Positions 1-64,000 of a stretch of DNA of 64,000 nucleotides are shown here, piece by piece. The notes under the pieces were generated by a model. It saw nothing but the letters and a program-made list of their open reading frames with translations, had not been told where the DNA came from and did not search any database. Origin of the DNA: Mangifera indica (Eukaryota; Streptophyta; Magnoliopsida; Sapindales; Anacardiaceae); NCBI RefSeq assembly GCF_011075055.1, contig NC_058152.1, positions 8,804,001 to 8,868,000 on the forward strand, in the 5' to 3' direction. The position numbers and the translations under genes were made by a program. The first letter of the stretch is position 1, and each line of letters begins with the position of its first letter.

Positions 1-1532
1 TAGAACTTTATTCTTCTTGGCTTCAAAGGTTGCATGGAAACTTGACAATGGCTTGGAACCCAAAAATGATAATGGAGTCGTGTATACATCATCTTCTATT
101 TTTTCAATGATCCTCAAAGTGACTTTATCCATGATAAAGTTCTTACATTGTTTATGATGGCCAACATGCCTCGCACTCCACTGATTTGGGAAAATGGAGA
201 GAGCTATGGATTTTCTTATGTTCATGACAATGTTTTTCTCTTTTGCAAGTTGTAACTCATACAAACAATCCCAAAAGGTGATTACTTTGTTGTTGTCCCA
301 GATAAGATTAGTGATTATGGGAGCCCAATGGTTGGGCATCGACATCAAAAGTTTATAAATCCTCTCATTATGGGATAAAGATATGTCTTATTTCTCAATT
401 CCAATATTCTCATAGTTATAGTCCAAATGTGAATGAAAAAGTTATACTCTAGATTAATTTTATAGTTCAAATAGTAGTTCTTAGTTAACATGTTCACCTT
501 ATATATGAACAACAAATGGACAATAACAAATTACATAAGCATAACAATACAAACAATATATGTTCACATGTTACATAGCAATGTATAATTCAAAACACCG
601 ATAAGTGATTGACTCATACAAAAGCAGATTGCACAAGCTCTTAGGTAACATGAGACCCATAAGATCTTAGTCAATACACCAATTTGAGCTTGAACAAGGT
701 GCCACTCATCGACAAAAACTTGTACATGCTCTCACACATTGAAAAAAAGCTTTACATGTTGCCACACGCTGGAGAAAGGTTTTTACGTGTCAGGACACAC
801 CTTTACAAGCTGGTGCCAAACTTTTTCTGGTGCTGATAAAATGTTGACTATTGATTGGTCAATTGTTGACCATTGGTGGATCAAACATTGACCATTGATT
901 GATCAAACATTTATCATGACCAATCAAACATTGACCATGACAGCCAACCGACCCATAAGTTAAGACCCAAGTCAAGTCGTCTAGTTGACTAGGTAGGTTA
1001 ACCTATTGGCTAATGGGTTTTGACTAACCTATTGACTAACAGGTCAAGTAATCAGGTTTTTCCAACTCGATTACAACCCATGATGCATATGAACCTAGAA
1101 ATTTACTGACGAAAGTAGTCATCTTTCAATTGATGATCAATAGCGACATGATGGGGTTTTTGAAGCCCATATCACAATGATTTTATTTGATGCATTTTTT
1201 GGTACCAATGTTGCTAAAATCCAGCAAATTTGGTACATGAAAATCACGATTTTTGGGTGAAAATAAGCTATTGAAATTCATCAATTTGATGCATTTCCAA
1301 TGTAATTTGTTATCTCAAAGCATACATATCACAACTAGAAATCACCCTAACATGATTCTAGGCAATAATTATACATAAAAACATTAAATTAATCAAGAAA
1401 ATGTTAAGGAGTTCATGCGTTTTTTCCCAAAAAAATCACTGTTCATAGCATTCACAAACCCAATTCATTTTCTAGAAATATTTTTGCATCATAAACATCA
1501 TAATAAATCATATAACATGGCTCTGATACCAA
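1..1532 (-). mobile_element. 5' internal leader of a minus-strand Copia element (E), cut by the window edge
   Basis: Read on the minus strand, this follows the LTR ending at 1533. The sequence complementary to the initiator-Met tRNA, TGGTATCAGAGC, lies at 1520-1531, one base inside the LTR, where the primer-binding site of a Copia element belongs. The next 1.5 kb holds no long frame and resembles the leader of the Copia element at 29788-36996: a GGGCTTCAAAAACCCC-like palindrome near 1155-1170 and a cluster of TTGACY motifs at 844-1040. I saw no recognisable gag. The other LTR lies outside the window, so age and completeness cannot be judged. Confidence 0.6.
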
Positions 1533-2917
1533 TGCAAGCAAAAATTAATAATTTCAAGATCAAAGAAAGTACATACCCGGATTGTAGTTCGTGTTTTCTT
1601 TGATGATCCAAACATTCCAAATAATAATCTATAACACAATTTACCTTCTTGCCTTTTTGGATTTTGTAGATTTAGGTTTATGTATTCTATATTGTTTTCT
1701 ACAGGGAAGAAGAGAAGAAGCAACGCTCTTTCTTTTACGTAACTTCTTTTATATATTAAAACGACAGTTAGGACCTTAAACTTTAAATCCTAATTGATGC
1801 ATACACAGGTCATTCTCCATTTTTTAGCCCTATATCTTCCTCAAGTCACCATGCCACCCAAGAAGCTAAGTTGAATAAATTTCTAGAAACATACAAGCCC
1901 AAGGATGCAATACCTCCTCAATTTTGGTCCAAATCCCCCTTTTGGTATAGCCTCTTTAAGTGGACTTAAGACCCACTTATATAATTGCTTCAATTGATCT
2001 AAAAATGTAACTTTTGAAGCCCACTATTGGTCCAAACGTCCAAGACTCCTTTTTGAAGCCCAAAGAGCTTAAAGTATGCCTTTAGTTGGTTTTGAACTAT
2101 AAGAGAAGATAGTTGTCTTAGTTAGGGAACAAGTTTCCTACATTTAAAGAAAAAATGTACTATTTTGTCTTATATTCATTAAATTTGGTATGGGTTTAGT
2201 TTATGATGGATGGTTTAGCACACATTAGGGATTTTAGTTGATTTTATATTAATTTTGTTGACCAAAGTGTATCGTTGCCATCTATGCCTCCTATATAAAG
2301 GGAAAGTCTTCATTTGTAATTAGTTGGTTTTTTGCTTTTGAATGAAAATTTGAAGAAAGGTTTGTTGGCTTTTATCTCATTTCCTTTATCCAATCATTCT
2401 TGGAGGAAGATTGGTGATGAAAGATCCCAAGGTTGGTGGAACTTTCCTTTATGCCTGGTTATTTTTCTTGTTATCCTTGAAATCCAAAGTGTGAAGACTT
2501 GAATGTGTGTTGTATGCCTTGGGTTACTGTTTATAGTGTGTGATTTTGCAATTTTCAGTTTTTGCTAGTAAACTTTGAAGCTAGTTTTGAATGTCTTGTT
2601 GATGTTGTGGTTGGCATTATATACCGTTAGAAAACTCTTTGAATGCTTTTTCCAATGATATATAATTTGCATGATTTGGAGGTCATTTGATTAGTTAAAA
2701 TTGAAAGACAAATTGTTGTTATACCAAATAACTAGTAATTTCCAGAATTGAGTTTATGTGTTATTGTGTTGTCTTGATGGAAATGCACCACTAATTGTTG
2801 CTAACTCTTATCCCATAACTGCCAAAGGTAGATGTGTAATTTTAACTACATGGGTTATTATGATATTTCAAGCATAATGAATCGAGTCAACCCATCATGG
2901 ATGAATCAGATCCAATA
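1533..2917 (-). repeat. LTR of Copia element E, interrupted by a solo LTR
   Basis: The plus-strand sequence starts TGCAAGC directly beside the primer-binding site (the LTR end on the minus strand). It has the same order of blocks as the LTR of the nested Copia element at 29788-30160 and 36639-36996, including a purine-poor start, an AACTGCC block and a GTCA-rich end near 2880-2917. Bases 1795-2795 are a later insertion, so the original LTR was about 380 bp. The outer boundary near 2917 is estimated by that comparison only. Confidence 0.5.
1795..2790. mobile_element. Solo LTR, 996 bp, with 5-bp target duplication CTAAT
   Basis: The block begins TGATGCATAC and ends AAATGCACCA (TG...CA) and is flanked by CTAAT at 1790-1794 and again at 2791-2795. 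It is homologous almost end to end to 23802-24791, which also has TG...CA ends and its own 5-bp duplication. No primer site, polypurine tract or coding remnant is present. It is therefore a solo LTR left by LTR-LTR recombination, or a small LTR-only element, inserted in the LTR of element E. Confidence 0.85.
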
Positions 2918-2989
2918 AGATCCATTTAAAAGATTTTAAAAATAATCTACAAATTCATCTCTCACCTTACTCTTCTCTACTTCAATGCT

Positions 2990-3445
2990 TTAATCTTTGT
3001 AACAAATTCTATTAATGGCATTTTTATTACATCTACTTTTCATGCATTTGTAGAAGTAACTAGTGTTTTGGTCACCCTCTTTAAGCCAACATATTTTAAC
3101 CTTTTGCTTGGAGAAGGATTCTTCTTTCCAACTAAGAATTCTTAATTCTTCAACTCTAGCTTTCTCTTCATTCACTAAGGTTTCATCATAAGGGTAATTA
3201 ATCAACTTATTTTGAACACTTTTAAGCAAGTTTTTAGCATTTTTAACTTTGCTCAGAAGGTACCGATACTTTGTTTTGTTGAGCTTCTTGAGCTTGATTT
3301 TTACCTACTTAAGCTTAGTATAAAGCCGAAACATAGAGCTCTCATTAACCCTCTCTTTCCAAACCCTTTCCGCAATAGGAAGGAAATTCTGATGTTCTAC
3401 CCAAAGCTTCCTGCATTCTTCACTCGACAATGCTAAATCAATGAA
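2990..3445 (-). pseudogene. LINE (L1-type) fragment, end of endonuclease to start of reverse transcriptase
   Basis: On the minus strand, frames at about 3445-3305 (containing LWVEHQNFLPIAERVWKE) and 3229-2990 (containing WKEESFSKQKVKICWLKEGD) belong to one reading frame broken by an in-frame stop near 3303. Joined across it, they match the stretch of plant L1-like LINE ORF2 after the endonuclease and before the reverse-transcriptase motifs. The usual pattern there is W..H..F...W, then a Lys-rich helix, then WKE/QKS...WLKEGD.NT.FFH. The catalytic YADD region is not found. The fragment is truncated at both ends. Confidence 0.7.
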
Positions 3446-5370
3446 GTCAGGGAAGTTATTTTGCATACTTATTTCCACAACACTTTCTAACACTAGAGTA
3501 GTAACATAACCCAAAAGGGAAGTAGAAAACGCTGATTTACCCATTGTCAAGCTAAAAACTGTAACAACCATCAATAAGAAAGAAAAAGTAGAACCCATAC
3601 AAAGTAGAAGAAAATAAAGCAAAAAATAGGGCACAACTCCTAGTCAACTTTGTATGAAGAAAACAAGTAGACTAAATAACAATAAGAGTCCACCACGCAT
3701 CCTTACAAGTAGAGAAATAATGCAAGCCCAATTATAAAATAAAACACCAAACATAATCCTTTAAAGCCTAAACAATAACTAATCTGTGAGAGTCACCTAA
3801 CAAGCAACAAGCCTTCACGCTAGCAGCAAAAAACCAAACATAGATCCCTAACACACCACAATCAAACCCAACACACATGCCACTAATGCAGGAAAACTCC
3901 AAACCTCAAGTCTCCAACCAAAGATGGGATGAATAACCCCAACACCACACAACTTCATCACTTGAATCAAAGGCTAATAGCATGCACACCTAAAACACAA
4001 AAACACTCCAAGAGACTAGCCATAACACTAGAACCACACAAAACTCAAATACCAAAAGCAACCACCAAGACCCCTCACCAGTAGAGCACACAACAACAAC
4101 ACCAAAAAAAGGCCAGCATAACCAATAACCCAGAAAGAATAGCTCGCACCACCACTTAGGGGATAACAACAACAAACCGAGAACACAAACAAGATTACAC
4201 CATTGAACAAAAATAAGACACAACATATCGGAGAGCCCTTGTCTGGAGTAGTTGGCACCTAAAAGGCCATCAGCCTAGGAAGAGAAGAATGAAACAAGAT
4301 GACCAAGAAAGATGAAAAAGCAACCTATTTCTAGAGAAAGGAAAGAGAAAACACCATGAAAGAGATAATAGTATTTTTTTTGAAAAGCTATTAGGCAATT
4401 ACGTTCCCTTTTTGTTCCTCTACTTGCATATGTAAGATTTCTTTGTAGAGATGTAAGTGCATTCAAATTAGGCAACTACTTTTCTAATTCAAATTTCAAT
4501 GAAAAATGAGTAATTGTAAAAGGTATATCGATTTAAAAGATTGTTAATTTTTCTTGTTCGATGATCATTATGAAAATATTTTGTATAAAATTCTAAACTG
4601 GTTTATCTTTTTATAAGAGTCTAATTGTTGCATCGATATAAAAGACTTCTTTTTCTTGTAGAATATTAAATAAGAATTATCTAATCGCTAATTACTTGTT
4701 TAGTGTTTTTATGCTATCAAGTAGAATTATTGCAATCGCTAATTACTTGTCCAGTGTTTTTATGTCGTCAAGTAGAATTATTCCAGTTGCAGACTACTAC
4801 ATAACATGTTATAATCATGAAACGAATGTTGTAAAGTTTAAAGAGATTAGATGAATTTTAAGTCTCAGATTCAAGAGGTTGCATTAATTTGGCCTAACAA
4901 ATTGGTTCTTCATATATTAGGTGTAGTATTAATTGATTTTGTGTAGACCTAACAATTCATGTCATTAGGTCGTGCTTGTATCATGTTAATTCACATTTTG
5001 GGTTAAAGACCTTAAACCCTAACTTGATTGGAATAAACTTGTGTCAAAAATTTTCAATCCTAAATCAAACTGAAATATTTTTCTATTGACTTGATCAGAC
5101 CCAAAATAATCCAAATTATGTAACAATTAAAGTCGTGTTAACACACAATAGGTCATGACGTGATTTATAACAAAATAATACATTTTGTCAAATGTCACAA
5201 AATAACACAATTTGTTACAAAATAATACGCAGAAAGACATACTTACCAAATTAAAATACACAAAAAATATTTTGACACAAAACAACATTTTGTCGAAATA
5301 AAATTGTTCTATTTCAAATTAATAGTAATAGTTTGTTTATTATTTTTTTATATGATTAATTGTAGAATTA
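3446..5370. other. Intergenic stretch without supported gene
   Basis: AT-rich, with a CA-rich segment at about 3660-4260 that gives long but low-complexity frames on the minus strand (Cys/Leu/Trp/Gly). They resemble nothing I recognise. It may be upstream sequence of the LINE fragment. The only clear internal structure is the short tandem duplication at 4683-4784. Confidence 0.5.
4683..4784. repeat. Two-copy tandem duplication, unit about 51 bp
   Basis: The block starting AATCGCTAATTACTTG at 4683 recurs at 4734 with few changes, both copies continuing through AGTGTTTTTATG and TCAAGTAGAATTATT. There is no coding content. Confidence 0.75.
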
Positions 5371-5584
5371 GGGGTGTGCACAGTTTGAAAAACCAGTTTA
5401 AAAAATTTTTAAACTAAACCAAATTATATTAAGTTTCAAACCAAACTAAAAAAATACAATTTGGTTTGGTCTAGATTATAATTTGAACATATTAAAATCA
5501 TTCATTTATAAATATATATATTATTTTATAAAATTAATTGAATTATATTTTTCTAGAATATAGTATTAACATATAAAATAAATA

Positions 5585-5586
<2 letters not shown>

Positions 5587-5677
<91 letters not shown>
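5587..5677. repeat. (AT)n microsatellite, about 45 units
   Basis: An uninterrupted AT dinucleotide run in the left arm of the GTGTGCA-ended element. Its exact length may be uncertain in the assembly. Confidence 0.98.
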
Positions 5678-5683
<6 letters not shown>

Positions 5684-5892
5684 AAGAAAATAGCAAAATA
5701 AATTTGAAAAAAAAAAAACAAGTTGTATACCTAATTGTTTATTAAAAAAATTTATTAAAAAATATAATTATATATTTATTTTTAAAAAATACAGTTTATA
5801 GTTTGGTTTGATCTGAAAATCTCCTAACTATAACACAAATTGATAACTATTTTTCAAAAATTTATTAACCCAAACCAAACCATTTTGCAATC

Positions 5893-7260
5893 CAATAGGT
5901 ATATTTGATTATTACCATCCAATGCAACAAAAGTAAATAATTAACCTAAATATCTACCTTTTAAAAATGCAGCGTTAATACAAATAACTGGACGAATATG
6001 TTATTGAAATACACGGATACTATAACCCAATGCCATGTAAAAATATTTAAATCGTTTATATTCATCTGTTGGTGTATGTGTCATAGTCCTCAAATTACAA
6101 CGAACTAAATTGTAACAATACTCTAACAGTAACATAAGTAACTCTTCTAATATGTCATGCTTTTGTATATGATATATTAATTTTATATCGGTCGATGATG
6201 TCCACAATAATCAACCAATATAAATAGAGTCCTCAAAATTTGCCCTAAAGCTCGAGCCCCCGTTTGCCTATGATGAGGTAATATATGATCTCTAGAACAT
6301 CTGTGGTAGTTATCTATATGAATTAGTTCAAAACTATCATTTTCTCCCACCCTCTTTGCCTGTGTACGTCATTTACATTATTGATTACGATATTTAACCT
6401 CCCATATGAGTGTGTTTGACTTGTGCACTTTAAATTGATATCCCTTCTTAAGAGCATCTCGAGTTACTGCATCAATGGCATGTTGTTTACCTGAAAATAA
6501 TGTACTAATTTTTGGAGAATCACCATCTCTTTGCACTCCTCGGTTTCTAAATGTAGATGGCTGATTAAGAAAATTGGGTAACTAATGAAATGCATCAATA
6601 CAAACATTCCCACCATCAGGATTTGTTTGCGAGAAACTACTTGTATCTTCAATATCTTCATTAACATGTGTCTTTTCTTCAAACTATGGTTCTTTGATAG
6701 GAATATCATGCATAATCTTCCTTTCAAATTCACTTTAATTTGGAAATTTTTCTTCATTGTCACAAACAAATTCTTCTGCACTATATAATACATTAACATG
6801 AATATCATTTAAGTATGCAAAGTCTTCCTTAGAAAATTCTTGTTTCAAATTGATCCCTATATTTTGAATTCTTCTAAACCAATCTCATGATCTTATGGAT
6901 AACTATTCGATTTACCACCTTGTAAACTCTTATCTATTTGTTGAATATCTTAACTATCATTATTAAGTGTAGTTGTTATAAAAACTAAAATACATTCTTT
7001 AAAGAGGTCAGACAGACCATTAAGAACTTTAATATCTTCATCATTTAAAATTTCAACAAGGATATCGTCGTCAAGATGTCTTGGTTTCATACTTATCTGA
7101 ATGTTAAATACCGTTCAATCTATGTTACACTTTTCACTCACTATTTGGATTAATCCTTTGAATGTTGTGTATTTTGGAATTTTAATCAATTTCCTTTACC
7201 TCTAACATATTTTATTACGTTATCACCTCGTTCTATCCATTTTGAAGCACATCTATTAAA
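5893..7260 (-). pseudogene. mudrA transposase remnant of MULE A, N-terminal part
   Basis: The minus-strand translation matches the transposase of MULE B. Conserved landmarks are a stretch reading KPRHLDDDI (near 7080), then NDEDIKVLNGLSDLFKECIL (near 7040-6980), and the TSSFS/NPDGGNV-like segment near 6600-6650. These belong to the N-terminal domain of plant mudrA proteins. The reading frame carries several stops and shifts. The DDE core seen in MULE C is absent, since the match jumps to sequence from the middle of the transposase at 5893-6200. It is non-functional. Confidence 0.65.
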
Positions 7261-7343
7261 TTAATCCTACGATGAAATATATAATCAACCATCTATTTAA
7301 CATATTTTTATTACGTTATTGCACCTCATAATTCTATTACCAT

Positions 7344-7376
<33 letters not shown>

Positions 7377-7441
7377 ATCCTATATCTAATTGAAGCACAT
7401 CCCGCTATTAAATTAATCCTACGATGAAATATATAATCAAC
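7205..7441. repeat. 148-bp tandem duplication containing a 32-base C run
   Basis: GAAGCACATC...CTACGATGAAATATATAATCAAC occurs at 7244 and again at 7392, and the preceding AACATAT..TTATTACGTTAT block is also doubled. The second copy contains C at every position from 7345 to 7376. The equivalent site in MULE B (about 47535) has only five C, so the run expanded in this copy. Confidence 0.85.
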
Positions 7442-8225
7442 ATAAATAACATAACCAAAAATACTATTTACAAATATTATTTTATTATTAACTTCAAGTT
7501 TTGTGATTTTATTTCTATTGCATAATTACACCCATTTCATAATTCTATTACATATTGTGACTATTAATATATTTTGATTAATTTGATACTAATTATTGAA
7601 AATATCACTTTACCCCTACATTATAAAATATCATTTTACTCTCAAATTTATCTAATATCTCTAACACCCTTTATTATAAAATATCATTTTACCTCCAAAT
7701 ATTATTTAATATCTCTAACAACCTTTATTATAAAATAATTTTTCGCTGTTTACTATACTAATTACAAAATACCCCTATAATTTTTATCAATTCTTTTTAG
7801 ACACAACTCTAATTTATTATATAAAACACCACATATAATTGTATTATCAATAAAATAATAACAATTGAAGTTATAGTACATATAAATATCTCGATATTAC
7901 AAACTTTTTTCTTCTCGCTCGAAAACCCAATCACGAACTTTTTTCTTTCTCTAGAAATTTCTCTCAGATAATGAATAAAATTGTATATGTTAATAGATAA
8001 AGGAAGAGATATAGTTTATATAGAATAAAATAAGGGTAGTTTTGGTACTTTATCGGGTATTTAGGCCATTTTTGTTTAAATTCTTTAAAATATGGTATTT
8101 TTTTTAAGGCACAAAATTATGGGTAAATTTGTTTATTACCCGTGAAAAATGGGTAATTTAATTAATTTCCCATTTTTAAATGGTTTGGTCTAGTTTATGG
8201 TTTGATTCAAGTTATGCACACTTCT

Positions 8226-10215
8226 GGTAGGGATAAACCAATAAAATATCATAATCAGAAACCCAAAATAAGTCAATAACTTCAACTTTAAAATAATGCA
8301 ATTAATAACCAATAAGATTAATAACTATTTGTTAAATATTTAAATTTAATTTTCAATCCATATGATGTTTATGGTTGTCATAAATATTAAAACTATTAAC
8401 AAATATATGACATATCAAACATAATGAATTCAAATCAATAATATTTATAACAAACTAACAAAAAAAAACTAAAAATAGTATTTTATAGTTTTACTAAAAA
8501 AGAGTTATTAAATTAAAATGAATGTCTTCAGATGATATGAATTTGGTGTTTGGTGATACAATATCGATTTCTTTGTTGATTCAAAATAGGGACATGGATT
8601 TTATGAGTTGAAACTCTTTTTATCAAATGAAGAAGACAAAGGATATTAGAGATTTTTAACCTTATGATGTTATGTAATATTATATATAAAATATTTGGAT
8701 TAGTTCAGGTCAGTTTGAGTTGGCTTCATGTCAGCCCAAACCCGACCAATTTTTTAAGGGTCAATCCAAATCCAATCTAAACTATTTTTTGTATACAAAA
8801 TCATAACTCTAACCCAATTTTTTTTTATATCATGTTGTGTCAGATTAATGGGTCTTGTTAATTTTTGTCAGGTCTAATTTTGTGCATGACTTATGATTTG
8901 CTATACTTTAACTATTTATTCAATGGTCTAAATATAGTAATGTATTAGTTTGATATATAATTAAACACTTTTTTTTTATTAAAGAACTGAAAAATATTAT
9001 AAAATTTTGTTTGGTTCAAATAAATTGAAATATTTTTTAAAACAATTTTTTTACTTAAATGATTTTAAACGAATTTTCAAATATTAAAAATACCAAGATA
9101 GAACTTAGAAATTCAAGTTATATTTAAGTATCTTTAAATTACAAGTCAATTTGATATTGTGTCATTAAGATTGTATTTGATCTTTTCTATTTGAGGTTAA
9201 ATTGAATAAGTCAAGTTTGAGCGAAGGAACAGAGTCCCTTTTATAAACAAATCAAATTTGAAATAATTCAAATATTTGAATTTAAATTAAATTAAATTAA
9301 ATCTAATTTTAAATTATGTTTTAGTCAAATTTAAATCTTCTTTAATTAGACTTTCATATCAAATCCCACCGTAAATGTTATTGTCTATCTTGTGGTACAA
9401 GTCAAAAGTATATGCCAATTAGACAGAACAAAATTATATGTCGATTCCTTGATTCAACAGAAAAAGGTTTGAGGGTAGACTAACCAAGTTAGAATTAAAC
9501 CCTATTCAAGCAACTTCATTGAATCAGATTTGACCCAATTAATCCATTACATTAGATATAATCTTTGTAATAATTATATAACATGTCCATTAGATTGGAG
9601 AAAAATAAAGAAATTTGATAGTATTTTGTTATCAAAGGAAGAAAACAAATGAAGAAATTTGATCATCAATATTATATAGTATATTTAAGTAAGAAAGTGG
9701 ATTGAATATGAAGAATTTATAAACACATATATATTTTTTCTGAGAATCCTTGACTGACTCACGGGGAGGCCTAAGGCAATTGCCCATCTCTTGAGTCCCA
9801 AAGATAAACATTAATCCGATAATAAAATTGAGATGTAAACAGCAATGCACATGCTTTTGACCTAAGCTAGTTTACACTTGCCTGGTGAAAATGGCATTTC
9901 CAAAACAGAACCCAATGCTCAAAATAAATAGTATATTAATTGGTCTTATCCTCGCAATTTCAGTGCGAAAGTTGATTTTATCTCTCTCTCTCTCTGAATA
10001 GTAGGCAGCAATCGCCTCTTCTTGTGGGGATTTGTGAGCTTACTGCTTCATAAAATATAGCATTGGGGAACACAATTTTGGCAGGCCTAACAAGCTGAAA
10101 AGAGAGTCTAATGTGAAAGAATGAATGGTGGGTGGGTGAGTTTGCTTTTCATATTTTCACTGAAAAAGTAATTAAGTTGTGTACAACCACAACAACTCAA
10201 AGTGTGCACAATGGT
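8226..10215. other. Intergenic stretch, no supported gene
   Basis: AT-rich sequence with mononucleotide runs and a short CT repeat at about 9988-10005. No frame has recognisable protein similarity. Confidence 0.5.
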
Positions 10216-10380
10216 CTATAATTTCTGCTGGAAAGCAAGCCTAACATCAACAATGCTATCATACTCAGCACTAAACAACATCATGAAATTTGCACCTTCC
10301 ATATTCAAACAATCCACTTCAGAAATTCTGGAAGGCCAAAATTTGCTCAGCCTGGTAAAGATAAACATGAACTCAAGAAC
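10216..10380 (-). other. Exon-like open segment of unknown function
   Basis: On the minus strand 54 codons run open to a TAG at 10216-10218. They encode a normal-looking peptide containing FTRLSKFWPSRISEVDCLNM and GANFMMLFSAEYDSIVDVRL, with balanced composition unlike the AT-driven junk frames around it. An AG dinucleotide lies just before 10380, so this could be the last exon of a gene, though the frame stays open to about 10426. I did not recognise the family and found no convincing upstream exons. It may be a remnant of a broken or captured gene. Confidence 0.35.
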
Positions 10381-12716
10381 CTTTTGTCTTTTGACGGTTC
10401 TTTTATAAAAGTCAGCTATTATACAATCATATATAAGTGTAAAAATAACAATACTTAAAGGTATTGAACTATCACCTATATTTTATTAAGGACCGAACAT
10501 TTTTTAATTTAAAAAATCAAAATTTAAAATTTCTCTATTAAAGAGACCAATTTTTTATTGAAATAATTAAACTTTTACTATATCTTGTTCGAGGTATCAA
10601 ACTAATAACTTTACTTTCAAAACAAAAAAATAAAATAAAATAAATAATTCTAATTGTGCTTATTTAGTATCTTCAATAAAATATATTAAAGTTTTGTTTT
10701 TTTTTTATAGAAAAATCTAAAAGTTTGATTTTTTTTTATGATAAGAAACTCTATTCGAGTCAGACTTTTCATTTGAAGTTAAAACAACTGTATTGAATAG
10801 GTAAAATCTTAAGTTTACTATCTAATTGTACACCTACTACAACAGGTTAGTTAGGGTCTGATTTTATTTTGAACCCAAACTCCTCAATTCTAAAATTCAC
10901 ATGCTTTGTCCTTTAAACTACTTCATATAGGCAAAAATTCGATTTCTTCTAAAAGAAAATTTGAGAGCCCAATCCTTTTAATAATAAAAAATAAATTTCA
11001 AGTTTCGTGGTAATGTATTGTTAAAGCGACAGTACTTACATGATCATTAGGATAACATGGATATATCCAATTGGTTTAATTTTATTAGGGTTCCTCCATT
11101 AGACTCTTTAAAAGCACAATATTGACAGTTACCCACTTACTCATATTTAGAAAAAAAAAATAAAAATAAATATATCATTTAATAAAAATTAAGATTTTAT
11201 AAATATATCATTTATTTTAATATTAATTACAAAAAAAATCGTCTTAATATTTTATTTGTGAACTAAATATATTTAAAACTATTAAAAAAATGAAACTTGT
11301 GTTTTTTTTTTTTTGTAAATTAATTTATTTCTTCAAAGTAAAAAATAATATAAAAAAACTGCGAAAGAATTAAAACATCCTTTTTTGAAAATATATATAT
11401 TTTTTGTAAATTGGTACTTCCATAACAAAACAAAAAATAAAGAAAATAGAGAGAGATTGTCCCTTTTGGTGGTATAGAATGGTGGCTCTAGGGATCTAAT
11501 CATTGAACCTCTATTTAATAAAAAGAGTAATGTTTTTAAAAACAGTATTAAAACTTAAATATGTTTCATTTATTTTTTTTCTTTATATTTATTTAATTTA
11601 TGTTTTTACGTTTTAATATAAAAAGTCTTTTTTACCCTTCTCCCAATAAACTTTAATACCAGAAAATTGGCAGTATAAGCGGCTGATAACAAGTTCATTT
11701 TGTCATTTTTGAATGTATGGGGGGTGTTGTGTATCAGAAAATATCCCTAATAGAGGCCTAACGAAAATTAAAGAGTACATTTATGTGAAATGTAGAAAAC
11801 TCAGGAGAGTCGTATGTAATATTTTGAACAAACAATCAAACTGTAGGGCTTACATCAGCTGCAACAGTAGTAGTTATCACGCAAACAAGAACAGATAAAG
11901 CAGGAGTGATGGTAAAGCATTCAGAAACAATCTTTATTTTATTTTTAGTTTGTCAGAATCTTTTGAAAATATTCAACTTGACAAGTTGGATTGTCAGCAT
12001 TTGCTGAGGCCTCATGATATATGCAATGAATAATAATCTAAACCACAATGGATACAAAACCCTTAACCAACCTCTCTTATGATTCTTAAACTTCTTTACA
12101 TTTGAAACCTTCTCTTTCAAAATACTTTAATTGAGGTTTACCTAAGTTAGTTGTAAGTGAACTAGGGCTTTGATTGTGTAAATTAATTAAAAATAAAGTA
12201 ATTCAATGAAATTTGATCAGTTTTCCTTGCACAGCTCTTCTGATAAATTGTAAATCATACACAAATGAATAAAATAAACTTATTTACTGCCAGCAAGATT
12301 TAAAAAAAAAAAAATTATATTCAAGTATCCATTGTAGCTGGAATGACAATCAACCCATATGAATCCATGGTCCAGACGAGAATCATAAGAATAAAAACCA
12401 TTAAGAGAAAAAAAGAATAAATCTTAAGCACACTTGCTATAAATTCTTTTGAATTCAAATGAGCTAAATTCAAGAAAAGATATAAATTCATTAGTTAAGT
12501 GAGAAAAGTTCATTCATGGCCCAAAAAGGCAGCAAAAAACATCAGTAAACAGCAAGTATATACTCCCATGTAACAATTTCACTGTAAAATATATATTGGA
12601 ATTTACAATATCAAGTTAATTGTGCTGGACTTCCAATCTTGCTTTAAATTAAACAAAAAATTTAGAAAAATCTTTACAAGCTATAGAAATTATATAATTA
12701 TATATATGAAATATTC
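10381..12716. other. Intergenic stretch, no supported gene
   Basis: Very AT-rich with many A/T runs. The part next to 12716 should hold the 3' UTR of the TPR gene, but no single polyadenylation site stands out. Confidence 0.5.
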
Positions 12717-13834
12717 CTAAGAAAGTGTGATGAAGTGTTGCAGAGAACTAACCAAACTTGGAGGCCAATGTTTTGTATATTTGACATATGAAAGGTCTGT
12801 GTAGTGAGGATCAAGCAGAGTTGCAATAGTGAACTGGTTCTCTGCAAGTAATGGGGCATGCTTGTCCATGTACAGGGCAGCTGCTAGAGCCGCATGCACC
12901 TCTGTAAAATCCCAATAAAAACTATAACATCGTTCATTGTAAAATAATGTGGCAGAGCCAGATTATATTGGTTTGTGGTGGTTGGAAGTGGCAAAAAATT
13001 ATCATCCTCAAGTCCAAAAATCTACAATTTCTTCTCCAACATTTACATAAAATTGGGGAAAATGTAATTTGGTTATATACATACCTGGATATCCCTTTAA
13101 AGCAATGGAAACATCCTCCATTTCTGCAATAGCTTCTTCTCTATCACCAACCTCATACAAGGCCAGTGCTCTTCCTACTCTTGCATACTCTGAGAATGCA
13201 AACTCTTTGTAATTCTTAGCCACCTGAAACTCAACCTTCACATGGTTATGTTATGTGTATCCAATTTCAAGATCTATAAAGTGACTCTCATATCATGTTA
13301 AATAATTACTAAGAAGATATCATATTCAATTCATCTTTATCGAACTCTAAATAATCATTTAACTAACTTCTATATAACTTGCAAGAAAATTTCAAGACGA
13401 ATATTAAAGCAAAAATCCTATTTAGATAATAATAATCAGGTTTAGTTTAATACCAAACTTATTAATGCCTTTAAATATAATAAAAAAGATAAGTTACATA
13501 CAAGAGTGAAGTAGTGAAGAGCTTGATTAAAGTCACCAAGGGCCTGCAATTCTCTGCCTTTCTCCAACAACTGCAAAGCCTCTGACACTCTGAGGTTGAG
13601 AGCGGCACTAGCATCTTTCTCAGACTGAGAAAGTGGGTCAAAAATGGCAGAAACACAAGTGGGTTGATTTGGAGAGAGAACAAGGCTGGAACAGAGAGGG
13701 AGAGAGAAGAGGAGCAAGCGCCTTGGAGTTGTGGTAGTGAGAAGGGAGGGGATTTTTGAGTTGGTTTTCTGGATTTTCTGAGGGTTTGAGAGAAGATGAT
13801 GCAAATGGGAAACGGGTGATTGAAATGTACCCAT
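12717..13834 (-). CDS. Chloroplast TPR-like protein, probably thylakoid lumen, 218 aa, three exons
   Basis: Exons on the minus strand are 13502-13834, 13085-13223 and 12717-12901, with GT-AG introns; the 657 coding bases join in frame. Residues 1-37 are Ser/Thr/Lys/Pro-rich, like a chloroplast transit peptide. Then RR (38-39), a hydrophobic run LLLFSLPLCSSLVL and VSA (61-63) look like a twin-arginine lumen signal with its cleavage site. Two TPR-like helical pairs follow: about 84-111 (LLEKGRELQALGDFNQALHY) and 118-150 (ARVGRALALYEVGDREEAIA). The C-terminal part (NQFTIATLLDPHYTDLSYV) is what I recall of the Arabidopsis TPR-like chloroplast lumen family that includes AT2G37400. The molecular role is unknown; TPRs usually bind partner proteins. 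The start is the first ATG giving the transit peptide. Nothing looks broken. Confidence 0.9.
12902..13084 (-). other. Intron 2 of the TPR-like gene
   Basis: Donor G|GTATGT at 13084 and acceptor TTTTACAG|AG at 12902. The split codon gives Glu in GYPEVHAAL. Confidence 0.9.
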
Positions 13835-13987
13835 TTTTTCTGGTTCAAATCTTTTTTTATATATTTTGGTTTTCAATATATATGTGCTTTGTCTGAAATT
13901 TGAAGTGGTTTGGTCATAAAAAAGAGTTTCTACCAAAAAATATAATCATCTAAAGGTTTTTTAAAAAGAACTAAACTTGATAAAAAG

Positions 13988-14018
13988 TAAATAATAATAA
14001 TAAGAAGAAGAAGAAGAA
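13988..14018. repeat. Compound (AAT)n(AAG)n microsatellite
   Basis: Short trinucleotide run between the TPR gene start and the RABC1 3' flank. These two genes are on the same strand, about 660 bp apart. Confidence 0.9.
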
Positions 14019-14493
14019 TTTATTTAACTTGGCAGGTCTTTTTTTAAATTAATTTTTCCGAATTAATTATGATACTTTTATGTTTTTTTTCCGTGAATGT
14101 AATACAATTCTAGGTTTTTCTTTTCAATTTTAGAAAATATATTTTGAGAGTAATATTGTTATATAGCTGTAATATTTACAAAAACTAACAGTAAGAGAGG
14201 TAATCAAATAGTTGGCAAAACTAAAAGACCAATTCGTCAATTTCGGTAAATCATTATGAGATTCTAGTGGCGCAACATCAGTATTTCTTTCTGAAAAAAG
14301 TGATATATCAGCCATAATACAGTGTCCACAAACAAGTTTAAGGAGGCAGCAAGAATCATAACATTACTATATTACATGTAAATTTGCGCTTCAATTCAAA
14401 CAAGAAAGAAATAAATGATTTGTTGGGGATCGGAGGAACAATGACCAAACTTGAGTTAGAGATTTGGAAATGGATGAGAAATGCAACAAAGAA

Positions 14494-17400
14494 TCAGCAA
14501 CAACTGCTTGCGGCAGCTGCATCAGCTTGAGGTGGCTTCTGTTTAAAAATGTTCTTTTTCACACCTTTCGATCCCTCTGATAAAAGGCTCGGTGTATCTA
14601 AAATCTGCAGAGATTAGAACATTGTTAGTTCCATCATTCTCCAGACTTACAACAAGAAGGACAATATGAACCATGTTTGACAACTCCTAATTATAAGTTC
14701 CAAGTTCCAACTACATGGTTCTACTCAAACACCACCAATAGCAGTACTAGACTGTTTGAGCAGACAATATAAAGTTAAGAATGTTAATGTTATTATCTAA
14801 CTATCATACCTTTAAAACAAGCTCTTCAAAGCACTGCTGCACATTGACCCGAGTTTTAGCACTGCACTCGATAAAAAGGCACCCATATTCCCTGGCAAAG
14901 TTTATTCCTTCTTTTTTTGTCACAACCCTTTCTCCTTCCTGGAAAGAAAAATGGTTTTCTTTGAATGACACAAAACAATTAATTTATAACACAAGTTGAT
15001 GTTCAGCAGAAACTCAAAGAAGAGTAGAAAAGAAGATAAAAAAGGGCTGAATCAGAGACAAATTTTGCCATTTTCTCTTAAGGGAACAATAAAAAAAAAA
15101 AAAAAAAAAAATTGAGAATCGAGTCCATAAAATCTTAGTTGTAGGGGAAGAAAGAACTGAAGTTATTAGTTTAAGCACCACAGCAATACCTTGTCAACTT
15201 TGTTTCCAACAAGCATCTTGATGCATTCCTGATTTGTTGAGTATAGGTCAATTTCCTTTGCCCAGATCTCAGAAAGGTTTGTAAATGTTTCTCGCCGTGT
15301 AACATCATAAACTGTCACAATGGAGAAAATCGGACCATGGTTTTCCGGAGACCAACAACAGAATGATAAACAGATAATGACAAAAGGCACAGTGATGCCC
15401 ATTTAACAGACACAAGATAAGTTTGCAATTAGATATTCAGTCTCTACTTAAGTAGCTATTTCAACCGTAAAGAAGGTGGAACATTGTGTATCACAAAGTT
15501 TGCATAAAAGAAGACAGACAAAGAATAAAAACAACTAAAATCTGCAGTTGGTGGGTAACACAATTACAAACAAAATTGAGGTTGAAAATTTCTTTCGCAC
15601 ATTCTCATACTACCATCAGCCTATTTATTTCTACACTTGATTTAACCTGCAGACTGCTACCTACAGTCTGTATCTGTGTTAAAAACTCTGAACTGGTCTC
15701 TTTTGAGGATACTGGATTCTTCAATTGAACAAAACTTCTGAAGTTCAAGGATAGGATTCTAGAACTGAAGAAACTTAGCAAAATTCCAGTACAAGGTTGT
15801 AAAAATGGTTTACACAAATAAAACCTTTCATGTCATCATATCAATTAACGTCATTTGCCTGCTTGTAGCCACCATAATTCAAAATCTAAAAGATACTGAT
15901 GTTATGATAGCCATTCTCTTCGGAAAGCCACATGGTTAATGAGAGGACAAATGCTGAAAGGCTTATGGCACAGACACCTAACTTCAAATTTCTCAGAAAA
16001 CACCTTTCTTATGATTCTGTGATTGCTGAAGGTAATAAATCTCTTAAATTTAGGAATAATGAAGAGACTTGACAATCAGTCTATCCCAAGCACTTACCAG
16101 TGGATAATTGAGCTTGTTTATTTACAAAGCAAATATCAAAACTAAATTGGTAATGTTGCATTCATTTTTCATGCCCCACACTGCTATAATAAGGTACAGG
16201 ATGAATATTTACAGTCAAATACAACTTGCTGCCTTTCCTCTGAGAAGCATTATAACAATATACCCTATGGACTAGAATACAACGAGGCAAAGTTACTATA
16301 GAAAACCCCACAGAATTCCACATATCAATACAACATTTATAAATGTATAATATCAAATTTGTTAAAAATAATATATAGGTGGCAACTAGAAATTCCTTCT
16401 CTAGGGGAACAGTTCCAGTCATCCATGATACCCAGACCCACAGGCTACATCGTGGTTTGAAAGAATTGCAGTTTTATGGCCCCATATTATTTTGAATAGA
16501 TATACAACCCCATCTCAACTTCTACATACAGCACTGACCAAAAAGTTGTCTGTAATATATTTTAAATCAATTAAAACAATATTCAGCTTACAACTTGTTC
16601 AATGCAGGATTGACCAGGAACTTACCTTCAACAATAAAAAAGTAATTATAAAAAGAAAAAGGTGAAAGTCAGTACCCATAATTATCCCTTGAGCACCTCT
16701 GTAGTATGAACTTGTTAACGTCCGGAATCTCTCCTGACCAGCTACATAATCACACACACATGCAGAAAAGTGAAAAAGATGATCTCTTGAAACTTCACAG
16801 AGTTGCATCATACTAACTTATGAAGAAATAACACAAAAAGATGTGCTTTGATGACAACTATGTCCTGACAAAGATTCAACTTTTGTAATACATAAGGCCA
16901 CAAACAAACATCAGTTGTGACCTTCCGTAGTGTTACAAACTACCTACCCACAATTTTAATGTTCCTTTTGAAAAATGGCTCCCTTTCCACAGAATGTGGA
17001 ACAAAACTTGAGCTTCTGAGCATATGTTTAATGCTGTAACTGAACAAAGCACACCATAATAGACCCAGCCTTTTATTAACAGTTGATTGAGCTCAACATC
17101 TAGCAGGCAATGATTCCTTATTCCTACCATTATAACTGCATTTTCCACTTTAAAAATATAGAGCAGGCCATTGTTCTGCAGCAGCTACTGCTGAAGTTAC
17201 AAATATTTATCAAAACAAAGATCTATCACTACCCTCTGCATCAAAGAAGTAACTCTCATTTGGAAAGGACAGACCACAGATACTACAATCAACAATATGT
17301 TAAATCAAGTTTATTGAGGTATAAACCACCATTTTGTATTTTATATTTTTTTCAGCCACTTTTCATTGACACTTGCATTCATGTATTTGTAATATGCTTT

Positions 17401-18402
17401 ACTTCGCTGAAAATCTAAATAGATGATTAGATATCATGTAAGAAAACAGAATAAATGAACACGGACAATAAAATAAGCTTGAATGAATGCATTTTCCTTA
17501 CCTGTATCCCAAATTGCAAGTTTCAGCTTCTTTCCCCCAACATCAACATATTTCACCTTGAAATCAACACCTATACAGGATAACAAAAGGACACTTTATA
17601 TCATGATAACTAGTAAAATATATATCAAAATAACAGTTTTGTTAACAATAATAAGTTAATGAACATAATACTGAGGGGGAATTTGGTTTGGGGTAATCAA
17701 AGATTGCCTCAGTAATTTATCTTTTGTTACTAGCATTAACTTGTTTGATTTATCAAATAATAAAATATTCTGATAATCTTTTATAAACAAAGATGATGTG
17801 AGAAATAATATAAAAGATAATTTAATTCTCAACTCTACCTAAAGTAATCTTAATTTTGTTAAAATTTTATACTTCTTAATTTTCTAGGATACAAATATTC
17901 TCATTTTCAATTAAAATAACAAATAACATAAAAAAATATTTAAGAAAAAATATATTGACAATAAGATAACAACTTAAAAAAAAAAATAAGTAATTAATTT
18001 CGAAATTTGACAACATGAAAAAACGTTAATACATTATTAAGATGAAAAATATTTTAGAAAATATGCATGCTAGTTTAAACAAACATAACACTAATCTATA
18101 TAATTTACCAAACATAATAATAATTTATAGTTAATAATCCTTCAGCAATTCTATTCTTATATTAATAATTCATTTTTTGTAATAAAAGATGACCTAAACC
18201 AGAGGCACCCTAATGGTTTACAATTACAACACTCTCATCTAGCTATAGAGCGATAAAACTTACCGATTGTGGGCGAGAGATCTTCAAATGTATTAGAAGT
18301 GAAACTCAACAGAAGACTGCTTTTTCCAACACCAGAATCTCCGATCATTAGCAACTTGAACAAGTAATCAAACTCGGGGGTCTGATTCGGTGACGATTCC
18401 AT
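14494..18402 (-). CDS. RABC1: RABC1/Rab18-type small GTPase, 211 aa, six coding exons
   Basis: Exons on the minus strand are 18264-18402, 17502-17570, 16676-16741, 15190-15311, 14810-14938 and 14494-14604. All introns are GT-AG and the 636 bases join without a shift. All Rab signatures are intact: P-loop GDSGVGKS (21-28), effector-loop Thr45 in SPTIGVDF, DTAGQ (68-72), NKVD (128-131) and SAK (158-160). The C-terminal CC (210-211) is for double geranylgeranylation. The N-terminus PEFDYLFK and the segment [20 protein letters not shown] are typical of plant RABC1 (AtRAB18) rather than RABC2. The protein cycles between GTP and GDP states on membranes; Rab18 relatives act at ER and lipid-droplet membranes in animals, and the plant role is less settled. 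Length equals the family norm within one residue. Confidence 0.96.
15089..15111. repeat. Poly(A) run in intron 4 of RABC1
   Basis: About 20 consecutive A on the plus strand, which is poly(T) in the transcript upstream of the intron 4 acceptor. It may be a pyrimidine-rich stretch or a retroposed tail. Confidence 0.8.
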
Positions 18403-18411
18403 TTCAAATCA

Positions 18412-18701
18412 CTTTGAAAAAAAAAAAACCCTTAACAAAACACAACCACAACCTCTATTGTACTTAATCAATCAAACCCTGATCAAACACAATGAAACCA
18501 AAGTGAATCAAGTCATCCATCCAAAAAATAAAAAGAAAAAAGAAAAAAAACCAGTTCACCAAGCATTAACGTGTTTAAGTTATAACCGAGAACAGAAGCG
18601 CGCAAAAAGAGCAAAATATTTGGATATAATAATAAAAGGAGAGCGAGACAGTAAAATATTTGGATATAATAATAAAAGGAGAGCGAGACAGATCAGAGTA
18701 C
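18412..18701 (-). other. Probable 5' UTR intron of RABC1
   Basis: Upstream of the start codon a donor-like CAG|GTACTC sits at 18701. A T-rich tract ending CAAAG lies at 18412-18430, ten bases before the ATG. Leader introns are common in plant Rab genes. This is a prediction from splice-site shape only. Confidence 0.5.
18613..18691. repeat. 40-bp direct tandem duplication in the RABC1 leader intron
   Basis: AAAATATTTGGATATAATAA... starts at 18613 and again at 18653; the two copies are identical through GAGCGAGACAG. The second copy ends about 10 bp from the predicted donor at 18701. Confidence 0.95.
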
Positions 18702-18939
18702 CTGAATTTGATGAACAGTGTCAATAAATTTGGGCTAGGACGACCCTATGATCACAGTGCAGTTCGATAAACAAATTGACGTATTCAACGAAATAAATGC
18801 GAGTTTGTGAGTGACAATGGTAGCGTTTCCCTTCCTCTCAGCGGTTCTCTTACTCTCGCTACATTTTCAACTATCACTAATTGAGGAAACTTATTAATAA
18901 AGATCATTTCTAATCTCTAGACAAAGACTCAGATTCATC

Positions 18940-19328
18940 TTCATAATAGATGAAAACTCGATTCGTCTTTATTATAGAAAAAATATCTAACTTTTGTCAA
19001 TTAAAATGATTGAGAATGGAACAAAATTGACAAAGAAGCTGAGAGGGAGAAAGAAAGTCACCATCTTTGACCATCGGTAGTGTGCTCAAAAAACCCTAAG
19101 GGGAAATGAAAATTTTTCAAACTTTGTGTGATAAGAATTTTGTTAGTTTTTAAACCTTTGAGGTGAAAATATGATAAATTTTTAATTTTTTTAAATATTT
19201 TAATAAATGACAAATTTACTCCTAATAATAATAATGAGATTTAATAAACAGATAAATATTTAGATTTTTAATAATTAACAAATAAAAAATTAAATTTACA
19301 TCAAAGGTGAGAAATAGTCGTTTGGCCT
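18940..19328. mobile_element. Truncated miniature element (right half), RABC1 upstream region
   Basis: The last part, ending GAGAAATAGTCGTTTGGCCT at 19328, aligns with the right half of the complete element at 38829-39707, including the CCCTAAGGG and TAATAAATGACAA blocks. No left terminus was found, so it is 5'-truncated. It lies about 240 bp upstream of the predicted leader exon and could affect the RABC1 promoter. Confidence 0.65.
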
Positions 19329-20203
19329 AATTAAAATACCATTTTTTAGTGGCTTATTCAAAAATCTCATGATCTCCCACATTTAATTACAGTCAGAAAT
19401 TGGTGAGACAAGCACAAAAATTAAAAATGTTATAGAAGATTTAAAAATAAATAAAAATTTAATTTTTATCATAATTACAACCAAAAAGCCCACAACAGCA
19501 CCCCTGGTATGTTGTGGGTTGTGTCCCACAACTTCAAATTTTATGGGTGAGTCCGATAAAACTATTACTTTTTAGGTTTTAATCTAACATAACTAGTGGT
19601 ATAGTGCATCATGCCAATTTCAACCTAACCCAACTTGACATAACTTATTGACAGGTAACCTAACTTAACATAACTTATTGACAGGTCTAGTTTAGCTTGA
19701 CAAAAATACCCTTATATTTAATTGTTTAGTTTCTTTGTATGTATTTTAAAATTTAATATGGTGTTAATGCCATGGATTTATGCTTTTAAGTTTTACGATG
19801 GAAGTTTTGGTTTAGGGATTTAGTCTAAATTTGATGAATATTATAGTTGCTTTGGTGATTGAGTTATTGTGATTGTGGGTGGAATTCATTGCGTGTGGAT
19901 TGTAATTTAATAGGATCAAAAGAGCTATATTTCAATTATTGAAGGGAATTAAAAAATTAGAGTGATATGGTAATAGTTTAAGAACATTTAATTAGTGTAT
20001 TACTATAATTTTCAAAATGAGGGTAATCAAAATCTTTATACAATAAAATGGTTAATGTAATTATCTATAGAGTACTCTAATCATTAAACTAAGGTATACT
20101 GTAATTTTTTTTTCATACTTTTACATATTAGAGTAGTACGCTATTAATGTATCATCCCAACTAAATTATATGAGTGGCAGTATACAAGGGAATAAGTGTC
20201 AGA
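19329..20203. other. Intergenic, no supported gene
   Basis: Contains a palindromic ACCCACAAC/GTTGTGGGT segment near 19490-19535 and a two-copy 33-bp direct repeat (ACATAACTTATTGACAGGT) at about 19623-19688. Otherwise AT-rich and featureless. Confidence 0.5.
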
Positions 20204-21769
20204 TGTTGACTTAATGAGTTATGACGCTCATATTTTGATGATGACAAACTAATGTCCCTAATCATATCGACTAATAACTTTACTTGGATATGAGTTTAGA
20301 CTATAAGAATTCATTTAATGCATTTGAATGAGAATCAAGGTGGAAATCAAAGAAAAACCTCAAATGAAGAATTCTTGAAAATTTGAAGAAAAACTCAGAT
20401 TTAGGTAAATATGTTTGTAATGTTGAAGCATTCATTAGCTTTTATTAAAATATATATTTGCATGTGAAAGCTCTCTCAAAAACTTATTTTCATATCTTTC
20501 ACACTTTAGAGTTAAAGTGTCATTTTTTAAATATGATGAGTTAAACCGATTTTTATCAAATTCCAATGACCTATTTGAAATTATAAAGTTTTGTAAACTA
20601 AAATATCATATCTCAATTTACAGTTTGAATAAGTTTTTTAAAAATAGGTTAAATTAACATTTTCCATAAGTTTCAAAATTTTGGGTTAAAAATATCGTTT
20701 TTCAAACTTATTGAGTTAAGTCAATTTTTTTTATCAAATTTCAATAACTCATTTGAAATTATGAAGTTTTGTTAACTAAAATTTTATATCTCAAAGTTGG
20801 TTTTGAAAGAGTTTTTCAAAATAGGTTAAATTGTCATATTTCAAAGTTTTAGTGGAAATTACAAAATTTAAAAATTTAGGAGGTAAAATGTAATAAACTT
20901 TGGTTGACCAAAACTAACCAACTAAATTTTTCAATGACAACTTCCAGATTATCTAGAAACCATGTATTTTGGCTTTCAAAAATTTGATCGATTGAATTCC
21001 TTTTGATTAACCGAATTGTGCTATGAATTTTCTAATAGCTAGTGTCATGTCACATTCGGTTGATCGAATTCTATATTTTTTAGAAAATTAAAATGGCTAG
21101 TTTAGTGCATAACGGTAACTTTCCTCATTTTCCCTTATATAAACTAAATTAAATCTATTTGGGAAGGACTTTTGCCACCAAGACTTTCATATAATTGAGA
21201 GCAAATTATTTTTGAAGTATTCACTTGCAAATCCTCTTCTTTAATCAAAACCCTTGCTTATATACTTTCTTTATTTCATTTGTATTAAGTTGTATCAAGT
21301 TTAAATTTTCATATACACTCTTTAAGAGAGATTATATTTAGAATTCAAACAAATTTATATTCTAAAAAAGTGTGCTTCACTCTTATTAAGGCTAGAGAAA
21401 ATTTTTAGTGAGAAAAATTAAGTTATAACACTTTAGAAGTTATTTGTGTTATAAAGAATGTTTGGTTAGGGTTTTGTCAACTAAGGATTAGTAGAATATT
21501 CCAAAAAAGATAGCTTGGAGGAATGGATGTAGGTCGGGTTATGTCAAAACACTATATAATATGTGTTTGATTTTCTCATCTCTCAAACTTATATTTTGTG
21601 TTATGTTATTTTGATTGTGTTGATTATTTGAAATATTTTTTGACATTCTCATAAATTGCATTAAAAATAATCAACTTCTTTAAATTACATAAATCGATTT
21701 AATTCTTTAATTTGATAAAGATTATTTTAAATTACCTAAATGACCCCTATTAGGTCATTTGATCCTTCA
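20204..21769 (+). repeat. 5' LTR of the outer Copia element
   Basis: Starts TGTTGAC and ends CCTTCA. It aligns throughout with 28735-29787 plus 37002-37561. Promoter and polyadenylation positions were not resolved. Confidence 0.88.
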
Positions 21770-21771
21770 AT

Positions 21772-21783
21772 TGGTATTAGAGC
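21772..21783 (+). other. Primer-binding site of the outer Copia element
   Basis: TGGTATTAGAGC matches the initiator Met-tRNA complement TGGTATCAGAGC with one C-to-T change, two bases after the 5' LTR. Confidence 0.85.
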
Positions 21784-21822
21784 AAGGTTACTCATGTTCA
21801 TAAACTTAACTGTTTGAAGCAA

Positions 21823-23582
21823 TGGTCATAAACATAGGAAGATCGTATACTGTTAGTGAAAGACTTGCCCCCAATAGATTGCCATTGTTTGATGACATCA
21901 GATATACCTATTGAAAAAATCGTATGTCAATTTTTCTTTAAATTGATTATGGGGTTGTGGGATGTAATGCAAGATGGACCTTTTGTACTTATGAAAAAAA
22001 TAGATGGAACACAAGTGCCTAAATCTAGGAAAAAAATCCCGCTTGAGATAAAAGAAATATAGCCATCAATGCTAAGGCAGTGAATGTCTTATATTATGCT
22101 CTTAATGAATGTAACTTTAACAAGGTACAAGTTTATATCTCAACTTAAGAAATTTGAGAATTATTGATGGTGTCAAATGAGGGAACTTCACAAGTCAAAA
22201 AGACTAAAATTAGCATGCTCACACACTCATATGAGTTATTCAAAATGAAAGAAGATGAGACTATTAGTGACATGTTTGATAAATTTATTACAATTGTTAA
22301 TAAATTGTAAAATCTTAGGAAAGTTTATACTAATCAAGAAAATGTCAAGAAACTTTTTGGGTGTTTGCCTCATTCTTGGGATCTTAATGTGATGGCAATT
22401 GGAGAAGCAAAAGATGTTAAGACCTTACCTCTTGAAGAACTTTTGGGGTCACTTCTCACTCATGAGCTTACTATGAAACAATGAGAAATAGAAGAAGTGG
22501 AGAAGAAGAAAAAAAGCATTGTCTTCAAATCATTCATCAAAGAGTGTGAAAATTTCTTAGAAGAGGAAGATAAGATTTCAAATGATGAAGATGAAGATAT
22601 TGCTTTTTTAACAAAAAAGATAGAACAGTTTCTAAGAAATAGAAAATTAAGAAGAAACTTCACTAAGAAAAAGGCTAGTATAGACAAAGAAGGAAACAAG
22701 TTATATGTTATAAATGTAAGAAACCGGGACAAATCAAATATGATTGCCCTCTCCTCAAAAATGAAAGATCGAAAAAGAAAGCAATGATAGCTACATGGGA
22801 TGATAATGATGAAAGTGAGTTCGAAAAAGAGAATAATGAAGTAGCCAACATGTGCTTCATGACAATCACAAATGATGAGGTAACTAACTCTAACTCATCT
22901 TATTCTTTGATGATTTAGACAATATAGATGATGAGATAGATGAAAGTCCCATATATGAAGAGTTATATGATACACTTCAAGAAATAAATGAAAAAGTAGC
23001 TCTTTGTATGCCAAAAAAAGCAACTCTTAAAAGCAAAATTTTAAACTTAGAAAAAGAAAATAAATCTTTAAAAAAGGAAAATGAATTCCTTATCCAACAA
23101 AACTCTAGGCTTAAAGAAAAATCAAATGGAAAAAAACAAGTTTTCAATTTTTGAAAAGGAAAAAAAAAGTTTGAAAATGATATTCATATTGCTAAAATAA
23201 TAAAAAGAAACCATAGAAAATGAAATTGATGTTTTAAAAAATGGTGCAAAAGATTTAAGTTAAATTGTTTTAAAATTCAAAAGTAGAAAGGATATACTTG
23301 ATAAAATACTTGGAGTACAAAAAGGAGTTTTCAACAAAAAGAGATTTGGTTATAAGCCTTTTATCAAAGCAAAATATTTGAAAAGTTATTTTGTTAAAAA
23401 ACTTCTACTTCAAGTGAATCTAATATGACTTGCAATTATTGTGGAGATAAAGGTGACATTACATCATCTTGCCCAGATCAAAAGAAACATCAAATGAAAA
23501 CTAAAAAAATATGGGTTCATAAGGAAACAAAAACTAACTTTCGAAGACCCAACATGATTTGGGTACCTAAGATAAATTTTTG
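21823..23582 (+). pseudogene. gag of the outer Copia element, broken
   Basis: Begins at an ATG 40 bp after the primer site. Residues such as SYELFKMKEDETISDMFDKF (about 22225-22284) belong to the copia-type gag polypeptide (UBN2 family), followed by a Lys/Glu-rich charged region. A first zinc knuckle at 22706-22747 reads CYKCKKPGQIKYDC, with Gln where His is expected. A second at 23432-23473 reads CNYCGDKGDITSSC, with Asp for His. After it comes KKIWVHK and MIWVPK, typical of Sirevirus gag ends. Several stops and shifts separate these parts. The protein would package element RNA in virus-like particles if intact. Confidence 0.75.
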
Positions 23583-24965
23583 AATGTCTTATTGTGTTAA
23601 GAAATGAAAAAAAATATAAATAGTACCTTAATAGCGCTTGCTCAAGATACTTGACCAGATATATCCCTCAATTCTCAATGTTAAGCAAGCAAGAAAGATA
23701 CTTGACCTTTATTGTGGAGATAAAGGTCACATTACATCATCTTGCCCAAATCAAAAGAAACATCATATGAGAACTAAAAAAATATGGGTTCATAAGGGAA
23801 CTGATGTATTCTTGGCCACTTCTCCAACTTTAGCTTCCAAGTCTCTATCAAATCTTCATTTGGCTCCAGCCACCATTGAGAATGAGGGAAAAGCTCCATG
23901 CAAGTCCAAAGAACCTTTGGACTCTCCAATTTGGCCCAACTTTACTTTTGGGTGCACTCTCATTACTTACATCCAAGGCCTTAATGATATGGAAGCTTAA
24001 ATGAGTCCAAGAAGCCAACTACAAGCCCACTTTGAAGCCCAAGTAGATGAGGCAGCCATCCATCACTTAAATTGGAGCCCAAGATGCCATAAAGCCCATT
24101 TAGTTGAATTGCAACTAAAAGGAAGCAAGTAACTTTAGTTGGTGGACATAGTTCCACCTTTTAAGGAAAAGTTGTTCCCTTTTGTTAGTTTCTTCATTAA
24201 TGTGGTATGACCTTAGTTTAAATGAATGGTTGAGCTTAAATAAAGGCAAAGCTTCCATGTCAAATTAATGCCCAATTTTTGCCGCCACTTGCTCTTGTAT
24301 ATGAAGTAGATTTTCACTTGTAAAAAGTTAGACTTCTTTGATAATGAAATATTCAAGTAAAGCTTTGTAGCTTTTCTTTAGTTGTTTTTTCCTTTATCCA
24401 ATTCATCTTGGAGGAAGAATTGGTGGTGGAAGACCCCAAGGTTGGTGGAAATTTCCTTTATGCCTTGGTTAACTTTCTTGTTACCTTTGAAATCCAAAGT
24501 GTGAATGTGTGTTGTATGCCCGGATACTATTCACAGTGTGTGATTTTGCCATTTTCAGATTTTGCCATCAAACTTTGAAACAAGTTCTGAATGCCTTGTT
24601 GGTTGAGTTGTGATTACTATAATATACTATTAGAAAGCTCTTGAATACCCTTTCCAATGATCTATACTTTGTATGTTTTGGAGGTCATTTGATTGGTTAA
24701 ATTGGAAGACAAAGTGTTGTTGTGTCATATGAACATTAATTTCCATATTTGAGTTTGTGAATTGTTACATTGCCTTGATGGATATGCACCAGGAACAAAA
24801 ACTAACCTTCGAAGACCCAACATGATTTGGGTATCTAAGATAAATTTTTGAATGTCTTATTGTGTTAAGAAATTAAAAAAAAATACAAATGGTACCTTAA
24901 TAGCACTTGCTCAAGATACTTAACCAGATATATCCCTCAATTCTCAATGTTAAGCAAGAAAGATA
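23438..24965 (+). repeat. 273-bp tandem duplication across the gag end, second copy split by a solo LTR
   Basis: ATTGTGGAGATAAAGG...TCAATGTTAAGCAA occurs from 23438 and again from about 23711. After removing the insert at 23802-24796 (LTR plus one target-site copy) the second copy continues from 24797 to about 24965. The two zinc-knuckle copies differ: the first has Asp instead of His, the second keeps His but reads DLYC, so the first Cys is lost. Confidence 0.85.
23802..24791. mobile_element. Solo LTR, 990 bp, with target duplication GGAAC
   Basis: TGATGTATTC...GATATGCACCA, flanked by GGAAC at 23797-23801 and 24792-24796. The undisturbed first copy of the surrounding duplication gives the empty site (AAGGAAACAAAAACT). 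It is the same family as 1795-2790: shared blocks include TCTTGGAGGAAGA, CCCAAGGTTGGTGGAA and TGATTTTGCCATTTTCAG. It inserted after the 273-bp duplication had formed. Confidence 0.9.
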
Positions 24966-26190
24966 GAGGATATGTCATCTTTGGAGACAACACAAAGGAT
25001 AAAATTATTGGCATAAGAGTTATTAGTAACAATTTTCATACTATTATTGAAAATATTATTTTGGTTAACAGTATTAAGCATAATCTTCTTAGTTTTAGTC
25101 AATTATGTCACAAAGGATTTAAAATCATTTTTTAGCCAAATAGTTGCATTATGTAAAATATGAATGATAAGAAGCTAATTTTTATTGGAAATAGATATGA
25201 AAAAGTTTACACTATAAATGTAGAAAATGCATCTTATGAAAATCTATGTTTTTTCGTATTGCATAAAAATAGTTGGTTGTGACATAGAAGGTTAGGTTAT
25301 GTCAGCATAGATTTGATTTAAAAATTTTTCAAGAAAAAGCTTGTCAAAGGTCTTTCAAAAATAGGTTTTGTTAAAGATAAAACTTAGGATGCATGCCAAT
25401 TTGGCAAATAAACAAAAAGTTATTTCAAAAGCAAAACTCATATTTCCACATCCAGATATTTACAACTTTTACATATTAATCTTATTGGTCCTTCAAAAGC
25501 TGCAAGTCTAAATGGAAAATATTATGTTTTTGTTATTGTTGATGATTTTTCAAGATTTACTTAGGTATTTTTTCTTGTATCAAAAGATGAATCTCTCCAT
25601 GCTTTTTCAAAATTTGCCAAGAAAATATAAAAGGAAAAAGAAATGCATATTTCTTGCATTAGGAGTAATCATGGAATATAATTTGAAAATCATTTTTTTG
25701 AAAACTTTTATGATGAGCATGGTATAAAACATTAATTCTCTTGTCCTAGAACCCTTCAACAAAATAGTGTAGTTGAAAGGAAGAATAAGACAATTTAAGA
25801 TATGACTAGAACCATACTTAATAAAAAAGTTTTACTTAAATATTTTTAGGTGAAAGTCGTAAACACCACACCTTATGTTTTAAATTGTGTTTTAATAAGA
25901 TTATCCTTATATAAAACTCTTTATGAACTTTTGAAAAAAAAAGAAGCCAAATATTAGTTATTTTAAAGTTTTTGGATGCAAGTGCTTTATTTTGAACACA
26001 AAAGAAAATTTAGGAAAATTTGATTTAAAATTGGACATTGGCATCTTTCTTTGATATTTTTCATTTAGAAAAGCATATAAGGTGTTTAACAAAAGGGCAC
26101 TAGTAGTTGAAAAATCTATGTATATTATTTTTTATGAATCTAATCCTTTAACTAGTGCGCAAATTGATATTGATGATGATTAAATTAAAA
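24947..26190 (+). pseudogene. Protease remnant, pre-integrase and integrase domains of the outer Copia element
   Basis: Translation in order shows RGYVIFGDNTKDKIIGI (end of the aspartic protease / linker), NLLSFSQLCHKGFKIIF, a pre-integrase zinc region, then integrase segments LINLIGPSKAASLNGKYYVF, VIVDDFSRFT and QQNSVVERKN. The first catalytic Asp of the usual LHMDLFGP motif has become Asn. The protease active-site DSG was not found. About one stop occurs every 30 codons, many where Trp or Gln is expected. No functional product is possible. Confidence 0.8.
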
Positions 26191-26399
26191 ATAGAGACCA
26201 AACAAAAATTCATGATTCACTAAATGAGGTTAAGGATGAGACAAAACAAGAGGCAAAATATAAAGAAGATAACGATCTCCCTAAGGCTTATAGGTATGCA
26301 AATACTCATCCTAAAGAATTGATGATTGATGAGGAAACTTAGGATGTTAAAACATGATCATCTTTCAATATTTAAAATAATTTTGAATTTCTTTCATAA

Positions 26400-27150
26400 T
26401 TTAAACCAAAAACATTTCATGATGCATTAAATGATGAGTTTTGGATTTTAGTTATATAAGAGGAACTAAATCAGTTTGAAAAAAAAATAATGTTTGGGAA
26501 GTAGTCTCTCATCCGGATGACCAATCCATTGACACAAAATAAGGTTTTTAGAAATACAACGGATGAATCCAAAGTGGTTGTTAGAAATAAAGCTAGATTA
26601 GTGGTTTAATGCTACAACCAAGAAAGGGGAATAAATTTTGAACAAACTTTTACACTGATAGCTAGACTAGAATCTATTAGGATGCTTTTGAAATTTGCAT
26701 ATTCTAAAAATTTTATTTTATATTAAATGAATGGCAAAAGTTCTTTTTAAAATGTATTTATCACGGGGGAAGCTTATGTTGAACAACCTTCTGGGTTTAA
26801 AAGCCATGATTTTTCAAGTCATATTTTTAAACTTCAAAAAACTTTTTATGGTTTAAAACAAGCACCTCGCGTATGGTATGAACATTTGAGAAAATTTGTG
26901 CTTGAAAAAGGATTTTGCATTGGAAAAGTAGATACTGCATTGTTTATTAAGCATAAAGAAATGATATACTCTTAGTTTAAATTTATGTTAATAATATCAT
27001 TTTTTGTTCTACTAATGTCTCTTTGTGTGAGGAATTTTCAAATCTTATGAGCAAATAGTTTGAAATGAGTATGATGGGAAAACTCAAGTATTTTCTCGGA
27101 CTTAACATCAAACTTAGTAAATAGGGCATCTTTCATTAACTAAGCTTCAT
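26400..27150 (+). pseudogene. Reverse transcriptase remnant of the outer Copia element
   Basis: Recognisable Copia RT blocks: EQPSGFKSHDFSSHIFKLQK, then FYGLKQAPRVWYEHLRKF, then KVDTALFIKHK. The active-site segment at 26984-26995 reads YVNN instead of YVDD, losing both catalytic Asp residues. Next come LMSLC and MSMMGKLKYFLGL, the usual linker to RNase H. Shifts and stops interrupt the frame. Confidence 0.85.
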
Positions 27151-27419
27151 AAATCAAAGACTTACTAAAAAAGTTTGGCATGGAGGGACTAAAAGACTAA
27201 AACCCTCAAGTACACCAATGAGTTCAAATATCAAGCTCACCAAAGATGAAAGTGGGTCAAACATTGATGTCACAATGTATAGAGACATAATTGACTCTCT
27301 TTTATATTTAATTGCTAGTAGACCTCGATATTATTTTTATGTGTGCATGTTTGTCTGATTCCAATCATATCCCAAGGAATCCTATTTAAAAGTCATTAAA
27401 AGAATTTTCAAATATTTGC

Positions 27420-27925
27420 ATGACATTAGATTTTTGGGCTTATAATATCCTAGAGATACTTCATTTCACCTAGTGATTTATTCGAATGTTGACTTTGCTG
27501 GGAGCCAAGTCAATAGAAAAAAGTACTAGCGGTATTTGCTATTTTCTAGGTCATGCATTAGTTTCATGGGTTTCAAGAAAACAAAACTTTGTAACTTTAT
27601 CGATAGCTACAACGGAATATATTATCACCGGTAGTTGTTGTACCCAAGTCTTGTGAATACAACAAACCTTGAAGGATTATGAAGTTAGCCTATCTAAAAC
27701 TCCAATCTTATGTGACAACACAATTGTCATTAGCTTATCCAAAAATCCTATTCAATACTATCAAACCAAGATATTAAAATTAGATATCATTTTATGAGAG
27801 ACTATATTCAAAAGGGTGACATTTTTCTAAACTTTGTGTCCATTAAAAATCAACTTACGGATATTTTTTCAAAACATCTTGGGGAAGAACCTTTTTTGCA
27901 AAATAAGAGATGAACTTGGGATCGT
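27420..27925 (+). pseudogene. RNase H and C-terminal remnant of the outer Copia element
   Basis: STSGICYFLGHALVSWVSRK and NFVTLSIATTEYII are Copia RNase H blocks. The tail CKIRDELGIVES is the usual end of Sirevirus pol. Frame breaks occur in between. Confidence 0.8.
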
Positions 27926-28156
27926 GGAATCACCATATTAGCATTTGCACTTACCTGTCATTGTGATTGTAGTGATTTGATTGAATTGAAAATGTCAATA
28001 TATATTTTATGCATCATTTCATGTTTGATCATATTTAATAGAAATCTTTTCATTGGTTTACCCTTGAAAATCATATTTCCTATGTATGTGTTCATGTATT
28101 TTAGTCTTCCTTTGCCTTATTAGATATATCCTTTGCTTATTTCTTTATGATAATGA

Positions 28157-28734
28157 CAAGGGGGAGAAATTATGATATGTGATATACGTATCTTTGATAG
28201 GGATATTTGAGATGAATGGAAATTTGATATTTGATATATAACATTGATATGAATATTTTGTTGATCGTTTATATGTGTTCATACTTTTTTGTTTTCCTTT
28301 GTCTTATTGACTATATATCTTGCTTATTTCTTTTTTATTATGACAAAGGGTGAGAAGTAATAAGTGTTATATTCTATATTTGAGTATAGATATATTTGAC
28401 TATCAAAGATATGGATATATTTGATTAAGTGATTATGGAGGATTATGGATATATTTGATTAAGTGATTACAGAGGATTATGGATGTGATATTGATTGTTG
28501 TAGTGGATATTTTGATGTGGTTGATATGGGATATATGACATTACTATGAATTGCATTATTATTTGTTCATGGTGCATATATTCGGGGGGAGGAACCTTTA
28601 TTTTTTAAGGGCCACTTTTGCAAAATTTTCTTAAAAATCAAGTGTTTCTTAATTTCAAGTAAATACATTCATTGATATATTTTATAAAATTCATTGAAGT
28701 GCATATGTGTTGTTATCATAAAAAATGGGGAGAT
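28157..28734 (+). other. Polypurine tracts upstream of the 3' LTR
   Basis: The functional tract AAAAATGGGGAGAT is at 28721-28734, touching the 3' LTR. Two further purine tracts, GACAAGGGGGAGAAATTATG near 28157 and GACAAAGGGTGAGAAG near 28340, precede it. Repeated polypurine tracts are described for Sireviruses. Confidence 0.65.
28412..28479. repeat. 34-bp direct tandem repeat, two copies
   Basis: TGGATATATTTGATTAAGTG at 28412 and again at 28446, in the noncoding 3' part of the outer Copia element. Confidence 0.85.
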
Positions 28735-29787
28735 TGTTGACTAAAGAAGTTATTATGCTCTTATTTTGATAATAACAAACTAATTTGTTTCTAATCATAT
28801 TGACTAATAAATTTATTTGAGTATAAATTTAGATTACAAAAATTTATCTAATGCATTTAAAAAAGTATCAAGATGTAAATTAAAGACAAGATCCAAATAA
28901 AAAATTCTTGAAGATTTGAAGAAAAGGTCAAGTTTAGGTAGATATATTTGTAATGTTAAAACATTCATTAGCTTTGATTAAAATATATATTTCCATGTGA
29001 AAGTTCTCTCAAAAACTTGTTTTCATATTTTTCATACTTTAGGATTAAAGTATTATTTCTCAAATCTAATTAGTTATACTGATTTTTATCAAATTTCAAT
29101 GACCTATTTGAACTTATAAGTTTTGTGAACTAAAATATCGTATCTCAATGTACAGTTTGAATAAGTTTTCCAAAAATAGGTTAAATTGACATTTTTTATA
29201 AGTTTCAAAATTTTGGATTAAAATATTGTTTTTCAAACTTATTGAATGAAGTCAAATTTTTTTATCAAATTTCAATAACTCATTTGAAATTATGAAGCTA
29301 TGTAGACTAAAATTTTATATCTCAAAGTTGGTTTTGAAAGAGTTTTCCAAAATGGGTCAAATTGTCATTTTTCAAAGTTTTAGAGGAAAATTGTAAGTTT
29401 TTGAAATTTATGGGGTAAAATTTAATAAAATTTAGTTGACTAAATTTGACCAATTGAACTTTTCGATGACAGCTTTCGGATTATCTAAAAGCCATTTATT
29501 TTAGCTTTTAGAAATTCAATCAACTGAATTCCTTATAGTCGACTGAATTATGCTATGAATTGTCTAACGGCTAGTGTCATGTCACATTTGATTAACTGAA
29601 TTGAATCTGGTTGACCAAATTTTGCATTTTTTAGAAAATTAAAAAAATTTTGTGCATAGTAGTAACTTTCCTCATTTTCCCCTATATAAACTAAATTAAA
29701 TCCACTTGAGCACAACTTTTGCCACTAAGAACTTTCATATATTTAAGAGCAAATTATTTTTGATTTATTCACTTACAAATCCTCTTT
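28735..29787 (+). repeat. 3' LTR of the outer Copia element, first part
   Basis: Starts TGTTGAC and aligns with the 5' LTR up to AATCCTCTTT, where the nested Copia element begins. It resumes at 37002. Confidence 0.88.
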
Positions 29788-30160
29788 TGTTGGGAATAAT
29801 CAAATATGTCAGGATCAAATTCTGTGAAATTCTATAAATAGAAATTTGTATACCTAGATTCAATTTTCGATGAAGCCTTTTCAAATACGGTGCAAGGTGT
29901 TAACGTTTGTATATTTCCATGACGTCATTTACCCACGTACTGATTTTCATTTGGAAGACAAGATCTATGCATTGGTTTCTGTGTGTTGAGTGGAGAAGAA
30001 TACCTTTGTTATAAAAAATAATGTTCTTCCTTTTTTTGGGGAGACAATTTGGACTTTAAATAAGAGTCTAACTGCCAATCATTAGCCCCCAATAACTGCC
30101 CTTTGGTAGTTAAGAAAACCAGGTTAGGTCGACCAGTCATGAGTGGACTCGAACTCAATA
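29788..30160 (-). repeat. LTR of nested Copia element D (left, 3' in element orientation)
   Basis: 373 bp beginning TGTTGGGAATAATC on the plus strand. Shares TTCAATTTTCGATGAAGCC and CAAATACGGTGC with the right LTR. The TA-type end is not the usual CA, so the boundary could be off by a few bases. Confidence 0.82.
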
Positions 30161-31837
30161 TCTCCCACTCACACATGATGGAAGACTCGAATCAAATACT
30201 TAGCCATAGAAATCCCATTTAGCAGTACGTTTCATACTTGCAAATGTGTCATGCGACCTTGCGAGTAACCTATACTTGGGAGCCAAAATACTATTCATCT
30301 GTTAGAAATAGCATAGCTGCTTCAACTCGAATAAAACAAAATAAAGCGTTAGACTCATAGTACCCCAGACTTACTCGATAACACTAACTCCATTTAATCT
30401 CTCATTTATCATTGTGTTATTTTTCTATGTATCCATGATCAAGTCCAATCTTCCATATGAGTGATATGATCAACCTGTCAATGGACACATGTAATATATA
30501 AGTTTTTCTCTTCTATTCGAAATTCTTAATTTAAACTTAGTTGTTTTTCTAGTTATGTTTCATATACCGAATCATGCATGGTCATAGGTTCCAAGCATAA
30601 GCAATACTAAGAGTAAATATCGAACAATAGCAAAAAGTCAAAAGGTATCAATATAAGGTAATCCTCATAATGTCTCACACAGTAAGGGAGTAAAAATTCA
30701 TCTTTTCACTACTTTAACTAGTCGTCTTATTTATGCACACATGGTATGAATCATGTGCTACAGTGTGTATTTTCTCAAATATCATTCACAACACTGTACA
30801 AATCTTAGTTTAGTTGTTACACCCAACGTCTAACTTGAGTTCTTAATCATCTTCAGACTTGCAAGTATTTATCCATATTAAGAACTCACATCTGACATTC
30901 ACAAGTTATTTGGATGTGGGAAATCTAAATCGGTCATTGTTAAATGTATTTATCTATGACCTCATCTTGATCAATCATTAAGGTAACACTTTTAACTTTG
31001 ATAAATCTTTTCTTGAGAAATTTGTTTTCCATTGGTACGTTTTCTCATCATCACATTTCTCAAGAATAATGTCTTATTTTTGCTCCCTCTCTCAACGTCA
31101 AAGGCGATTGCTCGTATGAGTGAGTCTATCTCTAATTTGTGTGACATTACAATCTTGTTGAACTAAAAACGATATGTATGCAGTGAAAACCCAAAAATTT
31201 CATAACACAAGTTTAAAACATAAAATGCACTTGAATTCATGGTTTTCGATGTTATATCAACAATATAATATATAAGTTCAACACTTATCAATCATAGTTT
31301 ATGCAATCCAAGAGATTTAACATGTGCAAGAAATACTTTTCTTGGACAATCTCGGTCCAAGGATCAGTGACCATACAATGTGTAGAATTATATTATATGT
31401 TCATTTCTCTTTTGGAAATAGAGTCTCTTACTAAGTTATGTATAGTGTTGATATGTTTGGTTATCTTATGAAAATTTAGGATCTTTTATTTCAACAGACA
31501 ACTATTACTCTAACAATATTGTCCTATTTATTCAGATTCACGAAGAATTTTCTTAACCAAACGGTTTCTTGCATATTTACTAAATAAGTTGTATACTAGG
31601 CTTCCGATGTGGATACATTTACACATTTTTATTTCTTATCGCTTCAAGATGTGAGCCCTTTTGGAGTAAGAAAACATAACCTGAATTTAATTTGTGTTGG
31701 TTTAAATACTTCACAAACTGGCATCTCAATAACCAATCAAATAGAAATTCGATCCTTAATCACATAAAAATAGTCTACAAAGCCTTTTAAAAAATATCAA
31801 AATTCTACATATAACCTCCTAGTGCTCTTTTCAACAT

Positions 31838-32460
31838 TTACTTATATTGACCAACTAACCCAACAACAAAAATAAATATTTGGGCATGCACGCACTGTAA
31901 CATGCATAATACATCTGATGGCATCTGAATAGGTAACCATTGACATTTCTCTGCTTCTATCTTAAGTTTTGGGACATATCTTTTTTGGCTCAATAATTCG
32001 TCATTTAACATAGAAATATCAAACAAGTAAAAAAAAAATGTGAATAACTATCCTTTGATGATCATCACTTACTTCAAATCATTTTTAGCTATCTACAAAT
32101 CATTACACATATTGATAGAAATACAAATTTGTCATCAGACTTCGTCACATAAACATGATGGTCTTTATAAATCATTTTAAAATTATAAGGTATTAACACT
32201 TATGAAATTTCATGTACCAATATCTGGATGATAGTTTTAAGTCATTCAACATCCTTAGAGCTTGCACACTCTATGCTTCAGACCTGTAACAATGAGATCT
32301 ATATCTCGTTTCACATAGATTTCTTTGTCAAGTTCTTCACTAAGGAAAGTTGTCTTGATATTCGTTCGATGTAATTCTAAATTCAAATGTGTTGCTATAG
32401 CTATAATCAAACATATCAAAGTAAATCTTATAAATGACGAAAGTATCCTTTTACACAATC
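31838..32460 (-). pseudogene. Reverse transcriptase and RNase H remnants of nested Copia element D
   Basis: At 32458-32255 the translation contains RFTLICLIIAIATHLNLELH, then IKTTFLSEELDKEIYVKRDI and HRVCKL. This is the Copia RT block normally reading VKTAFLNGELDEEIYM and ending in KVCKL. At 32026-31838 a segment ending QIFIFVVGLVGQYK resembles the TRPDI..AVG.VSRY block before RNase H. The frames in between are broken. Confidence 0.75.
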
Positions 32461-35400
32461 TATAACTTCTTATTGGTTATAGTTTTTCACTATAAATTGA
32501 AATTATATCTATTTATTGAGCCATCCGCCTTACGACTAATTCAAGAAATCTATTTATTCCTAATAAATTTTCAATTAGGTGGTAAGTCAACCAAAACCTA
32601 GACTTGGTTTGTTTTCTTTGTATTCTATCCATTCTTTTAATACATTTCAAAATTTTCTTATCAAAGGATGAGACAATTTCTTTTATTATTTTAGATTCTT
32701 CATCATCTTAGGGAGTGGTTATGAAAACCTCGTTTTCACTTCAAAATATCACTTGAATACTTTTGGACATCCAGTCCTATATAATTGAAAATTAATGCTC
32801 CCACTATCCGAAATAGGTTAGAGCTCAATTGCATTTACTCTCACTATCTAAAACAAGTATAGGTCTTATTTTTTAGGACTCAATTAATGGTCGTTAAGAT
32901 ATACCCATCCTTATTCTTTTCTCATCTCATTCAAATGAAACCTTTTATCAACATCATCTCTATTAAAAAAAATATTCTCTATGAATGTAATAACTTATAG
33001 TATAATTTCAGTTAATCTTCCAATGAAATCCTCCATAATAAACATATCCTTTGAAGTACTCAGCGTATCTGATAAATATACATTCATTTCTTTTTAGTTT
33101 TGATTGTTCAAATTTATGGGAAAATCTATAAATAGACATTGCTAACCACTAAGGTTACACAATCTATTAACTCAGGTTTTCTACCTAACTATAACTCATA
33201 GAGAGTGGAAGCAACTAGTTTAGTAGGCAATCAGTTATGTACACAAGTAGCAATAAACATCATATCATCACAAAGTGACTTAACCTTTTGCTTATGCCTT
33301 CATTGACTTAACCATGTCCAATAGAGTTCAATTATTCTTCTCTGCTACACTAGTTTGTTATAAAGTTCTTGGAATTACTATTTATCATACTATTTCTTTT
33401 TCATTACTCAATTTCTTCAACTTTTCAAACAACCACTCAAGACCTCATTGAGTTCTTAAAACTCTTATCCATTTTGTCTAGTTGATTTTCAACCTCAATT
33501 TCATATATATAGTGTCTAAAATAGTCTACTGCTTCTAACTTATGAGATACTTTCTCAAACTTTAGATTAGACCAAATTGAGCATTGTTATCAACACTAGT
33601 AATGAAATATGAGATACCTTCTCAAACTTTATATTCATATAAAAACATATACTTAAGTATATAAATTGCAAAGGAAGTCAAGCTCTTACAACCTTGTCGA
33701 ATGGTTTTCTAGAAGTTTTTCCAACAAAGCAATGCTCTTGTGTAGACAGTTTTATTTATGTGAAAGTTCCTAATAAACTTTCATAGGTCAATTTATTCAA
33801 CCCATCTAGGCTAACGTGCCCTAATTTAGCATGTCATATATTTGCATTCATATCCATATATATAGAAGAGACAAATAATGAAAACTTAACATTATTAGAA
33901 TGTAAGGTGACAAACACCATATAACCATTCCACCAACAAACCAAACCTACAAAAGTCAATTCTATCACATTTAAGTAAAACACACAAAGAAATTTAAATT
34001 ATATCCTAATTTAAGAAGAATAAGTGTTTTAACCAAGATTCGTTGAATATTTGGAGCATATTAGATTTTATGTAGGTATAAGATTCGACCACCTCGTAAA
34101 ACTCATTTGCTTGTGTTTGTTCCTCTTACTATAACCCTTGTATTATTGCCTACATACATCTAATTCGTTTTATTTAGAATTTGACATAAATCTATTAAAG
34201 ATCTTCTATCATGAGCTACTTGGTAGGTCACTTCTAAGTCCATAATTCATGTAAGATAATACTTAGTTAATATCATAGTACTAGAAATAAAGTTTCATTA
34301 CTTTATGCTTAACAAGACTATCATTTTTAGCTCTATTCATTCACGAGTGATATGACTCTCGTTGCTTCTATTGTAACTATTCATCTTGTTTGTGTCTCTT
34401 CTAGTACTTTTGCCACTCTCCCATTTCAATTCTTTGTTCTTATTCTTTGAGCATTATACGATCTCCTTCTTCTATTAGGACTTGAGCCACTTACTTTCAA
34501 AAGTTAATTCTGTAACGTATGCACGAGTACTAAGTTAGGTTGCCTCAAGGGTGTTTATCCTCTAATTCTATGTGATAAGAATAACTAACAAAAGTCTTTT
34601 CCTCATTATGGGTCATATGCACCTTCATACACTCCCACTATTAGGAAGAAATCATTTTTCTAAATGAACCTACTATTCACATATTAAGTTACGTCTAGCT
34701 AACTTCAGTTCCATAATCAGATTTGAGATTCAATCAAATTCAACAATCAACTGTCTTTATTTGGGGACTACAATTCCTCTAAACTTTTTAATCAAAAACA
34801 TATTTATAGCATATGTAGTTGAACATTACTAATACTCATATACTAGATTGTTATTCATGAAACTAATCAAGATATCATATGAAGTGAGTTTTGCTTCTTA
34901 CATACGCGATGTGCATCTACATCATATTTGTGTAAGACACTCATTTGAGTTTCTATCGCTTAGTCAGTTGTGCCTCTATCTTTAACTTGATCTACAGCCT
35001 CCAAAACCTTTTGCTCATCTAGGATATTATGCATTTTAAATGTCACATGTTGAAATTTTCCCTATTCAACATCATTCTTATTCAAATTAGCCATCATGTT
35101 TTAAGATGTTTTGGTTAACTAGATCTTAGAGACATATATATCAGACACAACGCTATCAACGAAATCAAATACACATTAATTGTTGCAATTACGCATTAAA
35201 ATTTAAAATATATCATGTAAGACATATAATCGAAAGTTCATTATATTCCCAATCATCTTCCATGACACAAATGTTTGACATTTTAAACTTTAATCTAATT
35301 GCGCCAATATTAATTTTGGATGAGAATTTTATTAAATTTTACCAATCTCAGAATTCCCACATTTAACAAATATGATACAACAAATGCATCATCTATTTTG

Positions 35401-36638
35401 ACTAAGACCATTTCATCAACCCATATTAATCTAAAAATCACTTTATCCAAATAAAGTCTCTATAAAATTTGTGATAGGTCAAATGCCTCGTATTTCGTTA
35501 ATTTTTGGGAATAACATCAAAGTAGTGGATATCTCTTCGTACATTACTAAGCGTTGCTCTATAGCAAGTTGTAACGAATCCACCTATCCCAAAGATTTCA
35601 AATTCTTGTTCCGAACAAGATCATTGATTAAGGGGCTCATATTTACGCATGGATATTATCTTTTTTCCAATTAAAAAAGTTCAACAGATTATTGATAGTC
35701 ACGACATGTAATGTGATAGTCCCTAATCAACAAAATTACATGAAGTAGAAACATGTATTTTGAAATACCAATATGTGTTTTTAAGAGTCGCAATGAGGTA
35801 TTATATGTCTTTATGTGCCATAAGACCCATTGAACACATACAAATCTGAGCACTACATAGCTTCCAAAGACAGAAATATGTTTCACGCTCCAAATTGCAT
35901 CGAAAATAGGTGTTCACATGCTATCACGCACCAAAATAAGTCCATACACTTCTTCACGTGCCAAGTCAATGTCGTACATGACTCCACGCACCGTAAAAGA
36001 GTCTGCATATGTCTTCATGTGCCAAGAATGAGCAAAATGCACCGTCACACGCTTGCATGCACCAAAAGCAATTTGTCATGCTCCTCCATACGCTCACATG
36101 TGCTAGTTAATGGTTCTATCAACCTGTTGACTATTGACTAGTCAATAACCAGAATGGGCTTCGATCGGGTCGAACTAAACTTGGTTAGCCAGTGGGTTAA
36201 CCCATTGACTAATGGGCTGGGTCATCGAGTTCAATTGGCTGATTATCAATGACTTTTCGGTGACTTCACCATGGGGCTTTTGTAGTCCACATGTCAAAGA
36301 GTCTTCTAGTATCAATGGTGACCTCCAACATTACCGAATTCTGGTGAAATAGTGGTTATAAAAACACGTCTCGGTTTTGGGTTGATTTCCATCGATTCTG
36401 GCATTATTTCAACTCAATTTTTCATTTTAATGCATGCAAAACTCTTCCAACCAATCATCCAACATGTTTACACTCACCAATTTCATGCAATTGTGGTCAA
36501 ATTCAATTCATGCCCGAAACGAATTTTTTTAATCAGAATTTCAATCTAAAAGCAAAATCCAGATTCAAAATTTCTACAGTATACATAATTTCATCCACTG
36601 AAAACATAGCATATACATATCCTAGACTCTGATACTAA
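32461..36638 (-). pseudogene. Remaining decayed gag-pol and leader of nested Copia element D
   Basis: From 36638 leftward comes the primer site (TAGTATCAGAG, 36627-36637), then about 1 kb of leader sharing a CAAAAGCCCC palindrome and TTGACTA repeats with element E. After that is AT-rich sequence where integrase and gag should be. Only short unconvincing peptide matches can be read. I place the coding region by position, not by clear homology. Confidence 0.5.
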
Positions 36639-36996
36639 TGTTTGGAATAATAAAAAATGTTAAGATCAAATTTTGTGAGATTTTGAAAATAGAAATTTGT
36701 GTAATCGGGTTCAATTTTCGATGAAGCCTTTTCAAATACGGTGCGAGGTGTTGACGTTAGTATATCTCCACGATGTTATTTATCCATGTACTGATTTTTA
36801 TTTGGAAGACGAGATCTGTGTGTTGGGTAGAGAAAAATACATTTGTTATAAAAAATAGCGTTCCTCCTTTTTTTGGGGAGGGAGTTTGAACTTTAAATAA
36901 GAGTCCAACTATCAATCATTAACCCCTAGTAACTGCCCTTTGACAGTTAAGAAAATCGGGTCAAGTTGATCCGTCATGGTGGACCCGAAGCTAATA
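36639..36996 (-). repeat. LTR of nested Copia element D (right, 5' in element orientation)
   Basis: 358 bp, starting TGTTTGGAATAAT beside the primer-binding site and aligned with 29788-30160. Confidence 0.85.
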
Positions 36997-37561
36997 TCTT
37001 CTTTAATCAAAACCCTTGCTTATACATTTTCTTGATTTCATTTGTATTGGGTTGCATGAAGCTTAAATTTTCATATACACTCTTTGAGAGATTATATTTC
37101 GAATTCATAAAAATTTGTATTATAAGAGAGTGCATTTCACACTTATTAACGCTAGAGAAAATTTTTAATGAGATAAATTAAGTTATAGCGCTTGTAAAGG
37201 TTAATAACACCTTAGAAACTATTTGTATTTTGAAGAAAAACTTGGTTAGAGTTTTGTCAACTAAGAATTAGTGAATTACTTTAAGGGAGATAGCCTGGAG
37301 AAGTGGACATGGGTTGTGCTGAACCACTATATATCTTTTGATTTTCTCATCCTTAAACTTATATTTTATATTATGTTATTTTAATTGCGTTGGTTATTTG
37401 AAATATCCCTTGACATTCTCATAAATTATATTAAAAATAGTTAACATTCATTAAGTTGTATAAATTGGTTTAATTCTTTTATTTGGTAAAGATTGTTTTA
37501 AATTATCTAATTCACCTCTCCCCCTTGCCCCCCTCCTTTTTTTAGACTATTCAATCCTTCA
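36997..37561 (+). repeat. 3' LTR of the outer Copia element, second part, with target-site copy
   Basis: TCTTC (36997-37001) is the second target-site copy of element D. The rest continues the outer LTR from TTTAATCAAAACCCTTGC to CAATCCTTCA, matching 21241-21769. Confidence 0.88.
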
Positions 37562-38185
37562 TAAGAGAGGGTGTTAATAATTTTTTAAGCCATTTTGGAG
37601 GGAATTGCAATAATTTTTAATTTATAGGGGCATGTTAAAATTTTCCATTTTAGTGTCCTAAATATGTTATTAGCAAATATTTTGGGTGAATTATTGAATT
37701 AAAGTATGCAAGGGGAAAACACAAGATTTTTCTTTTAAAAAGGAGTTAATGAAACAACATATTTGGAAGGGTAAAGATTAAAAATCATTGAGGGGGCAAT
37801 TTATTATTTTCCATTTCAGCTTAATAGGTACATTAGGAGCGTGAGATCTCATGTCAACCAAATTTTTCCTAAATTTTGAACCATTTTTTGGATTTACGAT
37901 TGCATTTTCTTTACGTTGTATGTGTATTAACTAATTTGTTTTGCAATTTTGTTTACAAAATGTAACATTGAGTTGAAGAAGAAATTAAATAGGAATGTGT
38001 ATAATTTGGTTTAAATTATAAAACTAGATTAAGTTGTTAAAACATTACAATTTGGATTGGTTAAGTTTTAAAACAGTTTGATTTAGATTAATAAATTTTG
38101 AAAAAACAATTTATGATTTGAGTTATAGTTTGGACAGTATTCAAACCAAACCAAATTGTAAACTTTTTTTTTTTTTAATATATAC
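37562..38185. other. Intergenic, no supported gene
   Basis: AT-rich, with GGTTTGG/AACCAAACC motifs at 38000-38160 that resemble the arms of the element at 5371-8225. No terminal motif pair was found. Confidence 0.4.
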
Positions 38186-38790
38186 AGGCCAAATCACTAT
38201 TTCCAACCCAAGGTTTGATAAGGTAACGATTGTTACCCTTTAAGTTTGGAAAAAATCATTTTCTCAAACAAATGTTAAAATTATTAAAACTATTTGTTGA
38301 ATTTTTTTATAAAATTATTGAAAAGATAAAAAAACCCCTCAAACTAAATAACACTTTATCCCTAAATTTTATTAAATAATTCTTTTTATCCATAATTTAT
38401 ATTAATTTCAAATAAAAATATAAAACAAAATTATAAGTATAGCTAAATGTGTTTATGATGTATAATTGTACGTTAAAGATGTATGTAAATTTTTAAAATT
38501 TTAGGGACGTTTATATTTTTTCAAGAGGCTCGTAGCCCACACGAAAATAACATTAGAGATTATAAAAATTGATAGAGCATTAGAACTTTCATGAAAAAAA
38601 CTTAAGTTCGAGCTTTTATTACACTTATAAAACCTTAATTTGAATTACTTACGAAAAAAATTTCAAAGGGTTTCGGGAAATCAAAAAAAGTTTGAGAGTG
38701 TTTTTGAAAATTTTTGATTTTCATTATGTTTTTTAATAGTTTAAAAAGTGATAGTTACACCCTTAAATAATTGAATGGCATGCAACAAAT
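38186..38790. mobile_element. Truncated miniature element, GGCCAAAT family
   Basis: Begins AGGCCAAATCACTATTTCC at 38186. It aligns through several blocks (AAATAACACTTTA, ATTTATATTAATTTCAA, GTGTATAATTG-like) with the element at 61919-62947. The right inverted terminus is missing or was lost next to the following element. Confidence 0.6.
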
Positions 38791-38828
38791 TTGGGGTTCA
38801 CATCATTTGTTTTTTTTTTTAATATTTA

Positions 38829-39707
38829 CACCAAATGACTATTTTTTCACCCAAGATTTAATATTAAACTAACGTTTCACTCGCTAACTATCAAAAATCT
38901 AAATATCTACCTATCTATTAAATTTCACTATTACTATCATAGGTAAATTTATTATTTGTTAAAATATTTTTAAAAACTAAAATTTTATCACATTTCCACC
39001 CCCCAAGTTTAAAACTAACAAAATTTTCCCACCCAAAGTTTGAAAAACTTTATTTTCCCCTATGATTTTTCTAGCACACTGTTAACAATTGGAGCCGATA
39101 GTGATGGTGGCATTCTTTCTCTCTCCCAACTTCTCTATCAATCTCATTCCATTTCTTGTCAACTTCGATTGACGAAATCTAGAGACGAAGACATTTCTTC
39201 ATTTCCTAACGAAGACAAGATGAAGATGGCAAATCGTCGTTGTCTAAGAGACGACAACAAATCATCATCATCTAAGAGACAACGACGACAATAAGGCATC
39301 ATCTTCATTTAAGACAAAGACAAATCATGTCTTCGTTTGGAGATGAAGAACGATCTTTGCCAATGGGTTTCCTTAGTCAGTGATGAGCGAAAATGGAGCA
39401 AGATTGAGAGATAAGCCAGGAGAGAGGGAGAATATTATTGTCTTCAACCTTCAATAGGTGTTAGAAAAACCCTAGGGCGAATGTAAGTTTTTCAAACTTT
39501 GGATGGGGAGAATTTATTAGTTTTTAAAACTGTGAGGGTGGAAATATGATAAATTTTCACTTTTTTTAAATATTTTAATAAATGACAATTTTATCTTTGA
39601 CAATAAGAGTGAAATTTAATAAATGGATACCCATTTGGGTTTTTAATAGTTAGCGGGTGAGAAGTTGGGTTTACATCAAACCTTCGGTAGGAAATAGTCA
39701 TTTGGTG
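38829..39707. mobile_element. Complete miniature element, 879 bp, target duplication TTA
   Basis: Terminal inverted repeats CACCAAATGACTATTTT (left) and GAAATAGTCATTTGGTG (right) are flanked on both sides by TTA (38826-38828, 39708-39710). The interior has runs of GACGAAGAC/GTCTTCGTC type. No transposase is present. The 3-bp duplication suits PIF/Harbinger or CACTA classes; I cannot decide between them. Confidence 0.8.
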
Positions 39708-40583
39708 TTATATTTATTCTTTATTTCTTTTACATGTTTATTGTATATGTATTTCATATATATTTTACTTGTTTATTTCATGTCCTAGATAACTATAATT
39801 TAATTTAATTTATTAAGGAAGAAATATTTAAAAGTAAATAATTTTTAATAGGTACAAATTGTTATCCAAACCAAAGCAAATCATATTTTTTCAGCTTAGT
39901 TTTAAATTTAAAATAGTTTGGTTTAGAAATAATTGGATGACTTGAGCTAGTTTAAGTTTGTCAAGTTGTATTAAAAGGAAACTTGAGTTTTAACTCAGTG
40001 GGAAATTCGAAGCTCGAAACTTGATTCGTATTCGTCTCTCATTAATTTAACTTGAGTTTGTGACTTGAGTTTGTGGTTTGAGTTTTAACACTTATAAAAT
40101 GACACTATTTTGATCATTATGAAAATCTTGTCATTTTCATAATGGTAAAAAAATAATGACAATTTAAGTATCAAAACGACGTTATTTTTTTATTATTAAA
40201 ATAAGATAATTTGTATTTTGATCAAAACAATGCTATTCAAACAATTATTCAACTCGGCTTGATTCGAGCTATGAGTCAAGCCCAAATCAATTTGAGTTGA
40301 ATGTTTAGCTTGCGAGTTAAATTACATTGAACACCTTTATTTTGAATTTGGCTTGGTTATCAACAGAACTCAAGGCACGTACTTAGGTTGATTGACTAGA
40401 CTTAATTTAATGAGGTCAGCTTTTAAAAAAATTATTGGAGCAAACTAATTAAATAATGATAAGTAAATTTGCTATATAAATATATGTTACATGAAGTGAT
40501 CAATTAAAATATTTCTTCAAAATTGTAGTATAATAATTTTTAAAAAGCTTAAAACTCATTCACTTATAAATACAAAATTTACA
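39708..40583. other. Intergenic, no supported gene
   Basis: AT-rich with short TTGAGTTTGTGACTTGAG direct repeats near 40040-40090. No gene was recognised. Confidence 0.5.
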
Positions 40584-41278
40584 AGGCCAAAGGACTATTT
40601 CACCCCCAAGTTTAAGTGTTATCCCAAAGTCATACCAATGAGGTTTGAAAAACTCAAAATCCTATCCATCCATTAAAAATCACAGTTATAGTTAAGGGCA
40701 AAATAGTCATTTAATAAAAAATTTTAAAAATCTAAAGTTTTGTTACATTTTCCCCCTTCAGCTTGAAAACTCATAATTCAACCCCCACCTGAAGTTTGAA
40801 AAATCAAAATTTCCCCCTAAAGGTTTGCAAATCATGGTCAGAGTCGTTGAAGATGGTCATCTCTGGTGGCGTTGGCTTTCTATCCAAACTCAACTCTCCA
40901 TGCTAATCACTTCCCAGCCACTAGCTTAGGTTATTTCCTCTGACGAAGACGAAATCGTCTTTGTCGAATTGTCTTTGTCTTAAACGTAGATGATTTTGTC
41001 TTCATCAGAGATGAAGATGACTGTCGATGGTCTCAAACGGCCACATTGTCTCTATTTGAGACCTCTAATAGTCGTCTTCGTCTTCATTTGAGACGAAGAC
41101 AATTTGACAAAGATGATTTCATCTTCGTCGAAGGAAATAACCTACGCTAGTGGTTGGGAAGTGATTGACAGGGACAACCAATGCCCCCAAAGACAACCAT
41201 CTCCGATGACTTCGACCATGATTTGCAAACTTTAGGGGAAAAATTTTGATTTTTCAAATTTAGGTAAGGGGGGGGGGG
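40584..41278. mobile_element. Fold-back element of the GGCCAAAGG family, right end missing
   Basis: Left terminus AGGCCAAAGGACTATTTCAC at 40584. Long inverted arms run at about 40790-40985 and 41080-41262 (for example GATTTGCAAAC..TTTAGGGG against CCCCTAAAGGTTTGCAAATC). The centre has alternating GACGAAGAC and GTCTTCGTC blocks. The right terminus seen in relatives is absent; the sequence stops at an 11-12-base G run (41267-41278), beyond which MULE B sequence probably begins. Confidence 0.65.
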
Positions 41279-41617
41279 AATCTGATACACGAAAATAGAA
41301 TTTTCAAACACACGTTTCACACAATCGATGCAATCAATTTTCTTAGGTGATTTTCTCAAGGTTTTTGACAATGAAAATGGACAAAAAGGTTAGTAAAACA
41401 GTCCTTGTTATCTCTTTATGCATTTTGGTTCAAGATTCACTTGATTTGATGTGAAATTTGTGTGTTTAGTGCTAGGGTTCTGATTTGAAAGATTTGATGA
41501 AATTGCTTGATTTGTTGGTGATTTTGATAAATTTCCCTAGGTTTTTTGTGTTAGATTAGGTATAGAGAGTATTGTTATTGAAATGACGTTTGAAAAATGA
41601 AGTTTGAGAGGTGAAAT

Positions 41618-41955
41618 CTAACCACACGAATTCAACAGTGACCATGTGAATGGCATGTTGACCACACGAATTCGTGTGGTGAAATTTGTTAGAGACAGGG
41701 AGGTTTATGCATTTTTAAATTTTTTGGACCACATGAGCTTGTGTGGTTGGGGGTGAAAATAAGAGTTTTAATCATATGGTGGGGCATAATACAAATTCAA
41801 AAAGTTGGTTGACACGTGAGGTGACGGTCAACCGCATGAATTCGTGCAGTTGACACATGAATTCATGTGGTTGACACGCAAATTCGCATGGTGGGGGCAA
41901 AATGCACTTTTTCAAAGTTATCCACCACGCAAATTTGCATGGTTGGATTTTGGGG
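41618..41955. repeat. Array of about 20-bp dyad-symmetric units
   Basis: At least five units built on CCACACGAATTCGTGTGG. The one at 41661-41680, ACCACACGAATTCGTGTGGT, is a perfect 20-bp palindrome. Others are at 41728-41747, 41831-41850, 41852-41871 (core ACATGAATTCATGT), about 41874-41892 and about 41931-41952. Spacing is irregular. The array lies between the left border of MULE B and its Ulp1 pseudogene, the place occupied in MULE C by subterminal arrays. Confidence 0.85.
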
Positions 41956-42171
41956 GCATAATGCATGTTATGCAAAATTTTGGGTTTTTTTTTATTTTTT
42001 CCATATAAGGAGCAGATTTAAATTTATGCATCTTAAGGTTTTTTTATGTGTAGAATTCTAATTTGATATATGTTTTTTTTGTAATAAGACCTCTATGTTC
42101 AGAATTGAATAATTTATAATATAAAATCAATATATATTTAATATAAATGTAATTTAATTTTAATACAGAGA

Positions 42172-44720
42172 GTTGAACAAAAGAGTAACAAGGATGAGGG
42201 CAAGGATGTAATGTGATTTCTTATCGAAAAACACTTCAAGGCTCAAGTTACTATACATGGATATAGAGATGTAGAAGTTGTGATCAAAAAATTATTAATA
42301 GATAGGCAATTACAAATTTTTCGATGTACCTATTTCAGACACTTCTTGGACTTGAAGGATAGCCAATATAGTGAGGTTTTAATACATTCCTTCATCCTTA
42401 AAGCGATAAATAAGGTGACCTCAAGAGAGAAGTTATGGTTTCAAGTTAATAATATGGATGTGAGGTTTAGTTCGTATGAGTTTGCCATTATGACAAGCCT
42501 TCGATTTAGTCATATGGTCGATATTAACATTTATATTCCATAAGGCCATAGATCAGATCCGCCAGACATATTTTCACGGGTGTAAGTCAGTTACATATGT
42601 TGATCTAAATCGTGTTTTCTAATATAGGCCGTGGGGGGAGGACAACATTGATGCAGTAAAGTTAGCGTTGTTGTTTTATCTTCACATGAGGTTATTAAGG
42701 AGTGATTTGAGGAAAACAATTTCTCAGAAGATATTACAATTGGTTGATCATCTTGATGGGTTTAATGCATACCCAGGGGAAGTAGGGGTGTGACAGATGA
42801 CATATCGCTCGATTTATGATAATATTTCCCAAATTTCTATAGATTTCGGTCTGAAAAAGAAGAAAGAAAACTAGCTTAAACAGTATGGTATCATAGGATT
42901 TCCACTAGCGTTTTAGGTAATTGTGGTATTTATTAATTTAAAAAATTGTGATTAAAATAGAATTGATTTAATACGATTATAAATATATACAATAACTGAT
43001 TTAAGTTGAAATTGTAGTTTTGGATATACGGGACACTGGACTCGCTACATCGATAGGTGGATATCTTGCCAGTTTTAAAAGTTACCCAAATGTTGAGATG
43101 ACACATAAAAGATATCTCGGGATGGGATTCTATCTCAACTATCTTCACTGGAGATGTGGTAAGTATTAATTTGTTATTGATTAACATATGTATAAGGTAT
43201 AATAACAATGGATCACCCTATGAGGATGCCCTATTATCACCTTGTATAGAGGTTGAGGTAAACTGTTGGATTAACCACTATAAATTATTATTTTTGTTAA
43301 TATTAATTATCATTTACCCTTCATCTGTTGTTACAATAAGATCTCTGTTTGATCTATCTTAACACACCAAGCAAGGGAAAACAGGTGATTGATATTACCT
43401 TTCAGGATAACGAGGTCACTAACAATATGGTTGAGCTCCCTATATAAAGGGACATCATTTAGGTTGAAACTTTTCAAGAAATTTAATAAATACGATTGAA
43501 AAATATATTATTCATTTATTAAATTCATGTATTTAACTACAGTCGGTCTCGAAAGTTAATATAATCGACCTAACTTCACCTGTGGATTCTCCGGCGATGA
43601 CTCCTGTTTTACATAAGGTATTAAAAAGTTTATGAAAATCTCACGAGTTAATGTAATTTTAAATGGCATATTATTTGTTTTGGTGTAGTATTTTCACACA
43701 GTTCATGGTAGAATTGTCAAAGAGGGATTGCTCATTCGTAGCCTATACACAAATTCATTGAAATCATGGATCCAATCGTCAAGACTAATTGTGCAATTAT
43801 CAAATACCAAGCATGAGGAAATTTTCAAAAAATAGTATGCAGAACCAAATCTTTTCGAGAAACGTCATATGTACAATATAGGGAAAATGACCAAAATTGC
43901 CTTTTGGGGTACACTCATGGATACATCTAGATAGTTGTCTGACGAGGTGAGTTTACTTGATCAATTAATTTTGTTTTTAGTATAGAAGATCATTTAGGTG
44001 CATGATAACATTATATTTTCTATTTTTACAGCATGTAAATTTGTTTTTGGGATTATTACGTCGATGACAACATGATGATACTACGAAGGTTTGTCAGAAC
44101 TAGACGACAGTTCTAGCTTGCTTTGTTGCACACATCCCTCATAAGTATTGCTGCATGGATGAAAGATCAGTATAACTATCAATTTCCTCCGCTCTTCACA
44201 TGACTGGTGGATGTGGATTATCCACCTGATTTACATTTGTAACCTTGGGGTATAATCAATGAGGTCAGTATTTGAATCTTAATTACTTTTCAAGGAATAC
44301 TAAATTAAGGTCTAATATATGTATTTTATCAATGTGTGTAGGTTTTTTTCTCAATAAACTTCAATAATGCACATTGGATAACAGGGGTCTTGAATTTGAA
44401 GGAGTGAAAGATTATAGTTTATGACTCATTACAAAGTTTTATTGTTGATTGGAGCTATTTAGGTGAAAGATGTTAGGGTATACATCAATGATACCACATT
44501 TGCTAGCTGCGCGTAATTTTGGTCTCACATGGGTCGAGTCCACGGGATGATCCATTTGCATTGCATAGGGTGGTGGATATACCACAATAGATACCCCTAT
44601 CAGGTGATTATGGTGTGTTCATGTTATGATATATTAAGTGTTTGGCACTTGGCCGATTGTTATCTTTTGAGGGGGAGGACTCATTACACCTGCGTACTCG
44701 TTTAGGCACAGTTATTTTTT
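42172..44720 (+). pseudogene. DUF1985-Ulp1 cysteine protease gene of MULE B, dead
   Basis: A first block (42172-42543, after a TACAG acceptor) reads RQLQIFRCTYFRHFLDLKD and LWFQVNNMDVRFSSYEFAIM. A second (from about 42628) reads NIDAVKLALLFYLHMRLLRS and ILQLVDHLDGFNAYP. Together they are DUF1985, found in plant MULE-borne Ulp1 genes. Near the end the C48 protease core appears: HW with His at 44372-44374, VYDS with Asp at 44423-44425, then IPQ and GDYGVF. The catalytic Cys codon is now TAT (Tyr) at 44609-44611. Stops interrupt the frame. The product family removes SUMO or related modifiers; the role in transposition is unknown. Confidence 0.8.
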
Positions 44721-44867
44721 CAAGATATTGATTGACCATTATATTATATCTTATTTGTATATGTATATATGTTTATTCATTCATATAATGATTACTAGTT
44801 GAAATTTTATAGATACATTAATAAGTATAATCACAAATTTTAAAGATAATATATTACAATCAGAAAC

Positions 44868-44992
44868 TGTATATATGAAGTAACAACTACAGTTATAACT
44901 TTTATATCAAAATATATTACAATCACTAACTTTATATTTAAAGTAACAAGTATAATAACAACATTTATATCAAAATCAACAAGTATAATTAC
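44868..44992. repeat. Two-copy tandem repeat, unit about 63 bp, between the convergent genes of MULE B
   Basis: ATATTACAATCA...AAGTAACAA...TTTATATCAAAAT occurs twice in direct order, with a partial third. It lies where the 3' ends of the Ulp1 and mudrA pseudogenes face each other. Confidence 0.7.
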
Positions 44993-45019
44993 AAATGCAA
45001 TTATCTTTCATCTTTCTTT

Positions 45020-47556
45020 TTTCTTCCTAAACTTGGTGGTACAGAACTAGGTATTGGAATAAGACTCTTGCAATTCTATCTCTTATGTCTAGGTTTGTGA
45101 CATTAGCTACAAATAAGTTGTTCAACAATCTCTCATTGTGAAGGACATCTATTTTTATTTGCTAAACATCCTACACGGTGACGATGCACGAACAGTGGGT
45201 GGATAACACTTGCCTCTTCTAGATGGATCCACTCTGATTGATCTCCTAATAGATTGATAACCTCTGTATAGACTGTCCGATAAAAAACAGTGTTGTAGTA
45301 TGGATGCAACCATTGAATGTAGGTGGTGAGCTTCATATATCTAGCAACAATAATAACATGCATGCAAGGAATCTGTGATAGTTGAAATTTTGTATAGGTA
45401 CATGCCCACTTCGTAAGGTCGACTAGAGCATCATATTAGCCACTACCAAGAACCTGGTATTATTCAAATGTAATAGGATTCACCTCTAAGTTTAAAGACT
45501 TTCGCACAAATTTAGCAATCTTTTCTTTTACCTAAGGTGTTATTGGGCTGGTGCAAGTATTTGCAAATTATATAAATACAAACAGATATGGTGAGTAATT
45601 AAGTATAAGTTTATATAGTATAAATACAAACAGATATGCAAATATCTAAAAATCATATAAATATGTACTTACTTGCATGATTTTTTTCTTTCATAAAACC
45701 ATCACTGTAATGTACCTCTGATAAACTCGATTAGCATAGTAATGGGTAAACCTTGAGTATGTTTGACAAATGCATTAAACAACTCAGTGATATTCGTAGT
45801 CATTATATTATACCTATGTCCTAGGAAATATGCCCGTGCCTAACGATCAAAACCCACCTTACACAGGTATGCTGTTACATTAAGGTGTATACGGTCCAAT
45901 GACTTCATTATCTTTCAGAATTCATACTCTGTGTATGCTTTAGCTGTTTTCCAATACATCTATGTGACTTTTGCATTCTTCTTGTACTTGGATCGCATGT
46001 TATAATAAAGATAATGACAATAATAGCCATGGTGCACACCAGAGAATACTTTAGCCAATGTAGAAAATATACTGATATGTCGATCTGAAATCATAGCTAA
46101 ATGAAGTACCTCACCAAAACAATTCTTCAGCTTTGTTAAAAACCAACTTCATGTGTCATGGTCTTCCCTGGGACTGATGCCAAAAGCCAATAGGTATATT
46201 TGATTATTACCATCTAGTGCAATAACAATAAATAATTGATCGAGATATCTACCCTTTAAGAAGACAGTGTCAATATAAATGATTGATCGAATATGTTATA
46301 TGAATGCATGGATACTACAACATAATGTCATGTAAAAGTATTTAAATCGTTCCTACTTATTTGTTAGTGTATGTGTCACAACTTCCAGATTACAATATAC
46401 TAAATTGTAGCAATACTCCGGTAGCAATATAATCGACTCTTCTGGTGTGCCCCTTAATGATTGAAATGTTCAATTTCTCACCAGACATGCTTGTGCATAT
46501 GATATATCAATTTTATATCAGTCAACAATATCTGCAATAATCTCCTTTGGTCGATAAACATGATAAACTAATATAATGATGTAATCCAACATGTGTGATG
46601 ACTATCCAAATGATGTAATCCAAAACCATCACTTTCCCCAGCTTGATTGCCCATGCAGGCTACTAACATTCTTTGTTACGACATTCAACCACTCATCTGC
46701 TCATTTTTGACTTGTCTACTACAAATTGACATCCTTTCTAAAGAGCATCTCAACTTATCGCATCAATGATATGTTGTTTACTTGAAAATAATGTACCAAT
46801 TTTTGGAGAATCACTATCGCTTGACACTCTTTGACTTTTGAATATAGATGGTTGGTTAGGAAAAGGTGGTAACCAATGAAATGCATCAATACGAACATTC
46901 CCACCATCAAGATTTGTTTGCGAAAAACTACTTGTACCTCTGATATCTTCATTAACATGCGTATTCTCTTTGACTTCTGATTTCTTGATTAGAATATTAT
47001 GCACAACCTTTCTGTCAAATTCACTCCATTCTAAAAATTTTTCTTCGTTGCCATAACGAAATTCTTTCGCAATATACAATGCATCAACATTAACATCATT
47101 TAAATATGCAAAATCTTCCTCTAAAAATTCTTGTTTCAGATTGATCCCAATATTTTAAATCCCTTCTAAACCAATATTTTGATCTTCTAGATGACTAGTT
47201 GACTCACCACCTTGTAAACCCTCATCTGCTTGTTGAGGCTCATAACTATCATCATTAGCTATAGTTGTTACAAAAATTAGAATGCATTCTTTACAGAGAT
47301 TAGACAAACCGTTAAGAATCTCAACATCTTCATCATTCGAAATTTCAATCGGGATGTCATCGTCAAGATGCTTTGGTTTCATACTTAACTGAATGCTAAA
47401 TATCCTTCGATCTATATTACACTTGTTGCTCACCATTTGGATTAATTCATCGAATGTTGTGTGTTTTGGAATTTTAATCAATTTTCTATTACTTCCAATA
47501 TATTTTATAACATTTTCAACCTTTTCTATCCATTTCCCCCTATCTAATTGAAGCAT
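45020..47556 (-). pseudogene. mudrA-type transposase of MULE B, broken
   Basis: Read leftward from 47556, the N-terminal mudrA domain is clear (ECILIFVTTIANDDSYEPQQ, then FHWLPPFPNQPSIF and SPKIGTLFSSKQHIIDAIS), aligned with both MULE A and MULE C. The central DDE region (about 46700-45500) is fragmented. The C-terminal SWIM-like zinc finger is visible as KWACTYTKFQLSQIPCMHV just upstream of 45363. It is followed by LGDQSEWIHLEEASVIHP and a degraded zinc knuckle (CHKPRHKR) near 45100. The first 400 bp frame is intact. No functional enzyme is expected. Confidence 0.8.
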
Positions 47557-47864
47557 ATCTAGCTAGTTAGATTAATCCTATAATAAAATATATAATCAAC
47601 ATAAATAATATAACTGAAAATACTATTTACAAATTTTTATTACACAATTACATCTATTCCATATATAAATTATATATTGTAACTATTAATATACTTTGAT
47701 TAAGGTGATACTAATTTGGAAAAATATCACTTTACCCCTATATTGTAAAATATCATTTTACCTCAAATATTATCTAATATATCTCTAACACCTTTCATTG
47801 TAAAATATCATTTTATCCTCAAATATTAACTACTCTAATCCTCTAAAACCATTTATTGTAAAAT

Positions 47865-47873
47865 ATCATTCAC
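47865..47873. repeat. Left target-site duplication of MULE C (ATCATTCAC)
   Basis: Nine bases, identical to 57175-57183. Nine is the standard length for Mutator-like elements. Confidence 0.95.
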
Positions 47874-48465
47874 GGGATATTAATTAAAATAGGCAGCAAC
47901 ATTCTTGCCTAAACCTTTTTCGACAACAATTTTGATGTTTTACTTTTTTAAGCAAATTGTTATTTTCATTCCAAAAATACCCTTCATCTAATTTGTCAAA
48001 CGCAACGCTTGCCTTTCGCCAATTAATTGATTCCCTTTCACGAAAAACATTAAAATTAAATTATCTGTAATGAATAAAATTTATAAATTGAAAAACAAAA
48101 TATTTTTTTATAAAATAATTGATTGTTATATATCCAAAATAATAGATATCTCTTTAAATTATCTGTAATGAATAAAATTTATAAATTGAAAAACAGATTA
48201 CTTTTTTATAAAATAATTGATTCTTATATATTGAAAATAATGGATATATCGAAAATGGTACGTTTTTCTTGAAACGGTGCGTTTTCTTCTCAAACAGGTT
48301 GCGTGAAGAGATGTGAGAATTTAGAAAGGGGTGTGGGAAGGGAATGGGTGTGTTAAGAGGTGCAAAAATTTGAAAAAGGGTATGGAAATGGTGCAAAAAC
48401 CTTAGAAAGGGGTATGGGTACGGGAATTTGGAAAGAGGTGCGAGAATTTGAAAAGGGGTGCGGGA
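47874..48465. repeat. Left terminal inverted repeat of MULE C
   Basis: Pairs with the inverse of about 56745-57174. Shared blocks include CTAAACCTTTTTCG, AAAATACCC, ATTTATAAATTG and GTGCGTTTTCTTCTCAAACAG. The left copy is longer because a 98-bp segment (TTATCTGTAATGAATAAAAT at 48061 and 48159) is tandemly duplicated. Confidence 0.88.
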
Positions 48466-48850
48466 ATTTCTGAAAGGGTACGACAAGCATTGCGGGTGCT
48501 TAGAATGTATGACAATTACGGAAAGGGTGCATAGATTGCTGAAAAGGTGTAACAGTTTCTGAAAGGGTGCGACAATTTCTGAAAGGATGCGACAATTACC
48601 GAAAGGGTGCGACAAGTGCCGAAAGGATGCGAGAATTGCTGAAAGGGTGTGGCAAAGTGTTGCGGGTGCATGAAAGGTGCGACAATTGCCGAAAGGGTGC
48701 GTGGAAGGGTGCGACAATTTTTGAAAGGATGCGACAAGCATTACTGGTCCGTGGAAGGTGTAGGAATTGTTAAAAGGGTGCGACAACAGGTGCGGCAGTG
48801 CATGGATAGGTGCATTGCATTATAATCTAACGGGTGCGTGAAAACCCTAA
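48420..48850. repeat. Left subterminal minisatellite of MULE C, unit about 20 bp
   Basis: Head-to-tail variants of GAAAGGGTGCGACAATTGCT, at least twelve units, with some units reading GCGTGGAAGGGT or GCGAGAATTGCT. The array is G-rich against an AT-rich background and has no coding role; the long minus-strand frame across it (48154-48786) is only translated repeat. Confidence 0.92.
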
Positions 48851-49160
48851 TGTGTGGACGTGTGCCTGCATGCACAACTTATCATCTGTAATGAAACCCC
48901 TTTATTAAAACAATTTAAAAAGATTTAATAAGAAGAGAATTCAGTTCTTCATTAATATTTAGTTAGGGTAGATATTACGACAGATGAAAGTATTTACTGC
49001 AATATTAATAAAACTACGATTATTTATTTCCTCCAAAAAGAAATCCTTATTATTGTTTCACAAAGATATCTTTCTTTCTTCACTTATTTTTAATAGTCCA
49101 AATTTGCTTTATTCTAAACTAATCTCATATTTTTGTTCTTGAATCCATCCATCAGAAAGA

Positions 49161-51854
49161 ATGGTAGAAGCGATGTTCATGCTTGGATTCGATGGAGAAT
49201 GACACAACGAAGAGGGTAATAACCTCAAATATATCGGTGGATTTCAGAAATTATTTTTAGCCAATAGAATAATCAATTACGAAGGATTTATGGAAGGAGT
49301 ATGTTCTTGTTTAGGTATCAATCAAAGTTTTAATGAAATTAAAATTTATATGCCAAATCTAACAAAGTTTAGCGATTCGCCTTATTTATTGAAAGATGAT
49401 TATGATATCAGAATGATGATGTAGCTATGTAAGTCTCGCAAAAAGTCTCCCTTATTTTTTGAAGTGGTTTTACAGCAAAATGAATTTCAAGATAATTATC
49501 AGCAATATTCACAACCAGATCGAGAGATTCATCAAGGGATTGAACAAAATCCATCAACCAAAGTTCATTTCATGGATAACCAGTATACACAACCAGAAAG
49601 TGTACAAAAACGTGCACTAGGAAGTAGCAGGATAAATATAAACCATGATCATGATGGTATTGAGAATGATATTGGTTGGAATCCTTTTTCTCAAGACCTG
49701 ACACACGGGGAAAGAGGCCTAAAACCAATATGGGGTACACCTGAAGGCTGTTATCAAATAGATGATTTACCCAGAAATGGTATTCACCTTCAAGAAGAAG
49801 ATGAATATAGTGGTTGTAATAATGAGGGCGATAGAGATTATAATGGTGCGAAAATGTGTAATGATGTTGTCGATGATGTAGGGGTTGGTACGTCAATGAC
49901 AGCACCTGAAAGTTTAGTTGACACTGCTCCAATACATCGTAGTTGCAATCTATTTTTTGGTAGTCCAGAACCTTACAGAGATGTTGAAAATGAAAGAATT
50001 AAAGTTCATACCGTTGCACCATCAGACGTCAAATTCAAAGTGACAGACCAGTTTGCCTCTAAACAAGTTTTAATAGATACATTAAAAAGAGATGCAATAG
50101 AAAATGGTTATCAATTCAAGGTCTCGAGCTCAAATAAGAAGAGATGGGATATAAAGTGTTTACATCAATAATGCAAATGGAAAGCGAGAGGGGTCAAGTT
50201 AAGTAATAGCAATATATTTGTGTTACATAAATTAGAAACACATACTTGTCCTCGCGATATCATAAGACCTCACCACAGACAAGCAGGTAAAAGGACACTT
50301 GGAAAAATCTTATAGACTTTATTTACTGCTGGTGACTATATGTATAGGCCGAAAGAAATTATAACAGATATGACAGATAGGTTTCAAATTGATTTATCTT
50401 ATACACAAGCTTGGCGTGCAAAGAATTGGGCGTTGAACTAGATAAGAGGTTCACCTAAAGAGTTATTTAGATTATTATCGATATTTTGTTATAACCTTCA
50501 ACAACGAAACCCTGGTACTGTTACACAAATTGAAATTGACTCGGATAATCGATTCCAATTTGTTTTCATATCTTTAAGATGCTCTATTAGAGAATTTCGT
50601 GAGTATTGTCGTCCTATTATTTGTATTGATGGGGCATTCGTGAAAGGTCGATATTGGGGTACACTTTTTATTGCTGTGGGCAAGGACGAAAATAATCAAA
50701 TTTATCCAATTGCTTTCGGAGTTAGCGGAAGAGAGGAAACAATGACTTGGACCTTGTTTCTCCGAGCGTTACATAGATGTATTGGCGATCTCTCAAATCT
50801 AGCAATCATCTTAGACAGGCACCATGCCATCACTCGTTCTGTGAGAAAAGTGTTTTCGAATGCGCATCATGGCTGGTGTAACCATTATATAAAAGGAAAT
50901 ATGCGTGCTCGGTACAAGCAAACAAAACATATAAAGGGATTATTTTGGAAAACGGCGAAGGCTTATCGAACAGAAGATTTTAAGGAGGCTTTGCATATGA
51001 TTAAAGCTAAAAACCCCACTGCAGCAGCTTATTTGGAAGGAATTGACTACGCATAGTGGGCTCGTGCTCACTTTCCCGGTATCCGATATAATTATATGAC
51101 CACAAATATTGTTGAATCATTTAATGCTTTGGCACGACATGCATGTAAATTGCTAGTGGTGATGCTCATTGAATTCCTACGTTCAACCTTACAAAAATGG
51201 TTTTATACTTGTCATAATATGACAGGTTCAAACCACCATACATTTGTTACTCTTTGCAATATGACAGGTACAAACCATCAATTCAGTATTTACTAATTTT
51301 GGTTTGGTTATAATATCTTTCAGATACTTGCACTCATCCTCTGACTCCGTGCAAATTGATGGTCAGCTAATATGATTGTCAAACCAATAACTATTGATAG
51401 ATATGAAGTGCATAGTTCCGGTAGACTTGTCGTTATAGTCAATCTTGCAAAAAAAGAATGCAGTTGTAAAAAATTTCAACTATCACAAATAGCATGCACA
51501 CATGTTATGACAATTGCCAGATTTCGAAACCTCTCAAATTGTTATCCTTAGGTAAATAAATATTATTAAACTAAATATTGGAAAGTTGTTTACCGAGAGG
51601 TTGTTAAACCTTTGGGTGATCCTTCCGAATGGGTGTAACTTGAAGATATCCGTATAGTTAATCCACCACAAATGTAATAACGATGTTTTGGTCATCCCCC
51701 AGAACATAATAGAAGACCGTCTGAAGGAGAAGAAATACGTTAAGTTGAATGTAGCAGATGTCATCAAAAAGGGCACACACGTTTAGTTTGTACAAATCCC
51801 TTAACTGAGGCTACAACATCTTCAGCAGGTATGGGTTTGTCAAGAAGAATGTAA
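49161..51854 (+). pseudogene. mudrA-type Mutator transposase of MULE C, full length with stops
   Basis: From the ATG at 49161 one frame runs to a probable intron donor at 51226 (688 codons) without a shift. Six stops interrupt it, at 49200, 49422, 50169, 50313, 50439 and 51054. The MULE catalytic Asp residues lie in CIDGAFVKG (50628-50630) and ILDRH (50814-50816). A C..H motif (HGWCNHYIKGN) and NIVESFNAL follow. A probable 98-bp intron is 51226-51323. Downstream are a SWIM zinc finger CSCKKFQLSQIACTH (51459-51503) and a zinc knuckle CSRCHQKGHTRLVC (51750-51791). The enzyme would bind the terminal repeats and cut and paste the element. The stops sit where Trp or Gln would fit, implying C-to-T decay. 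Confidence 0.88.
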
Positions 51855-52414
51855 ATTCAGATAATGTTGAATGGGTATATTGCACATATGGTATATGTTG
51901 AATGTCTTGTCTTATGAATGAGTGCAAATTATGTTTCTTCAGCACAAAATAAACCGCACCGTTTGGCTGTTGTTTTTTCCCCTTTTCATTATTCTGATCC
52001 TGGAATTAATTCATTATTTTGTCAATAAAGATTATGAATACAAATTTAGCAAATTAACAGAATCATTTAGGCAACATTATAAAAATTCATCGTCATCTTC
52101 GTCTTGCGTTATACACTATTATGTAAAACTTTCGACAGCATTTCCTCTGTAATTTCAACAAATCCTAACCTGTATATACTAAAATCAAAGAAACTGCACT
52201 CCATTATATATATATATCCGTCAACCCAAACTCTAGCCATATCAACATATCAATAAAAATATGCAATATAAAATATGATATGCAATTAATCAACCCATGC
52301 ATACGCCTAAACCCTAATACACCTTAACCAACCAATACAAAATAAATATATAAAATTTACATACTATACAAAAAAAAATAAGAATATTCATAAGTTTATA
52401 TATAATAAGAAAAA
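51855..52414. other. Spacer between the convergent genes of MULE C
   Basis: AT-rich 560-bp spacer, expected to hold the two facing 3' UTRs. No further gene was seen. Confidence 0.5.
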
Positions 52415-54926
52415 TTAGGAAAATAGTGAATTCCCGCTATGCTTCCATATCTTGGATGCAATAATGTAACACATATAGGAAGTATTTGTTGCCCTAAAAT
52501 TTAATCTCTTGCCAGTGGCGAGATACTCTAAAATATATAATGAGAATATCCCGCAATCACTGAAGGTAATGCCTTGTTGTGGTACATCCACGCATCTCGT
52601 AATGGTCAACTATTCTAACTTTGGCTCAAGACCCCGTGACTCCCAATAGTTGGTCACACTAATAATAGACAGAAGATAAGAATAACGTTTCATAACCTCT
52701 AGGAACCTCTCTGTAAAGTCAAAAAATGCCTTGGATGAGTCATACACCGTCAAAGTCCACACATTTAGGTCCAATTCACCGCATGCCCAGTGTTGAGTTT
52801 CATAATTGATTGGAATATAAACTTGTAATGCAATAAAACGAATCCCATCAGTCAAATTTTTTACAATATACTTACCAAAATAATATATAAATATCAATTT
52901 AAATGGTACAAACCCGATCAACATCAGCCCATGAGATATAACTTCTATGTAAGTCTAGATAATTTATCCTTTCGATCGGATCTAATAATAATCGTGGCCA
53001 TTGATAATTATCTAATCCATAATTTTCTCATTCTTTTATTATATGCGGTAACCACCTATCAAAAGAAGTTTCCACACAAGTTCATTTAGCTGATGGAAAC
53101 GTATGTCGTAATACCACTAGATAACTATCAATATGCTGAAAAGTAAAATATTACAACACAATTGAGCAAACATTGTAAAATAAAAATATAATGTAAAAAC
53201 AATGTAACTTTTGCCTTTAAAAATTAATATACCTGATCTAGTAGCCATTGGTTATCTTCACATAATGGTTTCCACCACTTAATTTTATCACATGATCCAT
53301 ATAAATAAATGTTGCCCAAAGCCAGTTCTGGAGGGTCCCGTACCATTGCAAATATTCATACATGTTATTTTCTGCTTCCTCCAAATAGGATGACTGATAC
53401 ACCTCTTGTGCACGACAATGTTTGAAAGGATCAATGTATGGGTTTCGAAGTGCTTTACCCTTCTTCATTATCCTTCAATGTAATGTCCTCCGAGTAATGG
53501 AACGATGCTTTAATGGAGTTTCATTCATGACATCCGTTGTTTGTTGGATAGCCGCATCAAACTGGTTAAAATACTCAAACAGTACTTCTGTTGGTTCATC
53601 CTGAAAATAGAAAACAAAACACTTGGTTAATTTTCAAAATAACATTATTCAATTATTCAAAAATATATTATGTCAGAATATAGTTTAAAGACATACCACT
53701 TCTTTTGGGCTTGTTGGGTTTGGATGGTACGTATGTTGAAGCTCTGTCAACTTGGCTTCCATAGATGTTTAACGTGCTTCAAGTAGTGTTTGCCGCTCAT
53801 CAATGTTTCCAAGTCGTTCATCAACTTTTTGCATGAACCCTTGTAAAAGCTCTTGAAGTCTATCAAATTTATCATCATCTATCCGGGTAGATTCACTCGT
53901 AGGCATGCAAGTATGTGTTTCTTCAGCCAGCTAAGGCAATGATATAATAGCACTACGCTCAGGTGATTGCATAACTGATGACACAAGACTACTAACAAAT
54001 GTACTCCGTCACCTACGAACAGAAGTATTCTAACTTATAGGTGCAGGTAAGATATCTAGAGGGGATGCTACGCTAAGTTAGATGTCTAGAGGGGATGTTA
54101 TAACAATAAGAGTAGTATCAGATTCTTCTAGATCATCAATGTAATCTATAACATCTTCGTAATACGGTGATTGTCTTTCAACTTTGGGTGCAATCATACG
54201 AGGGGTGACAACATCCTAAAGATATTCAAATTAGGTTTATTAAAAGAGGTTTAGGGTAAACTAACAATAAATAATGTTGAAAAGCATAATAACTTACTTC
54301 AGAAGAGTTCAAAATACGATTCATCTCCTCCCAGCTTGGACCTTCTAAACTTCTCCACCTCAACATTCGAGGAATTCTCTTCACCGATTTACAAATCATA
54401 AAACTTTCCAAATTATTAAGTGTCTCGTATATCCAAATCTGTCATTCAAAAATGCATATACTATAAATAAATAAAATGATCAAAAGTATATACTTATGAA
54501 ATATTAAAAAAGGGTTAATATTACCTGAAATGCTAAGGTGCATCCTCGTATCCCATAAGTTAATGTTGGGATATCTTTTGAATACAGTGGATATAATTTA
54601 GAAACTTCATTATACTGTTTTAGTAAAGCCTCACCTAAAGATTTAATGGTCATCCTCCAAACAAGAGTAGCCTAGGGATATGAGTTAAAAGTATCCCAAT
54701 CATTAACAATACGTAAAATGTGTTCCGAAACAGTTTTTCTATTGTCTGATCCTAACAATGCAAAATGAAGCAGATATAGGGCAGATATTTTAATGGCATC
54801 CTTATCATTGTTTACCCATGCTTTTTCTTTAAATACTATTGCTACATCACCATAGGTAACAACTTTTTTACCCGCAAAATACTTAGATTTCAATTGTGAT
54901 TTTTCGATAACCTTGCTCTTACCCAT
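52415..54926 (-). pseudogene. DUF1985-Ulp1-like (C48) cysteine protease gene of MULE C, near-intact
   Basis: Exons read leftward. 54525-54926 carries DUF1985 (AGKKVVTYGDVAIVF, DAIKISALYLLHFALLGSD) with one TAG at 54672-54674 where Trp is expected (YP-W). After an 86-bp intron (54439-54524), 54298-54438 carries RIPRMLRWRSLEGPSWEEMN and ends in a GTAAGT donor. A linker region (about 54210-53240) is partly broken. The protease core is 52924-52415: His at 52790-52792 (THW-type, QHWACGELDL), Asp at 52739-52741 (VYDSSK), Gln at 52574-52576 and Cys at 52553-52555 (DCGIF), all present. One TAG (52610-52612) lies between Asp and Gln. Family members cleave SUMO-like modifiers; what this does for the element is unknown. 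A possible tiny first exon (MSSESSQ) ends at a GT at 56176. Confidence 0.82.
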
Positions 54927-55374
54927 TTCCCTACTGAATTTTAATCATGTAATGAGAGTAAATTCAACAGGGCCAAATCTACAGTCCACTCCATTAAACC
55001 GAAACCATAATTCCTCTCCTACCACTCTTTTGTTGATTTGTTGGAATAACACATAATGCAATAAACTGGAGCTATGCTTCAAAGTCTCCATCTTTAAAAA
55101 TCACTCGAAACAACATGTTTTGAACAATCTTTTCTGTGCATGAGTAAGAGTATTTTTGATTACTTGGACAGTTACCATATGACCTCTAACTTTTAACTTC
55201 GTAAAAAAATAATGACAGTCGTTATACCTCCTTTCATCAGGACGTTCATGAACTCCAATTTCCTAAAAAACTAGAAAATGTTCCAAAAATCAGAAAAATG
55301 TTAACAAGATTTTATACTAGTCAAATTACAATCAATATAATCGATCAAATTGCAAACAGGTGAGAAAAAATGTG

Positions 55375-55875
55375 AAAAACGTGGGGGAAAGTGTTAAGGG
55401 GTGCGTGGAATTGCAAAAGGGTGCGAGGAAATGCAAAGGGGTGCAGGAAAATGTTAAAAGGTGCGTGGAAGTGCAAAGGGGTGCGACAAAATGTTAAGGG
55501 GTGCATGAAAGTGCAAAAGGGTGAGGCAAAATGTTAAAGGGTGTGTGGAAGTGCAAATGGGTGTGGCAAAATGTTAAAGGGTGTGTAGAAGTGCAAATGG
55601 GTGCGGCAAAATATTAAAGGGTGTGTGGAAGTGAAAACGGATGTGGGCATATGTTAAGCGGTGCGGGAAAATGTGAAAAGGGTGCGTGGAAATGCAAAAG
55701 GGTAAGACAAAGTGTTAAGGGGTGCATGGATGCGTGAAGGGTGCGTGGAACTACTAAGGGGTGCATCGATATGTTAAAGGGTGCAGGAAAGTGTGAAGGG
55801 GTGTGGGAAAATGTTAAGGGGTGCATGCAAGTGTAAGGGGTGCGTGGATATGTGAAAGGGTGCAGGAGAAGGGGA
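55375..55875. repeat. Middle minisatellite of MULE C, unit about 40 bp
   Basis: About twelve variants of AAATGTTAAGGGGTGCGTGG followed by AAGTGCAAA. It shares the GGGTGCG core with the subterminal arrays but has a different spacer. It lies upstream of the DUF1985-Ulp1 gene, so it could include promoter sequence. Confidence 0.9.
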
Positions 55876-56349
55876 GTGGTCGTGAAGGTGTTAATGGTGG
55901 TATGTATATGTGAATGTATGCGTGACTGTGTTAACAGTATGAACAAGGAAATCAACACTCCAAAATAACATCTCCTCCTCCCATAACTACGAACCAACAC
56001 AATCAATCGGCAAAATCACATATTTTAAACCAACACAGTCAAACCGGCAAAATCAATCGCATAATCAAAACTTTAATCAACCAATCAACATCCATGCATC
56101 CAACGAAATACAAAATGAAAACCTAAATCTCATCCAATGTCCCAAAGCCGAATCAATGTTAGCAATAAATATGTACCTGAGACGACTCGGACGACATTGC
56201 CTTAGTTTTCTGATGACGGTTTCTTGATAGTGAATGGTGAGTGAGTAAAATTTTTGTTTTGGTGAGACTGTCGATCTTTGTGGTTTGGCTGACGTTTTGA
56301 TTGCATGTCTGACAGTTATTAATAATTTTATCACTCAGCGTACTATGCC

Positions 56350-56660
56350 ACGTGCCTCACACCCTTGCCATACCCTTTCGGCAATTGTCGCACCCTTTTA
56401 GCAATTGCCACACCCGTTCAACAATTCTTGCACCCATTCGATAATTTTCGCACCCTTTCAACAATTGTCGCACCCTTCTACACACCTTTTCAGCAATGCT
56501 TGCCACACCTTTTCAACAATTACGTGGAAGGGTGCAGCCAGAATTGCGGGTGCGTGGAAGGTGCAACAATTGGCTAAAGGGTGCGACAATTGCTGAAAGG
56601 GTGTGACAATTGCTGAAAGGGTGTGACAATTGCTGAAAGGGTGCGGCAGTTACTTAAAGG
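56350..56660. repeat. Right subterminal array of MULE C, two opposed halves
   Basis: From about 56360 to 56520 units read GCAATTGTCGCACCCTTTC (inverse orientation). From about 56521 to 56660 they switch to CAATTGCTGAAAGGGTGTGA (forward). The two halves could pair as one large hairpin. The forward units match the left array at 48420-48850. Confidence 0.9.
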
Positions 56661-56760
56661 GTGCGGGTGCACGCGCCTGCACGTAGCACCAACGCACGCG
56701 CGCCTGTTCGCAGGCACCAGCGCATGCGCATGCGCACGCGCACCTGCACCCCCATTCTCG
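56660..56760. other. GC-rich alternating purine/pyrimidine island
   Basis: About 100 bp rich in GCGC, GCAC and GTGC steps, including GCGCATGCGCATGCGCACGC at 56720-56739. It is the most GC-rich stretch seen in the window and lies between the array and the inner edge of the right inverted repeat. Frames across it are repetitive Cys/Ala/Arg and not genes. Confidence 0.85.
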
Positions 56761-57174
56761 TACCCGCATCCGCACCCCTTTCCAAATTTTCGCACCCTTT
56801 TTCAAATTTTTGCATCTCTTAATGCACACATTCCCTTCTCGCTTTCCAAATTTCAATAACCTGTTTGAGAAGAAAACGCACTGTTTCAAGAAAAACCTAT
56901 ATATCCATTATTTTGGATATATAACAATCAATTATTTTATAAAAAATTATTTTGTTTTTCAATTTATAAATTTTATTCATGACAGATAATTTAATCTTAA
57001 TGTTTTTCGTGGAAGGTAGACAATTAATCGGCGAAATGCTATGGTAAGGTTGAGAAATTAAACGAGGGTATTTTCGGATTGAAAAATATAATTTGCTTAA
57101 AAAGGTAAAACGTCAAATTTATTGCCGAAAAAGGTTTAGACGGGAAAGCGGCTACCTATTTTAATTAATATCCC
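56745..57174. repeat. Right terminal inverted repeat of MULE C
   Basis: Inverse of the left repeat, ending CCTATTTTAATTAATATCCC, about 430 bp, with only one copy of the segment that is doubled at the left. Confidence 0.88.
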
Positions 57175-57183
57175 ATCATTCAC
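57175..57183. repeat. Right target-site duplication of MULE C (ATCATTCAC)
   Basis: Identical to 47865-47873. Removing 47874-57183 restores a continuous MULE B terminal region that aligns with MULE A at about 7690-8171. Confidence 0.95.
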
Positions 57184-57590
57184 CATATACAACTATAATA
57201 TTTACAAAATAACCGATATAATTTTTATTAATTTCTTTTTACACTAAATTATAATTTATTATATAAAACATCATATATAATTGTATTATTAATAAAATAA
57301 TAATGATTGAAATTATAACAGGTATAAATATTTCGACATCACAAACTTTTTTCTTCTTGCTCGAAATCCCGAATACGAACTTTTTTTCTTTTTTCATAAA
57401 TCTCTCTCAGATATGTTAAAAATAATGGAAGAGATATGGTTTGTATAGAAATAAAGGAAAGATAGATTTGGTATTTTCTTGGAGCATTTTTGTTTAAATC
57501 CCTTGAAATAAGGGTGTTTTGGTTTAAACCCCAAAATTAGGGGTAAATTTGTTTATTAACCTTTAAAAAAGGTAATTTAATTAATTTTCC
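57184..57590. repeat. Right terminal region of MULE B
   Basis: Matches the right end of MULE A block by block: ATAATTGTATTAT, CACAAACTTTTTTCTTCT, GGTAAATTTGTTTATTA, then GGTAATTTAATTAATTTTCC. Confidence 0.8.
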
Positions 57591-57684
57591 AAAATAGGAA
57601 ATAAAAGAAAGGTGTCATGAACCTCTAGAGCCTTTAGGTTTTCATATTAACGAAGTTGATATTTATATCCATAAAAATGTTATG

Positions 57685-58620
57685 AGGCCAAAGGACTATT
57701 TCCCACCCAAGTTTTACCTAATTTCAAAAGCACACTTATGACAAATAAAAAACTCAAATACTTAGTCATGAGTTAATTTCTATTAGAATTATAGGTTAGA
57801 GGGAAGAGTAAAATTATTATTTTATCCTTAAACCCTAAAACCTTAAAAATTTATCAAAATTTCCCCCCTTAGTTTAAAAACTAACAAATTTTCTCCAAAA
57901 CTAAGTTTTAAAAAATTCACTTTTCCCCCTAGGATTTTGATTTTTCAACAAAACCTCTCCCTCTTCAGCAACTAGCACTGTCCAACCATCTCTCTTCTTT
58001 CTTTTGACCACCCATCTTTTGTCCAATGCTCAAAAGGCACAGATCTCGACCAACATCTCCTTATCTTTTGCATGAATCATCTCCCATTCTTTCATGCGAT
58101 TCATCTCCCTGATATCATTCGAGCATTTGTCGTCGTTGTCCCCACATCTCTCATAGTCGTCCGACATCATCTCATTGTCATCGTGGTCGAATCAAGCGTC
58201 ATGGTTAAGATCAATGAATTGCACAACATCACCCAAGTGTCATCCAAATGTGATAAATGGGTGGTCGTCCGAGCATTGAATGAAAGATAGGTGGTCACCC
58301 TTCCTTCTTCTTCGGCCATCGACGAAAGATGGGTAGGGAAAGTAGACTCTAGTCACCGGAGAAAAAAACCATAAAAATATGAAATGGTGACTTTTCGAAG
58401 TTGACATATGGGGGTGAAATATTAATTTTTAAAACTTGAGAAAAAAATAGATAAAATTATATATTTTTTAATATTATTGTCAAAATGACAATTCTACCTT
58501 TGTTTCTAAGAAAAATTTTAATAGAAATTAGTCTATAAATGGATATTTAGGTTTTTGAACTATTATGAATGTACTTTTAAGATTCAGCTAAAACTTGGGT
58601 AGGAAATAGTCCTTTGGCCT
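57685..58620. mobile_element. Complete miniature element, 936 bp, target duplication ATG
   Basis: Termini AGGCCAAAGGACTATTTCCC (left) and GGAAATAGTCCTTTGGCCT (right), flanked by ATG at 57682-57684 and 58621-58623. It is noncoding; the short frame at 58072-58290 lies wholly inside. Same family as 38829-39707 and 40584-41278. Confidence 0.85.
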
Positions 58621-58865
58621 ATGTTATAATTTGCTTCTAAGATGAGTGCTTCAAGAAGAATAGAAGACTGTTTTATAAAGTAAAAAACTATATATTGGTG
58701 TAAGAGGAAAAGTTTCCATTTTTGTATTTACAATAAATGGTTTGATTGCGTTAACCTTTATTAAATAATTGGGTGTATTGTTACTTTTTGGAACCCTTGG
58801 GTGAGTTATCTTTTGTGGGAAAACATGGTTTCTAGTATTAGTTTTCTTAGACTTCGTGAAGTTTA

Positions 58866-59487
58866 TTGGACAAACTAGGCCCACCCAAAGTTTGATGCAA
58901 TGACAAATGTCACTCTCTAAGTTTCAAAAAACCAAATTCTCACTTGTTATAATCTTTCCTTAGGGAATTTTGTTTGGTTTTTAAAGAAATAATTGTTTTA
59001 TCCTTTTATTGAAATTATGAAACAACCATTAACACTTATATAAATGTCAAATTACCTATATATCTATACAAATTTAAATATTTATTACTTAAATCCTTAA
59101 AAATATGAAAGTATTTTAATTAACTTTAAAATGTTCTTTTCTTTTTTCACTTCTTTGGGGCTGTAATTGTCATTTTTGAAAATAATGAAGGATATGTTAA
59201 AATTTTAAAAACTTCAAAACAACACCTAAACTTTTTTCAAAATTCCAAAAACCCCTTGAATTTTTCATTAACACTCTTGACATGTTTAAAATTACAAATA
59301 ACTCCCAAACATATGTTATTTTTTTAAGAAAAAACAGAATAGAAAAATCTAATCAAATGATTTTCTTGTCTTTTCACTTATCACTAAACCAAGTAGCTGA
59401 TAGGTGAGAATCTGATTTTTTGAAACTTAAAAGGTAAAAATTTGTTAGTTGAAAAAAACCTTCGGTGGGAAATAGTGTTTTGTCCAA
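58866..59487. mobile_element. Miniature element, diverged member of the same family
   Basis: Termini TTGGACAAACTAGGCCCACC and GGTGGGAAATAGTGTTTTGTCCAA are inverted to each other at their outer 9-10 bases. The inner part CACCCAAAGTTTG resembles the other family members. I found no clear target duplication. Confidence 0.6.
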
Positions 59488-59683
59488 GTTTAATTTAGTT
59501 TTATGCTTGTTCATTAAATTTGTGCTAGTTTCTAAAATAAATCAGAACTGAGCCAACAGATGCCTTCATCCCAAACAGTAATTCTATAGTTTCCGTTCAT
59601 CAGATAATTGCATTGCTCCTTGTTCATGGAGACTTTACGGAAAATTTTCCTTGGTATTCATTTGAAAATACCGAAGAACCATA

Positions 59684-60862
59684 GAAACTGATGGAGAAAA
59701 ATGCCGATCAATAAAACAAAGCAGTGCCTTTGGAAACTATGTCAAAGACTTTAAGAGTCAATGTAGGGCCGACAAAATAAAAAAGTCTTGTTTATTTATT
59801 TGTTTTCTATATTTTCCAGTAAGCATTGATTGGTTAATTAAAAACTACAAATGCATAAAATAAGAAAATTCAGGTACAATTACCCATCTGCTTAAGCTGG
59901 AACAATAACATGAAAACTTCCAGTAATATTCTTAATAGAAAATTGTCTGGTTGGAGATCTCCTACTCCATCAAAGAAACTGATGGAGAAAAAGTCGATCA
60001 ATAATACAAAGCAGTGCCTTTGGAAACTATGTCAAAGACTTTAAGAGTCAATGTACGGCCGGCAAAATAAAAAAGTCTTGTTTATTTATTTGTTTTCTAT
60101 ATTTTCCAGTAAGCATTGATTGGTTAATTAAAAACTACAAATGCATAAAATAAGAAAATTCAGGTACAATTACCCATCTGCTTAAGCTGGAACAATAACA
60201 TGAACACTTCCAGTAATATTCTTAATAGAAAATTGTCTGGTTGGAGATCTCCTGCTCCATCAAAGAAACTGAGGGAGAACAATGTCGATCAATAATACAA
60301 AGCAGTGCCTTTGGAAACTATGTCAAAGACTTTCAGAGTCAATGTACGGCCGGCAAAATAAAAAAGTCTTGTTTATTTATTTGTTTTCTATATTTTCCAG
60401 TAAGCATTGATTGGTTAATTAAAAACTACAATTTTTCTGCATAAAATAAGAAAATTCAGGTACAGTTACCCATCTGCTTAAGCTGGAACAATAACATGAA
60501 CACTTCCAGTAATATTCTTAATAGAAAATTGTCTGGTTGGAGATCTCCTACTCCATCAAAGAAACTGAGGGAGAACAATGTCGATCAATAATACAAAGCA
60601 GTGCCTTTGGAAACTATGTCGAAGACTTTAAGAGTCAATGGGGGGCCGGCAAAATAAAAAAGTCTTGTTTATTTATTTGTTTTCTATATTTTCCAGTAAG
60701 CATTGATTGGTTAATTAAAAACTACAATTTTTCTGCATAAAATAAGAAAATTCAGGTACAATTACGCATCTGCTTAAGCTGGAACAATAACATGAACACT
60801 TCCAGTAATATTCTTAATAGAATAGAAAATTGTCTGGTTGGAGATCTCCTACTCAATCAAAG
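59684..60862. repeat. Fourfold tandem array, unit 290-296 bp, at the 3' end of the membrane-protein gene
   Basis: GAAACTGAKGGAGAA starts copies at 59684, 59975, 60265 and 60561, so periods are 291, 290 and 296. The last copy runs into the end of the gene: GGAGATCTCCTACTC-ATCAAAG is both the stop-codon region (60849-60851) and part of each unit. Each unit carries AATAAA on the minus strand (within TTTATTTATTTG) and would lie in the 3' UTR. Short frames at 60241-60444 and 60537-60740 are translated repeat, not genes. Confidence 0.95.
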
Positions 60863-61775
60863 GATCCAAAACACTCCACCATATTGATTTGAAGTTAGTT
60901 TGATGAGATTGAGTGGTCAAAACTCTCATGGTGACCTCATGAGACTTGCAGGAGAAGTAGATAACTGTATTAACAACAAGACCAACAAGACTCACCATGG
61001 ACTCCAAAAAGATGAAGCATGGAATTCCAACTCCAACTCCATTTCTCCAATTTAAACTACGATCAGCTCCTAAAAATATACCATAAAGTCTTCTGTCAAT
61101 CTCTGCAAACCAATATGTGAACACTAGCCACAACAACACTGCAACTCCAATCTTGGCCTTTATCAATTTCGTGCTCTTAATCATTGCTTTAATCCCAGAT
61201 AAATCTTCTATAACTGAAACCACAGTAGCCAAATTTCCAATTATTCTGATATAAACATAACTCGCCATGTACAAGAACACGATAATTGTAAGGATGATGG
61301 ATTTTGTGGTCACAATTTCTCTAGGGTTCACTTGTTCAGGAAAGAGAGGCTGGATCATCCAGGCTCCGGCTGTTCCAAAAAGTTTTCCATAAGAAACATC
61401 CATGGCAAAACTCAGTGCGAAAGTGATCATGACTCGCTTCCAAATCTTCGGCAGCATGCCCCTGATCTTCCTGAAGGCAACATCTTTTCCTGTGTATAGG
61501 AAAGTGATGGCACAAACGATTGCGGATGTAGAAAGTATAGAGGGGATTAAAATAACAAAATAATAAATTATCTTGAACAGGATTGAATATGCGAAGTGTT
61601 TGGAGGAGATTGAATGGGAGAAATAATGGTAAGTTTGGTCGATGATGGAGACAGGGAGGATAAGAGTGAGTGTGATTTGGGAAAATAGTTTTGGTTTTGA
61701 GAAGATGATTCTCAAGGATTCTTTGAAGATGCCAAAGAAGCCAAGAAATTGGAGCTCTTGCTGTTGTTTTTCCAT
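60849..61775 (-). CDS. Plant multi-pass membrane protein of unknown function, 308 aa, single exon
   Basis: The frame is intact from ATG at 61775 to TAG at 60849-60851. The conserved-looking N-terminus (LQFLGFFGIFKESLRIIFS, then KLFSQITLTLILPVSI) fits a plant family of uncharacterised integral membrane proteins. By memory only, Arabidopsis AT4G19950/AT5G44860 belong to it; some databases label them polyadenylate-binding-protein-binding proteins, a name I would not rely on. About six hydrophobic segments can be seen: residues near 33-52, 66-95, 114-130, 163-195, 210-228 and 247-272. A basic loop (FRKIRGMLPKIWKR) lies between the second and third. There is no signal peptide or enzyme motif. The start has a good context (A at -4, ATGG) and a TATA box about 60 bp upstream. 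Length is typical. Confidence 0.88.
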   Translation of the reverse strand: MEKQQQELQFLGFFGIFKESLRIIFSKPKLFSQITLTLILPVSIIDQTYHYFSHSISSKHFAYSILFKIIYYFVILIPSILSTSAIVCAITFLYTGKDVAFRKIRGMLPKIWKRVMITFALSFAMDVSYGKLFGTAGAWMIQPLFPEQVNPREIVTTKSIILTIIVFLYMASYVYIRIIGNLATVVSVIEDLSGIKAMIKSTKLIKAKIGVAVLLWLVFTYWFAEIDRRLYGIFLGADRSLNWRNGVGVGIPCFIFLESMVSLVGLVVNTVIYFSCKSHEVTMRVLTTQSHQTNFKSIWWSVLDPLIE

Positions 61776-61834
61776 GGCTTAATTTTTTCTAGATAGAGTG
61801 AGGATAGAGTAATGGATTGTTAGAGCTTGTTCAG

Positions 61835-61841
61835 TTTTATA
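61835..61841 (-). promoter_or_regulatory. TATA box of the 308-aa membrane-protein gene
   Basis: Reads TATAAAA on the minus strand, 60 bp upstream of the start codon. This leaves room for a leader of about 30 nt. Confidence 0.6.
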
Positions 61842-61918
61842 GTGACAGATAGTCCATTAAATAAACTTCAACATAATGCTTTCGTCTTTAAAAAGAAATC
61901 AGTTTAGATAAATTATTA

Positions 61919-62947
61919 GGCCAAATCACACTTGCCCACCCAATGTTTAATGAAATCACATATTTCCATCCTTAATTTTTAAAATTTTTTTATAAAATTA
62001 TTAAAAGGACAAAAAAATCCTTAAGTTAAATAACACTTTACCTCCAAAATTTTATTAAATAATTTCGATACCCCTAATTTATATTAATTTCAATTAGAAA
62101 TAATGAAAAAAAAATTCTACTACTACAAATATAAATAAATGTGTCAATAGTGTATAATTGGGGATGAACATAATTTTTGAAGATGTTAGGAGTGTGAATG
62201 GTAGTTACACCCTCCAAAAATATTAATTAGAACACAATAAATTAACGGTGTATATATCGTATTGTAAACTATTGAGGTTGTAAGTATATTTTCAAATTAT
62301 ATGAGATGGATGTAATAATTTTTTAAAGAAGATTGGAGAAATATCCATTTGTCCCCATCAATTTTTAAAAATTTACTTTACAACCTCACAATATTATTCA
62401 CAATTTAGTCTAATAACGCATTATTCTAATATTTCAACCTCATGGACAAATAACAGTTAATTCTACCCTTTTGGCACAATTTGAAAAATTGTTGTTCATG
62501 TCAAGTTAACAGGTCGTGCCTAGGGCCTTAGTGTATGGTTCATACGTCAGCTTGGTTCATCTCATTAAAAATTATAAATAATTTTAAAAAAATAATGTTC
62601 ATCTGTAAAAATATGTGGGTCACACTACTAAGAGCTCATGAAGGCACGACCTAAAAGACCCTAGATTGTGCCACGAACTTAGTCATGCTTGTGAGTGGGC
62701 AGGACATGCCAATTGACAAACCTTACATAATACAACTCATGGCCACGGTAGGTTGTGCCAAATTTAGTCCAACACGACTCATTGCTTTGTCTGGCCCTTA
62801 TTATAATATTATAAAAAATAATATAAATAGCCTTTTGATTGTTAAAAGTAAAGACTGTCTTTGATAGATAGATGGAAAAATGACTTTTCTAAACTTAAAG
62901 GGTGGGAATAATTTAGCAAACATTGGGTGGGAAATTGTCAGTTGGCC
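61919..62947. mobile_element. Miniature element, GGCCAAAT family, about 1.03 kb
   Basis: Left end GGCCAAATCACACTTGCCCA and right end GGTGGGAAATTGTCAGTTGGCC are inverted repeats sharing GGCCAA and CCCACCCAATGTTT. It is noncoding and related to 38186-38790. It begins about 80 bp upstream of the TATA box of the membrane-protein gene. No clear target duplication was found. Confidence 0.7.
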
Positions 62948-63930
62948 AAATCATAATGAGCAAAACGTTATTAATTTTAGATGCGTAAACTAAACATACA
63001 AATTAATGCAACATAACTCTTTTATTTTTACATTATTCATGATTATCACTCAATTTTATTGAATTGATATATGTGTAAACTCATCCATTTATGTAAAAAA
63101 ATTGTATAGAGTTTATCCATCTAATATTATTCATAAATTTATACTACGCAATTAAGTATATTTTATTCAGAATTCGCATGAAATGTTTGACTCGTTATGC
63201 ATTTATTTCAAGACTTGAATGCGGCAACTCCTTAGAAAGTCACATTTAGTTGACGGGTCAAATTGCATCAACTCTAACCAGGAAATTTCATCGTGGCAGA
63301 CAAGCTGTGAAATAATCTTTAGAAATAATGGAGTCAACGGTTTCTCACTATAGTATATTCGTGATCAAAGGGTAGGTTACTTGGACCATGTTTGGGGGTC
63401 AAGAATGGAGCCGATGCATTAATTAAGCGGAAAATTAAAATTTTTAGCACTATTTTATTTCGTTTATACAAAATTGTCACTTATCCTAAAGCTTTCACAA
63501 ATATACCACAACAGTAATCATCTTCTCTAAAATACCCCTCTTCAATCTTTTATGCATAAATTCTCTCCCTTCTTCTCTGTAATTTTTTTCTCTCTTCTTC
63601 CTCTTTTTCCAAAGTGACAAAGGAATCACTGTCTCTTCTTCCTCATCTTCAAAAACAAAAGCAAGAAGGAAAATACTGAATTCTTCAGATTAATGATTCT
63701 TCAAAGTAAGGATTTAAAAAAAAAAAGAGTAACTCATAAAAAAACTCAATCACATCCACTGTACATACATGGAGGAAATGAAAATCGGAGAAGACCATGT
63801 AGCAGTATTTAATTGGAAAAAGAAAAAAAATTGAGATTTAAGGATTAAAACTAAAAAAAAAAAATTTTGCTTTAACTGAAAAAAAAAATGTGAAAGTTGC
63901 TGCTCGGTTTTCAGGGGTTGGCGTACATAC
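62948..63930. other. Intergenic, no supported gene
   Basis: AT-rich, then a pyrimidine-rich stretch at 63530-63640 (CTCTTCTTCCTC) that could be the leader of a plus-strand gene. No coding frame follows before the window ends. Confidence 0.45.
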
Positions 63931-63953
63931 ATATAAGGGTTGGCAACGCCAAC

Positions 63954-63961
<8 letters not shown>
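63931..63961. repeat. 14-bp perfect hairpin next to a TA repeat
   Basis: ATATAAGGGTTGGC, loop AAC, then GCCAACCCTTATAT. The left arm is preceded by a second GGGGTTGGC at 63914-63922. Confidence 0.85.

Positions 63962-64000
<39 letters not shown>
63957..64000. repeat. (TA)n microsatellite, running out of the window
   Basis: Uninterrupted TA repeat from within the hairpin to the last base. Confidence 0.97.

What the first reader, a model, noticed from the sequence alone, without database searches (positions are those of the whole stretch)
47874..57174. Complete Ulp1-carrying Mutator-like element with perfect 9-bp target duplication
Seen: ATCATTCAC on both sides, matching inverted ends GGGATATTAATTAAAATAGG, mudrA-type transposase (DD residues, C..H, SWIM, zinc knuckle) on plus, and DUF1985 plus C48 protease on minus with the 3' ends facing. 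Known: plant MULEs with Ulp1-like genes (Kaonashi/KI-MULE type) exist, but why a transposon keeps a SUMO-protease-like gene is unresolved. This copy looks recent enough to define the ends, gene order and gene structure of the type.
Basis: partly seen in the sequence, partly recalled or inferred. Interest (0 to 1): 0.8.

Follow-up and report, generated by a model that had tools for sequence, protein, structure and literature searches.

The report
Dead copy of a self-unsilencing mango transposon
A mango jumping gene carries, besides its jumping enzyme, a protease-bearing gene that looks like a known tool for undoing the plant's silencing of transposons; this copy is dead, but related copies that look intact sit elsewhere in the same genome.

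Summary
In detail: a 9,301-bp Mutator-like element (47874-57174) with a perfect 9-bp duplication, inverted ends, a mudrA gene on plus and a DUF1985 + Ulp1 (C48) gene on minus. It is not recent: 12 in-frame stops in the transposase, 11 in the minus gene. The genome is mango (inferred). Four related copies, 99.8-99.9% alike, at four sites with different duplications, carry both genes without stops, so the two genes belong to one element. The minus gene has features of a VANC-type anti-silencing gene. Three noncoding stretches (before mudrA, in the minus gene's first intron, upstream of it) hold 20-bp-spaced arrays of GGGTGCG: 108 in each of those four copies, none in the coding spans. Mango relatives with diverged DUF1985 proteins have other motifs in like places (RGTGCG, TTGCG), while the outermost ends stay alike. 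The protease is under purifying selection (dN/dS 0.11-0.23 in six between-lineage pairs) and its catalytic residues are kept in 11 of 11 copies checked. Best reading: a sequence-targeted anti-silencer with its binding arrays, as in Arabidopsis VANDAL. Binding, demethylation and the protease's role are not shown. New member of a known kind.

The parts
47865..47873 (.). left target-site duplication ATCATTCAC
57175..57183 (.). right target-site duplication ATCATTCAC
47874..48389 (+). left terminal inverted repeat (276 bp at 86%, then about 236 bp at 80%)
56786..57174 (-). right terminal inverted repeat
48416..48733 (+). tandem repeats, mostly of 20 bp, with GGGTGYG cores, upstream of mudrA
49161..51831 (+). 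mudrA-type transposase gene, 12 in-frame stops; intron about 51228-51325 and gene ends read by eye (approximate)
50616..50894 (+). MULE transposase domain
51435..51518 (+). SWIM zinc finger
52418..56197 (-). VANC-like gene (DUF1985 + C48), model exons 56197-56177, 55262-54525, 54438-54298, 54215-53697, 53600-53233, 53135-about 52912, about 52820-52418; 11 in-frame stops, a frame break near 53350
54639..55016 (-). DUF1985 domain (residues 90-215 of the model)
52490..52822 (-). C48 (Ulp1-type) matched stretch; His codon 52790-52792, Asp 52739-52741, Cys 52553-52555 (counted by hand on the frame), stop TAG 52610-52612
55389..55863 (+). 20/40-bp tandem array with GGGTGCG cores inside intron 1 of the VANC-like gene
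56372..56665 (.). 20-bp arrays upstream of the VANC-like gene, cores first on minus then on plus

Best explanation
The window holds a dead copy of a mango family of TIR-bearing Mutator-like elements that encode their own targeted anti-silencing system. The plus gene is the transposase. The minus gene encodes a VANC-type protein: a DUF1985 part, a fast-evolving linker and a C-terminal Ulp1-type cysteine protease. The protein most likely binds short CG-containing motifs (AAAGGGTGCG here) arrayed at about 20-bp spacing in the noncoding parts of its own family, upstream of mudrA, in the anti-silencing gene's first intron and upstream of that gene, and removes silencing there, so that autonomous copies and gene-less copies that keep ends and arrays stay transcribable and mobile. 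The protease most likely acts on SUMO or a SUMO-like tag of a silencing factor at those sites. Shown here: anatomy, arrays, their restriction to noncoding DNA, motif change between lineages, purifying selection on the protease, recent copies with both genes free of stops. Inferred: binding, loss of methylation, the protease's substrate and the need for it.
For: Both genes free of stops in A1-A4 (four different 9-bp duplications, 99.8-99.9% identical) and in B3. GGGTGCG: 23 of 23 in the window copy's noncoding regions, 0 in coding, 0 in the other 54.7 kb, 100 shuffles mean 0.27, maximum 2; 108 of 108 in noncoding regions in each of A1-A4; 38-81 in A5-A9 and 52 in B3, likewise all noncoding. Commonest spacing 20 bp (A1 49, A7 39, B3 30 adjacent pairs). 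Genome-wide 571 paired AAAGGGTGCG against 0 for the reversed control pattern; 86 of the 100 places listed lie within 11 kb of a family match, 6 more in gene-less copies. D2 (DUF1985 exon 60% identical) has RGTGCG arrays and E1 (49%) TTGCG arrays in like places, repeated in two further E-lineage copies, while the ends stay TTAATTAAAATARGC. C48 dN/dS 0.11-0.23 in six between-lineage pairs; transposase core 0.06-0.12, DUF1985 0.08-0.22, linker 0.39-0.68 (intervals for four pairs). H, D, Q, C kept in 11 of 11 copies checked. Published VANC: DUF1985 proteins whose targets form tandem repeats, shown upstream of VANA and in VANB and VANC introns (PMC5735166 passages).
Against: No binding, methylation, expression or protease data. 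The profile search reached no Arabidopsis VANC protein, so kinship with VANC rests on the DUF1985 domain and on anatomy. VANDALs are described with degenerate TIRs (PMC10398659 passages), whereas here TIRs are long and in A1-A4 hold part of the arrays, so some array copies could be terminal sequence with another role. The motifs of all lineages share TGCG and D2 still has 5 GGGTGCG, so the motif change is graded. Single D and E elements were read in full; the oldest E relatives (L047-L050) showed no clear array. In the 100-bp clustering test the window copy (6) did not exceed the best of 30 shuffles (6) and A1 (7) barely did.
Confidence: 0.65

Rival explanations
1. The arrays are subterminal binding sites of the transposase (as known for other DNA transposons, recalled), and the DUF1985-C48 gene does something unrelated to them.
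For: In A1 76 of 108 motifs lie in facing orientation on the two sides, 32 on plus at the left and 44 on minus at the right; gene-less copies L037 and L038 keep ends plus arrays, which a need for transposase binding would also explain.
Against: An array lies in the first intron of the minus gene in W and between first and second exon in a young E copy (by eye), and D2 has one between the two genes. The outermost ends are almost unchanged from A to E while the array motif changes, although the transposase core is the slowest-evolving part.
Confidence: 0.2
2. The Ulp1-type protease is a captured host fragment carried as a passenger, without function for the element.
For: Ulp1 sequences in MULEs are described in print as transduplicated (PMC13317346 and PMC2528002 passages).
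Against: dN/dS 0.11-0.23 between lineages, with upper 95% bounds of 0.17-0.30 in the four pairs bootstrapped; catalytic residues in 11 of 11 copies checked; C48 present in all 14 gene-bearing copies read.
Confidence: 0.05
3. The protein works as a general deSUMOylase that loosens host silencing everywhere, and the arrays are by-products of slippage.
For: C48 is a weak sequence match to Ulp1 (1euv, E 0.012) and SENP1 chains. Arrays can expand by slippage.
Against: The intron array and the two subterminal arrays share core and 20-bp period but differ in spacer; in A1 cores are better kept than spacers; 571 pairs against 0 in the control.
Confidence: 0.1

Closest known systems
VANDAL / VANC anti-silencing system (Arabidopsis; PMC5735166, passages read)
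   Same: MULE with transposase and a DUF1985 protein gene; short motifs in tandem arrays upstream of the transposase gene and in an intron of the DUF1985 gene; motif differs between related families; variable protein region with repeated peptides (SPPDI in P0001, by eye).
   Different: Long TIRs; Ulp1-type protease attached; no VANB-like gene noticed; different motifs; anti-silencing not tested.
KAONASHI (KI-MULE) of Arabidopsis (PMC2528002, PMC13317346, passages read)
   Same: MULE with an Ulp1-type domain in reverse orientation to mudrA; the 2026 review links KIU genes to VANC and sequence-specific hypomethylation.
   Different: KI-MULEs are described as non-TIR; this family has TIRs.
Ulp1-carrying TIR-MULEs of melon and grapevine (PMC2528002, passages and one section read)
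   Same: TIR-MULEs with Ulp1-type sequence, in either orientation; in grapevine downstream of the transposase.
   Different: No target arrays or DUF1985 are mentioned in the parts read; sequence kinship not tested.

Membership tests
Mutator-like elements (MULE) | MULE transposase domain with SWIM finger | tested here: met
Mutator-like elements (MULE) | 9-bp target-site duplication | tested here: met
   perfect in 10 of 16 copies with both ends in hand: A1-A4, A7, A10, W, D2 (a run of T), E1, L038; 8 of 9 in A8 and L037; not found in A5, A6, A9, L003
KI-MULE (Kaonashi), strict sense | no terminal inverted repeats | tested here: not met
   TIRs in W and in A1-A4
KI-MULE (Kaonashi), strict sense | Ulp1-type domain in reverse orientation to mudrA | tested here: met
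VANC-type anti-silencing gene | DUF1985 domain in a MULE-encoded second protein | tested here: met
VANC-type anti-silencing gene | short motif in tandem arrays in noncoding regions (upstream of transposase, VANC intron) | tested here: met
VANC-type anti-silencing gene | target motif differs between related families | tested here: met
   candidate motifs GGGTGCG, RGTGCG, TTGCG; that they are targets is not shown
VANC-type anti-silencing gene | sequence kinship with Arabidopsis VANC beyond DUF1985 | tested here: inconclusive
   profile search found 4 proteins, none from Arabidopsis
VANC-type anti-silencing gene | binds the motif and causes loss of DNA methylation | not testable with these tools
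   needs EMSA or DAP-seq and bisulfite sequencing
Ulp1 / SENP (C48) peptidases | catalytic His, Asp, Gln, Cys | tested here: met
   11 of 11 copies checked (A1, A5-A10, B3, D2, E1 and the dead window copy; A2-A4 not in that check)
Ulp1 / SENP (C48) peptidases | SUMO-cleaving activity | not testable with these tools
   no assay; the predicted structure was too poor to use (mean pLDDT 36.5)

The most novel reading that the evidence does not exclude
One genome holds a graded set of matched pairs, each a transposon-encoded DUF1985-protease and its own target array (GGGTGCG at 20 bp; RGTGCG mainly at 9 and 11 bp; TTGCG mainly at 9 bp), in TIR-bearing MULEs, so that the protease is the working part of a DNA-targeted deSUMOylase that lifts silencing at its own family only, gene-less copies included.
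Probability: 0.35. Interest if true: 0.75.

Novelty: new member of a known kind. Interest (0 to 1): 0.5.

Why it matters
Why MULEs keep an Ulp1-type protease is open in print: the 2026 review calls the precise function of the domain unknown (PMC13317346 passage). This mango set supplies recent copies with both genes free of stops, three protein-motif pairs of graded divergence in one genome, gene-less copies that keep only ends and arrays, and a selection measurement showing that the protease is kept. That makes both questions, what sets target choice and whether the protease is needed, directly testable.

Tried and rejected
Recent insertion of the window copy: rejected by 12 + 11 stops, an excess of C>T and G>A changes on its branch (169 of 322 against 79 of 262 on A1's branch) and decayed motifs (23 GGGTGCG, 12 GGGTGTG, 14 GGGTGCA against 108, 2, 9 in A1).

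Dating by the two TIRs: not done, since TIRs of a DNA transposon need not be identical at insertion.

Contig C56 as an independent copy or empty site: rejected, same flanks.

Two genes from neighbouring unrelated elements: rejected by A1-A4.

CpG depletion as a sign of past protection: inconclusive. Observed/expected is 1.01 and 1.07 in the two outer noncoding regions, 0.68 in the array-bearing intron, 0.62-0.80 in the other three spans, 0.45 in the rest of the window, and the motif itself contains CG.

Structure of the DUF1985-C48 protein: AlphaFold model unusable, so no fold search was made. Ends of the neighbouring older element N: not found. Profile search for Arabidopsis VANC: none reached. 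The EMBO J 2022 paper on these systems in eudicots is not held; of it I saw only its reference entries and other papers' sentences.

Results against or beside the reading: A1-A7 pre-C48 dN/dS 1.56 on very few changes; C48 values of 0.41, 0.37 and 0.36 in A1-A8, A1-W and B3-W, as expected when decaying copies are compared, and 0.16 in A1-A7; in three of the four bootstrapped pairs some of the 400 resamplings gave saturated dS and were dropped (352-399 kept in the affected rows). A10 was left out of the regional motif count, and B3's left end was not fetched.
Full report
WHAT IS THERE. The element spans 47874-57174 (9,301 bp) between two copies of ATCATTCAC (47865-47873, 57175-57183). Its ends share a perfect 20 bp and an imperfect inverted repeat. 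Plus strand: a mudrA-type transposase with MULE, DBD and SWIM domains and a CX2CX4HX4C knuckle (read by eye). Minus strand: a gene of several exons with DUF1985 and Peptidase_C48, tail to tail with the transposase. The first four introns of the model have GT-AG borders; later exon borders are approximate.

WHERE IT IS. G000 has 391.4 Mb in 241 contigs and the window is C16:8804001-8868000. A search with the minus gene found a Mangifera indica protein, P0001 (LOC123224293, 866 aa, 73% identical over 99%), whose longest contig has 29,456,600 bases, the length of contig C1 here, so I take the genome to be mango (inference).

IT IS A DEAD COPY. Against intact relatives the transposase has 12 in-frame stops and the minus gene 11. 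By my reading of the codon list, 16 of these 23 are explained by C>T or G>A changes alone, one of them by B3's codon only, and two more are ambiguous. Changes unique to the window copy are C>T or G>A in 169 of 322 cases, against 79 of 262 on the branch of A1, as expected of DNA that was methylated for long (inference).

INTACT RELATIVES. A search with the left 430 bp gave 54 matches, with 40 of 883 candidates scored; with P0001 152 matches, 52 of 4,191 scored. I read ten loci of the lineage nearest to P0001 (A1-A10), one of lineage B (B3), one each of D and E (D2, E1), and part of a further D locus (D4). A1-A4 have four different perfect duplications, ends GGGATATTAATTAAAATAGGCACCT, length 11.87 kb (A4 12.77 kb), TIRs of about 1.68 kb at 95.4-95.5%, and no stop in either gene. 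They differ at 14-22 sites in 11.8 kb in the five of six pairs aligned, so they moved recently; no date is given because the mango mutation rate was not looked up. B3 has no stop at aligned positions in either gene (splice sites not checked). A5, A6 and A9 have stops in both genes, A7 and A8 in the minus gene only, D2 one in each gene, E1 one near the transposase's end. A10 has a perfect duplication and the minus gene but no match to the transposase query. So the two genes travel together in one element. Among the 14 gene-bearing copies read (A1-A10, B3, D2, E1, W) all match C48. Gene-less copies with the same ends exist: L038, 3,093 bp, perfect duplication; L037, 2,845 bp, 8 of 9; L003, 813 bp, duplication not clear.

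EMPTY SITES. The window copy's flanks, joined, match 40 places across the junction at 83-90%, each over at least 456 of 500 bases, and the three junctions read hold the site once. The surrounding repeat belongs at least in part to an older MULE, N, which also has DUF1985 and C48 remnants on plus (42232-42943, 44342-44719) and a transposase on minus (matches within 45025-47538); homology to an empty-site locus runs from about 46183 to 47873 and from 57184 to about 57613. So one Ulp1-type MULE probably sits inside another.

ARRAYS. Three noncoding stretches hold tandem repeats, mostly of about 20 bp. Their common core is GGGTGCG, often AAAGGGTGCG. In the window copy all 23 lie in noncoding DNA; the rest of the window has none; 100 shuffles gave a mean of 0.27 and a maximum of 2. 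In each of A1-A4 all 108 lie in noncoding DNA, with 0 or 1 in 6.2-7.1 kb of flanks. Distances between motifs on the plus strand are multiples of 20 in 200 of 385 pairs within 200 bp in A1, 168 of 345 in A7 and 125 of 224 in B3. In A1, judged on the following repeat unit, the core is kept at 0.69-0.89 per position and the spacer at 0.39-0.80. The intron array differs in spacer from the two subterminal arrays but shares core and period. Genome-wide, the paired pattern occurs 571 times against 0 for the same pattern reversed; of the 100 places listed, 86 lie within 11 kb of a family match, 6 in the gene-less copies L037 and L038 (by position), and 8 were not examined.

MOTIF AND PROTEIN CHANGE TOGETHER. 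D2, whose DUF1985 exon is 60% identical to the A protein, has GTGCG (mostly RGTGCG) arrays spaced mainly 9 and 11 bp, before mudrA, between the genes and upstream of the DUF1985 exon; it still has 5 GGGTGCG. E1 (49%) has no GGGTGCG; its most clustered 5-mer is TTGCG, 10 in 100 bp, where the best of 30 shuffles reached 5 for any 5-mer with at least three G or C. In the same test B3 reached 11 (shuffles 4) and D2 13 (4), both with GTGCG; A1 reached 7 (6) and the window copy 6 (6), so for the latter two the evidence is the heptamer count and not this test. A second, young E copy on C8 has 17 and 18 TTGCG in the two noncoding stretches, the 18 between first and second exon of the minus gene (borders by eye); a third (C16:3384369) has 9 and 5 in 100 bp; the older ones (L045-L050) have few or none. 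The outermost ends remain GGGATATTAATTAAAATARGC in A, B (right end only) and D, apart from small changes in A6 and A10, and GGGTAATTAATTAAAATAGGC in E. That the ends stay while the arrays change speaks for an array-binding factor other than the end-binding transposase (inference).

SELECTION. Nei-Gojobori dN/dS between lineages (A1-B3, A1-D2, A1-E1, B3-D2, B3-E1, D2-E1): C48 0.18, 0.11, 0.15, 0.11, 0.23, 0.18; stretch before C48 0.22, 0.32, 0.40, 0.26, 0.44, 0.24; transposase core 0.12, 0.07, 0.06, 0.07, 0.07, 0.06; DUF1985 0.15, 0.22, 0.21, 0.15, 0.08, 0.18; linker 0.55, 0.39, 0.68, 0.45, 0.57, 0.44; transposase N-terminus 0.40, 0.39, 0.38, 0.46, 0.35, 0.40. Bootstrapped upper bounds for C48 are 0.28, 0.17, 0.27 and 0.30 in the four pairs tried (A1-B3, A1-D2, A1-E1, D2-E1). 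Synonymous change is near saturation in the deeper pairs, so those values are rough; A1-B3 is the safest. Catalytic His, Asp, Gln and Cys are kept in 11 of 11 copies checked.

HOW IT MOST LIKELY WORKS. In Arabidopsis, VANC proteins, which carry DUF1985, bind short motifs arrayed in noncoding parts of their own VANDAL family, shown upstream of the transposase gene and in VANB and VANC introns, and cause loss of methylation; related VANCs have different motifs (PMC5735166, passages). [quoted passage not shown] The mango elements share most of this anatomy; they differ in their long TIRs and in the lack of a visible VANB-like gene. I therefore think the minus gene is the element's targeted anti-silencer, the arrays its targets, and the protease a selected working part, probably acting on SUMO or a like tag on silencing proteins. 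The last step is the weakest.

NOVELTY. The system is of a known kind; the mango family, its motifs and the graded series were not found in the searches made, which cover only open-licence PMC papers and of which I saw listings and, for the papers cited, passages or one section. The EMBO J 2022 paper on eudicots is not held and may describe relatives.

Noticed in passing
window 42232-47538 (and about 57184-57613): An older MULE with transposase on minus (PB1-like N-terminus) and DUF1985 and C48 remnants on plus, into whose 5' part the described element is probably inserted; its ends were not found.
   Followed up: partly
window 47721-47870: AT-rich tandem repeat (26 and 58 bp) just upstream of the older element's transposase, with TGTAAAATATCATTTTA; possibly that element's own array.
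   Followed up: no
window 5893-6530, minus: A further MULE transposase fragment.
   Followed up: no
L039+L033+L040 (contig C40) and the P0002 matches: A second mango family (E, 7.86 kb in E1) with seven loci that match the first 148 residues of the annotated protein P0002 at 98-99%, apparently a recent burst.
   Followed up: partly
L037: A gene-less copy that is an imperfect palindrome over its whole length (75% over about 2.85 kb) with 48 GGGTGYG motifs inside it.
   Followed up: partly
L029+L030 (A10): A 6.36-kb copy with perfect duplication that keeps the DUF1985-C48 gene and shows no match to the transposase query.
   Followed up: no
P0001 residues 1-64: The public gene model of LOC123224293 seems to begin inside the repeat array; the likely start is MSSESSQ further in (by eye).
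   Followed up: no
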